Assembly (NCBI GenBank): GCA_019044685.2
Contig: JAGTXX020000012.1
Span: 62,001-126,000, forward strand
Origin: Nannochloris sp. 'desiccata'
Lineage: Eukaryota; Chlorophyta; Trebouxiophyceae; Chlorellales; Chlorellaceae
DNA length: 64,000 bases
Direction: 5' to 3'
Under the pieces are notes generated by a model, which had not been told where the DNA came from, did not search any database, and saw only the letters and a program-made list of their open reading frames with translations. The position numbers and the translations under genes were made by a program. Below are positions 1 to 64,000 of the stretch, in pieces. The first letter of the stretch is position 1. Each line of letters opens with the position of its first letter.

Positions 1-2690
1 ATCGCGTCCTCACTCGCGCTTTGGGCTCCCGCCTCGGTGCCGTCCTCCCGACAATCATCGATCCGGTGCAAACGGCGTTCTTAAGAGGGCGGCACATAGG
101 AGATACGGCTATGCTAATGCAGTTCCTTCCCGCTTGGCTCCAGCAGCATCATCGCTCTGCTCTCATGGTCTTTTGTGATTTCCGCAAAGCATACGACACC
201 CTCGATCGCAACTTCTTGTCTGCTTTAGCCCTCAAAATGGGACTTGGTGAAGATTTTGTTTCGTGGATGAAGCTATTGCTTACTGACACTCGCTCTGCTG
301 CCATTATTGATGGCTATCTCTCTGATTATCGTCTTCTTCTCGCTGGAGCCAGACAGGGCTGTCCGCTCTCTCCGCCGCTCTACCTCCTAGTTGCTCAAGC
401 AGCTTTGATGTGGCTGAGAGAGAAAGGCTTTGGTGTCGAGATTGATGATGAGACTCTTACTGCATTACAACACGCTGATGACACCAAAGTGTTGCTGAAT
501 GGCCCTGAAGACATCCCTGCCTTCCTCGATGCTATGACCATTTTTGCCCAAGCCTCTGGCCAGCACTTGCAGCCTGCCAAGACACGTCTTCTCTTCCTAG
601 GCACTCCTCCAGAGCAGCCTCTACCTGAGTCTATTCACGGTTTGCCAGTAGTCTCTTCTGTCACAGCGTTGGGCTTGACATTCTCTCAATTCACGGGAGC
701 GATCTCGGTGGACTGGGTGGAGTTGCTAACGCGAGTGCACTCTAAAGTGGATATGATTGTTAAATGCAAACTCTCTTCCTTTGGCAGAGCATTTGCTATC
801 AATAGCTATGCCCTTTCCAAGATTTTATACTTTGCTCAATTCACTGGGTTGCCTGAGGGTCGTGACCTCCACTACCTTGAGCGGCTGCTTCCTGCAGCTG
901 TAGATCGCGATATCTGCCTCCGGCTACCCCCATGGATCTCTACCTCATCGGGTCCCAGCCAAAGAAGGTTTTCAGGAATCTCCAGAGCTCTGATGCCTGC
1001 TCACCCTCGCTTTGGTGGTCTTGGACTGCTTCCGCTGCCTGAGCACGTCAACTCTAGAATAGCTTGGTGGGCCTTGCGCCTGATTACTGGTTCTGCCACT
1101 ACACCATGGATACGCGTAGCTCGATCTGTTCTCTCGCACCTTCTATCCACAGTCAAAAGCGATCCTGGACAATATGGTGTCGCTGTGCCTTTCCCATGTC
1201 CTCAGCTGGTCCTGTTGACTCGCCCTGCCACTAGCCTCGCTGCTCATCTAGGTGTCGCAGAGGTTCCTGTTGTTCTTGAGAGATTGTGCTCTGCGCTCAG
1301 AGCTTTACCGCGTCCTTCAATCGTTGCTCCAGTGCCAGCTGGTCCTTGGTGTGCTGCTCTCCCTCTCTGGAGTAACCCTTTGTTGTTGGATAACGGAGCC
1401 GTCGCCTTGGAGCACAGCCAACGATGCCCTAATCTTGGGACTATTGCCTGCCCTGCTATTATTACTTTCGGAGGTTTGCTGCGCCTAAGATTGGATCTGG
1501 AGACTTGGGCTCCTGGTCAATATGAGCAGCGAAGGCAGTTTCTGAAATTCCCTGGCCAACATGGCATCCTCTCTCCCATTTCTCCACATGTAGCTGCTAC
1601 TACTCGCTCTCTTTCTGATCTCAAGTTATACGTCGATGTAGCAATACACCATGTGTGTACTCTTCTTCCTGAAGGATGGCTGGAAGCTGCTCAGGGCACC
1701 CCTCTCCAGCCCATCACTACTGTTACGCCGCCAGTTGTTTTATACGACGGCTCCACTGTAGAGATGGCTGGTGCATCCACAACAGCTGCTGCTATTGCTG
1801 AAGCATCTTCTACATCTGCTGCTGCTGCCGAAATGCTGATTTCTTGCATGGGATGGAGGATTGGCCGCCGCACTATTAACTTGGCATCTTTCCAAGTGAA
1901 AGTTGGCACTATCCTCCAACTTGCTAGTCGCCCCGCTCCTCAGGTAGCACCTATGAGCTCCTTCTCGGTACTGGTATCTCCCACTACTGAGCCTTCTCCA
2001 GAATGCTGTACAACGCCTGCTCTCCAGAATGTGGTCTCGCCCCTGTGATGGCCGCAGCCTTGAAGTGCTTTGGCGGTTGGTTCTTAATGGCATTCCTACT
2101 GCTGACAGCCTCCCTCTTCTACAGTCACGCCAGTGCGGACTTGCAATTGGACCTACCCGTATCCATCTCTATCACCAGTGTGCTATTGTACAGCCAACAT
2201 GGCTCGCGGTGCAACAGCAATTGTGTGATGACTTTTCTATTCCAACACCTGGGTTGCTGCAGCGCCGTCATATTTGGATGGGTATTAGGCCACACCCTAG
2301 GCTTCATCAAGGTATTTGGGACATTGTAGCAATCAAATTACTTGCTCCCTGCGAATCAGGGCGCAAGAATTGGTTTGACCGGGTTCTTAAACTTCAACTT
2401 CAGCATGTTACTGTTTCAGCTGCTCGTCGCAGAGGCGGCGGTAGAGGTCGTGCTCGCTCCTCTCGTACTACTGGCTCTATCCACCGTCCTATGGCTCCTG
2501 GACCTGCAATGATAGCTTCAGTCAGTCAAGTTGTCTTGGCTGAATTCTGGTCTGGCCTTACTGAAATTGCTTCTCTTGGTGTCTTACCGCCTGCTTGGTT
2601 ACAGGTGGTTCCCCTCAACCACCCCTTTTTGCACCCTGATAGTACTAGATCTCATTGGGTCGTCTCTTCTTCAATCAATCAATCAATCAA
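1..2690 (+). mobile_element. 3' part of a non-LTR (L1-like) retrotransposon, frameshifted
   Basis: The reverse transcriptase reading frame is already open at the window edge and runs to a stop at 2048. The order is that of a LINE RT: a TAFLRGR block, a CDFRKAYDTLDR block with the first catalytic Asp, a GARQGCPLSP block, and QHADDTKV at about 469-492 as the catalytic box (normally YADD or FADD). After 2048 the similarity moves to another frame. That frame reads LWRLVLNGIPTADSL and then a Cys/His cluster (QCG...H.YHQC) typical of the zinc knuckle at LINE C-termini. The element is therefore broken near 2030-2048, or needs a programmed shift. It ends in five TCAA units (2671-2690), a simple-repeat tail as many LINEs have. 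The frame stays open to 2832, but past the tail this is probably chance. The 5' end lies outside the window. Confidence 0.88.
2671..2690 (+). repeat. (TCAA)5 tail of the LINE
   Basis: Five perfect TCAA units sit just where protein similarity ends. They are read as the 3' simple-repeat tail made during target-primed reverse transcription, and so mark the downstream end of the element. Confidence 0.7.
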
Positions 2691-2832
2691 TTACAGTTTA
2701 TCCTCCGATATAGTGGCAACAGAGGCACGAATCAGAGTCTGCCTAAGTGCAGCAGAGACCCATCTATATAATTTAACTAAAAATAAAGCACAGAAAAGTA
2801 ACTTTGCTAAAACTAAAAAAGAAACGAAATGA

Positions 2833-3663
2833 TCAATAGATGACCCCACTAAGTGTAAATAGATGCTTCAAGATTGAAAAACCTTGCTAATTATCTAAGG
2901 AATGATAAATAAATACTGTTTCGAGCGAAAAGAAGAGATAGATATCGAAGTAATAGAGACAAAACAGAGGGGGTAAAGAATGAATAAAGAGGATCCAGAA
3001 AAGAAAGCTTTGGAAAGTGTGGCGCCCGCAGAAGCCAAAAAGGGAAGGGAAAAGTAGTGGAAAAGAAAATCTTATGAATAAATAGTGTTCAGACTCTTTT
3101 TTCTCTTTCTTTCCTTCCATTCATCATTTTACATGATTAGTTAAGTTCTCAGCAAGGTGTGGGGCTTCATTGTCGATGACGGCTGTGGGTTAGAGGTCAT
3201 GTCTGGTGGCGTTTTGCGATCCCCTGGGACACCGGTGTCCTTTGGCTTATAGTATCGATGTGCAGTTCCCTTCTTCTCCTTGTTTTCCATCCTCCTTTTC
3301 CCATTTTGATGCTGCTCTCTCCTTATCTATACATTTCTGGTCCATTGACGTTGTCTCGTTGACGGCGGCAGCTCACCGGTGAGGTGGGTCGGGCTATATG
3401 TAAAAATCTCAGCTCAGCTCAGCTCAGAGAGGCATTATTGAGACAGGAAGCCGTCAACTTTGTTGTATAGCTTCCGCTGAACCTGTCCAGGATCTGCCAG
3501 AAGGCAACGCGCGCGCAAAACGTTTTTGAAAAACAATTTTCTGACGATCATTTACTTGATCGAAAAAGCAAATCGCTATTTAACGTGTTTAGCCTTGCCA
3601 AACGGATGTAAAATAGCTATTTATGATGGTATCGGAGCTAAATATCACATCGCAGCGGCAATA
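2833..3663. other. Intergenic stretch, no gene seen
   Basis: AT-rich sequence between the LINE tail and the decayed ORF. The only structure seen is a short CTCAG run (four units, about 3408-3427). A purine-rich stretch at 2887-3120 leaves an open frame on the minus strand, but its product is low complexity and not credible. Confidence 0.6.
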
Positions 3664-3668
3664 ATGCA

Positions 3669-5107
3669 ATGGATGAGGAGTTATTTTCCCAACTGACTGT
3701 TGAAATCGATGGATCTGAACTCAAATCCAAGACCTATTTTAACCCTGCAAAGGATGGAAAAGAAGCTCCTATCTGTAATGAATATGATCTGTATTCCGAG
3801 CGAGCAGTGGAGCTCAGGGTTGCAATTAAGGATTTGGCCTGGCCCCAAATCCCGGCTATTTTTGAGCCGATCTGCAGCTCCCGGCCATTTTTCTATAATT
3901 TCAATTGTGCGTTATATTACATATTTTTCTGTTTTCCCTCCATAGAGAAGAGTTTTCGCTGTATGAGTCAGCAAATCTGAGATGATTACTTAGTAAAAGA
4001 AACAACAAAGCTTGATCTCTCAAGCGTCCGCGCCTCTACGGTCCCTCAGCTCCCACCAATGCTCAAAAGCCTCCTGATAGGGGAAATTTTGCACGTTATA
4101 CGGCGAGGCTGCAAGCCGCATGCACGTGTTCAAGTGAGTTTCTCCCATTCTGTTCCTCAATGCCGTCAAGTCCAAGCTCATAGTGAATAAATGGGTCCAG
4201 AAATGAATTCTGTATGCGTATGTAAGCAAAATTTGTTGTATTTACAAATAGAATTTCAAATTTTATGTTCTGAAGTTCGGCTATTTTTGGCTGTTGTGGC
4301 CTCGGTCCCGGCCAAAATCCCGGCTATTTTTACCTTCTGAAATCCTTCCGGCTATTTTTTTGGGGCCGAAATGGCCGAATAGCCGGCTAAGTGCAACCCT
4401 GGTGGAGCTGTTTCGCAAAACCTTAAACCCCAACCGCCGGGCATCGAACCTCGAGTCGACACGGCCACCTCAAGGCAAATTTACTACTCAAGATCTTGGC
4501 CAAGTTTGCAAAGCAGGGCGCCAAGATCAAGCCGTCCATTACAGAACTCTTTATCAATATCAATTCGTGGTGGCCCGAAGATCCCTCGTGATGTCCTGGC
4601 TAGTGCTCTTTCCTCAACAGGGGCTACTCTATGCTCTACGTAGGATATACCTGCCGCAGTGCAAGGTGATGGCCTGTATACAGTCTCTATGGACGTTAGC
4701 TTGGCTATTAGCAAAGGTTACAAGCCCCCTAGAGCCATCAAAGTTGCTGGCAAATTTATTCCCTTCTTTGTGGTGGTTCCAGTTGATCCTACGAGCACTG
4801 CTAACCCCTCAAGTTGTTCATACGCCCCTGCTGCTGCCGAACCTGGCACCGCCGGCCATCGCGCCGACTACAAGCATCAAGCTTCAGTTGCTATTGAAAT
4901 TATCCGAGCTCAGGAGCTCACTGGAGAGCGCCACGATAGGACCCCTGCTGTAGCTATGCCGATAATGAAGCCGATAAATAACCAGGTTAGAACCATTTTT
5001 TTACGCACGGCTTCGTCCACTGCTATCTGCCGATGGCTGCGGGACTATCTATGGCTGAATTACGATACCTTGAGCCTAGCTTTAAACTGTTACAACTTAT
5101 TTAATTG
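3669..5107 (+). pseudogene. Decayed ORF of unknown family, split by a hAT element
   Basis: An ATG at 3669 opens a frame (MDEELFSQLTVEIDG...) that reaches the hAT insertion at 3815. Removing the element and one copy of the 8-bp duplication restores a continuous frame: ...SERAVEL joins LFRKTLNPNRR. The signal then shifts frame near 4440-4460 (HGHLKANLLLKIL...WWPEDPS, then a stop) and again before 4641-4980 (GDGLYTVSMDVSLAI...GKFIPFFVVVPVD). At least two frameshifts and a stop therefore disable it, in addition to the insertion. I do not recognise the protein. It could be a retroelement ORF1/gag-like reading frame or a host gene relic. The regular amino-acid composition of each segment supports former coding. 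Confidence 0.55.
3815..4401. mobile_element. Non-autonomous hAT-type DNA transposon (587 bp)
   Basis: The ends are inverted. The left end begins CAGGGTTGCAATTA and the right end, read on the other strand, begins CAGGGTTGCACTTA (13 of 14 match). The 8 bases before 3815 and the 8 bases after 4401 are both GTGGAGCT, a perfect 8-bp target-site duplication, which is the hAT hallmark together with CAGGG-type termini. Inside, CCGGCTATTTTT-like motifs recur near both ends (about 3861, 4277, 4316, 4346 and inverted near 4375), as expected for subterminal transposase-binding repeats. No transposase frame fits in 587 bp, so it would need a hAT transposase supplied from elsewhere. Confidence 0.85.
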
Positions 5108-5202
5108 ATAGCACGGGCATCCGTATAAAGAATTGCCCGCCAAGAAAAATAAAATGAATCTAAAGATCAATTAAGGATTAACCTCTTGATGAATAACCTC
5201 AT

Positions 5203-5868
5203 ATGAGCAGCAGCCCTCCAAATCCATCCGTAGTTATCGTAATGGGTGTATCTGGATGCGGTAAAAGGTAACGGTTACTAGGGGTAACGCAAATTTGTCT
5301 GAAAACTTAATATATTCATTTTCACTGTCGTCGGCTAACATCAATCGTTCATCACCCTGAAAAGAAAAATACCTATCTATTCTGCAGCACGGTCGCCTCT
5401 TTAGTAGCCCAGCGTTTACGCTGCCCATTTATTGAAGGAGATCGATACCATTCTGAAGAAAACATTGCCAAGATGCGGAGTGGTCAGCCACTCAGTGACA
5501 ACGATAGAGCCGACTGGCTCACTACCCTCGCCTCAATAATTCACACCAGTAGTAACCCTCCTCAATTTTTGGTTTTATCGTGTTCAGCACTAAAACCAGA
5601 ATACCGAAATACATTATCCAGTACTACATCGCCTGGTACGGTCGGATTTGTACTCTTAGAGCCAACAAAACGAGAATTACAATGGAGACTAGGACATCGG
5701 CAAAGTCATTTTATGCCTTCAAGTCTATTAGATTCTCAACTACAAACTCTTAGCTATTGTGAAAGTGAGTTATTCATGCATTTGAAACCAAAAAACGCCG
5801 ATGAATTGATGGCACCAGCAGAGGAACTCGCTTCAATGGTCGTTAACAAGCTATTGTTACCACATTAA
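5203..5868 (+). CDS. Gluconokinase
   Basis: Phosphorylates D-gluconate to 6-phosphogluconate with ATP, feeding the pentose phosphate route. There are two exons, 5203-5267 and 5388-5868. The intron splits the Walker A serine codon and has GT/AG ends. The product is 181 aa, close to the roughly 175 aa of bacterial GntK. P-loop GVSGCGKST lies at residues 15-23, followed by the family blocks FIEGDRYHSEENIAKM, SGQPL, and later LSCSALKPEYR and QSHFMPSSLLDSQ. No organelle leader is visible, so it is probably cytosolic. The gene lies between the decayed ORF and a convergent plastid-protein gene, with a 47-bp gap to the stop of the latter. Family assignment is firm. Confidence 0.92.
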
Positions 5869-5915
5869 TTATTTTCTATCAAGTACAATTTTCTTTTCAA
5901 TGTGACGTCCTCATC

Positions 5916-6815
5916 TTAATTCTTAAACGGCTTGACCCATTCTTTTTGAAATGCAAATTCTAAAGCTACAGATGCAAATGCAAATAACAACATAGACTCC
6001 CCCATTGCCGCTGCAGCCAGGCCCAATGTATCAATCAAATCTCCGCCATTTTCAACAGTCGTACTATTCTTCAAAGCAGCTAAGATAATTTGCGAAGCTT
6101 GGCCGATACCACGCACCAGACCAAATGCAGCAACCACGCCCCCTTTTAACTGTGAATTATTCAAATCTTGGCGCAAAGCGTATCGGTACACCAATCCAAA
6201 TAGAAAGGCAGAAGCTCCAGCTCCCCCTAGAGAGAACAGCGCACCCAGTGGTGTGGTCGATGTAGAAAATGAGCTAATAATCAACGGTAAACTACTTGCT
6301 GCTCCACCCACAGCAGCTGCAACTCCAGCTTTTGCCGTTTCCACTCGTTCAGTTTCCTTTTCAGCTTCTGCAGCAGCAGATTCTCTAATGACTGTAGCTG
6401 ACTGTGCTTCGAGTTCCGCTGCTTTTAACAATAATTCTGCTGCTTTAGCTTCTGCCTCTGCAATCATATTTTTAGCTGATTCATTTGCACGACGCTCTCG
6501 CAGTTTAGCAGATGCTGCATCAGATCCTTGCGCATCCGATAAAGCTTGAGCTAAACGTGCTTGTTCCATTTGCAGTTCGGCAACACGACGGGCGGCGTCG
6601 CTGACTCTTTCAACTTGTTGCTGTGCTTCTGGATCGTTGCTGAGTAGTTGTTGAATCATTTCTTCGGCTGAAAGCTCAGTATTATTGTCTTCTTGAGGGG
6701 TAGCTCGGGGTGCGATAAATAGGGGACGCTTGGGTAAAGCCATCTGCATGGCATGGATGCGCAAGCAAGTGGGCAAAGATGCGGGTGCCCGCATACAGAA
6801 AGCTTTCAGATGCAT
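5916..6815 (-). CDS. Plastid coiled-coil membrane protein, function unknown
   Basis: Single exon of 299 aa, starting at the first ATG of the open frame. Residues 1 to about 37 are basic and Ser/Arg-rich (..KRPLFIAPRA), like a plastid transit peptide. A Glu/Ala-rich coiled coil follows from about residue 45 to 160 (AEEMIQQLL...AEAEKETERVETAKAG). After it come two or three hydrophobic segments (VGGAASSLPLIISSF; GALFSLGGAGASAFLFGLVYR; a C-terminal SMLLFAFASVALEFAF). A Gly-rich stretch ending in QASQIILAALKN sits between them. The layout suggests an envelope or thylakoid protein with a stromal coil, similar to uncharacterised plant proteins. No catalytic motif is visible and I assign no reaction. 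Confidence 0.7.
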   Translation of the reverse strand: MHLKAFCMRAPASLPTCLRIHAMQMALPKRPLFIAPRATPQEDNNTELSAEEMIQQLLSNDPEAQQQVERVSDAARRVAELQMEQARLAQALSDAQGSDAASAKLRERRANESAKNMIAEAEAKAAELLLKAAELEAQSATVIRESAAAEAEKETERVETAKAGVAAAVGGAASSLPLIISSFSTSTTPLGALFSLGGAGASAFLFGLVYRYALRQDLNNSQLKGGVVAAFGLVRGIGQASQIILAALKNSTTVENGGDLIDTLGLAAAAMGESMLLFAFASVALEFAFQKEWVKPFKN

Positions 6816-7046
6816 TTTGAAAAATCTTGGGATTACGATTGAATAGCCAATTGGACGCAATTGGGAATTTTGATAGCGTGCTGGGTTCGCCTTGCAATTA
6901 CTACAGTATTCGATTTTTCTGCCACTCGCTTTTTACTAAATGTATCAGGTTTCTCCTCGCATAAATGCAATATTATTTTTGAATATTAAAATCTCAGCTC
7001 GTATATTCCTCCTTAATTACTGTTTAATTGCATTATTATTCAAACC

Positions 7047-8971
7047 ATGGCTGATCAAACTCAAGCAAAGGCCTCTGTGCCAGTATCCATGCTAAGCGGC
7101 TTCCTCGGCGCAGGTGCGTTGTTGTTTGTTAAACTTCTGCACAAATGCTTCAGAGATTTGTGGTCTGAAATTGCTGCTGAGCTGTGTTTCCAAAATCTTC
7201 AATTTTTGAAAATCAACCATTTCCACTTGATTTACCGCAGGCAAGACGACCCTCCTCCGCCATATCCTCCAGAACACTGAGCTAAAGATCGGATGTATCG
7301 TAAATGACGTCGCCAGCGTCAATATTGACGCCAAGCTTATCAGGTAAGAGCATCAAAACTACCACCCATCCCCAGAAACTTCTTTTTTAACTTAACGTGC
7401 CTTGCTGACTTTAACACTCGTGTTTTGTTCACAGAAATGATCACCGTCAACGGGATCCTAGCAAACCTGCTTCCACCGCTGATCTTACTGATACCATCGA
7501 GCTTGCCAATGGGTGTGCATGTAAGTTGCTCTTCTTTTGGACTCTTACATTTTCTCCCAGCTTTTGCCCACTCGTCCTTCGTCGTTAAATATTCCATACA
7601 GGCTGCAGCATTGCTGATGAGTTGTTTGATTCTTTCGAAAATCTCCTCAAAGTCGCTGAACGTCGTGGCATCACCTATGATCGCATCGTCCTTGAAAATT
7701 CAGGAGTAGCCGAACCTCAAAACATCGTTGATCAATTCAACGAAGCGTGCGCTCTCGGTCACCCACTCACCCGTAGAATCCATCTCGACACCATGATCAC
7801 TGTTGTTGATTCTGCCACTTTCATCAAAGACTACTCCTCCCGGGCACCGATTGCCGGTCGTCCTGAATTGGGTGAAGGTGGTGGCATGCGTCCTGTAGTT
7901 GATTTGTTGGTTGAACAGGTAGAATGTGCTGATTTCATTGTTTTGAATAAGATAGATTTGCTTGATGAGCCGACATTGGATAGTTTAGGTGCTATTGTGA
8001 GTTCATTGAACCCTCTTGCTCGTATCGTGAGAGCGGCACATGGTGAGGTGCCTGTTGCTGATGTGTTGGGCCCTGAATCGATTGGATTAGTAGCAAAATT
8101 AAATGTAGAAGGGCAACACCGTGGAGCTGTAGCCGCTGCTAGAAGCTTGGAGCAAGAAGAACACGAAGATAAAGTGGAAAGAGACACAGAACACGACCAT
8201 CACGACCATGAGGATGGAGGCTGCACTAAATGTGATGAAGAAGGCCACGATCATGCTCACCATGAGCACCATAAGCATGAGAAGGAGGCCACGGGCCATG
8301 CTGAGCATGCACACGGCCATGAACACAAGCATGCTGACCACGCACACGGCCATGAACACAAGCACGAACACCACCACCACAAAAAAACTAAAAAAGAACG
8401 CCAAACAACCACGGCAGCAGCTCGTTTTGGTATTCTTTCCTTTGTCTACCTCCGTCGTCGTCCTTTCCACCCTCAACGCTTGAAAGATCTTGTCTTAAGA
8501 TGGATGCCAGTCAGTCTGAACAAAACATTAGACGCTGGAAAAGGGGAAGCAGCTGCCCCCGAAGCTGAAGCATCGCCTATTCGTACTGTACTTCGTTCTA
8601 AAGGTTTTATGTGGCTGTCCAACGGGCACACTACTGCATATTACTGGTCCCACGCAGGACAGCATTTCGAAATTCGTGATGAAGGGGAATGGTGGACTGC
8701 TGTACCTGATGAAGACTGGCCACAGCACCCTGCTCAGCGTGCTACGGTCCTTGCTGACTTTGACCCTCAAGGCGTGTGGGGTGATCGCCGGCAAGAGATT
8801 GTATTTATCGGTGCTGGCATGGATAAAGAAGCGATTTGTGCACAATTAGATGCTGCATTGTTGACTGATAATGAGATGGAGCAGTATAAACAGCAATATA
8901 AAGATCAGATGGATCCGCCTCACCCTGGAGCAATGGAAGCAGCAGCAGCAGGAGATCATCACCACCATTAA
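7047..8971 (+). CDS. CobW/COG0523-family metal GTPase with His-rich insert
   Basis: G3E-family GTPases of this type deliver metals such as zinc to client enzymes. Four exons are deduced: 7047-7113, 7241-7343, 7435-7520 and 7602-8971 (541 aa). All junctions have GT/AG ends and keep the frame. Walker A SGFLGAGKTT is at residues 17-26 and is interrupted by the first intron. The metal-binding CxCC motif (GCACC) is at 83-87, and NKIDLLDE is near 200. Between the GTPase and CobW C-terminal domains lies a roughly 65-residue tract (about 282-347) very rich in His, Asp and Glu. The protein ends in DHHHH. The C-terminal domain keeps the [10 protein letters not shown] and [11 protein letters not shown] blocks. 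No clear targeting peptide is seen, so it is probably cytosolic. Confidence 0.93.
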
Positions 8972-9207
8972 GTTTGATAAGTCAATAATTAAGACTAATT
9001 TACATCTGTTCAATTGGTTGATATTACTAATACAACCGTTTTGCGTGTTTCTTCTTTTAGAGAGAGCAGACTGGGTGTTTATTTTGCTAATTTCTCTTTC
9101 ATTTTTGCTTTGTACCATTGAAAAAAATTCTGATGTGGAAGACAAATTGTAATTATATAGACCAACAAGAAGTCACAGACAAAATAATAGTACTACGCTT
9201 GTTTGAT

Positions 9208-12200
9208 CTAATATTCCCATGTACTATGCCAAGTTGTCACTGCAGCAGGTGATACCCAGTCTTCCATTTCATTCATTATTTGTTGAGCAGGCACACTCGG
9301 TTCAATATGTTTGACAAATAACTCAATTTTAATTGTTTGACCTTCTTTTTTTGGTTGCAGCCAGAATTTATATTGATGTGTACCTACGCCAGACGCATAC
9401 CGTACCATGTGTTGCTCTGGGACTGTGCTTTTACTAACACGAATATCTTTTCTATTAGCTATTGCAACTTCTGTACCGAGTGACCATGCAGATAGATCTC
9501 CAGTGATATTCATTACAGCCCATGCAGAACGGACAGTATCCAACTTGAGATAGATTCTCTTCTTTTGAGACTGTGTATCATTGCGATCACCACCAGCAGC
9601 AGCACGTCCATTCTGCTCTTCTTTCTCTGGTGCTGTACCATCTCCGCCTTGTTGTTCTGTCGGAACCACTACCAGATTTTTCACTTTATTCCATACACTA
9701 CTCAAAACACCACCACTAGAACTACCATTATAGAACTCATCAGCATCAATAACACTCAAGCTTGGTGCCTTATACCCCCGCCGTGGTGGTGGCGCCTTTC
9801 TTGCTGTTCCGGTTACTAAATAATTAATCGGGTATAACGCAACCCAATCTGCATTACTATAGGGTGCTTGCGGTAAATTTAAAGCATTTCTAGGCATAGC
9901 TACCTCAACAGGTATTGCATCCATTGAACTGAAAGTAAAGAAAGAATCAAAAATGGTGCCTTGTTGGGTATGGCGGTGGAAGTGCTGGATAATAACTCTC
10001 TTTGGAGATCTGTAGCTATATGGGTGAGGTTCTGCGGTAGCGGTATTATTTGTTCTACTCGTAGATACTATACTAAAAATGGGTTTACCAAGGAGTCCAC
10101 TTGCAAGAGCAACAGCAATTGACGTTCCTAATAACACAGTAGCCAACACTTTCGCTCGGTGTCTTCCTAAAGCGACAGCAATATACGGAACAAGTGTTCC
10201 CGTAGCTACTACAAGACCTACCCCAATTAAAGCACCTACTGCGGTATCGGGAACTGCAGCACCGAATCTACCAGGAGGTGCTCCAGCAAGGCCGATTTTT
10301 TCCATTACGTGGGTTGCAATAGTGAGAGCAGTAGGCAACGAGACAGTGATAGGTGGAATAAAGGATAAAAGAAGAATGCATACATGTTTCCATGTATATA
10401 GTGTCCCCTTTCTTTTCCCTTTTTCACTTTGCTCTTCATCATTAGAATTGAAGACAGCCGAGGGGGTGAGCACAGCGGCAAGGGTAGCGCCCAGTGCCCA
10501 AGCGACGAAAAGATAGGCACTGTGCATCCCAATTGAAGTTAATGCTGAAGCAAATAGTGAGAATAACAAGGCACAGCCGAGACTCCGTGCACATGCTTTA
10601 GAAAGCTCACTATTGCCGTTGCTCTCTGGTACGGCGGAAGCAGGCAACGAAGACGAAGCTGCTGAAGAAGTACAGGATCCAAATCCAATATAGGGAATCA
10701 GCAGCCCTGCAATTGCAGCTGGGATGTACATAAGAAAAGCAAGTTTGTGATTGCTATACCAAAAGATTGGCGTCTGGAAGACTACAGCACGAGCACCACC
10801 AATAACAGCAGGTACTAGTATAGAACTTAAAATAGAAAGTAAAGCAGTACCAGCATGACGTAATAATGGTCCTGGAGGTGGTATTCTACTTTTTGAATGT
10901 ATTAGGCGTTGCCTTTCCTGTTCATCAAATACCATATCGAATGCACTAGTAGAACGACGATGGCCACCGCCTTGAGGAGACGTAGGACTCCGACCACGAC
11001 CACGATTGCCACCTTCAATGTTCATTTTGCTTACTTTTCTCGCTGCTGTCTGCAGAGATAGCGTGAGCAATACTAGTAATGGTATTTGATGTACAAATGA
11101 AGCGGTTCTGTGACTGTATACAACCATATAGGTAGATAAAATATCGAAAAACACATGCCCACGAGGAGACTTTGAAATACCAGTCACAACTTCTTCGTCT
11201 ACTTCCGAGCTCTTTTCATCCTTTTGATTTGAGATATGGCGGTGGTGCTGTTGTTTCTCCCCTCTATAATCACCAGTTTTTAAAACTCTACTGAACTCTA
11301 AAGCAGTAGCCAACATATTTTCACCCATTGCTTGCAACGTCCCTGGCCTTATCCTACTTGTTTCATCTCTATTACTATGATACGCAGTCCCATCAAATAA
11401 GAAGGCAACATCAATACCAGGTATAGCCCCATAATGTCTATAACTAAACATACGGTAATCAGTATCTGCCGGGATCAAACCGAGTTCAAAAAAGTCTTGA
11501 CCGAGAGTTGTACCTCTGGGAGCAGGGGCTGTACGTGCATACGCACGAAGTGTCCAGTCTCCTGTATGTTGAAAAAGGACATCAGGACCCCATGGACCCG
11601 TAGATTCTAGGTTGATAAATGCGCCCAGTTCTTTAGCAAAAGGAGAAGAGGCCATGAAACCGTGACTTGCTTGCATGAGCGTTTCTTCACCTCCATTGAA
11701 AAGAAAGATTATTGGGGTGGAGAGAGGAAGTGACGAGTTCGCGACGATGGTGCGTGCCATTTCAAGGGCGATACCGACACAGGAAGCGGCATCGGATGCA
11801 CCAGGGGAGCCTATGACGGAATCGTAGTGAGCATTGACCAACACAGAGCGAGGACGGTCGGATTCGTTAATTTCTTCGTTTTTAGGTGCTATGCGGAGAA
11901 CAATATTGGTCAAGCCATTGTAAACGTTTGAAATTTCAAATCCAAAAGCATGCTGTTTACTCAGTGCACCAGAAATTAATTCTTTTTCGACAATTACTTG
12001 TAAATCAGGGCGGTGCTGGCGAGCATTTATGGCAATGCGTTTTGCTTGAGAAAAGAGATATTTCGCAGCCTTTTCATCACCTGGGGTGCCTACTTGACGA
12101 TAACCGATAGTGTCTGCAAGGTAGGAGGTGGTAGCAAGAGCTCTGCCTTCAGAAAAAAGACCTGGAGGAGCGTCCACAGCGAGTGGTGGCGGCACCACAA

Positions 12201-12433
12201 CGAAAGCCTGATAGGTAATTTGATACTGCAAGAAGAGGAAAGAATAATGGTTTAGATTCATGCATATTATTCAATTCTGTACTTCATACTGCTGATCCAG
12301 GTAAATGAAAACTACATACCAAAATAGCAAAGGTTGCTGTTATGGAGATTAAGAATTTCCAAGACCCTTGGACCCCATGTAGAGGGGGCGAACGCTGTGT
12401 GCGTATCGATGTAAGAGCGGGCGATGCATCCAT
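9208..12433 (-). CDS. ER-type M28 zinc metallopeptidase (ERMP1/Fxna-like)
   Basis: Two exons, 12320-12433 (38 codons) and 9208-12225, joined by a 94-bp intron (GTATGT...GCAG), give about 1043 aa. The first exon supplies the ATG and a short cytosolic tail, then the first membrane segment (FLISITATFAIL). The M28 domain has the expected order: VNAHYDSV (first zinc His), SPGASDAASCVG (bridging Asp), FNGGEE (catalytic Glu), then a YRMFSYRHYGAIPGID block. The C-terminal half carries repeated hydrophobic helices and a soluble luminal tail. This is the architecture of ER aminopeptidase ERMP1/Fxna. A Gln/Lys/Ser-rich insert separates the peptidase from the helices. Length fits the family (about 900 aa) with extra loops. 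Confidence 0.9.
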
Positions 12434-12735
12434 TGTATTGTAAGGTAACGGAAAGCGTTTAATTGTCAGAGCAACAAGAGAACAAGATAATCAATGGCTA
12501 TGATGTGATCTAAACAGGGTTCCGAGTCATACGTTCTTAATGGCACATTCGCTATTTGTGCGTTTTAGAGTTATTAAATAAAACAACCTCGAACAGTATT
12601 TGGGCATCCAGTGGAGTTTTGAGCTGAAAAATATTCTGTCAAAAAACGAAAATTGTTCCCACAATCACGTTGATCTTAAGTCGTGATCACCGCTAGTTTT
12701 TCAGATATTTATATATTAAAAAATTCTTGAAATCA
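12434..12735. promoter_or_regulatory. Shared upstream region of two divergent genes
   Basis: About 300 bp separate the start codons of the M28 peptidase (minus) and the TrmH methyltransferase (plus), so both promoters must lie here unless 5' leaders extend further. I see AT-rich sequence and no clear TATA or repeat. Confidence 0.45.
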
Positions 12736-14667
12736 ATGAGAAGGGTTCTCTTAGCTTCTCAAAGGATGTGGGCTGCTCATGGTATGCTGCACATTTTGCA
12801 TGCAAAGATTGATTTTAATTTATTCACTTATAGCAGTTCTTAACTCCTTGCTTTCTTTGAATTGACAGTAGGACGGGTAAAGCCTGCGGTAGTAGTTGCA
12901 GCGTATGGCGATCAACAGCAGCAGCGCAGTTACCGTCCAGGGGGTGGCGGAGGCGGCCGAGGCGGCGGTGGCCGTGGTGGAGGCGGCCGAGGTGGCGGCG
13001 GTGGCCGCTACGGCCAGCGCGATCGCCGCAACCAAAGCTGGGACCGCCGTAACGATAAAAAGGACGACAATGAGTACAACGGTGGTGGTGATGGCTATGC
13101 TTCAAACAATAATTATAATAGGGTTTCCCGACCCAGCAGTGGCTACGACGCTCGCAATGATGCTGTCTTTGGCAGCAGTGATGATGGAGATGCTAGCTGG
13201 GATGGTGGATACAGCGCTGTTGCTGCTGATGGTGGGTCAGGTGGTAATCCACGAGGAGGAGCTTCAAGAAATTATGGCAACAGTAATAATAATATTAGAG
13301 ACAGCTATAGCAACAAAAGAGAAGATGCTTTTTCTTCTTATTCTTATTCACGAGAAGGCGGTGGTAGTGGTAGTGGACGCGGCAGGGGAAGCTACGGAAG
13401 AGGAGAAGGACGGAGAGGAGGAGGTAGGTCTTCTAGCTATGGAGGTGGCGGCAGAGGAGGCGGAGGCGGTCGGGGTGGTGGAGATCGGTACGGTCGGGGT
13501 GGTGGAGATCGGTACGGTCGTGATCGGTATAGCAACAGTAGCAGCCGTGATAAAACCAGCAATTATAGCCGGGGTAGCGACCCTTTCTCCGATGCCGCTC
13601 CCTCATCTTATGGCGGAAGTGACAATAGATTTAATAAAAATATAATTGACAACGATTCTAGGACAGACTCTCGGTACACTTCAAGTGGTGGCAGTAGCAG
13701 CAGTTATGATGAAGACGATTCGAGCTATGAAAGAAAGAACAGCTACGATAGAGGCAATAGTTCCTTTGGAGGTTCTTCTGTTAAAGATTTGTGGCAAGCC
13801 GATGTTGTGTTTGGTGTTTCTCCAGTCTTGGCTGCACTTGAAGCAGGTCGGCGTACTATTCATACTCTATACGTCCAAGAAGGCATGGACGAATCAAAGC
13901 GTAAAGATAAAGGCGCAGTGGCCACTGCAATGGAAAAGGCCAAACAATTGGGGGCTATAGTGAAAACTGCCTCAAAACATGATTTGAATATGGTTTCGGA
14001 CAACCGTCCACATCAAGGATTAATTCTGGACGCGACTGCTTTAGATTTTGAACATCTGGATGCTATGCCTGCTGCCAAAGATGTGTGGGATGGTGAAGAA
14101 ATGGACGAAGATGAAGAATCTAAAAAGCAACCTCCAGTATGGTTGTGTTTGGATGAAGTTGTCGACCCTCAAAATTTCGGAGCTGCTCTCCGCTCAGCCT
14201 TCTTTTTAGGGGCAACTGGAGTTTTGACTTGCAAACGAAACTCTGCTCCATTAAGTCCAGTTGTATCTAAGGCTAGTGCTGGAGCACTGGAATTAATGCC
14301 TGTGCATTCGTGTCGTAATTTACCTCAAACTCTTGCTGATGCCAAGATGAAAGGGTGGACGGTGCTTGGTGCCGCCGCCCAGTCTGATGCCATTAGCTGT
14401 GCTACCTACAAATTGCAAGGTCCCACTATTTTAGTCATGGGAAATGAAGGGTATGGGTTGCGTACTACTGTACGACAGCAATGTGATGCTATGCTCCGCA
14501 TCGATGGTGCTGGTGGTGAAAGTGGTGGTGGTGGCTCTGTGGCGGCAATGGGACTGGGCATTGGTGTTGGGGAAGAAAGGATGAAAAAGCTGAGCGGATT
14601 GGTGGATAGCTTGAATGTGAGTGTGGCTACAGGTATTTTGATGCATCAGTTGTTGGCTCCCAAGTAA
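12736..14667 (+). CDS. SpoU/TrmH rRNA 2'-O-methyltransferase with long RGG domain, organelle targeted (MRM1-like)
   Basis: Transfers a methyl group from S-adenosylmethionine to a ribose 2'-OH of rRNA. Two exons, 12736-12781 and 12869-14667, give 614 aa. The first exon is found only by splice logic and encodes MRRVLLASQRMWAAH, a mitochondrial-like presequence. Residues about 30 to 310 are disordered and dominated by Gly, Arg, Ser, Tyr and Asp, with GGGGRGGG and RYGRGGGD repeats. The substrate-binding part starts near 321 (VVFGVSPVLAALEAGRR). The SPOUT motifs follow: LDEVVDPQNFGAALRSAFF near 440, ILVMGNEGYGLR near 538, and LNVSVATGILMHQLL near 597. Mrm1/RlmB-type enzymes are the closest family. 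The RGG tract is not part of the usual family length. Confidence 0.9.
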
Positions 14668-15196
14668 AAGGAAAGGGCCGCCGGAAAAGACAACAGGTGC
14701 AGTTTCCTGTTGCTGTGGTTTTGCTTGATTAAGATTGAACTGCTAGTATAACTTAAGTAATTCCTATTTCATCTAGGAACATGTGTTTAAGATCAGTATT
14801 TGCAAGGCAGAGCACGTCCAAAATAAAATGGACTGTTTTTTTTCAATTTGAAGACAGGAAAAGAGAATCAATCGATCGGGCCTTCCCAAATCAATCTTCC
14901 CTTACACCAGCATCGTTATAGCAATGCAAGCTTGAAAAAGGTCCTTACATCTCGCAGTTACGGAGGCAATTTGCCGAGGTTAAATTTTAGAATTTCTTCA
15001 ACGTGGATCGAAATGGCACATTGGGAAAGCGGCTGCTGTAGGTCGTCAAATTTCGCATTATTTACTATAATCATATCCTTGCATCACAGGCCTCGAATTT
15101 AGCCAAATTAATGCCTAAAAATGAGAAAAAAATTCGGCAAGAGCGTCGAAAATTCTTGTTTTTAAAATATAAATAGTGCAAATTCTTAGATTCCAT
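14668..15196. other. Intergenic stretch upstream of the 5S gene
   Basis: No gene recognised. Sequence is AT-rich. The minus-strand open frame that crosses 15071-15451 overlaps the 5S rRNA gene and is a by-product of it. Confidence 0.5.
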
Positions 15197-15312
15197 GATT
15201 CGTTCATACCATCGTGAATACATCAGTTCCCGTCTGATCACTGAAATTAAGCACGATTGGGCAGCAACAGTAGTACCAACAGAGATGGGGTGCGAAGTCG
15301 CTGTGACGAATC
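15197..15312 (+). rRNA. 5S ribosomal RNA (single dispersed gene)
   Basis: About 116 nt. The ends pair perfectly as helix I: GATTCGT at 15197-15203 with ACGAATC at 15306-15312. In between are the conserved 5S blocks CATACC, GTCTGATCACTGAAATTAAGC (the internal A-box region of the gene), AGTAGTACC and GAGATGGGGTG (C-box region). CAGCAAC and GTCGCTG can form helix V with one mismatch. A TTTT run follows at 15313-15316, and a longer T run lies further on, fitting RNA polymerase III termination. Only one copy is present, between protein genes, rather than a tandem array. Exact mature ends are inferred from the pairing. Confidence 0.85.
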
Positions 15313-15476
15313 TTTTGATCCTCTTTCTCTTTTTGCACTTCTCTCGCGCAAAATATGACCAACTGCAACTGCACAATTGATTTGCGTGCCCTTCGCCAAC
15401 TTTAGGTAAGCTCTTCAACTTTTTCCCAAAATTAAATAAGAGAGATAACACAGAAAAACAAAAAGTAAATATCTAT

Positions 15477-17627
15477 TTATTTTACCAATAAAAATTCATC
15501 CATGACCAACCCAGTATCTGTAGCCACCATTTCATGCTTCATATGCGTTGCATTCGCCTCTACTCTCAAATATCCATGCCTCAGCAACACTACTTCAAAT
15601 ATTTTAGGTTTCGACAAGTGAATATTTGGAGACAACCCGGCCCCTGCATTGCCCATAACAAGATGCACTATGGAATTCTGCTTAGGAGATGCTTGTTTTT
15701 GATCTTTACCATCATGGATGCACTGACCCTTGGCTAGAGAACACGTTCTTTGGTAGCTGTGGTGGTGCCCAGACCAAGTAACGTCTACTTTAAATTTCAA
15801 AAATAATTCTTCAAGCGCAGCACGCAACGCAGCAGCGACCAATTGGTCTGTATTTGGCATCAATGGTGACCAGGAAATAGAATCGAGATAGATAGGACGG
15901 TGTCCTCCAACAACTATCCAAGGGGTCAATGTTTTATCGACAGCTGCAAGATCTGCCTCGATAAATTTAAATTGTGGGCTGCCCGGGTGGAATGCATGCT
16001 CTGTGCTGAATTGAAGGAAATGAATAGGACCAAAATCGAATGAATACCATGGCTGGTCATGGTCATCATTACCATTACTTGGTATGTCTTGTCCATTGAG
16101 AGTAGTACTGGTGAGACGCCGAGAAGAAGAAGAAAGTGAAAATGAACTTGTTGGCATATTCGTTCTTCTACTATATGCTACTCCACACTCCCCTCCACTG
16201 TCTCTACTACTCATTTCTCCAAATCCATCCCCTGTACCAGGCCAATCTCTTTCATGATTACCTGGTACAGTCATATATGGCACAGCACGCACAGCAGGGC
16301 CTATTAAATCCCAATACGAATCCCATTGTGTACTATACCCACGTGCGTACGACACATCACCATTATGTACTATTAACTGTGGGGTGTTGTTTTCGACTTC
16401 CCAGTGTAAGGCAGCATGTGTTTGCAGGGATGCCCACATTTGAGATACTTCCATAGACCCATCAACCTCAGCTTGACCTAAATCTGCGATTGCCAGGAGC
16501 TTCACACGGTGTTTGTGTTGGTTTTGTTTAATCACTTGGTAATTAGTAGAAGGTTGCATAGAGAGAGGACCTGGGGGAGCTATGAAAGAGGCTTCTTCAC
16601 TCCAAATAAAAGAAAGATTACCATCCCCACCGCTACTTGAACTTGAACTCCGTGTATTTCCTTCATCTTCGAAACTTCCACCATACCTGTAATAATATCT
16701 CTTTCCAGGGACCAACCCTGTGATGATAACGTAGTGAAACCAACCAGGGTCAAACCACCCAGTTGTATTCGCAGGAGGGCCACACAGGTCACTACGAGAA
16801 TAGGAATTTGAAACACCTGTGGCGCTCTTTACCGTAGAATTTTTAATTTTTATATTATTAGTATTATTATTAGTGCGGTTCATATTAAGAGGGGATGTAT
16901 CTCCTAAAGGGGCGGTGGACCATTGAACAGTAGGAGGACTGGTCCCTCTATCTCTTGTTGTCCACTGAATAGCAAGCTCACTTGTCTTTGGTTTCTTAGA
17001 GGACGACCAAGAATTGCCGTCATCACTACCTCCACTGCTATAGATAGTATAACTTGTAGGTAGAGAAAGATGACCCTGGGTGGGATAATTAGGTACTTCT
17101 GGGGTAATAGATTGTGACCATGCTGCAAGCCGAGGAGTTTGTAAGCCTCCACGAATAAGGGCAAACTTCAAAGGCTGCCTGAGATTTAAGACTCGAAATA
17201 AAGCCGAGCCAGAGCCAGAGATTAAATGAGATGGAGTTGTGCGAGCTGCCAGCGTAAACTTAATAGGTGCGGTGGCAGCGACATCTGCACCATCGGGGTA
17301 CAGAGCTATGAAGTCGTCGTAATTTGGGAATGGCACTCCTTTCCAGGTGACCTCCACCCAAGTTGCAGCGGGAGTAGATCGAGGAATGATTGTAGTGTTG
17401 ACTCGAAGAAAAATTTCTGTAGCAAGGTCCAAGGTTGTAGTAGCTACTGAGAAATGCTCTAAGGGGTTGTGAAAATCTGGAGATGGAGCTGTTACGAGGG
17501 TTGACCCTTGTAGGCTGTTTGACAAGGTTGCTGGATTAATGTGATCGTGAGGATAATTGCCAATGCCGAGGCCAGAAGTGAGCGCAATGAGCAAATGCGC
17601 TGCTAAAAATATTACCAAAGACTTCAT
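15477..17627 (-). CDS. Purple acid phosphatase, secreted
   Basis: A binuclear metallophosphatase that hydrolyses phosphate esters, usually secreted or vacuolar for phosphate scavenging. Single exon, 716 aa. Residues 1-19 form a signal peptide (MKSLVIFLAAHLLIALTSG). The N-terminal part (about 60-350) corresponds to the fibronectin-like domain of plant-type PAPs, with an unusual Ser/Asn-rich insert near 200-275. All metal-ligand blocks are present in order: LLAIADLG (Asp382), NGDVSYARG (423-430), PGNHERDW (455-462), GGHRP (574-578) and SGHHHSYQR (619-627). Several N-x-S/T sites support passage through the secretory pathway. Length suits the high-molecular-weight plant-type class. Confidence 0.93.
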   Translation of the reverse strand: MKSLVIFLAAHLLIALTSGLGIGNYPHDHINPATLSNSLQGSTLVTAPSPDFHNPLEHFSVATTTLDLATEIFLRVNTTIIPRSTPAATWVEVTWKGVPFPNYDDFIALYPDGADVAATAPIKFTLAARTTPSHLISGSGSALFRVLNLRQPLKFALIRGGLQTPRLAAWSQSITPEVPNYPTQGHLSLPTSYTIYSSGGSDDGNSWSSSKKPKTSELAIQWTTRDRGTSPPTVQWSTAPLGDTSPLNMNRTNNNTNNIKIKNSTVKSATGVSNSYSRSDLCGPPANTTGWFDPGWFHYVIITGLVPGKRYYYRYGGSFEDEGNTRSSSSSSGGDGNLSFIWSEEASFIAPPGPLSMQPSTNYQVIKQNQHKHRVKLLAIADLGQAEVDGSMEVSQMWASLQTHAALHWEVENNTPQLIVHNGDVSYARGYSTQWDSYWDLIGPAVRAVPYMTVPGNHERDWPGTGDGFGEMSSRDSGGECGVAYSRRTNMPTSSFSLSSSSRRLTSTTLNGQDIPSNGNDDHDQPWYSFDFGPIHFLQFSTEHAFHPGSPQFKFIEADLAAVDKTLTPWIVVGGHRPIYLDSISWSPLMPNTDQLVAAALRAALEELFLKFKVDVTWSGHHHSYQRTCSLAKGQCIHDGKDQKQASPKQNSIVHLVMGNAGAGLSPNIHLSKPKIFEVVLLRHGYLRVEANATHMKHEMVATDTGLVMDEFLLVK

Positions 17628-17801
17628 TATTACTATATATAATTTTTAAAGTTATTTATGCAAGGTTCAGGGTTGACCGGAACCTTAAAGTATTATTAAT
17701 TATAATTTCTGTGGCAATTAAGACGTTCAACGGTTGCGGCACCATTTTAAGAGATTAATTAAAATCTTACACAAAAACTCTCTAATCTATCTACGTATTA
17801 A

Positions 17802-19115
17802 TCAATTCTTGATTGAAGACACACCGGCTGCTGCGTTCTTCACCTGTTGTCGCTGCTGTTCCAACACCGTTGCCAAAAACGTCCGACCCTCGGCCAATGC
17901 TGCTTCTCTGTTCAACGCTTCACTTTCCAACTCTCTAATACGTTCAAGAGCTTCACTCAATGCAGCAGAAGCGCCGTTACCACCTACATTAAAGCCTAGG
18001 GTTGGGCCACGAGAAGATGGAGAAGCAGCTCTGGCTTTCTGAGCTGTTTCCAATTGTGTCTCCAAGCCCTCTAGTGTGACCCGCAATGCCTCGGCCTCTG
18101 CTGCTGCACTTGCAGCTGCATTTCTCGCAGCAGCTAGTTCCTGAACAAGCGATTGACTGAAAACTCCCATAGTGGTCGCTCCATCGTCTCCAGCAGAGGC
18201 TAAAGCCGCCAGTTGTTGCCGTAATGCTGCTGCTTCGTTCTCGGCAGCATCGGCTCGGTCAGCTTCTTCTTCTGTTGCTTGCAGCTCTGCTTCTAACTCG
18301 CCTCGTAATAGATCCATCTCGTCAAGAAGAGCCTCCGCGTCAGTTTCAGATAATGCACCACTAGCTGTAGAAGGTGCATTTGAGCTTGTGTTGGTGTTTA
18401 GTCGTTCAGCAATACTTATGGCAAGAGCCTCGGCTTTTTCAACCAGTGCTGCCGATTGTGCTGCCTCCTCTGCAACAAGATGTTTAGCAGCAGCTACGTG
18501 TTGTTGAGCAACATGTGCTGCATCGACTGCCAATTTCTCTGCATGCTGTGCTGCCTGTAATTGTTCACGGAGAGAATCACTCGCTCGTATAGCTGCCTCC
18601 AATTCACTTTGCAAATTAGAAATTTTGCCCTCGAAAGTTTCGATTTGTTTTTTCATTTCAGCGATTTTTGCTTCATTTTCTTTATCCGTATTGGCTGTAT
18701 TTATACTATTTTCAGCTAAACTGAGCGCATTCTCCAGCTCTGCAAACCGTGCTACTGCAGATTTTAGTTCTTCTGCACGCAGGGCTTCTACTTGTTCTAA
18801 CTGAGCTTGAAGATTTGCCATGGCAGCTGTGCGGGCATCGACCTCAGCACGAAGTTGTGCTGCAGCAGCTGCTTGCTGTTTTGCAACATCGAGTTCAGCG
18901 CGAAGACAAGCAAGTTCAGCTTCTGAAGACAAAGAAGATGAACTATTACTAAGGAATCCACCACCACCACCGCCAGCTTTAGAGCCTGCTAAGACCGGAG
19001 GTAATACGGTGAGATGTCTGCGGTGGTGCTGAACTGAAAATCCTATTCTTGCTGAAGGAGCAATGTGCAATGCCCTCCTACTTGATAGCCTATACTTTAC
19101 TGTCAACACCTTCAT
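17802..19115 (-). CDS. Ala/Glu-rich coiled-coil protein, probably organellar
   Basis: Single exon, 437 aa. The first 35 residues are basic with few acids (MKVLTVKYRLSSRRALH...QHHRRHL) and resemble a mitochondrial or plastid leader. From about residue 60 to 330 the chain is one long coiled coil rich in Ala, Glu, Gln and Leu. It resumes after a Ser/Gly linker (about 375-395) with ALSEALERIRELESEALNREAAL. No enzymatic motif is visible. It may be a structural or tethering protein, but similarity searches with coiled coils mislead and I give no family. Confidence 0.65.
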   Translation of the reverse strand: MKVLTVKYRLSSRRALHIAPSARIGFSVQHHRRHLTVLPPVLAGSKAGGGGGGFLSNSSSSLSSEAELACLRAELDVAKQQAAAAAQLRAEVDARTAAMANLQAQLEQVEALRAEELKSAVARFAELENALSLAENSINTANTDKENEAKIAEMKKQIETFEGKISNLQSELEAAIRASDSLREQLQAAQHAEKLAVDAAHVAQQHVAAAKHLVAEEAAQSAALVEKAEALAISIAERLNTNTSSNAPSTASGALSETDAEALLDEMDLLRGELEAELQATEEEADRADAAENEAAALRQQLAALASAGDDGATTMGVFSQSLVQELAAARNAAASAAAEAEALRVTLEGLETQLETAQKARAASPSSRGPTLGFNVGGNGASAALSEALERIRELESEALNREAALAEGRTFLATVLEQQRQQVKNAAAGVSSIKN

Positions 19116-19151
19116 AATTATTGATCTTTACCCCTCTTTCTTTCCAATTAA

Positions 19152-19666
19152 CTAGCCTTCCTTCCAAGTTTTAGCACAAGAGGTACAGCGGTAAAAAATA
19201 GTCGCAGGTTCGTCTGCTGAACGAGTTTGAATTTCACGGAAGTAAGCTTCGTGATTGCTGCAATTAGGGCAAGTGACTTGAGTTTTCTGTACGTTCTTCC
19301 AGGCTTCTTCACCTCCGAGTACGTCGTCTACTTCCTTTTTCTTTAAAGCGACCTCCTTGACAAGCTGCAAAAATAAGGCGTTGAGATTGATTGATTAATC
19401 ATTTCAGTGATCAAGTTTAATGAAAATACCATATGAATTGAAATAGCTGTTCCTTAAACACATAATATGGATATCCTACCCTCTTTTTGATGTGGTAGAT
19501 GTAAGGGCAGCTCTTGCAAACGTAATGGTGCTGCAAGCCAATCTTTTCAACTACAAATTTATAGGCAAAGACATTTAGTTAATTCCATATCAGGGGTGAT
19601 ATTCACAATAGCTTTTCCCAACTTACTTTGAAGCAAATTTGCGCACGTAGGACAGAACGCTATCAT
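19152..19666 (-). CDS. RNA polymerase III subunit RPC11 (POLR3K)
   Basis: Small zinc-ribbon subunit needed for RNA cleavage, termination and reinitiation by RNA polymerase III. Three exons are deduced: 19627-19666, 19480-19550 and 19152-19364. They give 107 aa, against 108 in human. The N-terminal ribbon (MIAFCPTCANLL...HHYVCKSCPY) has two CxxC knuckles. EVDDVLGGEEAWKNV is the linker signature. The C-terminal TFIIS-like ribbon has CPNC, then QTRSADEPATIFYRC and TSCAKTW, with the catalytic acidic Asp-Glu hairpin intact. The first two exons are too short to stand out alone and were found from the splice sites and the match to the family. A second reading frame overlaps the start (see next entry). 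Confidence 0.93.
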
Positions 19667-19895
19667 TAGCTTTCAATTCTTTAAAATTCAAATGCCCCAA
19701 CACGCCCCGACGAAAGAGCTGTTCGGTGCAGTAAATCGTATTTAAGAATCAAATTACTGATATGATGAAGGGAATCACCTCGATGTTGGTATAATTTCGC
19801 CGAGAAGGCAATCCCTGCTCTCCTGCTGCTGTGCTCTTGGCGGCGATGGCACTCCTCAGTAAATTACACATTGGGGTTGCCGAAGACATTGTCAT
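19623..19895 (-). CDS. Possible small upstream ORF overlapping the RPC11 start
   Basis: Two segments, 19779-19895 and 19623-19718, could splice (GTGATT...AACAG) into a 70-aa frame. It begins MTMSSATPMCNLLRSAIAA and ends SVLSYVRKFASK. Its last part lies over RPC11 exon 1 in a different frame, and its stop codon falls on the RPC11 donor site. If the RPC11 intron is removed first, the frame ends one codon later as ...FASN. The N-terminus looks like a mitochondrial presequence. It could be a real small gene, a regulatory upstream ORF, or chance. I do not recognise the product. Confidence 0.3.
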
Positions 19896-20550
19896 TGCTC
19901 AGCACTATTAATATGTTTTCAAATAAAGTTAAATAATGAAATTTGAAGTGTACAAGGCTCCTCAGCGAGGTTCCGCACTGCCTCTCTGCTATCACTATTG
20001 CTATCGCCCCTCCCGCTTCCTCTGTTTAATCTTCTTTCACTCTACTACTGTATACGTGACAAACACTGTCTTGTGCCTGTAATTGTTAAGTTAAAATTCT
20101 AAGCTCACTTCATACACTCCTCCCGGGATGTGGATCCAGTGTTTCGCTCTTAGTTTACCTAGGAGCAGGCGGTGGAGCTGCCATAGAGAACGACGTCTTT
20201 AGTCGTAACAAGGCAAGTTAAAATTTCGAGCACATTCGCAAAGCTAGGAAATTACACGACGATGTTGACATCTGAATACTGTACAATTTAAATATCTGCT
20301 CCTTTGAGGGTTGAGTTTTCTCAAATGATCATCTCTAGCCTTGTGCGTCCAATTGACTACCCGATTGCGCACGACACCTCCTGCCCGCCTAGATTTAGTA
20401 TGAAAATATTTGTATAAGCATGTATAACTGCCTAAAATGGCAAATGGAGGCCTATCTGTGCGGCGCCGGGGGGGGGCAAATTTTTGAGATTTTTGGGAGA
20501 TATGATGGATTATTTTTTGCCACTTTTCAACATTTGAGGCACTGCTCATT
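19896..20550. other. Intergenic stretch, no gene seen
   Basis: Contains a run of nine G at 20468-20476 and little else. It leads into the permuted tRNA gene. Open frames here are short and not credible. Confidence 0.5.
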
Positions 20551-20559
20551 GTTCTAATT

Positions 20560-20646
20560 AGCAATTGGGGAGACCCGCGTAGGTTCGAGTCCTATCAGCG
20601 TCGGTTAATGACGCTGTCGCATAGTGGCTATTGCGATTGCCTAGAA
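20560..20646 (+). tRNA. Circularly permuted tRNA-Ser(AGA) gene
   Basis: The 3' half of the tRNA lies upstream of the 5' half. The 3' half is 20560-20603. It holds A38, anticodon-stem strand GCAAT (20561-20565), a 13-nt serine-type variable arm, T-stem GTAGG, T-loop TTCGAGT, CCTAT, acceptor strand CAGCGTC and discriminator G. Six bases (GTTAAT) follow. The 5' half is 20610-20646. It holds acceptor strand GACGCTG (7 of 7 pairs), TC, a D-arm with AGTGG, G26, anticodon-stem strand ATTGC (5 of 5 pairs) and loop CTAGAA with anticodon AGA. Joining after 20646 to 20560 gives loop CTAGAAA, as in ordinary tRNA-Ser(AGA), and an 81-nt body. The leader GTTCTA (20551-20556) can pair with TAGAAC (20642-20647) across the processing site. 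RNA processing through a circular intermediate is inferred. Confidence 0.9.
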
Positions 20647-20672
20647 CTCTATTAATTATTAAATATCGTTAA

Positions 20673-20679
20673 TTTTTTT
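20673..20679 (+). terminator. T7 terminator of the permuted tRNA gene
   Basis: Seven consecutive T on the coding strand, 26 bases after the 5' half of the tRNA. This is the usual RNA polymerase III stop signal. Confidence 0.7.
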
Positions 20680-20682
20680 GTT

Positions 20683-21324
20683 TCTTGCTGCAGTGTTGAA
20701 TGATCTGTCCATTTCCCGCCAAAATCGGCATTACTTTGTCATGTTCTTGCTCAAAAAAGCGATGCAAAAGCTTTTTCTTCCTGTCAACTTTCAGCAGGCC
20801 GGTTCAGTCCCCTTGATATGCATAAAACCTACATTCACGTCACTGTTGAGCTTATCTGGTCTCGCTGCAGCTATGGGGTCGAAAGTTAGAGACTATGTAG
20901 GCATTTTGGCCCTTGGGTCTCCTGCACCTGTAGCTCCGTCACGCTGTGGGTTAGAGCACTGAAGTAATGTAGTCTTTTTCAAAAGTAGACAACCAGGAGA
21001 ACGACAGCAAAATTATTTCTTTGTGTATTATATTTGGGCAGTGTATCTAATTGGTCATCCATCAATTCTTCTCTTAACAAAAAAGGCAGCAAAGAAATTT
21101 TAATTAAATGATTGCAGTTACGATTGTATTTGATAGTTGCAGCTTTAAACGCAACGCCGAGTCCTGTCGTTTATAAATACCGTCAAAATACATACTGCAT
21201 CTGCATATGGCAAGAAACCTTCGATAGCCTTCCTTCTTTAAATACATTTGCCTTCATTAGATTTCTTCGCCAACCGACAAGACGAGTTTTCTAATTTTTT
21301 ACTTTTGCGGAATAGGACCATAGA
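20683..21324. other. Intergenic stretch upstream of the sulfotransferase
   Basis: No gene recognised. It contains a tRNA-like word near 20930-20960 that does not fold (see rejected items). Confidence 0.5.
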
Positions 21325-22335
21325 ATGGCAGCACCGCACACGCCTATCGACAGCAGACTACTACCTTGGAACTATTCTAAACATTATCTATTAGCTGGTT
21401 CTGCATTTCTAGCCATCATTCTCTTCTTTATTTCATTCTCTGCCCACCGTCATTTAAATACTACCGCCCCGGCTGCTGCTGCTGCCACTGGAAGTAGATT
21501 TTCTATTTCTTCTGCGTCTGCATGCACCCCACGAGATCCTCAAGTCATAGTCTATAACCGTATCCCTAAAGCTGGCTCTACCACCCTTATTTCTCTCCTC
21601 TCCCACCTGGCAGGAAAGAATAACTTCACCCTGGTTCTGCCAACCCCATACTACAGCCACCCCGCAGCTCGAAATGCTGTGCTTACTGCGCTAACTACAG
21701 GCACACGCACTGTCATATGCAACCATTTCAACTTCCCTGAGATCCTCTATGGAGGTAGCATCGATGCTAGCAATATAAATAGAAATACACAGCAGGTAGC
21801 TTATATCAACGTCATGAGAAATCCCGTCGATCGTTGTGCATCATTTTATTACTATACTCGCTATGGAGATAGAAATAAGCAGCTGAAAAAGAATACCATA
21901 GACCAATATGGTAATTTTACATTAGACGAATGCGTCAACAAACCTTATGACGAGATTAAAACGTGTTTTAATTGCAAATCAGATACGCAAGCGCTGGCAT
22001 TTTGTGGTCGAGAAGGGGGTGATTGCGGTAGAGCGACGGCTGATGAGATATTAGCGCAAGCGTGGGAGAATGTACAAGCCCATTATTTTGTAGGTATTAC
22101 TGAAGATCTACATGGAACAGCAGAGATGCTAGAATTGCTGTACCCGTCTTTCTTTAGAGGAATGACTGAAGCAATGGAGGTCACAGCGCCAAAGAAAGTC
22201 AGTAGTTCGAGAGAGCAGTATATAGCGCCAAGTGAAAAGGCGAGGATGGTAATGGAGAAATGGGCTGCTGTAGATATGGATCTATATACTAAAGTGCATG
22301 CAAGGTATATAGAACAACGCAAAGCGTGTTTTTAA
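21325..22335 (+). CDS. Golgi sulfotransferase, heparan-sulfate/uronyl 2-O-sulfotransferase family
   Basis: Type II membrane enzyme expected to move sulfate from PAPS to a polysaccharide hydroxyl in the Golgi. Single exon, 336 aa. A short cytosolic tail is followed by one membrane anchor (about 21-39), then a stem. The PAPS 5'-phosphosulfate loop is YNRIPKAGSTT (residues 78-87). The 3'-phosphate block is INVMRNPVDR (161-170), followed by YYYTRYGDR. Further family blocks are LDECVN, FCGREGGDC, YFVGITEDL and LYPSFFRGMTEAM, all in HS2ST order. The acceptor sugar cannot be read from sequence. In an alga a sulfated wall or matrix polysaccharide is more likely than heparan sulfate. Confidence 0.88.
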   Translation: MAAPHTPIDSRLLPWNYSKHYLLAGSAFLAIILFFISFSAHRHLNTTAPAAAAATGSRFSISSASACTPRDPQVIVYNRIPKAGSTTLISLLSHLAGKNNFTLVLPTPYYSHPAARNAVLTALTTGTRTVICNHFNFPEILYGGSIDASNINRNTQQVAYINVMRNPVDRCASFYYYTRYGDRNKQLKKNTIDQYGNFTLDECVNKPYDEIKTCFNCKSDTQALAFCGREGGDCGRATADEILAQAWENVQAHYFVGITEDLHGTAEMLELLYPSFFRGMTEAMEVTAPKKVSSSREQYIAPSEKARMVMEKWAAVDMDLYTKVHARYIEQRKACF

Positions 22336-22707
22336 GATAGAATAACCGTATGAAACTTTTAGGGCAAAAAACGACACTTTCTTGCCGTACCTACACTACC
22401 TTTTCGTCTACCTGTATATTTAGAGATTTTCTTTTTGGAGATTGAATTTTACCATTCCCATTAGAGAAATGTTAAAGGCTCTTTTCTTCTTAAAAGAACC
22501 AGAACGAAACTGATGATGAAAAATAGAAAAATATAATCTGAGAGAAAAAAGAAAAAACGGTCTACCGTAAATTTTTACTGGGTAAGAGTTCCAAAACAGT
22601 TATAAAAATAATATGCGCTCTTTTACGTATGTAAATGATCTACTTCACGCAAAAAAAAACAGATAATAGAGACAGAAACGTATTATTTGATATTTATTTG
22701 AAAAGTA
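22336..22707. other. Intergenic stretch between convergent genes
   Basis: AT-rich 3' flanks of the sulfotransferase and the Acl4-like gene. No gene or repeat seen. Confidence 0.5.
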
Positions 22708-24423
22708 TTATTTTTTCCGCTCACCACCTTCTACTACCAATTTCCCAAGCTCCGCTTCCAATTCACTTAAAGCAGCCACCACTTCATGATCTGTAGGGTA
22801 CCCCAACTTTCTCGCTGTACTTGCACCTTCCTTTGCAGCATCTGCCGCAGCTTCCAATTCACCTCCTGCTCTATACGCTACCGCCAATAGCAACCACACA
22901 TCAGGCACTGTATCATTCTCTTGTAATAACCCTTCGAGAACATCAGCTGCAGTTTCCATTGTTTCTTCAAGCTCAATTAATAACTTTGCGGCTTCAAATC
23001 GGAATTCATAACTAGGTAAGCTCGGCTCATCATCTTCATCCATCGGTTTTTGATTTTGTTGACTTTGTTGTTGTTGACCCTCATGAGCAGGGTTCTGTTC
23101 ACCCTCTCCATCGTGACTAGGACGGTACCATAATGCTAAAGACTGACGCAGCATTAATAAAGCATCGTCCTCTCTGCCTTGTAATCTACGTAAACTACAC
23201 AATGCTTGCATCGGTTCTGGACTCAAATGCCACAACTCTCTTGCCTCGCCCAATAATGTCTCACACTCTCCAAGCGCAGGTGATGCTGCAAGCGCAGCAG
23301 CAGCTCCGTCTTCATCTTCAGCATCGTCAGCAGCTTCTGCAGCAGCGCCCATTAATAGTTCTGCCAAGGAACATAAAGCTGAACTGAGTGCTTCTCGTAA
23401 ATGTTCTCTATCATCTGCAAGTTCTTCTGCAGCTTCATCTCCAGCGTTTCCCGATAATTCAGGATGCCCTTGGTGGCTATCATTCAATTCTCCAAGTTCC
23501 TTTCGTAATATTTCGATTCCACGACGCATGCAGGTCTCTGCTTCTGATGTACGGTCTGCAGAATCAAGAACTTGCCCAAGATACCTGCAAGAAGAAAATT
23601 AAAGGAGAGAGAAAAATGTGTGATGCATTATAATTTAGGATGAAAGAGTATTGTTGTGTACTTAAGGGAAAGAACCTAAGAAAAAATTAAATAAATTGCC
23701 GATCGATTTTTTAATTAATGGCATCAGGTTGTCAGAGGTGAGTGTATTCCTCAAGGGTGCTACGAAGAGCCCCACAGTCGGATTGTAGAATAAGTATTTT
23801 CATTTCTTCATCATCTGCCATGAATATAAATCAATCAAGCAATCAATTTTCTAGTAAACTCACATGTATTTTTCAAAGCCGTGGTTAGGGAAGAGATCAA
23901 CAGCACGTTGAAGCATGACTAAAGCCTCTTCACGAGGTCCATTCTCAGCAAGAAATGTTCCATATGCGTTTAAAAACTCTTCATTCTGCAAATCAGGAAG
24001 GTAAGACGACAAAAACGCGAGTAATTTAATCAGGCAATGCCCGTGGGTCGGGAGTTCCTTTTCAACATAAATATTCATTTAGTTACAACTAAATCCAACT
24101 CACCTCTGGTTCAATCTCTAGAGCACGCTTGAATGCAGCACGAGCGCCTTCAATATCGTCACTAAAATATGCGACCTCTGCTTCCATGAAATAATCTTCA
24201 GCTGATACCTGGAATAACAAAAATCAATATAAACGAGGAATTGGCACATATAGATCGTAACATTAGGTGCTAATAAGCTTATCCAAAGCATCAACTAGTC
24301 GCACGCAAACTTCTAATGTCCGAACTTGATGCATGTGCAGAAAACGTTTCTTCATACCTGCTGGGTTTGCGATGGCTTTGCAGCTTTACTGCCCTTGCCA
24401 CCTTTCTTTACAGGTACGCCCAT
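22708..24423 (-). CDS. TPR chaperone, Acl4-like (ribosomal protein uL4 assembly)
   Basis: Acl4 proteins are nuclear TPR chaperones that hold newly made ribosomal protein L4. Four exons are deduced: 24358-24423, 24104-24208, 23864-23985 and 22708-23584, all with GT/AG ends and a kept frame (389 aa). The N-terminus is basic (MGVPVKKGGKGSKAAK). TPR units follow: EDYFMEAEVAYFSDDIEGARAAF..., then FLNAYGTFLAENGPREEALVML, KYMYLGQVLDSADR, and a C-terminal VWLLLAVAYRAGGELEAAADAAK. Acidic stretches and a Gln/Pro-rich linker separate them. The match to Acl4 rests on TPR order and the C-terminal repeat. Another TPR family cannot be excluded. Intron 3 (23585-23863) contains an exon-like open stretch. Confidence 0.75.
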
Positions 24424-24880
24424 TTTACTAAGTTTCTGAACTTCGGCAAACTGACAACTGAGAGAATGAAAATCCTAACGAGTCCAAACGAGCCGAGATC
24501 GTTGTCCAACCCTGCCTCTGATGCCGACACCTTCGGTATCTTTCTATTAATATTCGGTTCGATAGGTTCTGTGTCTGATCGCCTCGAACTCGAGCTTTAA
24601 AAAGCCTTCGGGTTGGGACTCCCAGTGGGAGCGCAAAATGGCAATTGTAGCGGTGCAATTTGCACCGTGCAAACTTAATCACCAGACGCCATTCATTCTT
24701 TACTTTATATATTTGTGATTTATTCCAAAGCTAATTCCGCGCAGTTACTGCGGTGCATTTTGTAGCCAGCAAGATTTGAAAATTGCTAATTTTTGCACCA
24801 CAATAATTCTTCCACTTTTGGTCTCAAACGACCCTAAAAAGGCTCCCATATTAATGCTCAATTCTTGTTAAACAGCTAAT
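24424..24880. promoter_or_regulatory. Divergent upstream region with two hairpin palindromes
   Basis: Lies between the start codons of the Acl4-like gene (minus) and an ABC1 kinase (plus). Two short palindromes occur: CTCCCA-G-TGGGAG at about 24619-24631, and CGGTGCAA-T-TTGCACCG close after it (about 24649-24665). These could be protein-binding dyads. No other structure seen. Confidence 0.4.
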
Positions 24881-27000
24881 ATGGAACGTTTGAGCACTAC
24901 ATGCACGCAGCGACCATGCAGCACCAGCGGACGCAATGCACTGGCCTCACCACCACCTTGTCAGCGACCCTCTTTGGCAACAACAAGGGCTCGCAGGGTC
25001 CTCAAGCGTGAATTGACAGCTGTTAGAGCTGCGGCTGATGGTGCGTCAATGCTCCCAAAGTGAGTTTCCATGCAATATCTGGTTTGATTAATAATTAATC
25101 GTTGGTGTCCCTTGTTCTCACCTAAAACGTGAACACTTTAATTCACGCTCATTCCTTACCTAATCCTTTTAAACTTATTCAATACAGGAGTTCATGGAGC
25201 TTGCTTCCTTTCTTCAGCGGCCGTGAGGCCTATGAACAACTCCAAATGGAGATGGGCTTTTGCCGGATTAATCAGCCCTACTCCCCAGAGCTCGTCCGCC
25301 GAGAAGCCATTGGCTCCGTTGGCGGTGTCTTTGCTCTCGGTGCCCGCGGTATCTCCATGGGCTTTGAAATTGCCTTATTTTTTGGTGGACTCTGGGCAGA
25401 TCAACTCTCAGGTGCCGACAACGATTCAGCTCAAGTTAAAAAACGTGCAATGCAGCTCCGTGATATGCTCGCTCGTCTTGGTCCTACATTCATCAAAGCT
25501 GGGCAAGTACTGGCCAACCGTCCAGATATCCTTCGTGAAGATTATATGAATGAATTATGTGTTTTACAAGACGACGTCCCATCTTTCCCAGATGCTGAAG
25601 CCTTTGCATTTATCGAAGCACAGCTTGGTAGACCTATTGGTGAAGTCTTTTCGTCCATCTCTGATCGCCCCATCGCTGCTGCGTCGCTTGGTCAAGTCTA
25701 CAAGGCAGTCTTACGAGATACTGGAGAAGCCGTAGCAATTAAAGTTCAACGCCCTGGTGTTGAGCCTGTTATTTTCAGAGATTTGTTTATTTTTAGAGCC
25801 ATTGCGGGTTTGTTAAACCCGTGGTCTAAGAAACGACTTGGATGCAATGGCGAATTAATCGTAGACGAGTTCGGTGAGAAATTACTTGAAGAATTAGACT
25901 ACATTCAAGAAGCTAGAAATATTGAAGATTTTGGTGCGAATTTCAAAAATGATCCTATTGTGAAAATCCCCTGGGTACGTCGTGATCTGAGTGGCCCTAA
26001 AGTGTTGATTATGGAATGGATTGATGGAGTCAGGTGCACAGACGTGGAGGCGTTAAAAACTTCAGGCATTGATCTTGGCGCTTTTATCCGTACTGGTGTA
26101 GTGTCTGGTTTACGTCAATTACTAGAATTTGGCTTGTTCCACGGGGATCCCCACCCTGGAAACATTTTTGCCTTGCGTGATGGCCGTATTGCATACGTCG
26201 ATTTTGGTAACGTCGCTGAATTAAGTCAACGGAACAAGGAAGTTTTGATTGATGCGGTAGTACATGCTGTGAATAAAGATTATCAATCTATGGCCCAAGA
26301 TTTCATTAAACTTGGTTTCTTAGCACCTGGTACTGATGTGGCTCCTATTGTACCTGCACTTGAAAATATCTGGGCAGATTCATTGGGTCGATCTTTAGCA
26401 GATTTCAATTTCCGTACCGTCACCTCCAAATTCAATGAGCTTGTCTACCAATACCCTATTCGTATTCCTGAAAGGTATTCGTTGGTTATTCGTTCTTTAC
26501 TTACTCAAGAAGGGATTTGCTTAACTTTAGACCCTGAATTCCATTTCTTAGAAGTAGCTTACCCATATGTCGCCAGGAGGCTCTTAACAGATGAGGACCC
26601 GGCACTGAGACAACGATTATTCCAAGTATTGTTTCAAGGCGGGAAATTCCAATGGAGCCGACTTGAAAATTTACTGGAATTAGCACAAGGTGAAGGACCC
26701 GCTGGCGGTGTCTCTGCAGCTGCTTCTGCAAGTACCCGTGCGGCTTTGGGAGACATAGATTTAACGGCAACTGTTACTGATGGTGCCAGAGTTGTGCTAT
26801 TGGATAGTGAGTTACGTAGACAGTTGTTATTAGCATTTACTGAAGATAATAGATTGCATTTTACAGAGGTGGCACGGTTGTTGGCCATGGTGAGGGGTGA
26901 AGTTAATGCTGGGAAATTAGTTGCTGATACTGCTGCGAATTTGCCTAGTTTAGCGAGACAATTAGCAGTTAATTGGTCTGATCGAGTGTTGCAATCTTAG
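24881..27000 (+). CDS. Plastid ABC1/UbiB-family atypical kinase
   Basis: ABC1K proteins are atypical kinases of plastoglobules or envelopes that control prenylquinone metabolism. Two exons, 24881-25059 and 25188-27000, give 663 aa. Residues 1-55 are Ser/Thr/Arg/Pro-rich without acids, a plastid transit peptide. The family blocks are present: LGPTFIKAGQ (the KxGQ motif, about 157-166), AAASLGQVYKA (the Ala-rich loop), VAIKVQRPG (about 242-250), LEELDYIQEARN, HGDPHPGN (catalytic loop, about 377-384) and DFGN (metal-binding loop, about 396-399). The last is DFGNV rather than the usual DFGMM. The subtype within the plastid ABC1K clades is not clear to me. Confidence 0.92.
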
Positions 27001-27396
27001 AGTTGTTATTGATGTTTTTCGCAGTTTTTTATTTCATGTTTCTTTTTAAAAGGGTGTCGGCTTAAATTGTTGCCGTCACGATAACATGATTTTAGGGTTT
27101 TTTTTAGAACATGATTTTTTTTCCTTTTATTCTTTCCTTACAATTCCATTCGATTTTTTTAGAGCTTTGCTGGTCTTACATTTCATTCGACTGCTTTTTA
27201 TTTAATAACCCATTAAACCAAGTAAGCAGAAGGTAGAGCTGCCAGCACAAGAGAGAATGCACAAGGGCGAGCTACCCGCCAGCTCCCATGGGCTGCAAAA
27301 TATTTAATTTCCTCCATCGTGGTTTCTGTCTACTCCAGACAGAATGTGATGCACAATTAATTTTATTTCAATACTGTCATTTAGCAATAGAAAACA
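27001..27396. other. Intergenic stretch, no gene seen
   Basis: T-rich 3' flank of the ABC1 kinase followed by the upstream region of the MFS gene. No repeat or RNA gene seen. Confidence 0.5.
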
Positions 27397-30274
27397 ATGA
27401 AGGCTGTTCACTACTATGCAGCCGCCAGTTGGTATGGCCTTTCTCAAGGTCTCCAGTCATTTATAAATCCATTTTTACCTTTATATTATTCTCGAAATCT
27501 AGGCTTTACACCCTCACAAATCGGAGTATTAGCTGCCCTAAGGCCTTGGATCTCTGCTCCGGCAGGGAGCATCGCTGCAGCGTTGGCAGATCGCCTCGGT
27601 TCCCATCGATTGGTGCTTCTTTTTTGTTTTTTGGCAGCGACAGTGCTGCAAAGCTCCATTGCTGTGTTCTCTAGTTTTCCATCGCAGTTAGTTTTAACGT
27701 TGGGAATATCTACAGTATGGACGGGGGCGTCTATTATTGGAGATGCGGCGGTCATGGCAGCTTCCACACATGTAAGCTTCTTTTTATCTTTTAACAACCT
27801 CCCAGGCATCCTCGCTCACATCAAAAAATAAACTTTCTAGTCAAAACTCACCAATCGATTTCCCCTTCCCAACAACGTAGCCTGGAGACTATGGCAGAGT
27901 GCGAACTTGGGCTTCAGTTATGTGGATTATCATTTCTCCATTAGCTGGGTTTATGAATGAAAAGTACGGGATGAAGTACAGTATTGGAATCTACGCTATA
28001 GGATCACTACTTGCTGTACCAGCAGGGTGGTTACTGCCTTTAGAATCACTACGTCCAAAAGAACCTACGATTATTATAGCACCACGGGAGGAACTGGAAG
28101 AGCCTCTACTAATGGCAGAAGAAGCCGCCCCCGCAGCTCCGCTGCCGCAACGTGAAGTTGAAGAACAGAGGCCTAATTTAGCTAGAGCTTTGGCTATAGT
28201 TCGCTTTATTGAAGCTATTACTGAATTAGGTGCAATACCACCACCTGGTTCTTTATATGGGTTTGCTGAAGTGGCTACGCCGTATGCTGCAGGTCATTTT
28301 AGAGATTCAGAATTTGATTGGGAAAATAGAGAAAAAGAAGGAGATGAAGGTGATGAGGAGAGAGGGGAGAGAGGAGAGGGTAGAGAAGAAAGAGAAACAG
28401 AAGATGACGTGCCTGTTTCTACTCCTCCCAGCATTACAGAGCCATTATTAATAATGCCAGGGGGAGGCCAATTGAGAATTCAAGTGCCGCCCCCGCCACC
28501 GCCTGAATCTCTTCCTTCTGCTGCTCCCGTTGCGCTGCCGCGTGGAGGTTTCTCTCATGATTTGAGTGCTGGGGATCTATTGCGAGATATTCGAGATATT
28601 CAACCGCCGCAACAGAGAAGCAGCGAGAGTGGTGAGGGAAGCACCGAGCAGGAAGAGGAGGTGCATGCTTGGATGCCGGCTAGCCCAGATATGGAGCAGC
28701 CTAAAGAAGAATCGGATTTAAAAACAGCGGAGTCCCCTGGTCGTTCTTCGGCTTTAAAACGCTTGGCTCAAATTTTCACGTGGAGAAGTGCTGCTGGTGG
28801 TGCTGCTGCTGCTACTGCCACTGTAGAAGAGGAAGAAGAAGCCTCTCTGCCTCCTACTCCAGTGAGTTATCTTAGCGGCGCAGACTCTCCATCAGCGGCT
28901 GCTGCGCATGATTTACTCTCTGGATTCACTCCTGTCCAGAACTATTTAGAAAGTCGAAGGCGAAGATTGACGGCCACTGCGGGCACAGCTGCTGCTTCCA
29001 ACACTGCTGCTGCTGCTGCTGCTAATAGCCGCACTGGTGGACGTTTTCCTTGCCTTTATTTAACTGAAGAGCCTTCTCTTGCTCACGTTCTTGAAGGTAA
29101 TTACGACGAAATCAATCCTACTCCCTCTATTGTTACTTCGATTGAAGCAGGTAGCGAGGCAGCGCAGCCACAACCTCAAACTTCAACAGCTGCAGCTGTA
29201 TTCCGGGCTGGTATCTCTCCAGAGTTGATGCGTGAAGCATTAGACATGGAAGCTGCTGATATAGCTGGAATGGATCCCACGGGGAGCCTTGTTGTTGACG
29301 TATTAAGTAAAAAATTAGCTCGCATGGCTGCAAGGGAGAAAAGAAGGCAGGCTAGAAAACAACGACAATGGAGACAGCACCAAAAAGAAAAACAGCAGAA
29401 GCACATCAAGTTTGCTGAAACAACAAACCACCACCCCAGCGTAGATATCGCAGCTCATACTGCAGCTGATGACTCATCACCATTACTACTGCCATCTGGT
29501 ACTGCTACTACTACTGCTGCTGCTCCAGCATCACATTCAATCTGGTCCCGCCTAGTCATTTTATTTCACGATCCCAGTATTCTTTCCTTCTTTACCATCG
29601 CTACCCTTCTCGGCTTTGGCCATGGTATCATAGGTACTTTTCTGTTTATGTACTTAAAACATCTCGGTGCAGGAGAAGGGTTAATGGGCTGGGTATTGCT
29701 TGCGAATGCTCTTCCTGAACTTCCCGTATTTTATTTTTTTGGCACTATTTTAAGAGTAGTCGGCATGGATACCTTGTTGCTGGGTTCTACTGCAGTATTG
29801 AGTCTCCGTATTGCTGCATACTCTTTATTCAACACATCAACAATGGACTGTACTGTAGATTTAAATTGCACCGGTGCTAGCAGGGATATCTCAATAATTG
29901 GGGATTCTCTACATAGTTTGGGCATCCAACCGCTTTCTGTTCGATGGATATACGCGATTGAAACTCTACATGCAATCACGTATGCTGTAGGGTGGTCTGC
30001 ATGTGCGCTAAATGCGTCTAAAATAGCTCCACCGGGGTTGGAATCTACTACGCAAGCGGTGTTTCAGGGGTTGTGGAGTGGAATTGGGGCGGGAACTGGG
30101 GGTCTCGTAGGTGGATTCTTATATCATTGGAAAGGGCCTGATGCTTTGTTTTTGTGCTCAGCAGCCGCGATTGCAGTAGGATGTGGGGTGAGTGGAATTG
30201 TTCTGGGATTGCAGCATAAGAAAAGAAGGTATCAAAGGCAGCATGGATCTACTTTGAATTTGCTTGATTTGTAA
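27397..30274 (+). CDS. MFS transporter, MFSD6-like, with very long central loop
   Basis: Two exons, 27397-27771 and 27881-30274, give 922 aa. The N-terminal half has the MFS start (YYAAASWYGLSQGLQSFINPFLPLYY), the GFTPSQIGVLAALRPW block and DRLGSHR (cytosolic loop 2-3). The intron joins AASTH to PGDYGRVRTWASVMW, restoring the YGRVR motif of the MFSD6/LacY-like group. About 440 residues of acidic, Ser/Ala/Pro-rich sequence lie between the two halves. The second half resumes at SIWSRLVILFHDPSILSFF with six membrane helices (FGHGIIGTFLFMYLKHLGA..., GLWSGIGAGTGGLVGG). The substrate is unknown. Membrane location is inferred from the helices, and no targeting peptide is evident. Confidence 0.85.
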
Positions 30275-30362
30275 AACTTTTGTTTTGGTCTGTCGTTATA
30301 TTCTTGGTAACGATAGAGCAATAAAAATTAAAGATGATTTTTACTCAGTAAATTTAAATTTC

Positions 30363-30969
30363 CTACACTTTTCTGATCAGTAAATACACGGTCTGATCTA
30401 AATCCAAATCTTCTACTCTCTTAGGATCCCCTGTCAACTGCATTAACAATCCACCGAATGAAACATAGACATCTGCTTTAGAGTGCCCGCTTGCAGAAGA
30501 GTCTTTATATTTAAATACTCTTCCAAACATAACGTAATCGTATCTATCAGCAAGCGTTGGTCTAGATCCAATAGAAGCATCGTATACGTATTGATTATTA
30601 CTTCCCCTTGCTGTTTCCATTTCAGTGCCGTCAAGATTTAATGTGGATGCGAGGCAAACTGTGAGTTTATCGCCTTGAGAGACGGGGTAGACGTCGATGT
30701 TGATGTCGAGAATGAGATCCATTTCGTAGAGATCACTACGCGCTTTAATGCGGCTCACTGCAGGTTCAGAGAAGAGGTAGGTACTGAGTTAAAATTATGA
30801 GCAGCGGCAGCGGTGAATTACCGAGAGAGAGAAAATTTTAATAAAGTTATAAATCATTGATCATTTCGAAGAAATCTCAAATTTTACCTTTATCAAACTT
30901 TTTTCCATCGGGATCCACTTCTAAAATCTCAAAAATATCCTCCAATATATTTTTATTTCGTGCTGCCAT
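30363..30969 (-). CDS. RNA polymerases I, II and III shared subunit RPB8 (RPABC3)
   Basis: OB-fold subunit common to the three nuclear RNA polymerases. Two exons, 30888-30969 and 30363-30757, give 158 aa (human 150). The intron splits a Val codon. The start MAARNKNILEDIFEILEVDPDGKKFDK joins VSRIKARSDLYEMDLILDINIDVYP, the characteristic RPB8 opening. Later blocks are DYVMFGRVFKYK and a C-terminal VYVSFGGLLMQLTGDPKR...YLLIRK, also diagnostic. The gene is convergent with the MFS gene, 88 bp from its stop. Confidence 0.95.
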
Positions 30970-31401
30970 TTTTGAGATTGACTTGATTTGCTAAGAAGTA
31001 ATAAGGATAATCCTTGATAAGGCTGCTGGTGCACTAGTTTGAAACGCTACGGCGGCCTAGGTATGAAATTTGATAGGAATAACTCTTAATCAGAGCTCAA
31101 ACAACACCCTTTGATTAGGACTTCTAAACAAAATTATATATTGCGGCTGGCCATTAAACAAGCCCAGAGCTGTTCTATATATTGAGATGCGATCACAAAC
31201 TGTTTAGAATAGTTTATTTATGGCTGCAACTCTCGGCATGGCTACTTACAGAGTGACAAATTTGCCTTTCCATTTCAGCCTCGAAAGTGGACAAAACCCA
31301 GCATAGATACACACGCTTTCGTGGTTCCATGTAACACAATTCATTATTCATCTCAATAAAACTGCTTCAATACATCCATAGTCAAAGTGGCAGCATCTGC
31401 C
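30970..31401. promoter_or_regulatory. Divergent upstream region of RPB8 and TyrA
   Basis: About 430 bp between two divergent start codons. A 20-codon frame starting ATGGCTGCAACTC near 31220 is probably chance. No repeat seen. Confidence 0.4.
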
Positions 31402-32756
31402 ATGAGGCAATCTGGCCTAGTTACTAATAAGATTTTGCCTTCCAATCGTTGTGGCGAGGTCTATCAAACAGCTTCGCTTGTACCATTTAGAGGGTACAAA
31501 TCATATCTCAAAACCCAATTAGTGAACCGTAGTCGCGCAACACAGCGCGCTATTGGAGGTAAGCATCTCACGAAGCAACTTTTCTGAATCTCAATAATCA
31601 TTCAGCTTATTATTTCTTTAGAATTCACGCCTTTGGGGCATTTTACTATTACATTAGTAAGCATTTAGAATTCCTTGAGAATGTCATGTTGGACTCACTC
31701 CTCCATTCCCATCCCTTCAATTTTAAATAATCAATCTCAGACGTCAAGAAAATCTACGCCCTTGACGCCGCTATGCCTTTTGACTACGAAGCCCGCGCCA
31801 AGCAAAATCTAGCAGCTAAAAGCACACTCACCGTTGGCATCGTCGGTTTCGGTACCTTTGGTCAGTTCTTAGCGAAACGTCTCGTTGCTGCTGGGCACAC
31901 AGTTCTTGCCACATCCCGCTCACCTTCTTATGATGAGATTGCCTCCTCCATGGGTGTGAAATATTTCCAAGACGCAGATGATTTTTGTGAGTGCCACCCT
32001 GATGTAGTTATTCTTGCAACATCTATCTTATCCCTAGAAAAAGTCCTGGCGAATCTTCCTGTTCAAAGATTAAAACGAAGCACTTTAATTGTGGATGTCT
32101 TGTCTGTTAAAGAATTTCCAAAACAATTACTGCTGTCGAAATTACCCCCTGAGTTTGATATAGTATGCACACACCCTATGTTTGGCCCAGATTCTGGTAA
32201 AGGAAGCTGGAATGGCTTGAATTTCATGTACGAAAAAGTGCGTGTAGGTGAAAGCGCCAAACGACAACACCGGTGTCAAGCCTTTCTAGACTTTTTTGCG
32301 AACGAAGGGTGCAAAATGGTAGAAATGACGTGTGAGAATCATGATTTAGATGCTGCATCGACTCAGTTTATTACACATACTGTTGGTCGTATGCTGGGTG
32401 CTATGGGCTGTACTCGTACCCCGATAGACACAAAGGGGTACCGCTCGTTACTTTCTTTAGTAGAAAACACAGCAAATGATTCATTTGAGTTGTATTATGG
32501 ACTATTTTTGTACAATCCCAATGCGACGGAGCAGTTGGAAAAGCTTGAACAGGCGTTTGACTCGGTGAAGAGGCAATTGTTTACCCAATTACATGGTAAA
32601 CTGAGAGAAGAAATGGGATTGGTTGGGACTAGTAGTAGTTCTAGTGGTAGTCCGGCTAATGGTAGTAAGAGTAATGGCAGTGATGGAAATGGAAGTGGCC
32701 CATCAAGTCCAACAGCAGGAGCAGCGGCGACAGTGGGAGCTGGCGGGAAGAGTTGA
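31402..32756 (+). CDS. Arogenate/prephenate dehydrogenase (TyrA), plastid targeted
   Basis: Last step of tyrosine synthesis: NAD(P)-dependent oxidative decarboxylation of arogenate or prephenate. Two exons, 31402-31558 and 31741-32756, give 390 aa. I start at the first ATG in the frame. Residues 1-50 are basic and Ser/Gln-rich (MRQSGLVTNKILPSNRCG...RSRATQR), a plastid transit peptide. The Rossmann motif GFGTFG is at 88-93, followed by LATSRSPSYDEI, where the basic SR could favour NADP. Further blocks are DVLSVKEFP, CTHPMFGPDSGK (substrate-site His/Pro) and TQFITHTVGRML. The C-terminal 40 residues are a Ser/Gly/Asn-rich tail. Plant-type enzymes of this class usually prefer arogenate. Confidence 0.9.
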
Positions 32757-33079
32757 GGGGTGGCGGCAGCTAAGAACTTTTGTTTAACTATTTATTTGAG
32801 GCTACTCGTTTTCGACATTACACGTCGAGCTGTAAGACTGTATTGCGAAGATATTTCCAACATGTGAGGGAAACCCAGCATGGACAGTCCAAAGCAGCCC
32901 AAAGCTCAGCGTGGACGGGCGAGAGCGCAGAGCAGTGTATATTTTGAGTTCATTCAATTACTCTATTAAATTCAAATGTTTCAATCTACAAGTTCTAAAT
33001 ACAGCAGTAAATTACTTTAGAACCTAGAGCGGTGTTTGAAAAGTTGTAAAGTGTTTGGCAGTTGAATTAATATTTGAAA
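32757..33079. other. Short intergenic stretch, no gene seen
   Basis: 3' flank of TyrA and upstream region of SLD5. No repeat or RNA gene seen. Confidence 0.5.
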
Positions 33080-33868
33080 ATGAGTGGGTTTGGTAGTCAG
33101 CCCTTGACTTTTGGCAGCCAAGGCGAACCTACATTAGATCACACAGATTACGAACTTCTAAAACTCGCTCTGCAAAATGAAAAAGCTGCACCTGAACTGC
33201 TGCCTTATGAAGATGAGCTTGTGCAGCGAGTATACCTTCAATTAGAACACCAGGTACGTTCTTTTTATCAACAGTTTTGGATGTATTCTTTAGACGATTC
33301 TTTTTGATACGTATGAATACTCGCGTCATCAAATTTGTAATTTCTCACCTTAAGTTGTTTCCGGTCATTTTTGTGACAGGAGCAAGCGATCCAGGAAGCT
33401 GAAGCATCTTCCGAGCAAGAACTTCTTCGCACGATCTTTTCCGTAGAGGTTACTCGAGTCAAGTATATGCTTCGCTCTTACCTTCGCACCCGCCTCTTTA
33501 AAGTAGAGCAATTCGTCATGCACTGCCTCGATTCCCCAGAAGTCCGTGAAAGGCTCAGCCCATTGGAAGATACATACGCACAGCAATATACACGTCTAGT
33601 AGTAGGTCACCTCGCCAACACTGTGTCCTCAAAGCTCCCTGAGGCCTTTAGTTCAGTATTCAAGCAAGCCAGCGCCCATGCCACCAACGACATGATCCCT
33701 GTTCCTGATTTAGGCCGTCACGTTTTTGTTAAAATTCTTCGTGATCTGGGACAAGTAGAGGTATATGAAGATGGTGGCATGCATGAATTGAATAAAGGAG
33801 ATCTGTACATTATGAAATATAACATGTTGAGACCAATGCTCGCTGACGGTGCAGTTCAACTGATCTAA
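33080..33868 (+). CDS. GINS complex subunit SLD5
   Basis: Part of the GINS tetramer, which with CDC45 and MCM2-7 makes the replicative helicase. Two exons, 33080-33253 and 33380-33868, give 220 aa (human 223). The N-terminal helical part runs through DYELLKLALQNEKAAPELLPYEDELV. The A-domain core is SVEVTRVKYMLRSYLRTRLFKVEQ followed by LSPLEDTYAQQYTRLVVGHL. The B-domain at the C-terminus is PVPDLGRHVFVKIL, then VYEDGGMHELNKGDLYIMKYNMLRPML ending in VQLI, as in the family. Nuclear by function. Nothing is missing. Confidence 0.93.
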
Positions 33869-34072
33869 ATCTAGATCAAGGGGTTTTGACTGATTTAATG
33901 TAAAGTTAGTTAGTTGTTTTTATAGAGAGTGTTTACCTATACATAATTTGACAGGAAAATAAACATCAACTTTTCAAAATGTAAATACGTACTAAATACT
34001 AAAGAAGTTTAGAAGGAGTAAGAGCAGCCATTCAAAGTAGATATTGGATTGAATGTAACTTCACGTACCTAC

Positions 34073-36629
34073 TCACCCTAATCTATGCTGCTTTAAAGCA
34101 TACATGATGCTTGGCATCGACACAGCTTGTCGAGCTACATCTGCCCCTTCCTCCCCTTGCCTCTTTATCAACTCTAAAAACCTACTCCATTGCAACAACA
34201 GCTGTGTGAACGCAGCTTGCTGCACAGCACGGCCAACTGAAGAATTCCCAAAATCTTGTGAAATTTCTCTATTTAAAACACCGACAATACGTTCCCAACG
34301 ACCTGAAAAGTCTTTGGCTACAGGTGCAGCCTCTGCGGGCCCAAATCCTGGTATAATCTGGTCTTCCGGGATGTTGCCATGTGCTGCCGCGGCTTCTCCT
34401 CGTTTGACAAATGCCAACAGTTGAGGTGCCCCCGCTGTTAAGCGGGATTCTACATACAAGGATGTTGCCCTGGTGAGAGAACTTTCAAAAGAAGAGAGAA
34501 TCTCGTCACCTGCGAGACCTAATCCAGCTGTTGCTGGTGTTGTTTCGTTTGTACCACCACCTCTCACAGTACCTGTACCACTAGCAGGACCAGTACTACT
34601 ATCTCTCACAGTAGAACTAGTTCGGCCATGTGCCCCTCCACCACCAGTTGTACTGCTATTACCACCACTACTACCACCACTACTACTACTACCTGCAGGT
34701 GGTGGCGGTGCAGGTAATGCTCGTGCAGATGCATCTTTCAGCACAGCAATCACGTGACTGAAATTATGGATTAAAAACACCGTGCCTCTGCCCCTTTGCG
34801 AAAAGCCTCGGCTTATTGTTAGTAGCAAATTCAAAACTGCATATCGCATTCTTTCAACTGTATTTGCTAAAGGACCATCTAAGAAATCAGCATGTAAAGC
34901 TAAAACTGCTGCTGTGAGTGCTGCGTATCGTTTTGTAACCACGTGCACTTTTGTTGCAACGAGATCTGCTCCTGCATTTTCCGTCGTAACCACATTTTTT
35001 AAGGACTCTAAATGGGCGTCCAAGAGCACCTTCAATCGAGGCCAAAATTGCAAGTTTAATGCATCAAAGTGATCATCGAGTGCTGGAATACCCCGCCTCG
35101 CTAGGAACAGTGAATGCTCTCTCGTAATTCGTAGCGCCAATAGTAAAGCAATCGGGTCATGCATTTCATGCACAGCAGCATGAAGAGATGCTTGAATAAA
35201 TGATATGACCGGTGTAAATGCATCTCTATATGCAAATTTACCATCCTCCCCCCAAAAATCACAACAAAACAGATATTCATGTGACCCAGTATCCATGAGT
35301 AATTTAGACAAAGAGCGGAAAAGTGCTTCGAAAGGGAAGCGACGATGCTCAGCTTCTGCTTCGTGAAGGATCAAAGGAGGAGCATCAATGGCAGCTAACA
35401 CTGCAGCACGGTCACCTAAGGCAAATACCGAGGAACGACTACTGTTGTTAAGAGCAGTACCACCAGGGCGAGCAGTGCTACTGCTGCCGAACCCGCCTCC
35501 ACCTCCTGCTCCACCTAAATTACTACTATTCCCACCTCCACCACCGCCACTACTGCTAAAATTGAGCATATTAGAAAACATACTGGATACACCAGCAGCT
35601 GTTACTCCAGCAGAGCTACTCTCAGGTGCACCAAGTAAATCCTCGGAAGTTGTAATTGTCTCCTCTACTCTCTCCATTGAAGCCCAATACGATCTAAATA
35701 TATCTAATAGCTTGCCAGAAACCTTCTCAGCATACGCAGCACGGACTTCAGTATAAATATCACCGCCATAGGTACGGAGAAAGGCAGCAGCAACACGGTG
35801 GCGGAGCAATGCTGCCTGTTTTGCTTGTATATGCGCCCGAGGTTTTCTAAGGCCGTAAATTTGATCCAGGAGGAGTTCCCTACATCGAGTCACAGCAGCA
35901 AGACGAAGTCGTTCCAGTTCTGGTGCGACATCCCGAAATGCAGCTGAACGACGGACTCCATCATCACCAGACACAAAAGCTAGCTTAGATGACAACTGTG
36001 TCAACGCAGCGAAGAATTCTACACTCGCTGGTGGCGCTTTCATAATGGTATGTATAAGAGAAGGCAATATCGCAACACGTTCTACAAAGTCTGAAAGACC
36101 TCCTTGAAGAGCACGCCGATTTTTAAGCTTTAAATTCATTGTTTGGCTTTGTTCTTGTAGAGCTCGAATGTCGTTGCTGACCGTGGCAAGATCTGAGGCA
36201 TATTTGCCAAGTAATCCCTCAATTGCTTCCAACACGTTGTCACACTGTTCGATCTCTCCGTGAAGAGCTATCAGGTTGTCGCTTTCAGCTATATAATCTT
36301 GGATAGCGTTAACTTCGGCGGCAGAAAGCTTGGCATCGAATTGAGCCACCATATCTCGAGGCTCAGTACCTAAAGTGAACATTAGACAAAAATGACCGAT
36401 CATATAAGATACATCGATGATGAAGCAGCCACCGGGATGGATCTTAGTGCTTTACATATTTAAACTTACCTCCGTCAAGAACTCCATTAAGAAGTGATCC
36501 GTCTCCAAGATCATCTAGACGCTCTGCTAAGCCAGCCAAGGATACATTATCACTTGTGAAATCAAGCTGACCAAGATAAAGAGAGCCAGTTAGGTTTTCA
36601 ACACCTTGATCACTTTCGCTTTCAACCAT
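34073..36629 (-). CDS. VPS52, GARP/EARP tethering complex subunit
   Basis: Tethers endosome-derived vesicles at the trans-Golgi. Two exons, 36470-36629 and 34073-36369, give 818 aa. The intron splits a Gly codon and restores LLNGVLDGGTEPRDMVAQFD. The N-terminal coiled region (YIAESDNLIALHGEIEQCDNVLEAIEGLL...LQEQSQTMNLKLKNRRALQ) is the Vps52 signature. DLAPELERLR-like and TRCRELLLDQIYGLRKP segments lead to the helical body (HRFPFEALFRSL, DFWGE, EHSLFLARRGIPALDDHF). Two Gly/Ser/Thr-rich inserts (about 300-345 and 610-665) enlarge the protein over the roughly 720 aa usual length. Confidence 0.9.
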
Positions 36630-36794
36630 CTTCTTCGAGTTAATTTATTTAAAACACCAAATTATGAACAGAGATAGCACATTTTCATGCGGAATTAATC
36701 ATATTAATGGTCAGTAAAAAATGAGATTCTATTTTTTGCTGACATACGCTCGAAGCTTGACAATTTATTTCCAGTTCTTCCGTATCCGCCTCGC

Positions 36795-37567
36795 CCAGGT
36801 AAGTCACCCGATTCAATCTTCTAATGATTAGAAGCCGCTTCCAGGCTATCGAGAATCAGGTAAGTCACCCGATTAGAATAGCCGCTTCCAGGCTATCGAG
36901 AACAGCCATTTTAGAAACTCGGAAAAGCCTTTAGGCCAGGAACAGCGGTTTTACGCACAGTTTTTAAAATCATTCATTCATTTAGACATGTTACATCTAA
37001 TTTAATGGCCTCAAACTGCCAGAGTTGGCCAACTTGCGCTGTTGGTTGAATGGTGGGATTTGAATTGGGCGAGGACAGGGCTCCAGAGAGGAGGGCTGCA
37101 AGGCCTCATCAAGCACCTCCAGGTGCTCGAAATGGCACCAAAAGGTCCTACGGCGTGTCTCAGGGCAGCCAGACAAAGCCCAAGACGCAGAAGACCGCTG
37201 TCAACAGAGATTATTTGGAAAGAATTACGAGGGAGGCGAAAGATTTCGATGATAGACGTGACGCAAATATAGATGAATACTTGATACAGTTCGCGGAGGC
37301 AGCACAGCACACGGTTACCATAAATAAATCGCACGCAGAAGATCATCAATCGAGAGTTGAGCAAGCCTTCGAAAATGCTTGCAGGGACCACCCTTGTTGC
37401 CTTTGTGGTGAAGGAGAAAATTGTTTATTATCGGGCGGGCATAATGTAGTTATTGTCGTGGATTTTGACCATCACTGCGCTTTAAAGATTCCAGTTAACC
37501 AATGCCGCCAAAGCAAAATGAGAGTCACTGTTCACCCCTACGCAGTGGACTGTGTTCCTACTACTGC
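36795..37567 (+). repeat. Left arm of a large inverted repeat
   Basis: From about 36840 to 37567 this arm is the reverse complement of 37776 to about 38510, with no difference seen where I compared them, including the full coding overlap. The outer end carries a shorter, variant version of the 47-bp unit found on the right (one full unit at 36852-36898 plus a variant at 36795-36851). Arm length is about 0.73 kb. Confidence 0.9.
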
Positions 37568-37715
37568 AACTGAGCACTGTCAAACATGGATAAGGATATC
37601 TGTAGTGCATTTTTTCCGGGATCTGCATAAGAACAATGGCCTATCTGCTAATGGTAAGCTTCTTACCCTAAATAACCCTTCCGTAATCCAACGCCCCCAC
37701 CTTGTTGGAGATTAA
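37050..37715 (+). mobile_element. CxC-type cysteine-cluster ORF of a KDZ-like DNA transposon, fragment
   Basis: An ATG frame of 221 aa. A basic Gln/Arg/Pro-rich start (RAPERRAARPHQAPPG) is followed by a helical segment, a CCLCGEGENC cluster, VVDFDHHCALKIPVNQC, and then the run VDCVPTTATEHCQTWIRIS leading to FFRDLHKNNGLSANG. This order is what I know from the cysteine-cluster proteins N-terminal to KDZ (Kyakuja-Dileera-Zisupton) transposases: paired Cys, a Cys-x-P-x-T-x step, an aromatic run, then GLSA. No KDZ catalytic domain is present, so this is a truncated or non-autonomous piece. Residues 1-172 lie in the left repeat arm. The last 49 residues come from the unique spacer. Confidence 0.6.
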
Positions 37716-37775
37716 CTTTTTATTTGCTGATTATTTTAAAATGACTGAACTTTACTTTACATTACCCTATCCTAA
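37568..37775. other. Unique spacer of the inverted repeat (208 bp)
   Basis: Separates the two arms. It codes for the last part of the left-hand KDZ-like frame and its stop, then non-coding AT-rich sequence. Confidence 0.8.
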
Positions 37776-38293
37776 GCAGTAGTAGGAACACAGTCCACTG
37801 CGTAGGGGTGAACAGTGACTCTCATTTTGCTTTGGCGGCATTGGTTAACTGGAATCTTTAAAGCGCAGTGATGGTCAAAATCCACGACAATAACTACATT
37901 ATGCCCGCCCGATAATAAACAATTTTCTCCTTCACCACAAAGGCAACAAGGGTGGTCCCTGCAAGCATTTTCGAAGGCTTGCTCAACTCTCGATTGATGA
38001 TCTTCTGCGTGCGATTTATTTATGGTAACCGTGTGCTGTGCTGCCTCCGCGAACTGTATCAAGTATTCATCTATATTTGCGTCACGTCTATCATCGAAAT
38101 CTTTCGCCTCCCTCGTAATTCTTTCCAAATAATCTCTGTTGACAGCGGTCTTCTGCGTCTTGGGCTTTGTCTGGCTGCCCTGAGACACGCCGTAGGACCT
38201 TTTGGTGCCATTTCGAGCACCTGGAGGTGCTTGATGAGGCCTTGCAGCCCTCCTCTCTGGAGCCCTGTCCTCGCCCAATTCAAATCCCACCAT
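37772..38293 (-). mobile_element. Second, truncated copy of the KDZ-like ORF
   Basis: On the minus strand the same frame reads 173 aa, identical to residues 1-173 of the left copy. It stops right after the arm ends because the spacer does not continue the gene. It is therefore 3'-truncated by the inversion junction. Confidence 0.65.
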
Positions 38294-38585
38294 TCAACCA
38301 ACAGCGCAAGTTGGCCAACTCTGGCAGTTTGAGGCCATTAAATTAGATGTAACATGTCTAAATGAATGAATGATTTTAAAAACTGTGCGTAAAACCGCTG
38401 TTCCTGGCCTAAAGGCTTTTCCGAGTTTCTAAAATGGCTGTTCTCGATAGCCTGGAAGCGGCTATTCTAATCGGGTGACTTACCTGATTCTCGATAGCCT
38501 GGAAGCGGCTATTCTAATCGGGTGACTTACCTGATTCTCGATAGCCTGGAAGCGGCTATTCTAATCGGGTGACTTACCTGATTCT
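37776..38585 (-). repeat. Right arm of the large inverted repeat
   Basis: Reverse-complement partner of the left arm. It is extended at its outer end by a 47-bp tandem array (next entry). Transcription across both arms would give a long hairpin RNA. Confidence 0.9.
38445..38585. repeat. 47-bp tandem repeat, three units
   Basis: Units begin CGATAGCCTGGAAGCGGCTA at 38445, 38492 and 38539 with an exact 47-bp period. The sequence diverges after 38585. The same unit occurs inverted at the left end (36852-36898, with a variant before it). It behaves as a subterminal repeat of the palindromic element. Confidence 0.92.
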
Positions 38586-39194
38586 CGCCACTCAGTGACT
38601 GGGGACTGGACTCTGCAGCTTAAAAACAAAGTTTGTTTTTGCTTCAATTAATGCACTATGTATTACATGGCATAGTATCTAATCCCGCGTTTGTTTAAGA
38701 GATAGGATGAAGGGTTTCAAGGTCGAAAATAAAAGAAGCGATGCGAGAATTGGGTCATATCAATCAAGCACAAAATAGAAAGTCAACAAAACAAAAATTA
38801 AACGAGGCACTCTACACAAACAATAAATTTACCCTCTTTACTGCTTTCCTCTTCTCGATCCAAAGTATCTATGTTCAGCTAAAGACGCAAGCAAGAATCA
38901 GCTAGCTAGGTATTGAATAAGACGAATTAGAATCAATAAAAAAGCAGGTAAGAAAGAGTGATTATAGAAGACAGAGGCGAACAAATCGATAAGAGGGAAA
39001 AAAATGGATGAAATGAAAGAGTCAGAAAAAGCTGACTAACTATATAGACACTACATTACTATTAACTACAATGCACGTCTTTTCTAATCGAGCAGCACAA
39101 GAACCAATTGGTTGCCATGCCAGTATAGAAAAGAAAAGAAAAATTAGAAAGACCAAACCGCCGTAAAAAAAAAAAAAATGATTTATTTAATTAT
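38586..39194. other. Intergenic stretch, no gene seen
   Basis: A-rich 3' flank of the next gene, with a run of twelve A at about 39168. No coding or RNA gene seen. Confidence 0.5.
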
Positions 39195-41687
39195 TTAACC
39201 TGATCCAGTAAGCTGGGCTTCCTTCTTCTCAGCTTGCTTAACTTTAAACATATTCACCAAAGTCAACAATCCACAGAACCCAGCTCCAGTAAACGAAGCA
39301 GCTGCAGCAGCACTCATTGCACTTACACTGAGCACAGTTCCCACATTGACAAACATTGACGCTACAACTGCTGTCATCATTGCCTTTTGCATAGTCGCCA
39401 TACGAGTTAACGACCGTTCCGCTTCTAAAGCACGTACACGCAACTTCAAATCACCACGCTCCAATTGCTGAATCGTCATATAGGTGTCTTCAATCATATT
39501 TGGCCCCTTGAACAAATTACCGACAGCTCTGTTTTGTAATGCAAGTCGTTTTTTCATTTCTTGCTGCAATTTGGCGTACTGTGGTTTTCCTTCAAGCAAT
39601 AATTCACGGGCATACGGGGCAGAGATTTCGGAAATATCAAATCGAGGGTCCAATCCTTTACCAATACCGTCCAGTACTGTGAAAGATCGTACTACAAAAG
39701 TGAATGTGGCTGGGAAACGGAAGGGCTTATCGGAACTTGCAACAAGAAGATCTTCGCCAATAGCAGATAAAATCTGCTTTCTTTTGGCCTTCTTTTCGTC
39801 TTTACTCAATTGAGGTTTGAAACCAGCAGCGTATTGCTCCGCCAATTTTTTGCGTTCTTCCTTTTGAGCTTGTAATCGCTCATCAAAACTTCGTAGAAAG
39901 AATTCTCCAGTACGGCGAACAGCTACACGATCACCACCAGGCACAAACACACCCATTTTCACTAATGCTTCCAAACATCCATCGACATCACGTTGATAGA
40001 CTCCATAAAACAACTCCAATAACCCTGCTCTCACATCTCCGGGGATCCTCCCCATCATACCAAAATCGTAATAAATAATGCTACCATCTTTATCAACAGC
40101 CAAATTTCCAGGATGAGGGTCAGCATGGAAGAATCCATACGTAAGTAGCTGTTGAAGGTATGATTCTACAGTTCTACGTGCTAATACTTCTCTATCAATA
40201 CCCATCTTGTCAAGTTCTTCTATGCGATTGATTTTGATGCCTGGTACATATTCAAGTGTGAGGACTTCAGGGCTGGTATATTCCCATAATACCTTTGGTA
40301 CTTTAATCCAGGGTATGTTTTGGAAATTCGTCCTAAAAGTATCTGCGTTTTTACCTTCAAGGGTGTAGTCGATCTCTTGATAGAGAATACGAGAGCATTC
40401 ATCGTAAATGGCAACCCAATCACGAGCAGCACCATCGCTTTTAGGGTCTACTTTTTGAAGCCATTCAGCCAATACACGAACATTCTTTAAATCAATGTCG
40501 AAGAGTTCCTTTAATCCAGGGCGTTGGACTTTAACAACCACACGTTCGCCATTTAATTTAGCAACGTGGACTTGACCGAGAGAAGCAGCTGCTATTGGAG
40601 TTGGCTCGAACTCTTCGAATACGTCGTCAAGTTTCTTGCCGAGAGAGTTTTCGACAATGGCAATGGCAGTTTCAGAAGGGAAAGGAGGCACATTATCTTG
40701 CAATTTCTCCAATTCTTTGATGAATTCAGGCGCCAGGACATCGACACGAGTAGAGAACTGTTGACCAATCTTGATAAAAGTAGGGCCTAATCGGACAAGA
40801 CCTTCACGTAACCAGCAAGCAAGATCAGCTTTACGATTGGAGATCTTTTCATCATTCATTCCACCTTTGTACGACCATTTTTGATTGACCATCCACAGTT
40901 TAAAGAAAAAGACAAAGGCAAAGGACCAAATTTCCCAAGTTCTTTGGAACGTGGAATAGGACTTAAATTTGCTCCACCTGCCACCGGGATTTTTGTAAGG
41001 CGTACCAGCTGCTGAGAGGGGTTTACTACCACTAGAAGCTCCAGAGGTGGAGGCTACAGCAGCTTCAACGGCATCTCGAGCTGCGAGTGCCTCTTGAGCT
41101 GCAGTTTCTAAGTGGCCAGCAGTTTCAGCTTCCATAAACCCATCAATACTTTGGCCAATTTCTACAGGGGAGCCGTTGACGAGGAGAGGGGAAGAAACGA
41201 CCTCCCCGACGATTTCCTCACCAGCAGCGGTGGCAATGGAGCTGTGAGAGCCGTTGCCGTTGCCATTCTTGCCGTTTCCGTTGCCATTACCATTCCCGTT
41301 GCCGTTAAATTCGACAATACGTTCAGTAGAGGCAGCCTGTAGGCAAATTTTACATAAAAGGAAGCAGATAGTGAGTAAGAAGAAGATAAAGAAGAATGAA
41401 ATCGAAGTTGATTCGGAAAAGGGATCTGGGTGTCTTCATGTTCAAGCTTTTGAACAAACTGCTGCCAACATTGTGCTCTCAAAAATCTTGCACGTTAAAG
41501 GACTAACCTCTTTCACCAGCAGATACTCTCTGCGGACAGGCCGAAGTGGACCAAGCATCCTACCTCCAAGACCTGTTGGGAGCAATGGGGTATTAAGGCG
41601 CTGCATTTTACCCTCCATAATATAGCGGCTCATTGCCTGAGGGGCAAGTCGCCAAGTTTTCAAAGCCATGCTCGGCGCACAGTGCAT
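39195..41687 (-). CDS. Second plastid ABC1/UbiB-family kinase, with C-terminal membrane segments
   Basis: Two exons, 41508-41687 (60 codons) and 39195-41336 (714 codons), give 773 aa. The start is the first ATG of the frame. The leader is basic (MALKTWRLAPQAMSRYIMEGK from residue 7). A low-complexity Asn-Gly repeat follows at about 70-90. ABC1K blocks are LGPTFIKIGQQFSTRVDVL (KxGQ, about 240-258), AAASLGQVHVAKL, VVVKVQRPG, LYQEIDYTLEGKNAD, HADPHPGNLAV and DFGMMG. The C-terminus has a hydrophobic pair (MTAVVASMFVNVGTVLSVSAMSAAAAASF and a short helix after it). The KIGQQFSTRVDVL form and membrane tail recall the plant ABC1K8 (OSA1) group, but I do not assign it firmly. Confidence 0.92.
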
Positions 41688-42024
41688 GGCTGGCTCAAAG
41701 TTTTTCAAAAAGGCTAACGAGCCTGAGTTGTAGAAATTAAGCCTTATTTTATACCTGATTGTGTATCAAATGTACAAGTAGTTGAAATCAAGCCAGTATC
41801 AATTTTATTGAGGCCTCTTCCTATTCTTCAGGATCAAACCAAATCTCATTCGAATAAATTCGCATCATGATGTGGCAAAACTAGGTTCGACACTAATCCT
41901 GGGTTAAATTCAATTCTTTGTGGCACATTCTCATCAATTGTTCCGTAAACCAGCGCTCTGCTAACATTGCACACCGACACGTCCCTTTGTTTTCGATTCA
42001 TGTTTTTGAGTTACAACACACGGC
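41688..42024. promoter_or_regulatory. Divergent upstream region
   Basis: Lies between the ABC1 kinase (minus) and guanine deaminase (plus) start codons. No recognisable motif. Confidence 0.4.
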
Positions 42025-42669
42025 ATGACTGAAAATTCTATAAGTGAAAAAGAACATGAGGAATTTATGCGCCGAGCTATTGAATTAGGTGCCAAAGGTG
42101 GCTTACAAGAGAGATCAGGGGGTAAAGCCTTGAAATTTGGGGTTCAACATTTTGATCCCTAGATTCACACCTTATTCTTGACGCCACCGATAAAACCCCT
42201 TTAGACTGATCCTTATTGACTGACGCTCACAATCTTCCCCCCCTTCTTGCCCCCCACAGGCTGTTTTGGCGCTGTTATTGTCGATAAATCTACAAAAGAA
42301 ATCGTCGGTGAAGGCTACAACCACGTCATTGCCAACAATGACCCCACGTGGCATGGAGAAATCGCAGCAATTAGAGAAGCAGGTCCAAAACTAGGCCGCC
42401 CTCACCTCAACGGCTGTGTTTTATACACCTCAGGACAACCCTGCCCTATGTGTATGACTGCCTGCATGTGGGCACGTCTCGATAAAGTGTATTATGCAGC
42501 AACATATGAAGATGTTAAAATTTATGGCGGCTTTGAAGATGAGGATTTTATGGCTGAGTTGGGGAAACCAGAAGATCAAAGGAGAGTGCCGTGTTTTGAG
42601 TTGTTGAGAGAGGAGGCAGTGGAAGTGTGGAAGAAATATAAAGAATTGCCTGATACTGTACATTATTAA
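42025..42669 (+). CDS. Guanine deaminase, cytidine-deaminase fold (GuaD/GDA type)
   Basis: Converts guanine to xanthine in purine breakdown. Two exons, 42025-42121 and 42260-42669, give 168 aa, near the 156 aa of Bacillus GuaD. The frame reads MTENSISEKEHEEFMRRAIELGA, then GCFGAVIVDKST. Zinc and proton-shuttle residues are TWHGE (His64, Glu66) and PCPMC (Cys94, Cys97). NDPTWHGEIAAIREA is the family signature. The C-terminal WKKYKELPDTVHY block also fits. The residue before PCPMC is Gln where Glu is usual. Related deaminases share this fold, but the NDPT block favours guanine. Confidence 0.88.
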
Positions 42670-42910
42670 GGAGTTATTATGAGGAAGAAAGAAAGAAAGA
42701 AAGAGAGGAAATTTTGAAATTAATTTATTTTCCGATCTCGGCGTTACTTTTTTTTTTTACCCTCCAGAAATAATTTCCCTTCTCTGGTTGTCCACCTCAT
42801 TCTGGGAACCTATCTGTTTTGTACATCATAAATTATCTGTATACTCCTCTAAATCTGGGTGTTAAATACTGAATTGCTACATTTTTATGTTCTAAAAGGG
42901 GTTTTTCCAT

Positions 42911-43993
42911 CTAGACATCTTCATCAATAAAACGATTTTTTCTATCACCCACCGTCAATCGTCTAAGAATATTCCCATATGCTTTACTCTTTGTTAAAAA
43001 CCGAATATACTCTCCACTGCCTAATGCCGCTAAAATACGCGTACACTGAGCACCAGGAACCTTTCTAATTCGAGGCACTAGACTTCTTGCCACTGTCTCG
43101 GGCTGTTCTGCCAGACAATTAATAAAAAACTTTGACACTTTGTTATCAGCTCCAGCCATTAACAACTCAGTTGTAACCATTCCAGGTGATAAGTTATGGA
43201 TACCTACGTTGTTAATACCAGCAAATTTAAGCTCAGCACGTAGACTCTTACTGAATTGTTCTAAAGAGCGTTTAGTTGCGCCGTACGCTGCAAAGCGAGG
43301 AGTAGCACCCCCATCTGCACCTGCACCGTCCATATTAAACACATGCCCACCCTTAGGTTGTGTTTTCATCACTCTAATTGCTTCTTTGCACCCTAGCATC
43401 ACACCAACAACATTTGTCTCGACTACAGAAACAATCTCGTCTTCAGTTTGTTCCATTAAAGGTTTAAAAGCGTACCCATTGGTTCCTGCATTATTTATCC
43501 AGATATCTACGCTACCGAGTTCTTTTAAAACGAAATCTGCAAAGGCTGCTACGTCTTTGGAACGTGTTACATTTGCTGGGAGACCACACACTTTGATCGT
43601 TGATGATCCAGGCGTTGCTGCTGCTAGGGCTTCGAGTTCTTCTACTGCAGATTCAAGACGGTGAGAGTCTCTAGAACAAATTGCAACGTTGTCTCCTGCA
43701 CGAATAAACTCGGCTGCAAGAGCTTTTCCGATGCCCTTGGAGCCTCCGGTCACCGCAACGTTGAACGCAGCGGTGCAGATAAATACTCTTCTTCTGCAGG
43801 GAGATTGTGCATTTGGCCCTGTACAATGCGTATAAAGGAATATTGGTGAGGTAATTGCGCAAAAAAATGTCGTTAACTCGTAAAAAAATGAAAAGATAAA
43901 GCCTAATGACCCACATCTTGTTTGCATTGCATCACGGTTTAGGGGCTCTAGGGCACCTGAGCGCCCTCCTATGACAGTATGAGCAAGCATCAT
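42911..43993 (-). CDS. Short-chain reductase of the chlorophyll b reductase (NOL/NYC1) type
   Basis: NOL/NYC1 reduces chlorophyll b to 7-hydroxymethyl-chlorophyll a, starting chlorophyll b turnover. SDR motifs are VTGGSKGIGKAL, NNAG and YGATK (catalytic Tyr and Lys). The family-specific parts are GHVFNMDGAGADGGATPRFAAYG and the tail LSPGMVTTELL...CLAEQPETVARSLVPRIRKV. A probable 96-bp intron at 43819-43914 (GTGGGT...TACAG) gives exons 43915-43993 and 42911-43818, 328 aa with a plastid-like leader (MQTRWPNAQSPCRRRVFIC). The intron is in frame and lacks stops, so its retention would give 360 aa. The substrate is inferred. Homologues in algae without chlorophyll b would need another role. Confidence 0.85.
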   Translation of the reverse strand: MMLAHTVIGGRSGALEPLNRDAMQTRCGSLGFIFSFFYELTTFFCAITSPIFLYTHCTGPNAQSPCRRRVFICTAAFNVAVTGGSKGIGKALAAEFIRAGDNVAICSRDSHRLESAVEELEALAAATPGSSTIKVCGLPANVTRSKDVAAFADFVLKELGSVDIWINNAGTNGYAFKPLMEQTEDEIVSVVETNVVGVMLGCKEAIRVMKTQPKGGHVFNMDGAGADGGATPRFAAYGATKRSLEQFSKSLRAELKFAGINNVGIHNLSPGMVTTELLMAGADNKVSKFFINCLAEQPETVARSLVPRIRKVPGAQCTRILAALGSGEYIRFLTKSKAYGNILRRLTVGDRKNRFIDEDV

Positions 43994-44385
43994 AGCGTAG
44001 CACCTTTTGTAAACGCTCAACTGTGAACGCAATCGAGACTTTAAGGCCAGTTTCTGATCAAATTTGCAATGGAAAGGGTGAAAATTGTGCTTTTTTTCTC
44101 CTCTGTAAAAGCCCAGACCTCTGACAAAATTGCTCTGCAGCCAGTGTTTTACCTTTCAAAATTCGGCACGTTCAAGGCAAGAGCAAGCCAACCTGCCGCC
44201 ATAGCATCTTTATCATCTTTCCAGAAGGAGAACAAATTGCTCTGCCAGAGGTATCAACGACCTGCGCCTCTTCACAATTTTGACACTATTACCACACTTG
44301 AATTTTGGCGGACTTGACAAACAGCCAAGGTCTCCTGTAGCCTTATTGATTTAGCCTCTCAGGGGAATCAACGTTTAAGTTCATC
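43994..44385. promoter_or_regulatory. Divergent upstream region of the NOL-like and BET genes
   Basis: No recognisable element. A short plus-strand frame at 44069-44317 is probably chance. Confidence 0.4.
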
Positions 44386-46788
44386 ATGAACGGCACCGCA
44401 GCTCCCGATGATCGCCTTACCCGTAAAAGGGCTTTAGAGTCTGAGCTTGAGGCTATTCGCATCCAAAAGGCGGAGGTCCTCAAAGCTATTCAGCAGATCG
44501 CCAAAAAACAAAAATTGGGAGGTCCTCCATCGAAAAATGTGGCACATACACACGAAGCCAAGGTCGAAGGTGAGAAACGAAACCACCAAGAACAGCTTCG
44601 CCGCATTTGGGGCATGTGTACCAAGATTGTAACTGAGATGATGAAAAATACTAATGTGAGGCTCTACTTTGGAGAACCAGTGCACCGTGACAAGTTCCCT
44701 GGCTATTATGAAACTATCAAACAGCCCAGAGATTTAGGCACTATCAAGGCATGGATTGAAACTGGACATTACCAAAACGTCCGTGGTTTCCGTGACGATG
44801 TCCGACTATGCTTTGATAATTGCCGTCTTTATAATCCAGTTGGCCACCAAGTCCGCAAATTTGGCGATGGTGCTTCTGATCAATTTGAAAAGAAGTGGGA
44901 AAATCGTAAAGTGGAAGAAGAGTGGGATGCAGAAATGGAACGACACAGACTCACCATGGCACGTCTTGAAGCTGAAGCGAAATCCCTCCCCGACAAGATT
45001 AAAGAAGTCGAGGCCGAACTTCAAGACTTGGCAGCAAAGGCCGTTGCCCGTAATCAAGCCCCACCTCCTGGGCCTGGCCGTGAAATGAATTTCGAAGAGA
45101 AAAGAAAACTCAGTCATATGCTGGGTAGTCTTCCTGGAGAACGTCTTGCTCGTGTTCTTGAGATTGTCGCTGCTGGCCCATCTGCCGACACATTGGAAGG
45201 AGATGAAGAATGCGAATTTGATATCGATGCACTTGACGCTGGAACTTTATGGAAATTACAAGCGTATGTGGATTCTGTGAACGCAGAGATTGATAATAAG
45301 GCAGCAAGGCCTGGTGCTGGTGTCTCTGTGCCTGCTGATGATACTCCCATGGGGGAAGCAGCGCCAGCTGGTGCAGCTGCCGCCGCTGCTGCTGGTGGAG
45401 AGAATGGTAAGATTAGAAGATAGATAGATAGACATATAGTCATACGAAGTTTAAAATGAATTTTTTTATCATTTAGAGGTTGGTCTACTCATTAATTTAT
45501 TTATTTATTGTTGTTTCTGATCGATGTTGTTTTTTTCTTCACTTCTATGCAGCTACTTCTGAGGAAGTTGGGTCGAAAGGGAATGCCGATTCTACTGGAG
45601 CTGATCCCACAAAAAGTAATTATTCAAATAATCCTGCAATTGATATTCTATTTGATGGCACAGGAGGTGGAGGAGGAGGAGAGAAAGGAAAAGAAGAAGA
45701 AAGGGAAGGAGAAGGGCCAGCTGATGCTAATAATAACAACAACGATAATTATACAATACCTAGTACTGAACCAGAAAATAAAGAACAAGCACCACCATTA
45801 ACAGCAGTAGCAATAGGAGCTGGTGGTGGTTGTGGGACATCAGCCTCAGCCATAGCAACATCAGCAGCAGATGGTGAATTCAAAGCAGCCGAACCTGCTG
45901 CTGCTGCTGCTGCTGCTGTAGTGGAAGTCCCTGCTGCAGCACTTGCACAATAAAGTAGTAGTAGCAGTAGTGGTGGCATCAGAGCAGTGGTTTCTCGAAC
46001 CCCTTTTTCTTTTTTTCCGCGTTTTTTCTCTCCATCTCCATCTCCACCTCCCTCGTCACTTATTTTCTTCTGTCCGCTGTGCCACAATTATTTTTCCTTT
46101 GCCTTTTCTGTAATTTTTTTAATTCCCACCATATGTTCTCACCATGTGTGCCCCTTGCTTCTTTGCGATTTTTTCAATTTTATCTGCAGAGACTGCTCGT
46201 GGCCACGACATGACTACCTTTGTGTCGGCAACAGGCCCAGGCGCCCAGCCACAAATCCTGCGAAATACCACCCAAAAGAAGGATGTACAAATTCAAAATG
46301 CTGGTGCATGGGCAAGTTTGCAAGAAGCACCGGATGGTGGTGATGGAGACGCGAAAGCTGGCGTCGGTGGTGGTCCCGCTGATGGCGGGCCAGGAGCAGG
46401 TGATGAAGCAGCACCCATGGAGGATGATAATCTCTGGGACGAATTCAAAGGCCGTGAAGCTCAGGAACAGCAAGCTGGAGCACAGAAAAAGGCTCTTGAA
46501 GAAGCAGAAAAGAAACGACAAGAGGAAGAAGCCGCAGCTGCTGTAAAGGCTGAAAAAGAAGCTGCAGCGGCTGATGAGCGTCGTAAATTGGCAGAAGAGG
46601 AAGAAAAGAAAAAGGCTGAAGAAGAAGAAAGGGCTCGTGAGGCTGCTGAATTGAAGAATTTAACGACCAAGGGGGCTGAAGATGTGGCTGTTGAGGCTAT
46701 GAGGCAGGCTGGGCATGGTGCCGATATCACAGAGCTTGGTTTGGTAGCCCGCCAAGATGAAGATGATGAAGATGACTTGGAAATTTAA
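44386..46788 (+). CDS. BET-type bromodomain protein (plant GTE-like)
   Basis: Reads acetylated histones and supports transcription. Exon 1 is 44386-45406 and exon 2 starts at 45553. Exon 3 is 46190-46788. The donor of exon 2 is uncertain: 45873 (GATG|GTGAAT) keeps the frame and gives about 646 aa, but other phase-1 GT sites exist. The bromodomain is at about 72-165 with the acetyl-lysine Asn in RLYNP (Asn150). The NET domain is at about 235-320 (MNFEEKRKLSHMLGSLPGERLARVLEIV...FDIDALDAGTLWKLQAYV). The last exon has NAGAWASLQEA, DNLWDEFKGRE and a long Glu/Lys/Ala coiled coil, then an acidic end, as in GTE proteins. Exon 2 is Gly/Ala/Asn-rich linker. Confidence 0.82.
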
Positions 46789-47963
46789 AAGAAAGAACTA
46801 TTCATCTTTAGGGACTCTTTTGCTCTCTTTCTTGCTGCATAGAGTAGATCTTGTAGTAGTAAAGTAAAATTCGTATATATTAGTAATCTAAAAAAAAAGT
46901 AAATAAATACTGAATATAAAAAAGTTGCCTGCCGCTGGTGTTTTCTTTCCACCTGGTTTTCTATTATTTTGTTTCCGTTCCCCTCTGCATTTTACCAAAA
47001 ATGATTCTTTCTTTTTATTACTTGCTTACAATTTGACTATTTGCAACAGCAACAACAACAACGGTGGCAAATCCACAGAGAGAATAGATAAAGATACAGG
47101 TGGTGGTGGTCACAAATAGAATTACAAAGGCGTTTAATACTGAATAAACTAGATTAGATGTTGGATTAATGAGGAAAATAAATAATAACTTCACGATGGG
47201 TATGTAATTTACTACCCTAAATGATGCTGCGCTATGCAAATCAATCCTTTATGTCACTTTTACTAAGCGACCACCACTGGCACTGACCAAATGATTTTGT
47301 CGTGTTGGAAGGCCATAAAGACTTGAAGAGCCGCTGCACCTTGGTTATTTTGTTCGGCTTCCCTGTGTCCTGCCTATAATCGGCTTGTCCTGACTGATTT
47401 AAATTGCCAGGAATAGAAAATAGAAATTAGATACCCTGCAAAGAGCGTAGAAGCCAAGAGGTCAACTGTTCTTTCTTCCCGGCTGAAACTTCAACGTGCC
47501 AACCGTGTGGGCGCGATGTATACAACTGTCGCTCCATCCGTATTCTCCCTCGCTTTAATTATCAATTAAACCCAAGCTGCACCTCCCACTATATTTATTC
47601 AGAGCACTGCTACCACCAGCACTCCAGATTTACCCTCTGCAAATCTCAACTTGCATCGTTAACGTTAGGTAAGCAAAAGTCTACTCGGTAGCTAGCTATC
47701 ACTTAAACGACATCGCTTTGGATACAAGTAAACCCATAAACCCAATTCGTTGGGCTTTAAATTGGCATCGATACCGATCTTGAACCGAGATCTGACAAAC
47801 TGCCATCCCGATGAGCGAGGCGGAAACAGTCATCATAGCCCAAATTGGATATATTTGCCACCAGTCTAACCTTTAATGATATTCATATATTCCAGGTCTC
47901 TTTGTATTTCCCCCGTAGAATAGGCAACTAATACTTCAAATAGAATTCCGTTATTGGATTCAG
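46789..47963. other. Long intergenic stretch, no gene seen
   Basis: About 1.2 kb without a credible coding or RNA gene. Contains AT-rich 3' flank, a CAACAACAAC run near 47050 and a GGTGGTGGT run near 47100. The promoter of the secreted Cys-rich protein presumably lies in the last part. Confidence 0.5.
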
Positions 47964-48923
47964 ATGATGAACACGAAGGTAGGGTTTGCAGGCATTTTAC
48001 ATTACAAGCCGCATTATTGGCTACTGTTTTTTTAACAAAGCAAACCCATTTCCTTTTCACAGATTCTATTGATTAGCATTGCACTTGTTGCGTGCCTTGC
48101 ATCTGCCCATGCCCGTCCTGGCCGCACTGTCTTACAATTAAACAGCAGCTCTGCGGCAACAGTCCCCGACCCCACCACCCTTCTTGAAATAGTCGATGCT
48201 ACCATGGATGGAACTACTGATTCTTCTAAAGTTACTTGCCGTGGTGAGCCCTTGTGCTTAACTCAAGTCTGCAACCCGGACGCTTACAAATTTGATCTCG
48301 CCACCGCTGGCAGTGCATTCCCTTATTCTGTTTCTTATACTACCACCAACTCTCTGACCGATACCACATTTGTCTTTATGGTTTGCTCTAGAAAGGCTAA
48401 AACTTGTGGTCTTAATTCTATGAAACCCGAGTGCACGCCTCTTCAATCTTTCCAGCTCCGTATCCGTGATGATTTGCTTGAAAATGGCCGCACTCTCCTT
48501 GCAGACCCTGTTGGTACCAACTGGGCGTCGTGCAAACCTCAAGGTCCTGGTTATCTTTGGGATACACTTGCGCTTGGCAACCTTTCAATGCCTGCCACCT
48601 CCTCTGATACCTGCCAGACCCTTTCCATCACTGTTGCTTCTGATATTGAAACACCGGCTACTCTAGCTGACATCTGCCAACAGGATGTCGCTATTGTGAA
48701 CAACAAGGGAGCTAGCATTTTTGAAAGTTCTACTTTACCTCCATTCTGCTTCTTCTCTATGTCAAACACCGCTGGCGTGACTGCCTTTGGCACTGTGATG
48801 GATCCTTTGGCTTTGAGTAACGATGCTGCTGCCGTGCCTACTGCTTATGGAGCTAGTGCTATGAATAGAAGAAGAAGTCTCCGTGCTGCTCAGGCATCTA
48901 CAAGACCTGGTCGTCTCTTCTAA
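47964..48923 (+). CDS. Secreted Cys-rich protein, unknown
   Basis: Two exons, a 15-nt first exon 47964-47978 (MMNTK) and 48063-48923, give 291 aa. Joining them makes a textbook signal peptide (MMNTKILLISIALVACLASAHA, cleavage probably after AHA). The mature protein starts RPGRTVLQLNSSS and ends TRPGRLF, so RPGR stands at both ends. A basic RRRSLRAAQ run precedes the end. About a dozen Cys suggest disulfides. There is no membrane anchor. No domain is recognised. It could be an extracellular-matrix or wall protein, or a secreted precursor cut at RRRS. Function unknown. Confidence 0.75.
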
Positions 48924-49358
48924 AGAAAGTGTCAACAATTCCAAGCCCCCCCCCCCCCTCTTTCTCTTTTTCTCTTTTCCCTCTTGACATTTTATGGCTT
49001 TGCAAATATGATTTATGTGCATGTGTTCGCAAAGCGTAACAATATATTCTGTAGTTTCTGACCTTTCTCTCTCTGTGTTTCCTTTCTCTTTGATATGATA
49101 TGCGTAATCTCTTCGTTTGTTTGACCAGACCATAAAAAGTGCAAAAACTTTTTTGGCAAAAACGTTTTTCCCCTCATCATGATCTTCAACAAGTCCTTTT
49201 ATTTTGGCCCACAACTTCACTTCAATTATGATACTTCACTTTGTTGTAACAAAAGCCAAAGAATAATTCGATCGATTAAAGTCACAGGCTATGAATACTA
49301 CACTATTCATCAGGAAGATAAAGTACAAAAAATAAAAATAACGCTCTTTTTATAAAAA
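48924..49358. other. Intergenic stretch with a pyrimidine tract
   Basis: A run of 13 C at 48946-48958 is followed by a (CTTT)-like pyrimidine stretch up to about 48983. Lies between convergent genes. No gene seen. Confidence 0.55.
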
Positions 49359-51362
49359 TTATGCATCACCATCGTCGTCATCATCATCTTCATCATCTTC
49401 TACCTCTACGTCTTCATCTTCTTCTTCCTCATCTTCATCATCAATAATACTCGTTATTGGAGCACTGCCACTAGCACCAGCAGTACCATCCCCAGCTCCA
49501 CTGTGAACGTTCCCTGCTGCCTCTTCCAAACCGGCACCTTGGCGTTTCCCGCCGCCGCCAGCTTCCGTTGCTGCTGCTGCTAACTTGCTGCTCTGGCCTT
49601 TTTCTAAATATGTAGCTAATTCAGACATTAATTCAGGGGGGATAATGCCGATACCTGCACCATTACCACCACCAGCAGCAGCAGCAGCAGCAGCAGCAGT
49701 ACCAGTAGTATTACCAAAGTTTGCAGCTTGAGCAGCAGCTGCTTCCCACAATGCCCCAAATCTCGCAGCTACCTTGGTTTTAATTCCTTCCCACGCCGTT
49801 TGAGTAAGCCATCCACTCCCATCACTCACCCCTGCCGCAACATTACTCGTCTCTCCTAATACATAGCGTATTTCGCTGTCATCTATATCGCATAACTGTA
49901 GCTGTAAAGTTTGAGTGGATTGAACTCCACTGAAGGAGCAAAGAGCGGTGTAACTGGGAGCGACTGGAGGAAGCCCAGGTGCCACAGGAAGACCACCACC
50001 GGCATTGCCGAGGCTGGCCATTGTACTAACAGCAGTGGTGTTCCTAGTGCTACTATGGAGCTGTAGTTGTTGCAGTTGATTAGCAACTCTACTTTTATGG
50101 GTCAGCACTTTCTTCCACCATTCAACAGGGAGCGAATATTCCAATACTTGATACTGTCGTGCAGCAGGCTCAGCGCGGGGGTCATATCCACGAAGCACCC
50201 ATGTGCCTTTCCAAGGACCATTTTTGAAACGGTAGCATAATTTGGACAGAAGCTCCTGTTGAGAACGTGTTGCAGGGAAAGAAGTGAATGTAGTATTAGA
50301 AGCAGAAGCAGAGGAGGTGTTTGCCCCAGCTACACCCCCACCACTGCCTCCAATTTCTATGGTACCTAGTGCAGCTCCGAGAGCTGATTCTAGATATACC
50401 GGTCTTCTATTGAACACCATTTCTAATCGGGACACCAACGCTTCAATGCCAGGGGCTACTGAGGCTCTTTGCCCCTGTCCAATACCGCTGCCACCCCCAC
50501 CTTGTCCATTTAGAGCCGCTGTATCACCACCAACAAGACCAGGTGCTGCTCCACTTGCTCCTCCTAGTGTCTTTGTATCTGCACGAGGCACTTCCGGTGC
50601 AAAATAATCCACCCATGTGATCCCCTTGCCTCGTTTTGGCTTTCTTCCCAACACATCTAGTCCATGCTCAGCTGCTTTATACTGTTTGAATGCGTAATCA
50701 ACTGCAGGTTCAACTGCAAACATAGATGGAGTACATAATAACGGTTGTTTGGGTAAGAATTCAGGATCGTCTTCGACTCGATCTGCTCGTGCGACCCATT
50801 GTACTTCAATAGGCCGCCTGTCCTGGCCAGCATATTGAAAATCAGCTGGAGCGGAAAAGGCATATGTTTTATCTGCTACAGCGACTATCTCTGCTTTAAC
50901 ACCGTCCCTATCGTGTTCTTCGTTAATATTATCTTCATCAGAGTCTTCGTCAAGATTGTCTGTTTGCATTTTTTCAAGACCGTCTTTTCCGTAAGGATGA
51001 AAGGATCGTGTTAATTTCAAGACGAGAACTGTCGTGGATTTTGCATCGTCGCTGATAAGAGGGTGACACGATGGGTCTCCAGGTCGCAATCTTAGTTGTA
51101 AAGTCTTTGGGTGATTTTGGCGCTGAGATGCTAGACCATCAAGGCCGCCAAAGGTTGCAAGTGCCCGATCTTCATTTTTAATATACCCTGGGAATTCCAC
51201 AATAAAATTGCATGCACCAGGCTGATCGGGGAGAGGGACAGTAAGAGAATGGGATTGAGGAACAAGCTCGGCAGTGTCTTCAGCACCGGTGGTTGGGGTG
51301 TCGGCAGCCAGAGCGGTAGGCTGAGAGGCATCCCCTTTTGGCAAAGGCTTGCGGGGAGGCAT
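49359..51362 (-). CDS. TFIIIC subunit 5 (GTF3C5/Tfc1-like)
   Basis: Subunit of the factor that recruits RNA polymerase III to tRNA genes; this one contacts the A box. Single exon, 667 aa. The N-terminal barrel-forming block FIVEFPGYIKNEDRALATFGGLDGL, then LQLRLRPGDPSCHPLISDDAKSTTVLVLKL, is diagnostic for the family. The central DNA-binding part has FNRRPVYLESALGAALG..., LLSKLCYRFKNGPWKGTWVLRGYDPRAEPAARQYQVLEY. The C-terminus is a long acidic tail (Glu/Asp runs), as in yeast Tfc1. Gly/Ala-rich inserts enlarge the middle. The start codon is 513 bp from the divergent small gene. Confidence 0.9.
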   Translation of the reverse strand: MPPRKPLPKGDASQPTALAADTPTTGAEDTAELVPQSHSLTVPLPDQPGACNFIVEFPGYIKNEDRALATFGGLDGLASQRQNHPKTLQLRLRPGDPSCHPLISDDAKSTTVLVLKLTRSFHPYGKDGLEKMQTDNLDEDSDEDNINEEHDRDGVKAEIVAVADKTYAFSAPADFQYAGQDRRPIEVQWVARADRVEDDPEFLPKQPLLCTPSMFAVEPAVDYAFKQYKAAEHGLDVLGRKPKRGKGITWVDYFAPEVPRADTKTLGGASGAAPGLVGGDTAALNGQGGGGSGIGQGQRASVAPGIEALVSRLEMVFNRRPVYLESALGAALGTIEIGGSGGGVAGANTSSASASNTTFTSFPATRSQQELLSKLCYRFKNGPWKGTWVLRGYDPRAEPAARQYQVLEYSLPVEWWKKVLTHKSRVANQLQQLQLHSSTRNTTAVSTMASLGNAGGGLPVAPGLPPVAPSYTALCSFSGVQSTQTLQLQLCDIDDSEIRYVLGETSNVAAGVSDGSGWLTQTAWEGIKTKVAARFGALWEAAAAQAANFGNTTGTAAAAAAAAGGGNGAGIGIIPPELMSELATYLEKGQSSKLAAAATEAGGGGKRQGAGLEEAAGNVHSGAGDGTAGASGSAPITSIIDDEDEEEEDEDVEVEDDEDDDDDDGDA

Positions 51363-51875
51363 GTTTAGGAGATAATTTATGAAATTAGTAAATTGCTAAT
51401 TTATCATATGCTTATTCAGTAGGCAAGAAACCTTAAATTGCGTGAAAAAGTTCAAGTCTCGATGAATTTTGATCTGATTTGTGACATGATTTACAATGTT
51501 GTATCCATAGGAGCGCATAGATGTATGTGCAAGCTTTTGTACAACTAGTGAATATTGGAATTCTTATTTGAATTGGCAGAGAATTTCCATAAGCCAATCT
51601 TATTCGCTATACGCTCCAAGTTTGAAATGCAATTTTGCTCTCAAAGGAGCAACATTTTGATCATTCTTATAATTTCATACTTTTATTAGACCTTGCAATA
51701 CGTCACCCATCAAGACGAATTTCAATTCCCTGAGCCTTAATTGCCATATTTTAACTGATCAAGCATTTCAAACAGGGAAGCTTTAGTTATAGGTTCAGGC
51801 TGTATATCGCTTCTTTACGTCTCTGAAACCTTGCACTATACGTAAAAAATCTATACAGCACCCAGGAAACCAGCA
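51363..51875. promoter_or_regulatory. Divergent upstream region
   Basis: Shared by TFIIIC subunit 5 (minus) and the 70-aa membrane-anchor gene (plus). AT-rich, no clear motif. Confidence 0.4.
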
Positions 51876-52235
51876 ATGTCTGTTCTATTCCGTGCTCGTG
51901 TTTCATCATTCTTGGCCGGAGTGGCGGTGATGGGTGTCCATGCCACTTATCAGTTGAAAATGCATCTTGTGGAGAGCCAGGATCTTCTAGTGAAAGAGGT
52001 GAATGCAGAAATCAACATTTAAAGTTGGAATAAGCTTAATTACTGGCAATATAATACTATTTGGGGGCATTTTGATCTTTTCCGTGCTGTCGGCCTATAT
52101 GACTTGATTTCTTATCTAGTAATATTTCCTGGCTTTGTATTGCAGGTAACGAACACCATGGCTGAAATGGATAAGAGAGTAGCTAAGCTTGAACTAGCCG
52201 TATCAACATTAGCATCAACAGACCAACAGCAATAG
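51876..52235 (+). CDS. Small membrane-anchored coiled-coil protein (70 aa)
   Basis: Two exons, 51876-51998 and 52146-52235, in phase and with GT/AG ends. The N-terminus MSVLFRARVSSFLAG is basic, then a hydrophobic stretch (FLAGVAVMGVHATYQL). A short coiled coil follows (KEVTNTMAEMDKRVAKLELAVSTL), ending DQQQ. The pattern of Arg-rich start, single membrane segment and coil resembles small plant mitochondrial inner-membrane proteins, but I cannot name it. The product is too short to show in ordinary ORF scans. The conservative reading frame across the intron supports a real gene. Confidence 0.7.
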
Positions 52236-52414
52236 CAGCATATGGTACTACCTTGGCGGTGACGTCCTAATCAAACAGATTGTAAATTACAATTATGAGC
52301 ATGTAAACAGTAAATTAAATGATTGATTTTGAGCCAAAGAGATATATAGCAGGGATTTCATATATAATTAGTAAAAACGTACAATAAAGAACAGGTGTTA
52401 GAGGAAAAAAATCA

Positions 52415-52799
52415 TTATGCTAGGGCAGCAGCGCCGGACGGGAGCAAAGGATGTGGCCGCAGTTGCTGGGGAATGCTAGGTTTTCCTTGACTAGGTGGCA
52501 CGGCATATGGATTCGCCGAGCGTTTCTTTGGTCTTCGTAATCCAAACGATCCTTTAAAAATCTGCAAAGTTCATTGAATCGAGTTTTACTTTTTTCAATT
52601 TAGAAGTTTGACGAAAATGTTCAATCATATTGTATTAGTTTGCTCTTCCAATGCATTCAAGATTTTCCGTTCTCACCTTTCCCTTTAATGTTCTAGAATC
52701 CCTCTTGCCCATCCATAAAATGGCATCCCCCATCACCTCTCCCACGAGCAAGGAGCTTCTGCTTACGAATCGTCCAATCCACGATGATGACATGTTCAT
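52415..52799 (-). CDS. Mitochondrial small-subunit ribosomal protein bTHX (S31)
   Basis: Two exons, 52677-52799 and 52415-52561, join to an 89-aa protein. The splice restores GKRDSRTLKGKIFKGSFGLRRPKK. This matches the core of bTHX/S31, usually GRGDKxTxKGKxFKGSxGxxRPKK, as in plant mitochondrial S31. Residues 1-25 (MNMSSSWIGRFVSRSSLLVGEV) are Ser/Arg-rich with few acids, a mitochondrial presequence. The C-terminal tail (about 35 aa) is Pro-rich and not part of the core. Convergent with the 70-aa gene, 179 bp away. Both exons are too short to appear as long open frames. Confidence 0.85.
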
Positions 52800-53038
52800 T
52801 TAGAATTGAATATAATCGCTGTGTGAGTGGGAGAGCAAGTATGTATACCTAATTTACAAGGCATTTTCCTGATTTCTTTTTCAAACCACCGCCGTTCCTT
52901 GCAGACTCAGCCTTCTTAGAACAGTAATTATAGATAAATTTTACAACGCAGAAATACATCCATAACAACCAGTCAATGTCAAAGTGAAAACAATAGCCAA
53001 AAAGAGCTTAAAAGAATATAATTAATTAATAAAGGTTG

Positions 53039-55195
53039 TCAAACAGAAACACCGACGATATTGGAAATTTGCATTTTATTTAACTCTGGCACCCCTCGAA
53101 CAACCAGACCATGTTCATTAGCCAAATGCAGCACACAAATAAAGCACAGATGAATCGACAAATCTTCAATACGTCCAGCAGGGTTATTTTCAGGTACAGT
53201 TGCCAATACGTCTGCAAACTCAATGGGGTCATCTGGTGAGACGCCCTTGCGCATACCATTTGCAGCATGCTGTGCTACGACTGTTTGAATACCATTCCAC
53301 ATTAATTCTTTAAGGTAGCGTACATCAACTTGCTTTGCAGCACGACTATAGTTGACTTCAACTTTTTCAACGCGGTGAGAGGCCTGGGCAATGTCTAAAT
53401 CATCACCAACGTTCATCTCACTTCCGAGGCTGGCAAAGGCGCCACCATCCCATTCTCCTCCATAGGCATCCCCTCCGTTACCATCATCACCGAAATCATC
53501 ACCAACGTGATCATCAAATCCACTACCAAAATCGTTGAAACCGTCGGTGGTGCTATTATTAACAGTGAAATCATCACCGCCACGGCCATTGCTTGCACTA
53601 ATAGCGACAGCAGTGCGAGGACGGAGAGCATACCTTCCCAAAAATTCAGACGTATAATGGTAATCTTCAGGTAACAATGTCTTGGCAGCAGTTTTCTTAG
53701 TACGACGTGTAGTACGGCGACCAGAATTGCCACGTGGCAACATTTCAAATTCAGGTTCTTCTGCGCCCTTGGCCATAAGCGCGACAAAGTCCAAGGGTTC
53801 ATTGCGCTTCCTTGCACCACCACCTCCTCTTTTCTTGGATCTACCAAATTCAAGATTATCAACACCATCCTCATCACCATCTTCTCCAGTACCATTGACG
53901 GCATCTTTGCCCGGAGGTACTGCTCTGTAACGCCAATGAGAGGCACCAGCCCAGCCTTTACTGGCAGTCACATATGAAGAACCAGAAGCAGTACCGTTGC
54001 TGTTGCCAGCGGATATGAGCCAACTAATGGCGTCTTCTTGTAAACTGGAGGAAGCTAACGGCATCTCACCAGCAAGCGCAAAGCCTTCTTGTTGCGTCAT
54101 CTCAACATCGTCGCCATTACCACCAGCACAGTACTGCTGCTGCTGATTTTGAATATCATCATAATCGTCATAGCCACCATCATAACCACCACCGAAATCA
54201 TCATCATTTGCATATGGAGCAGCAGCTTCCTCTGTCTGCATCATTTCAGCAGCAGCACTGTCAGCGCCCTCGGTTCCTTCCACATCAAAACCAGCACCAC
54301 TAGCAGGGCTTCCTCCTTTAGGCGACACAACAGCAATAGGCACATCAAAGGCAGAAACACCTTCAGCAACACTGCGTACAAACTCATCAGCATCTGCTGC
54401 AGCAGTATTTTTCGGTGCAGATCCAATTATAGATAAGATATCATCCAGTGTCGGAGTCAATCTTTCTTCCATAGATTTGACCGTACGGGATCTGCGTAAT
54501 ACAGCCTCAAGCTGAGGTTTAACCACATCAAGATCCACTTTGGCAGAAGAGATGGCAGTATTAGCTGCTTCGTCAACTGCAGCTTCAGGGACGTCCATAG
54601 AATCAAAAACAATTTCACATCCACGATAGACACTGAGATTATTTAATAAGAGACCCTTGGCACCACCTTCATCAAACTGGGCAGAGGTTTTGTGGAATAA
54701 AGGGTCGACAGCAAAGGCAAGATCGAATTTCTTAACATTTAGAGCTTCAAGGGTAGGTTCTAAAGTGGCTTCTGGATTGAGCTCACCACGGCGCTTGCGT
54801 TTGGATGGACTGACATTTTCACCTTCAACTCCACCATCACCAAGTTCACCTCCTCCCTCCTCTCCAGGTCCTGCAGCACGACCCAAACCACCCAGAATTT
54901 TGAAGGTCTCTGTATGGACGGAATCAACACGGTAAGAATAGATCTTTACACCTGCATCCAAAGTGACGGATGCCCGCTGGAAGTTGGTGTGTTTGTTGGG
55001 GTCATCTTCTTTAATCAAATCGTCTAAGTGTTCAATGAGCGGTAATCCCCATGTATTGGACGCGGTAATTTTGTTCTCAGAAGCCATTTTCAGGCACTGG
55101 CCAAGCATCATCTTGAGTTCTCCTGAACTGAACATTGGGCCGTGAGCAGCAATCGCCGGCATGTTCTCTTTTTGAGAGGCTTGAACAGCTGCCAT
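53039..55195 (-). CDS. Condensin subunit CAP-H (kleisin, Barren)
   Basis: Kleisin of condensin I that bridges the SMC2-SMC4 heads for chromosome condensation. Single exon, 718 aa from the first ATG (MAAVQASQKEN). The N-terminal motif ELKMMLGQCLKMASENKITASNTWGLPLIEHLDDLI and FQRASVTLDAGVKIYSYRVDSVHTETFKILGGL are diagnostic for CAP-H. AFAVDPLFHKTSAQFDEGGAKGLLLNNLSVYRGCEIVFDS follows. The middle is acidic and Gly/Asp-rich (binding region for the HEAT subunits). The C-terminal winged-helix part (VRYLKELMWNGIQTVV...IEDLSIHLCFICVLHLANEHGLVV) contacts SMC4. Confidence 0.93.
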   Translation of the reverse strand: MAAVQASQKENMPAIAAHGPMFSSGELKMMLGQCLKMASENKITASNTWGLPLIEHLDDLIKEDDPNKHTNFQRASVTLDAGVKIYSYRVDSVHTETFKILGGLGRAAGPGEEGGGELGDGGVEGENVSPSKRKRRGELNPEATLEPTLEALNVKKFDLAFAVDPLFHKTSAQFDEGGAKGLLLNNLSVYRGCEIVFDSMDVPEAAVDEAANTAISSAKVDLDVVKPQLEAVLRRSRTVKSMEERLTPTLDDILSIIGSAPKNTAAADADEFVRSVAEGVSAFDVPIAVVSPKGGSPASGAGFDVEGTEGADSAAAEMMQTEEAAAPYANDDDFGGGYDGGYDDYDDIQNQQQQYCAGGNGDDVEMTQQEGFALAGEMPLASSSLQEDAISWLISAGNSNGTASGSSYVTASKGWAGASHWRYRAVPPGKDAVNGTGEDGDEDGVDNLEFGRSKKRGGGGARKRNEPLDFVALMAKGAEEPEFEMLPRGNSGRRTTRRTKKTAAKTLLPEDYHYTSEFLGRYALRPRTAVAISASNGRGGDDFTVNNSTTDGFNDFGSGFDDHVGDDFGDDGNGGDAYGGEWDGGAFASLGSEMNVGDDLDIAQASHRVEKVEVNYSRAAKQVDVRYLKELMWNGIQTVVAQHAANGMRKGVSPDDPIEFADVLATVPENNPAGRIEDLSIHLCFICVLHLANEHGLVVRGVPELNKMQISNIVGVSV

Positions 55196-55508
55196 GATTT
55201 TTAATGTTTTATTTAGATAGGTATTGAAGCGATAAATTGAAGTAAACTGCACGTTTGAGGTTGATCGTTGCAAAACGGTTGAGATGTAAAGATGCAGTAG
55301 CTGTGCAGAACTTCCAGCCTCCTGCTCTCCTCAATAAGTTTTTACTTTTTGTAATTAATGCAATAAGGTACTCTTAATAGCTATGGAGGTGAAATAGGTG
55401 ATTTACAACTGCATTTGTACCTCTGTACTGCAGTGCGCCACAGTGAGAATTTTATGAAGGCTTTTCTAGAGAATTATCGGTCAATTAATACTAATAGGTA
55501 AATAAAAT
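55196..55508. promoter_or_regulatory. Divergent upstream region of CAP-H and plastid L27
   Basis: About 310 bp between the two start codons. AT-rich, no clear motif. Confidence 0.4.
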
Positions 55509-56224
55509 ATGCTCGCTACTGCATTCCACGGCGCTGCATTAAACTGCGGCGCAGCCTTCCTGGGCGGACGCCCTCTGGCTCAGAGGGCCCAGCCAATGCG
55601 TGCTGCTCCTCTTGTTCCCGCTACCATCGAGGCAGCCCATAAGAAGGGAGCTGGTTCCACGAAGAACGGACGTGACTCTAACAGCAAGCGCCGCGGAGTC
55701 AAGGTCTATGGCGGCCAGCCCGTTCCTGCAGGAGGCATCATTATTAGGCAGCTTGGCACCAAGGTGGGTATTTTAACAGCGATTAGGACATTAATTAAGA
55801 CATTGAGATTAATAACTCTCCAATGCAAACGTGCATTGCTATCTTATCCCGGTGAAAACTACCAGTGTTGGAGGGAACATGCCTTGATGGCCTCTTGTTC
55901 TACTTAGTCTGACGAATAACCCCATCTGAAACACCTTCATTTCGTAAATCTAACCTGTCATATTTCTCTCAACCGCAGGTGCACCCCGGCAAGAACGTGG
56001 GTCTCGGCAAGGATTATACTCTCTTTTCTCTCATTGATGGAGTAGTGCATTTTGAGAAGAACTCCAGATTACAAAAGGTGAACGTAGTTGCTTTCGAGGA
56101 TTATGTTGTACCCGAAGGTCAGCGCATGAAGGAGGGAAGCCGCAAGCACAAGAGAAGACAGGCGTCTATTGAGAGGTACGCTGCTGAGGTCGAGGCCGCT
56201 CTTGCTGCCCAGGCTGCTGCTTAA
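55509..56224 (+). CDS. Plastid ribosomal protein bL27, nuclear encoded
   Basis: Large-subunit protein near the peptidyl-transferase centre. Two exons, 55509-55763 and 55979-56224, give 166 aa. Residues 1 to about 42 are a transit peptide ([20 protein letters not shown]..., Ala-rich, with Arg and few acids). The bacterial-type core starts at [23 protein letters not shown] and continues [36 protein letters not shown]-terminal extension is charged and Ala-rich. Red-algal plastid genomes normally keep rpl27, so a nuclear copy speaks for another lineage, the green one being most likely. Confidence 0.94.
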
Positions 56225-56749
56225 GTAATTCTTTTAGATTAAATAATTCATATTAGATAATATCCCATTTTTGTAAGACTATAGAAATATACATGTCCCC
56301 TCTTCCCTAGAATATGTAATAACCATTGACCATTTATCATTTTACAAAAAGCAGAAATGGCAGAGATTTCAAAAAATAGAGAGGAAAACAAGGGGAAAAT
56401 GTATTGCACACGCACGATGGTGTGTGTCCTATTTCAGAACAAAATACAGGTATACAGAAATTGATCTTCCAAGAAGAAAACATGCAGAGGAGAGAAGAAA
56501 AGAATAGAGAAAACGAAAAACCAGAAGGACAAAATAATCGGGTCCCTCCACGCTCGGAAGCAACCACCAACAACAAAAGCGAAAATCAAAATGCTGCTAC
56601 AAATAGAAGAAATATTGCAGAAATCAAACGGAGATTATCAAACAAAACAACTAAAGATAAACTACGATTCCAGGATCGATATTTATTTAGTTATTCAAAT
56701 AAAGGAATAATCTTATACAAAAAATTACGTAAATGAGTCATTTTTTTTT
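56225..56749. other. Intergenic stretch between convergent genes
   Basis: A-rich sequence. A plus-strand frame at 56404-56736 codes for a Glu/Asn/Lys-rich low-complexity product and is unlikely to be a gene. Confidence 0.5.
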
Positions 56750-58108
56750 TTAATATTCCAACGCCATGCACCCTCCTGTCGCATCTCTCCACCTCAACAA
56801 CCCATGGCTTGCTTTATAGTGAATCACTGCAGCAATCACCACACACACATGAAACAATTGGTGTGAATGAAATGCCATATCAAACGCGCCAGGTTTGAAT
56901 CTTTCAGGCACTCGTGTTGCATACAAAGCAGCGCCCCCAATGTAAATAATACCCATAAGTGCGTCTAATTGCATGGCAGCAAGCACCTCTTTCGCACCCG
57001 CGTTAATAATCATGCCATGCGTGATGGGTACGATACCCCACAGACCTAAGCTAACAAATAAAACTGCACGGTACGGGTGATAACTTGGTGCTTGAAATCT
57101 GTCCATCAACGTGACACTTAGAGTTGAGGCGCCGAGAACCGATGTAATTAATAGATACATTGCTCGCAATCCCGGGCGGCATAAGAATCCGTAGTACACT
57201 GGTGGGAAGAATGAAGCGACGATCAAAATAGCGATGCCAGCGTAGTCAAATCGCCACATGATCGAGGCAATGTGAGCGGCACAGCACCCAAAGACATGGC
57301 ACACTGCAGACGTAAATAAACACAGGCACGCTCCTGCTGTGAAAACGTACATTGGCCAACGTGAAACTGGCCACTGTGATCCAGGAGACAGCACAGAGGC
57401 TAAGGCATTATGTAAAGCTGTCTCGGCTTCGTGGAGAGCAACTGAACTGAAGGAAGACACTTCAGAACCCAGCGTTGTGAGTTTCTCTTCAATGATAGCT
57501 CCCTTTTGAGCGAGTTTAGCTTTACCAGAAGCGCTGTATCGACGGATTGAAGAGCCTAAACTATCTGCCAAAGATGAAACCTCGCCTAAATTGTGATGGC
57601 GAATAGAACGAAGTCTTTCTTCGAGTATTTCAAGAGTGTCAGTGCTATATCGTCGAAGATTCCGTTCCCAAGTTTCAGCGCTCGCAACAAGATCGTACAA
57701 GCTTGCTCGCTTGCCCAAGCTGGCAAGACGAGATTCTAGTGCAGCTACAGCATCAGCTCCTAGGGTGAGCGGGGCAGGGCGAAGATGAAAGGTGGCCACG
57801 GTGAGACAAATAAAAATAATAAAGCCCGCGAGATGAGTCCAAATGTTGCCAGTTTCGTTGTGAATGCGGAACACGGATGTGATGCTTGTCTTGAAATTAT
57901 GACCTGCTCTATAGCCCCGGAGAATGTACTCGTTGTCTTTCACATGCTCTGGAGCGAAATCGAACGAGGTCAGAAATGGTGCTTTGCTGCTTTGTGAGCG
58001 TCTCTTCCGGGCAGGGGCGCTGATAGCAGCGTCTATCACAGCCTTCTTTTTCCCAGCATCCGTGCCTAAGTCAGCGGCACTAACGCTACGCCGCTGAGTT
58101 ACTGGCAT
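56750..58108 (-). CDS. PAQR/adiponectin-receptor family seven-helix protein with a long first loop
   Basis: Single exon, 452 aa from the first ATG. The cytosolic N-terminus holds FDFAPEHVKDNEYILRGYR and then RIHNETGNIWTH (82-92), the PAQR entry motif before TM1 (about 93-110). A 140-residue helical, Ser/Ala/Leu-rich insert follows (111 to about 250), which ordinary PAQRs lack. TM2 starts at about 253 with SAVCHVFGCC, giving one zinc-ligand His, then FDYAGI. The C-terminal H(S)HQLFHVCVVIAAVIHY supplies the other His. Plant heptahelical proteins (HHP) share this order. Ligand and exact membrane are unknown. Confidence 0.88.
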   Translation of the reverse strand: MPVTQRRSVSAADLGTDAGKKKAVIDAAISAPARKRRSQSSKAPFLTSFDFAPEHVKDNEYILRGYRAGHNFKTSITSVFRIHNETGNIWTHLAGFIIFICLTVATFHLRPAPLTLGADAVAALESRLASLGKRASLYDLVASAETWERNLRRYSTDTLEILEERLRSIRHHNLGEVSSLADSLGSSIRRYSASGKAKLAQKGAIIEEKLTTLGSEVSSFSSVALHEAETALHNALASVLSPGSQWPVSRWPMYVFTAGACLCLFTSAVCHVFGCCAAHIASIMWRFDYAGIAILIVASFFPPVYYGFLCRPGLRAMYLLITSVLGASTLSVTLMDRFQAPSYHPYRAVLFVSLGLWGIVPITHGMIINAGAKEVLAAMQLDALMGIIYIGGAALYATRVPERFKPGAFDMAFHSHQLFHVCVVIAAVIHYKASHGLLRWRDATGGCMALEY

Positions 58109-58316
58109 GCTGAGATTTTCAAATCGTAGATTATTCTTTCTCAACAATAGGTGATTTCGTTTCAGTAGTAATTGAACGCTTTCAGCTCGTTTTAAATATA
58201 GCGTAGAGTTTAAATACAAAATTAATAAGGATATGATGCGAAAACGTCCACAATTTTCATTTTAACCCAACTCGAATGAATGGACACATCCTCACCCTTG
58301 TTTGAAAAACGCTAAG

Positions 58317-60578
58317 CTAAAGAGTCCATGCTTCATCCCCAAACTGCACTCGCATAGTTCTCCAATGTGCTGCAGCATTGTGCAACCCTGCCAGAGCCCG
58401 GTGAGATCGCCGAGCAGCTCCTTTCATGACCTTCCTTCCCTGACCGTCACCGTTACCAAGGACAACACCACACGTCTCGCTCGTCGCCCAGGCCACTGAT
58501 AATTCACTTTCTGGAAGCCTGGACAATACATCGACGTCCATTTCATCTAAAGGATCATCTCCTAGCTCTGAAATCTCACGTTGAGCGGAAGAAAAGAGAG
58601 CATCGGCAGTTGCCCTACCAGCAACACGACCACCAGCATCACTATTCATATCACTATCACTATTGTCTGTGGCCATGATGACAAAGTTGCCAAGCTTATG
58701 AGCGTGTTTCTCTCGTCCTCTCGTACTCCTATCCTCCTCCTTTCCTTCATTTTCGTCGACCACCTCATCGTCTCCCTCACCGCCGCCTTCTGCATCTTTA
58801 AAACACCTCACAGAAGCGAACACCCTCTTCAACGTGCATACAAGCTGTGCTAGTTCTGGAGAATCTTGCATACCAACATAATTTACGGCTAAAACTCCAT
58901 TTCCAGCACTACTACTACTACTACTACTACTGTCACCAACACTAGAACCACTTTTCATTTTCTGTCTGATTTCTTTAAAAAACGCTGCAGAATTCAACTT
59001 GCCAGCAGACTCTTTTTCTTCTTGTTCGCTTCTTCTTCTTCTTCTTTTTGATGGATAAAAGAATGAATTAAAAAACGAAGAGTCTGTAGATGTTGGAAAC
59101 CCTCCTGAAAATACATCCAGGATCACTAGATCATAAGTACTATTTTTTAAAGCCGGAACAACCTTCAAAGCGTCACCAACCATGCCGATGCCGATGCCGG
59201 CTTCATTACAAATTCCAGTTGTAGTGCCATTATTCTTCATATAAATCTGAAGACCAAAATGGGTTTGCGCTGCATCAAGTATCTCTGGATAAATTTCAAT
59301 CACGTCAGTACTAAAGCCTCTCCGCTGCAAAACTGAAACAGCAGTGCCCGCACCAAGGCCTATATGCAATGACCGCCGACCTTGTCGTTGTTGCAGTTTT
59401 TCAATACTCTTCGCGTTTTTTTCTTTAATTCCACTATTTTTCTGATCAATACTATTTTCTTTTTCTTCATTTCGTTCACTTAAAAGTAATCTAGCAGCTG
59501 CTTGTAAGTGGAAGGCAGTATATACAGGCCTTCCTGCCTCCTGTTTTGGCAATGTCCAAATTCCACCCATAACTGCATGGTTCAATCTCATGGCCCTATA
59601 GCGGAGACCAGGGTTTTCTTCAGGAGAGTTTTCTATAATGGAGAGTAAACTACCATCTTGTAAAGGACACCTCCAAGTACAGCCTGTACGAGGAGGACTA
59701 GATTCTGCAGTCCTACTGTTGTTATTATTTCTTGTATTGATAGTACCACCACAATGGAGACATGAAGAGATAGAGCGAAATGATGTGAATAAGAGGAGAA
59801 GACACATAATCTGAGCTTGCATACGCCATTTGTGACCATGGCTTGAATGGGTTCGAGCACCAGAAGAAGAAAAAGTAGTAGTAGCAGAGATCGTATACAA
59901 GTAGGTTGTTGCCATGAGCGCTGAAAAAATACCAACTACATGATTAGCTACACATTGGTGGTAGTACGGGTAGACAGCTGCAAGTGATGGTGCAGCAATG
60001 ATAATGGGGATAGAACAGAGTCCAGGGGCGTAGAGCGCAGCAGGCAGCGCATACAAGGCATTTCCAAGCGCCCAGCCAAGAAGAAAGAAAACACCACCGC
60101 AGCCAAAAAGAGCAGTCAAAGCCCATCTAGCTAGAATTTCAGTATCATCTGCAGTGGAAATGTACTCGGAGCCTTTATTTAAGAAAATAGCAGCAGATGC
60201 TGCAAGTAATCGGTGCATAAGTACAGTAAAAAGGGCTGCTCCTGCCCAGACAACCGCTGCCTCTCCGCCTTTGCTTCTCTTGTGCCACCCATACAGAGCC
60301 CCACAGCTACCTAGAGTTAGTAAAAGATACCGTAGAGACTCGGATGCCCATGCGCCCACGATTCTAGATAGAAGTGAGCTTGTAGCTCCACCGAGATAGT
60401 TTAAAAGCACTGCGGCTGTGAGGAATGCTGCTACCGCCACTCCAAACTCAAAGGTAGTAGATGAGGAGGAGGAGGTAGGAGGGGTTGATGCATTGCTAGA
60501 TTTAGCAATTGACTCTAGTTGTGACGCTCTTTGTGGGGTAGCTAGGGTAGACCACGGACCTCTTTGCCTGGGTGTCAT
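58317..60578 (-). CDS. Membrane protein with a spermidine-synthase-like methyltransferase fold
   Basis: Single exon, 753 aa from the first ATG. The N-terminal half has six to eight hydrophobic helices (about 45-250). The C-terminal half has the Rossmann core of spermidine-synthase-like enzymes: LHIGLGAGTAVSVLQRRG, VIEIYPEILDAAQTHFGLQ and YDLVILDVFSGGFP. An HAVMGG block lies upstream of the core (in the position of substrate-site motifs). The acidic, Ser-rich segments and a C-terminal tail with WATSETCGVVLGNG are of unclear role. Fused membrane plus spermidine-synthase-like proteins occur in bacteria and algae with mostly unknown substrates, so I give no reaction. Confidence 0.72.
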   Translation of the reverse strand: MTPRQRGPWSTLATPQRASQLESIAKSSNASTPPTSSSSSTTFEFGVAVAAFLTAAVLLNYLGGATSSLLSRIVGAWASESLRYLLLTLGSCGALYGWHKRSKGGEAAVVWAGAALFTVLMHRLLAASAAIFLNKGSEYISTADDTEILARWALTALFGCGGVFFLLGWALGNALYALPAALYAPGLCSIPIIIAAPSLAAVYPYYHQCVANHVVGIFSALMATTYLYTISATTTFSSSGARTHSSHGHKWRMQAQIMCLLLLFTSFRSISSCLHCGGTINTRNNNNSRTAESSPPRTGCTWRCPLQDGSLLSIIENSPEENPGLRYRAMRLNHAVMGGIWTLPKQEAGRPVYTAFHLQAAARLLLSERNEEKENSIDQKNSGIKEKNAKSIEKLQQRQGRRSLHIGLGAGTAVSVLQRRGFSTDVIEIYPEILDAAQTHFGLQIYMKNNGTTTGICNEAGIGIGMVGDALKVVPALKNSTYDLVILDVFSGGFPTSTDSSFFNSFFYPSKRRRRRSEQEEKESAGKLNSAAFFKEIRQKMKSGSSVGDSSSSSSSSAGNGVLAVNYVGMQDSPELAQLVCTLKRVFASVRCFKDAEGGGEGDDEVVDENEGKEEDRSTRGREKHAHKLGNFVIMATDNSDSDMNSDAGGRVAGRATADALFSSAQREISELGDDPLDEMDVDVLSRLPESELSVAWATSETCGVVLGNGDGQGRKVMKGAARRSHRALAGLHNAAAHWRTMRVQFGDEAWTL

Positions 60579-60900
60579 GTTTAGCAATTATTTTTCAAAA
60601 ATAAGTTCGTATCTATCTGTCCGACTAGCGATTTACGGCAGATACAGGGGCCAACCAGTACCATATATATATGACGAGAACATACCAATAAATAACTTTC
60701 TGATCAGTAATGAAAAAATATCCAAGCTTTTCAAAATCAAGCCGGTCAGGCCATCATCATCAAAAGCTGCTGTAGCACCCCTAACGCACCCATTTATATT
60801 GAATTTTGAACCAGACGGTCTTTGATAGTGTTTAATTACTCAAATAGGAGGCAGTTGCTGCGCATGCATTAGTTCAGTAATTAATTCAATATTAGGCACA
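60579..60900. promoter_or_regulatory. Divergent upstream region
   Basis: Between the membrane methyltransferase-like gene (minus) and NOC1 (plus). Contains a TATATATAT word near 60665. Otherwise featureless. Confidence 0.4.
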
Positions 60901-63900
60901 ATGAGTGAATTCAGTAGCAGCGACGACGAGGGAGGTCAAATCCTTCCTGTCAGTCGCGAGCCAGATGATCAACTCTTAGCAGATGTTAAGGCATTCGCCG
61001 CAGGGCTTGGATTTAGTGGTAAAGGCGCTGGCAAGGCAGGCATGGCATCAACAGATGACCCAGCTTTTGATGACTTTGCCCCTGAAAAAGCAAAAGAAAA
61101 ACTGGAGAAAAAGCCCAATAACAACCTCGGTAAAGAAGGTAAAATTGATGCCAACACAAAGGGTGACGATAACGGCGGCAAATCAGATGGAGCGGTGGCG
61201 GCAGCGGGTGAAAAAGCTCCCCCACTCAAAGCTCGGCCTGAAGACCCTCCCAAGTTCAAATTCGACCCTATTCCCGAGTATCAAAAGGAAGGGGCTCCTC
61301 CACGTAGCTTACTGAAGAATGGAGAAGGAGGCCGTTGGTATGAAAACACCACAGGACCAGTGGTAAGCAACAGCAATGGAGCATCAGCAGCAGGAGCCAG
61401 TAAAAAAAGCAGCAAAATCGATCTTGCAGCCATAGAAACTCAACGGCAACGCGGTTTAAACCTCATATCTGCTGAAGCAGCTGCATTTGAAGCGTCTGCT
61501 GGTCGTCAAAAAGGTGGGGTAGGATCAAATCTTCAATGGTTGCAGCAGGCCCAGCGTGGCGGTACCACCTCTGACAAGGTCGCTGCCATGGCATTACTAG
61601 TCCAAGAAGCCCCTGTAGCGAATCTCCGTAGTCTAGATGCCTTGATCAATATGGCTGCGAAACGTGGAGGTGCTCGTGCAGTCGTAGGCACAGCTCTAGA
61701 TGCCTTAAAAGAACTCTGGCTCGAAGTTTTATTGCCTCCCAATCGAAAATTAAAATTCTTTGAACAGCAGCCTTTGTCGTTAATTAAAGCTGGCAAAGAA
61801 GGGGATACTGCTCTATTGCTATGGGCATACGAAGACGCTTTGAAAAAAAGATATGCAGTCTTTGTTGACCATGTTGACCACCTTTCAAGGGATAATTTAG
61901 AATTTGTGAAAGACCGAGCATCGAAAACAGCCTACGATTTACTGGCAGCTCGCCCTGAAGCTGAAGCTGCGTTATTATCCACACTTGTGAATAAATTAGG
62001 TGATCCATCACGTAAATTAGCTTCTAAAGTGGGATATTTATTAACCACTTTGCTGGCGGCTCATCCGGGAATGAAAGCGGTGGTCGTCAGAGAAGTTGAA
62101 AGATTTGCCTTCCGCCCTGGATTAGCTGATCGAGCACGGTATTACGCAGTTGTGTTTTTGAATCAGATGGTACTGACGCATAAAGATGCACCGGTCGCGG
62201 GTGTGTCTCTTGCTCGGCGCCTTGTCGACGTCTACTTCACTTTATTCAAACTCGTAATGGAAGGGAAAGTAGGGACAGCAGCTACATTGGCAGCAGCAAA
62301 ACGTGAAAAGGCAAAGAAAGAAGCAGATGCACGTGCTGCGAGACGAGGTAAGAAGAAAGCAGCGGCACAAAAGAAGAAAGATATTAATATTAATGAGGAT
62401 AATGACCACCAAGGCGATGCTGAAGACGACGACGGTGATGAAAAGGGGCAAGCGTCAGGGGGACAACACAGTGGAGAAATGGATGCTCGAATGCTATCTG
62501 CGTTAATTACTGGTGTACGTCGTGCATTTCCCTTTGTTGCTGCTGAAGAAGTTGAGCCCTTGATCGAAGCCCATGCAGGTTAGTTTACAGTTTCCTTTTT
62601 TTTTTTTAACATTTTCCCGGACGCTTCTCCGAGGTGAAAAGTGGCCTTTCTTTGCGTCCGTCAGCTCTTTAATGCGTACCGCATAGTAATTTAGAGGGAG
62701 TTATAACAGCACCGACTAGTGTTATACAGTGCTGTCAGTGCTGTGCCCTCCCCCAACAGATCTTTAAAAATTAACAAACTTCAATCCTTGATTTTTCTAT
62801 TTAATCCTCCCTTGGCTAACTAGATTATTTACTCCTCCTTCTTTCTTTTTATTTCTATTTCTCGTTCTTATAGATGCACTTTTTCGTCTTACGCATAATG
62901 TTGGATCTCTCGGTGTCGCCACCCAAGCTCTCCTTTTACTCCATCAGCTCATGTCTTCTAGGAACTCCATTTCGGATAGATTTTATCGTGCTTTGTATGC
63001 TGTGCTTGCCTCGCCAGAACTAACCAGATCTACAAAAGCACCCATGTTTTTAGCGTTACTATTCAAAGCGTTAAAGCAAGATGTGAGTCCACGCAGAGTG
63101 GCTGCATTTGCAAAAAGATTGTTGCAGGTAGCGTCAGAAGCCCCGGCAAATTTTGCTTGTGGCTGCTTGATGTTGACTTCTGAATTGTTAAAGACGAGAG
63201 CTGGGTTGTGGAATGCGGTATTACAGGGGGAGGAGAAGGAAAGTGACGCTGTTGAGAAGTTTAAAGACGCTGAGGAAGAGGAAGATGGTGATGTTGGTAA
63301 AAATAAAAACAAGGGGAAGGGAAAACCAAAGAGCCAAGAAGAAGATTTCGAGGTTGTCCCGCTTATTGCAGCACCTGCTTCCCCTGCATCCCCTGCTTCT
63401 AAAGCTGGTGCTTCCAACCAAGCTGCGTGGCCAATTCCTGGAAGCTACGATATGCGTAAACGTGAACCTCAATACGCCAACGCAGAACGATCGTGCTTCT
63501 GGGAGTTGTTGCCCCTTGCTTCTCACGCTCACCCGTCTGTTGCAGCCATGGCCAGAACCTTATTGGCTGGTGCGAATGTGTCGTACGATGGTGATCCGTT
63601 ACAAGATTTGACATTGCATGCCTTTTTGGATAAATTTATACAAAAGAAGGCTAAAGTGGCTTCTCGGGGTGACTCGCTCATGCAGCCGATCCGTGCCGGT
63701 AGCACAATCGGCGGGGGAGGCATCGACAATGTTGGAGGTATCGTTCCCCTGGGAGGTGCAGCTGGCGCTGCTGCTGTCGGTGCTGCTTTTTCTGCACTGG
63801 ATACACGTGATGTCGCACCAGACGATGCGTTTTTCTACAAATTCTACTCCTTACAAGCTGCAAACGGCGGTAAACACGCGAAGAAAAAGAAGAAAACAAA

Positions 63901-64000
63901 AGGCGGTGACGATGAGGAAGAGCTTGTTTCCGACGAAGATGGCGATGGTGGTAGTGAGGATGATGATGCTATGGATGATTTCTTAGCTGGGGAAGAAGAT
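60901..64000 (+). CDS. NOC1/MAK21 (CEBPZ) ribosome-biogenesis factor, 3' end beyond window
   Basis: HEAT-like nucleolar protein of early 60S assembly. Exon 1 is 60901-62578. Exon 2 starts at 62874 and continues past the window edge. The splice restores EAHADALFRLTHNVGS. N-terminal acidic/Lys-rich region, then GGRWYE (near residue 140) and the armadillo-like domain: GTTSDKVAAMALLVQEAP..., YEDALKKRYAVFVDHVDHLSRDNLEFVKDRASK, VRRAFPFV. The CBF domain in exon 2 carries RFYRALYAVLASPEL, MFLALLFKALKQDVSPRRVAAFAKRLLQV, DMRKREPQYANAERSCFWEL and SYDGDPLQDLTLHAFLDKF, as in Mak21/Noc1. The last visible stretch is the usual acidic C-terminal region. Confidence 0.94.

Follow-up and report, generated by a model that had tools for sequence, protein, structure and literature searches.

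Structure of the tRNA-Ser(AGA) locus

The window, i.e. the whole stretch of 64,000 nucleotides that was analysed, contains the two halves of a tRNA-Ser(AGA) on the same strand, with the 3' half located upstream of the 5' half (Table 1). The unit comprises 44 + 6 + 37 bases, and this order of 3' half, six bases and 5' half, which had been claimed in a preliminary description of the locus, is seen in the sequence. Swapping of the halves yields 81 nucleotides in which the acceptor stem (7/7), the anticodon stem (5/5), the T stem (5/5, including one G-T pair) and the D stem (3/3) close and a serine-type variable arm is present; the fourth position of the D stem is an unpaired T-T. The joined halves form a cloverleaf with T8, G18G19, T33 and T54T55C56, and the join of position 20646 to position 20560 creates the loop CTAGAAA. 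The D arm is unusual in having C9 and a GCA/TGC stem, and CCA is not encoded, since GTTAAT follows directly after G73.

Table 1. Features of the permuted tRNA-Ser(AGA) locus in window coordinates
Feature	Position	Strand	Remarks
Leader	20551..20559	+	GTTCTA (20551-20556) opposite 20642-20647; -3 to -6 pair with loop 33-35
3' half of tRNA-Ser(AGA), positions 38 to 73	20560..20603	+	variable arm, T arm with B box, 3' strand of the acceptor, G73
Intervening GTTAAT	20604..20609	+	separates the future 3' and 5' ends
5' half of tRNA-Ser(AGA), positions 1 to 37	20610..20646	+	5' strand of the acceptor, D arm with A box, anticodon AGA
Trailer	20647..20672	+	removal at the 37/38 junction expected
T7	20673..20679	+	probable terminator for RNA polymerase III

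In the minimum-energy fold of the unswapped strand, GTTCTA of the leader pairs with TAGAAC at the end of the 5' half. A motif of the bulge-helix-bulge type is possible at the junction in a relaxed form, with three of four pairs in the splicing register; a clean bulge is missing on the 5' side because the leader helix continues through positions 36 and 37 and the first trailer base. The closing of the stems, the loop created by the join, the pairing of the leader and the seven T residues behind the unit had likewise been claimed beforehand and were found as described.

Evidence for a permuted tRNA-Ser(AGA) gene

A covariance model, termed R1, was built for tRNAs with a 37/38 permutation and was trained with 28 script-made tRNA-like sequences and six ordinary-order tRNAs of the same genome, with Ser(AGA) excluded. 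A first permuted alignment of nine tRNAs with misaligned anticodon stems had been set aside, and a class II alignment was also made, without a model being derived from it. The permuted form is upheld by this covariance search, in which R1 matched positions 20576-20646 of the window with 39.2 bits and an E-value of 7.9e-13, with no further match up to E 10 within the 64-kb window. As R1 has no long variable arm, the start of the class II tRNA-Ser(AGA) is trimmed in the match. The descriptor script that was also used for the genome-wide census gave the gene a score of 42.4. When the swapped sequence was presented to ARAGORN, tRNA-Ser(AGA) was called in two of three constructs, the construct with long flanks not being called, and neither ARAGORN nor Rfam found a tRNA in the unswapped 64-kb window. 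An ordinary intron-bearing tRNA at this locus was rejected, as ARAGORN with introns allowed finds none and each half occurs once, in swapped order. The Rfam near-misses at the locus, mascRNA with 16.2 bits and tRNA with 13.5 bits, are both far under the gathering scores.

When up to three mismatches are allowed, a 30-base segment from the 5' half occurs at one place in the 21.55-Mb assembly of 18 contigs, and the joined 81 bases match the two halves at this locus and nothing else in the assembly. A Ser/Leu D-arm pattern was found at five places of the assembly (two Leu and three Ser), none of which is a second Ser(AGA). An ordinary tRNA-Ser(AGA) elsewhere, the possibility of which had been raised in the preliminary description, was not found in the assembly, nor was any other tRNA-Ser(AGA) in either order.

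Since damaged or divergent permuted copies exist in the genome (L100 and the + strand of L074), it was considered that an ordinary intron-bearing tRNA gene was duplicated in tandem and that the locus is the inner remnant of this event, a permuted pseudogene which has lost its expression. This is very unlikely, as every stem of Ser(AGA) closes and no other tRNA-Ser(AGA) was found in the assembly to read TCT and TCC; moreover, the variable and T arms are like those of the ordinary Ser(TGA) gene, whereas neither strand of the D stem agrees (GCA/TGC versus TCC/GGA). The features of positions 20560-20646 argue strongly for a functional, circularly permuted nuclear tRNA-Ser(AGA) gene with a 37/38 junction in a chlorellalean green alga, and we hold this reading with high confidence.

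Census of permuted and ordinary tRNA genes

Further permuted genes were sought by searching the genome with B-box patterns, fetching the flanking sequences and applying R1 to 217 fetched loci, with L001 and L219-L232 lying outside its coverage. The pattern GGTTCRANYCC occurs at 141 places compared with 187 for the reversed control, so that most of its places are due to chance; 140 of the 141 were examined, one of three copies of a repeat on C9 being omitted. AGTTCGANYCT occurs at 39 places, 38 of them whole in the fetched stretches and one cut off at the end of L164, and the 48 of 78 places of YGTTCGANYCR that have a TG..CA or CG..CG closing pair were deliberately fetched. Three D-arm patterns with up to three mismatches gave 9, 5 and 14 places, and the sets of 9 and 5 were read. 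The census reaches 37/38 junctions and T arms fitting the B-box patterns only.

Scores above 30 bits were obtained with R1 for nine rows at seven places in 39 sources, 13 rows in 60, four in 38 and eight in 80, giving 32 places in total; the next lower score is 21.1. The descriptor script assigned a score of at least 38 to 30 of 218 loci (overlapping fetches removed), and the three others listed score below 30. Two Val genes missed by the descriptor were added by eye from L162 and L221. Compared with the R1 list, the final list omits L100 and the second Trp copy in L074, which are damaged or divergent and score above 30 bits, and includes L063 (17.9 bits, 73-base spacer) and L221 (without an R1 score). 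In control runs of the descriptor, in which overlapping fetches were counted more than once and for which the threshold of 38 had been picked after the real scores were seen, 40 of 269 B-box sites reached 38 with their real flanks, whereas none of the 269 did so with reversed flanks (B box and T stem kept) and none of 5380 with flanks shuffled 20 times each (five reached 36 and 18 reached 34).

The final set includes at least 32 permuted loci encoding 30 distinct tRNAs. ARAGORN called all 32 loci after swapping, with the anticodons as read, and none of them unswapped. The permuted genes specify Ala (AGC, CGC, TGC), Arg (ACG, CCG, TCG, TCT, CCT), Asn (GTT), Cys (GCA), Glu (CTC), Gly (GCC at two loci, TCC), Ile (AAT, TAT), Leu (AAG, CAA, TAA), Lys (CTT), Met (CAT), Phe (GAA), Ser (AGA, GCT), Thr (AGT, CGT, TGT), Trp (CCA at two loci), Tyr (GTA) and Val (AAC, CAC). 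Nine distinct nuclear-type tRNAs were found in ordinary order, namely Val(TAC), Gln(CTG), Met(CAT), which differs from the permuted Met, His(GTG), Pro(TGG), Pro(AGG), Ser(TGA), Ser(CGA) and Asp(GTC); an anticodon-loop intron is present in six of these. The permuted share is accordingly 30 of the 39 distinct nuclear-type tRNAs accepted, or about three quarters, which is a ratio among the tRNAs found, as the search is incomplete. Among the accepted genes, 13 amino acids are served by permuted genes only (Ala, Arg, Asn, Cys, Glu, Gly, Ile, Leu, Lys, Phe, Thr, Trp and Tyr), and, apart from an organelle-like Ser(GCT) pair, no isoacceptor is represented by both a permuted and an ordinary gene. With the patterns used, neither a permuted nor an ordinary gene was found for Gln(TTG), Glu(TTC), Gly(CCC), Leu(CAG), Leu(TAG) and Lys(TTT). 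At least nine tRNAs were detected genome-wide with the Rfam tRNA model, for which 63 of 825 candidates were scored, and at 20 loci Rfam gave no match at the gathering score.

With at least 30 distinct permuted tRNAs, the swapped order is the usual form among the genes found here, and it is probably the default for the nuclear tRNA genes of this alga. The share of about three quarters points to a protein synthesis that relies to a large extent on RNAs initially made as circles.

Several assignments deserve comment. The ARAGORN call Pro(cgg) for L017, L184 and L230 was overridden, and these loci were read as Ser(CGA) with an intron on account of the Ser-type D arm. Two ordinary-order calls were considered doubtful and left uncounted, namely L040, called Ile(aat) by ARAGORN and thought to be Pro-like, and a Thr(tgt) call overlapping the permuted Trp gene in L074; should they be genuine, two isoacceptors counted as permuted would also exist in ordinary order. 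The organelle-like pair consists of two identical tRNA-Ser(GCT) genes (L005 and L006) that have near-identical flanks on different contigs and were not counted. In the permuted Cys gene of L015, either TCAAC or TCTAC, which lie seven bases apart, could serve as the 3' anticodon strand; the variable region of this gene was re-cut from 12 to 5 bases, because R1 aligns it in this way and the splicing register, which favours the second strand, then fits.

The permuted Val genes CAC and AAC in L162 and L221 lie about 2 kb apart on C12, near 299 and 301 kb, and Val CAC has C instead of T at position 33. L100 (C11:1726669-1727269) contains a Leu-like permuted unit in which the match of the 5' half ends after the D loop, and an extra permuted Trp copy with small differences is located on the + strand of L074 (C8:551269-552869). 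The intron of the ordinary tRNA-Asp gene in L010 contains a second B-box-like stretch, AGTTCGAGTCCT.

Junction pairing and probable transcription signals of the permuted genes

In the exact splicing register, position 32 of the anticodon loop pairs with position -3 of the intron. With the leader and trailer regarded as two intron ends, complementarity is expected between loop positions 32-35 and leader positions -3 to -6. Eukaryal splicing endonucleases make use of base pairs that the anticodon loop forms with the intron, as stated in section 8 of a 2014 review (PMC3978253). For the 30 distinct permuted genes, 81 of the 120 cells are paired, compared with a mean of 59.0 when the leaders were reshuffled among the genes, and 81 pairs were reached in none of 5000 reshufflings; before the re-cut of the Cys gene, the values were 79 of 120 and 58.8. 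The pair between positions 32 and -3 is present in 22 of the 30 genes, and seven other registers are unexceptional in the same set. In an earlier pairing test, the register starting at -9 was slightly high (46 pairs versus 40.2, reached in 344 of 5000). Since leaders were dealt among the genes, the test reveals gene-specific complementarity beyond composition.

For 29 of the 30 distinct permuted genes, a run of at least four T begins within 20 bases past position 37, compared with a mean of 6.8 and a maximum of 13 in 500 shuffles of the trailers. The lone exception is the Ser(AGA) gene of the window, the T run of which begins at base 27, farther downstream than in the other 29. None of the 30 genes has a run of four T inside the unit or between its halves. 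This bears on the idea of a split tRNA, the half-tRNAs of which are transcribed separately and joined in trans: both halves are present and each ends at the splicing junction, as such a tRNA would have it, but they lie on one strand only six bases apart, and this spacing and the lack of a T run between the halves in 30 of 30 genes argue against separate transcription, which is regarded as very unlikely. The placement of the T runs and the pairing at the junction rather fit one RNA polymerase III transcript per permuted unit, which would be cut and joined at 37/38 into a circle.

The third alternative, that chance tRNA-like pieces or an assembly artefact simulate a gene, could appeal to the fold energy of Ser(AGA), which is by itself unremarkable (z -1.8; 8 of 200 shuffles fold equally well). 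The R1 E-value of 8e-13, the occurrence of 32 loci with gene-specific leader pairing and the failure of all 5380 flank shuffles to reach the descriptor threshold leave it practically without probability, and the permuted gene is the reading retained.

TATA-like sequences are not enriched upstream of the permuted genes (6 of 30, shuffled mean 6.5), so that they offer no explanation of the promoter. A repeated element of at least about 115 bases, carrying the B-box-like stretch GGTTCGAGTC on its opposite strand, is located upstream of four of the 32 permuted loci (L015, L022, L037 and L063), in each case 116-136 bases from the unit and in one orientation. Other copies are present in L007, L052, L084 and L125. 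Rfam gave no match in the four permuted loci. The element may be a mobile one inserting upstream of RNA polymerase III genes.

Proposed maturation and comparison with known permuted tRNA genes

By analogy with other algae, we infer that the Ser(AGA) gene is expressed and passes through an RNA circle. RNA polymerase III would synthesize a single transcript from the leader to the T run, the tRNA-splicing endonuclease would cut at the 37/38 junction and a ligase would join the cut ends into a circle. The six-base spacer would then be taken out by RNase P and tRNase Z, followed by the addition of CCA. The 2014 review sets out a pathway via a circle for red and green algae (PMC3978253).

According to the same review, red algae, prasinophytes, a nucleomorph and an archaeon possess permuted tRNA genes, of which 34 were counted for all species together, with 11 in Cyanidioschyzon merolae, which is the richest genome listed, 19 in four prasinophytes and two each in the nucleomorph and the archaeon (PMC3978253). 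The preliminary description had restricted such genes to a similar set of lineages, and this list is outdated, as permuted tRNA genes were reported in 2025 for the trebouxiophyte Auxenochlorella (PMC12636532). It had also spoken of a rare gene form; in this genome the form is not rare, since 32 such loci were found.

In the review, the prasinophytes and the nucleomorph of Bigelowiella natans resemble the present alga in having the junction at 37/38 in nearly all cases, and Ser(AGA) is also permuted in Micromonas pusilla (64-base spacer) and in the B. natans nucleomorph (5-base spacer); these genomes have up to six permuted genes each, whereas 32 loci were found here, in a member of the Chlorellales (PMC3978253). 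C. merolae shares the swapped halves, the splicing junction and the T run after the unit, and its circle was shown by experiment (PMC3978253). Moreover, the review gives 11 of 43 genes as permuted in C. merolae, with junctions at several sites, compared with a census that detects 37/38 here, and TATA-like elements upstream of most of them, in contrast to the lack of enrichment in the present set (PMC3978253). Auxenochlorella is the nearest named lineage with permuted tRNA genes and likewise yielded an incomplete set in a standard tRNA search; the number and identity of its genes are given in Supplementary Fig. S1 of that report, and a count similar to the present one is possible (PMC12636532). 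Among the matches listed from titles and abstracts of the open full-text literature, there was no report of a genome with mostly permuted tRNA genes. Accordingly, the Ser(AGA) gene belongs to an already known kind, and it is the number of its permuted siblings that is unexpected to a specialist.

The permuted tRNAs of this one genome nearly equal the 34 counted for all species in the 2014 review (PMC3978253). If most tRNA genes are permuted, RNA polymerase III initiation with the B box in front of the A box, a possible opening of circles by RNase P and tRNase Z, and the origin, spread and possible function of the swapped order would be testable in one and the same organism. In algae of this type, most tRNA genes may escape standard annotation, as illustrated by the at least nine found here with the Rfam tRNA model.

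Genomic setting

The window encodes an ABC1 kinase, the best named relatives of which are from Chlorella (75-76%) and Picochlorum (73%); a 95% relative stems from metagenome data. In a tree of 20 proteins, the kinase is grouped with Chlorella, Picochlorum and Auxenochlorella (support 100/100) and adjoins Picochlorum (92/79), these placements being based on a single gene, a thin basis on which the alga is taken to belong to the Chlorellales. At 49359-51395, the - strand carries an ORF in which the Tau95 domains of TFIIIC, the RNA polymerase III factor for tRNA genes, are present. A 5S rRNA gene (15196-15314, 77.4 bits) stands alone among protein genes, and stand-alone 5S genes have been described for Auxenochlorella. 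Additionally, two inverted, facing ORFs at 37050-37715 (+) and 37772-38293 (-) share identical first 173 residues, and this pair may represent a mobile element or an inverted duplication of recent origin.
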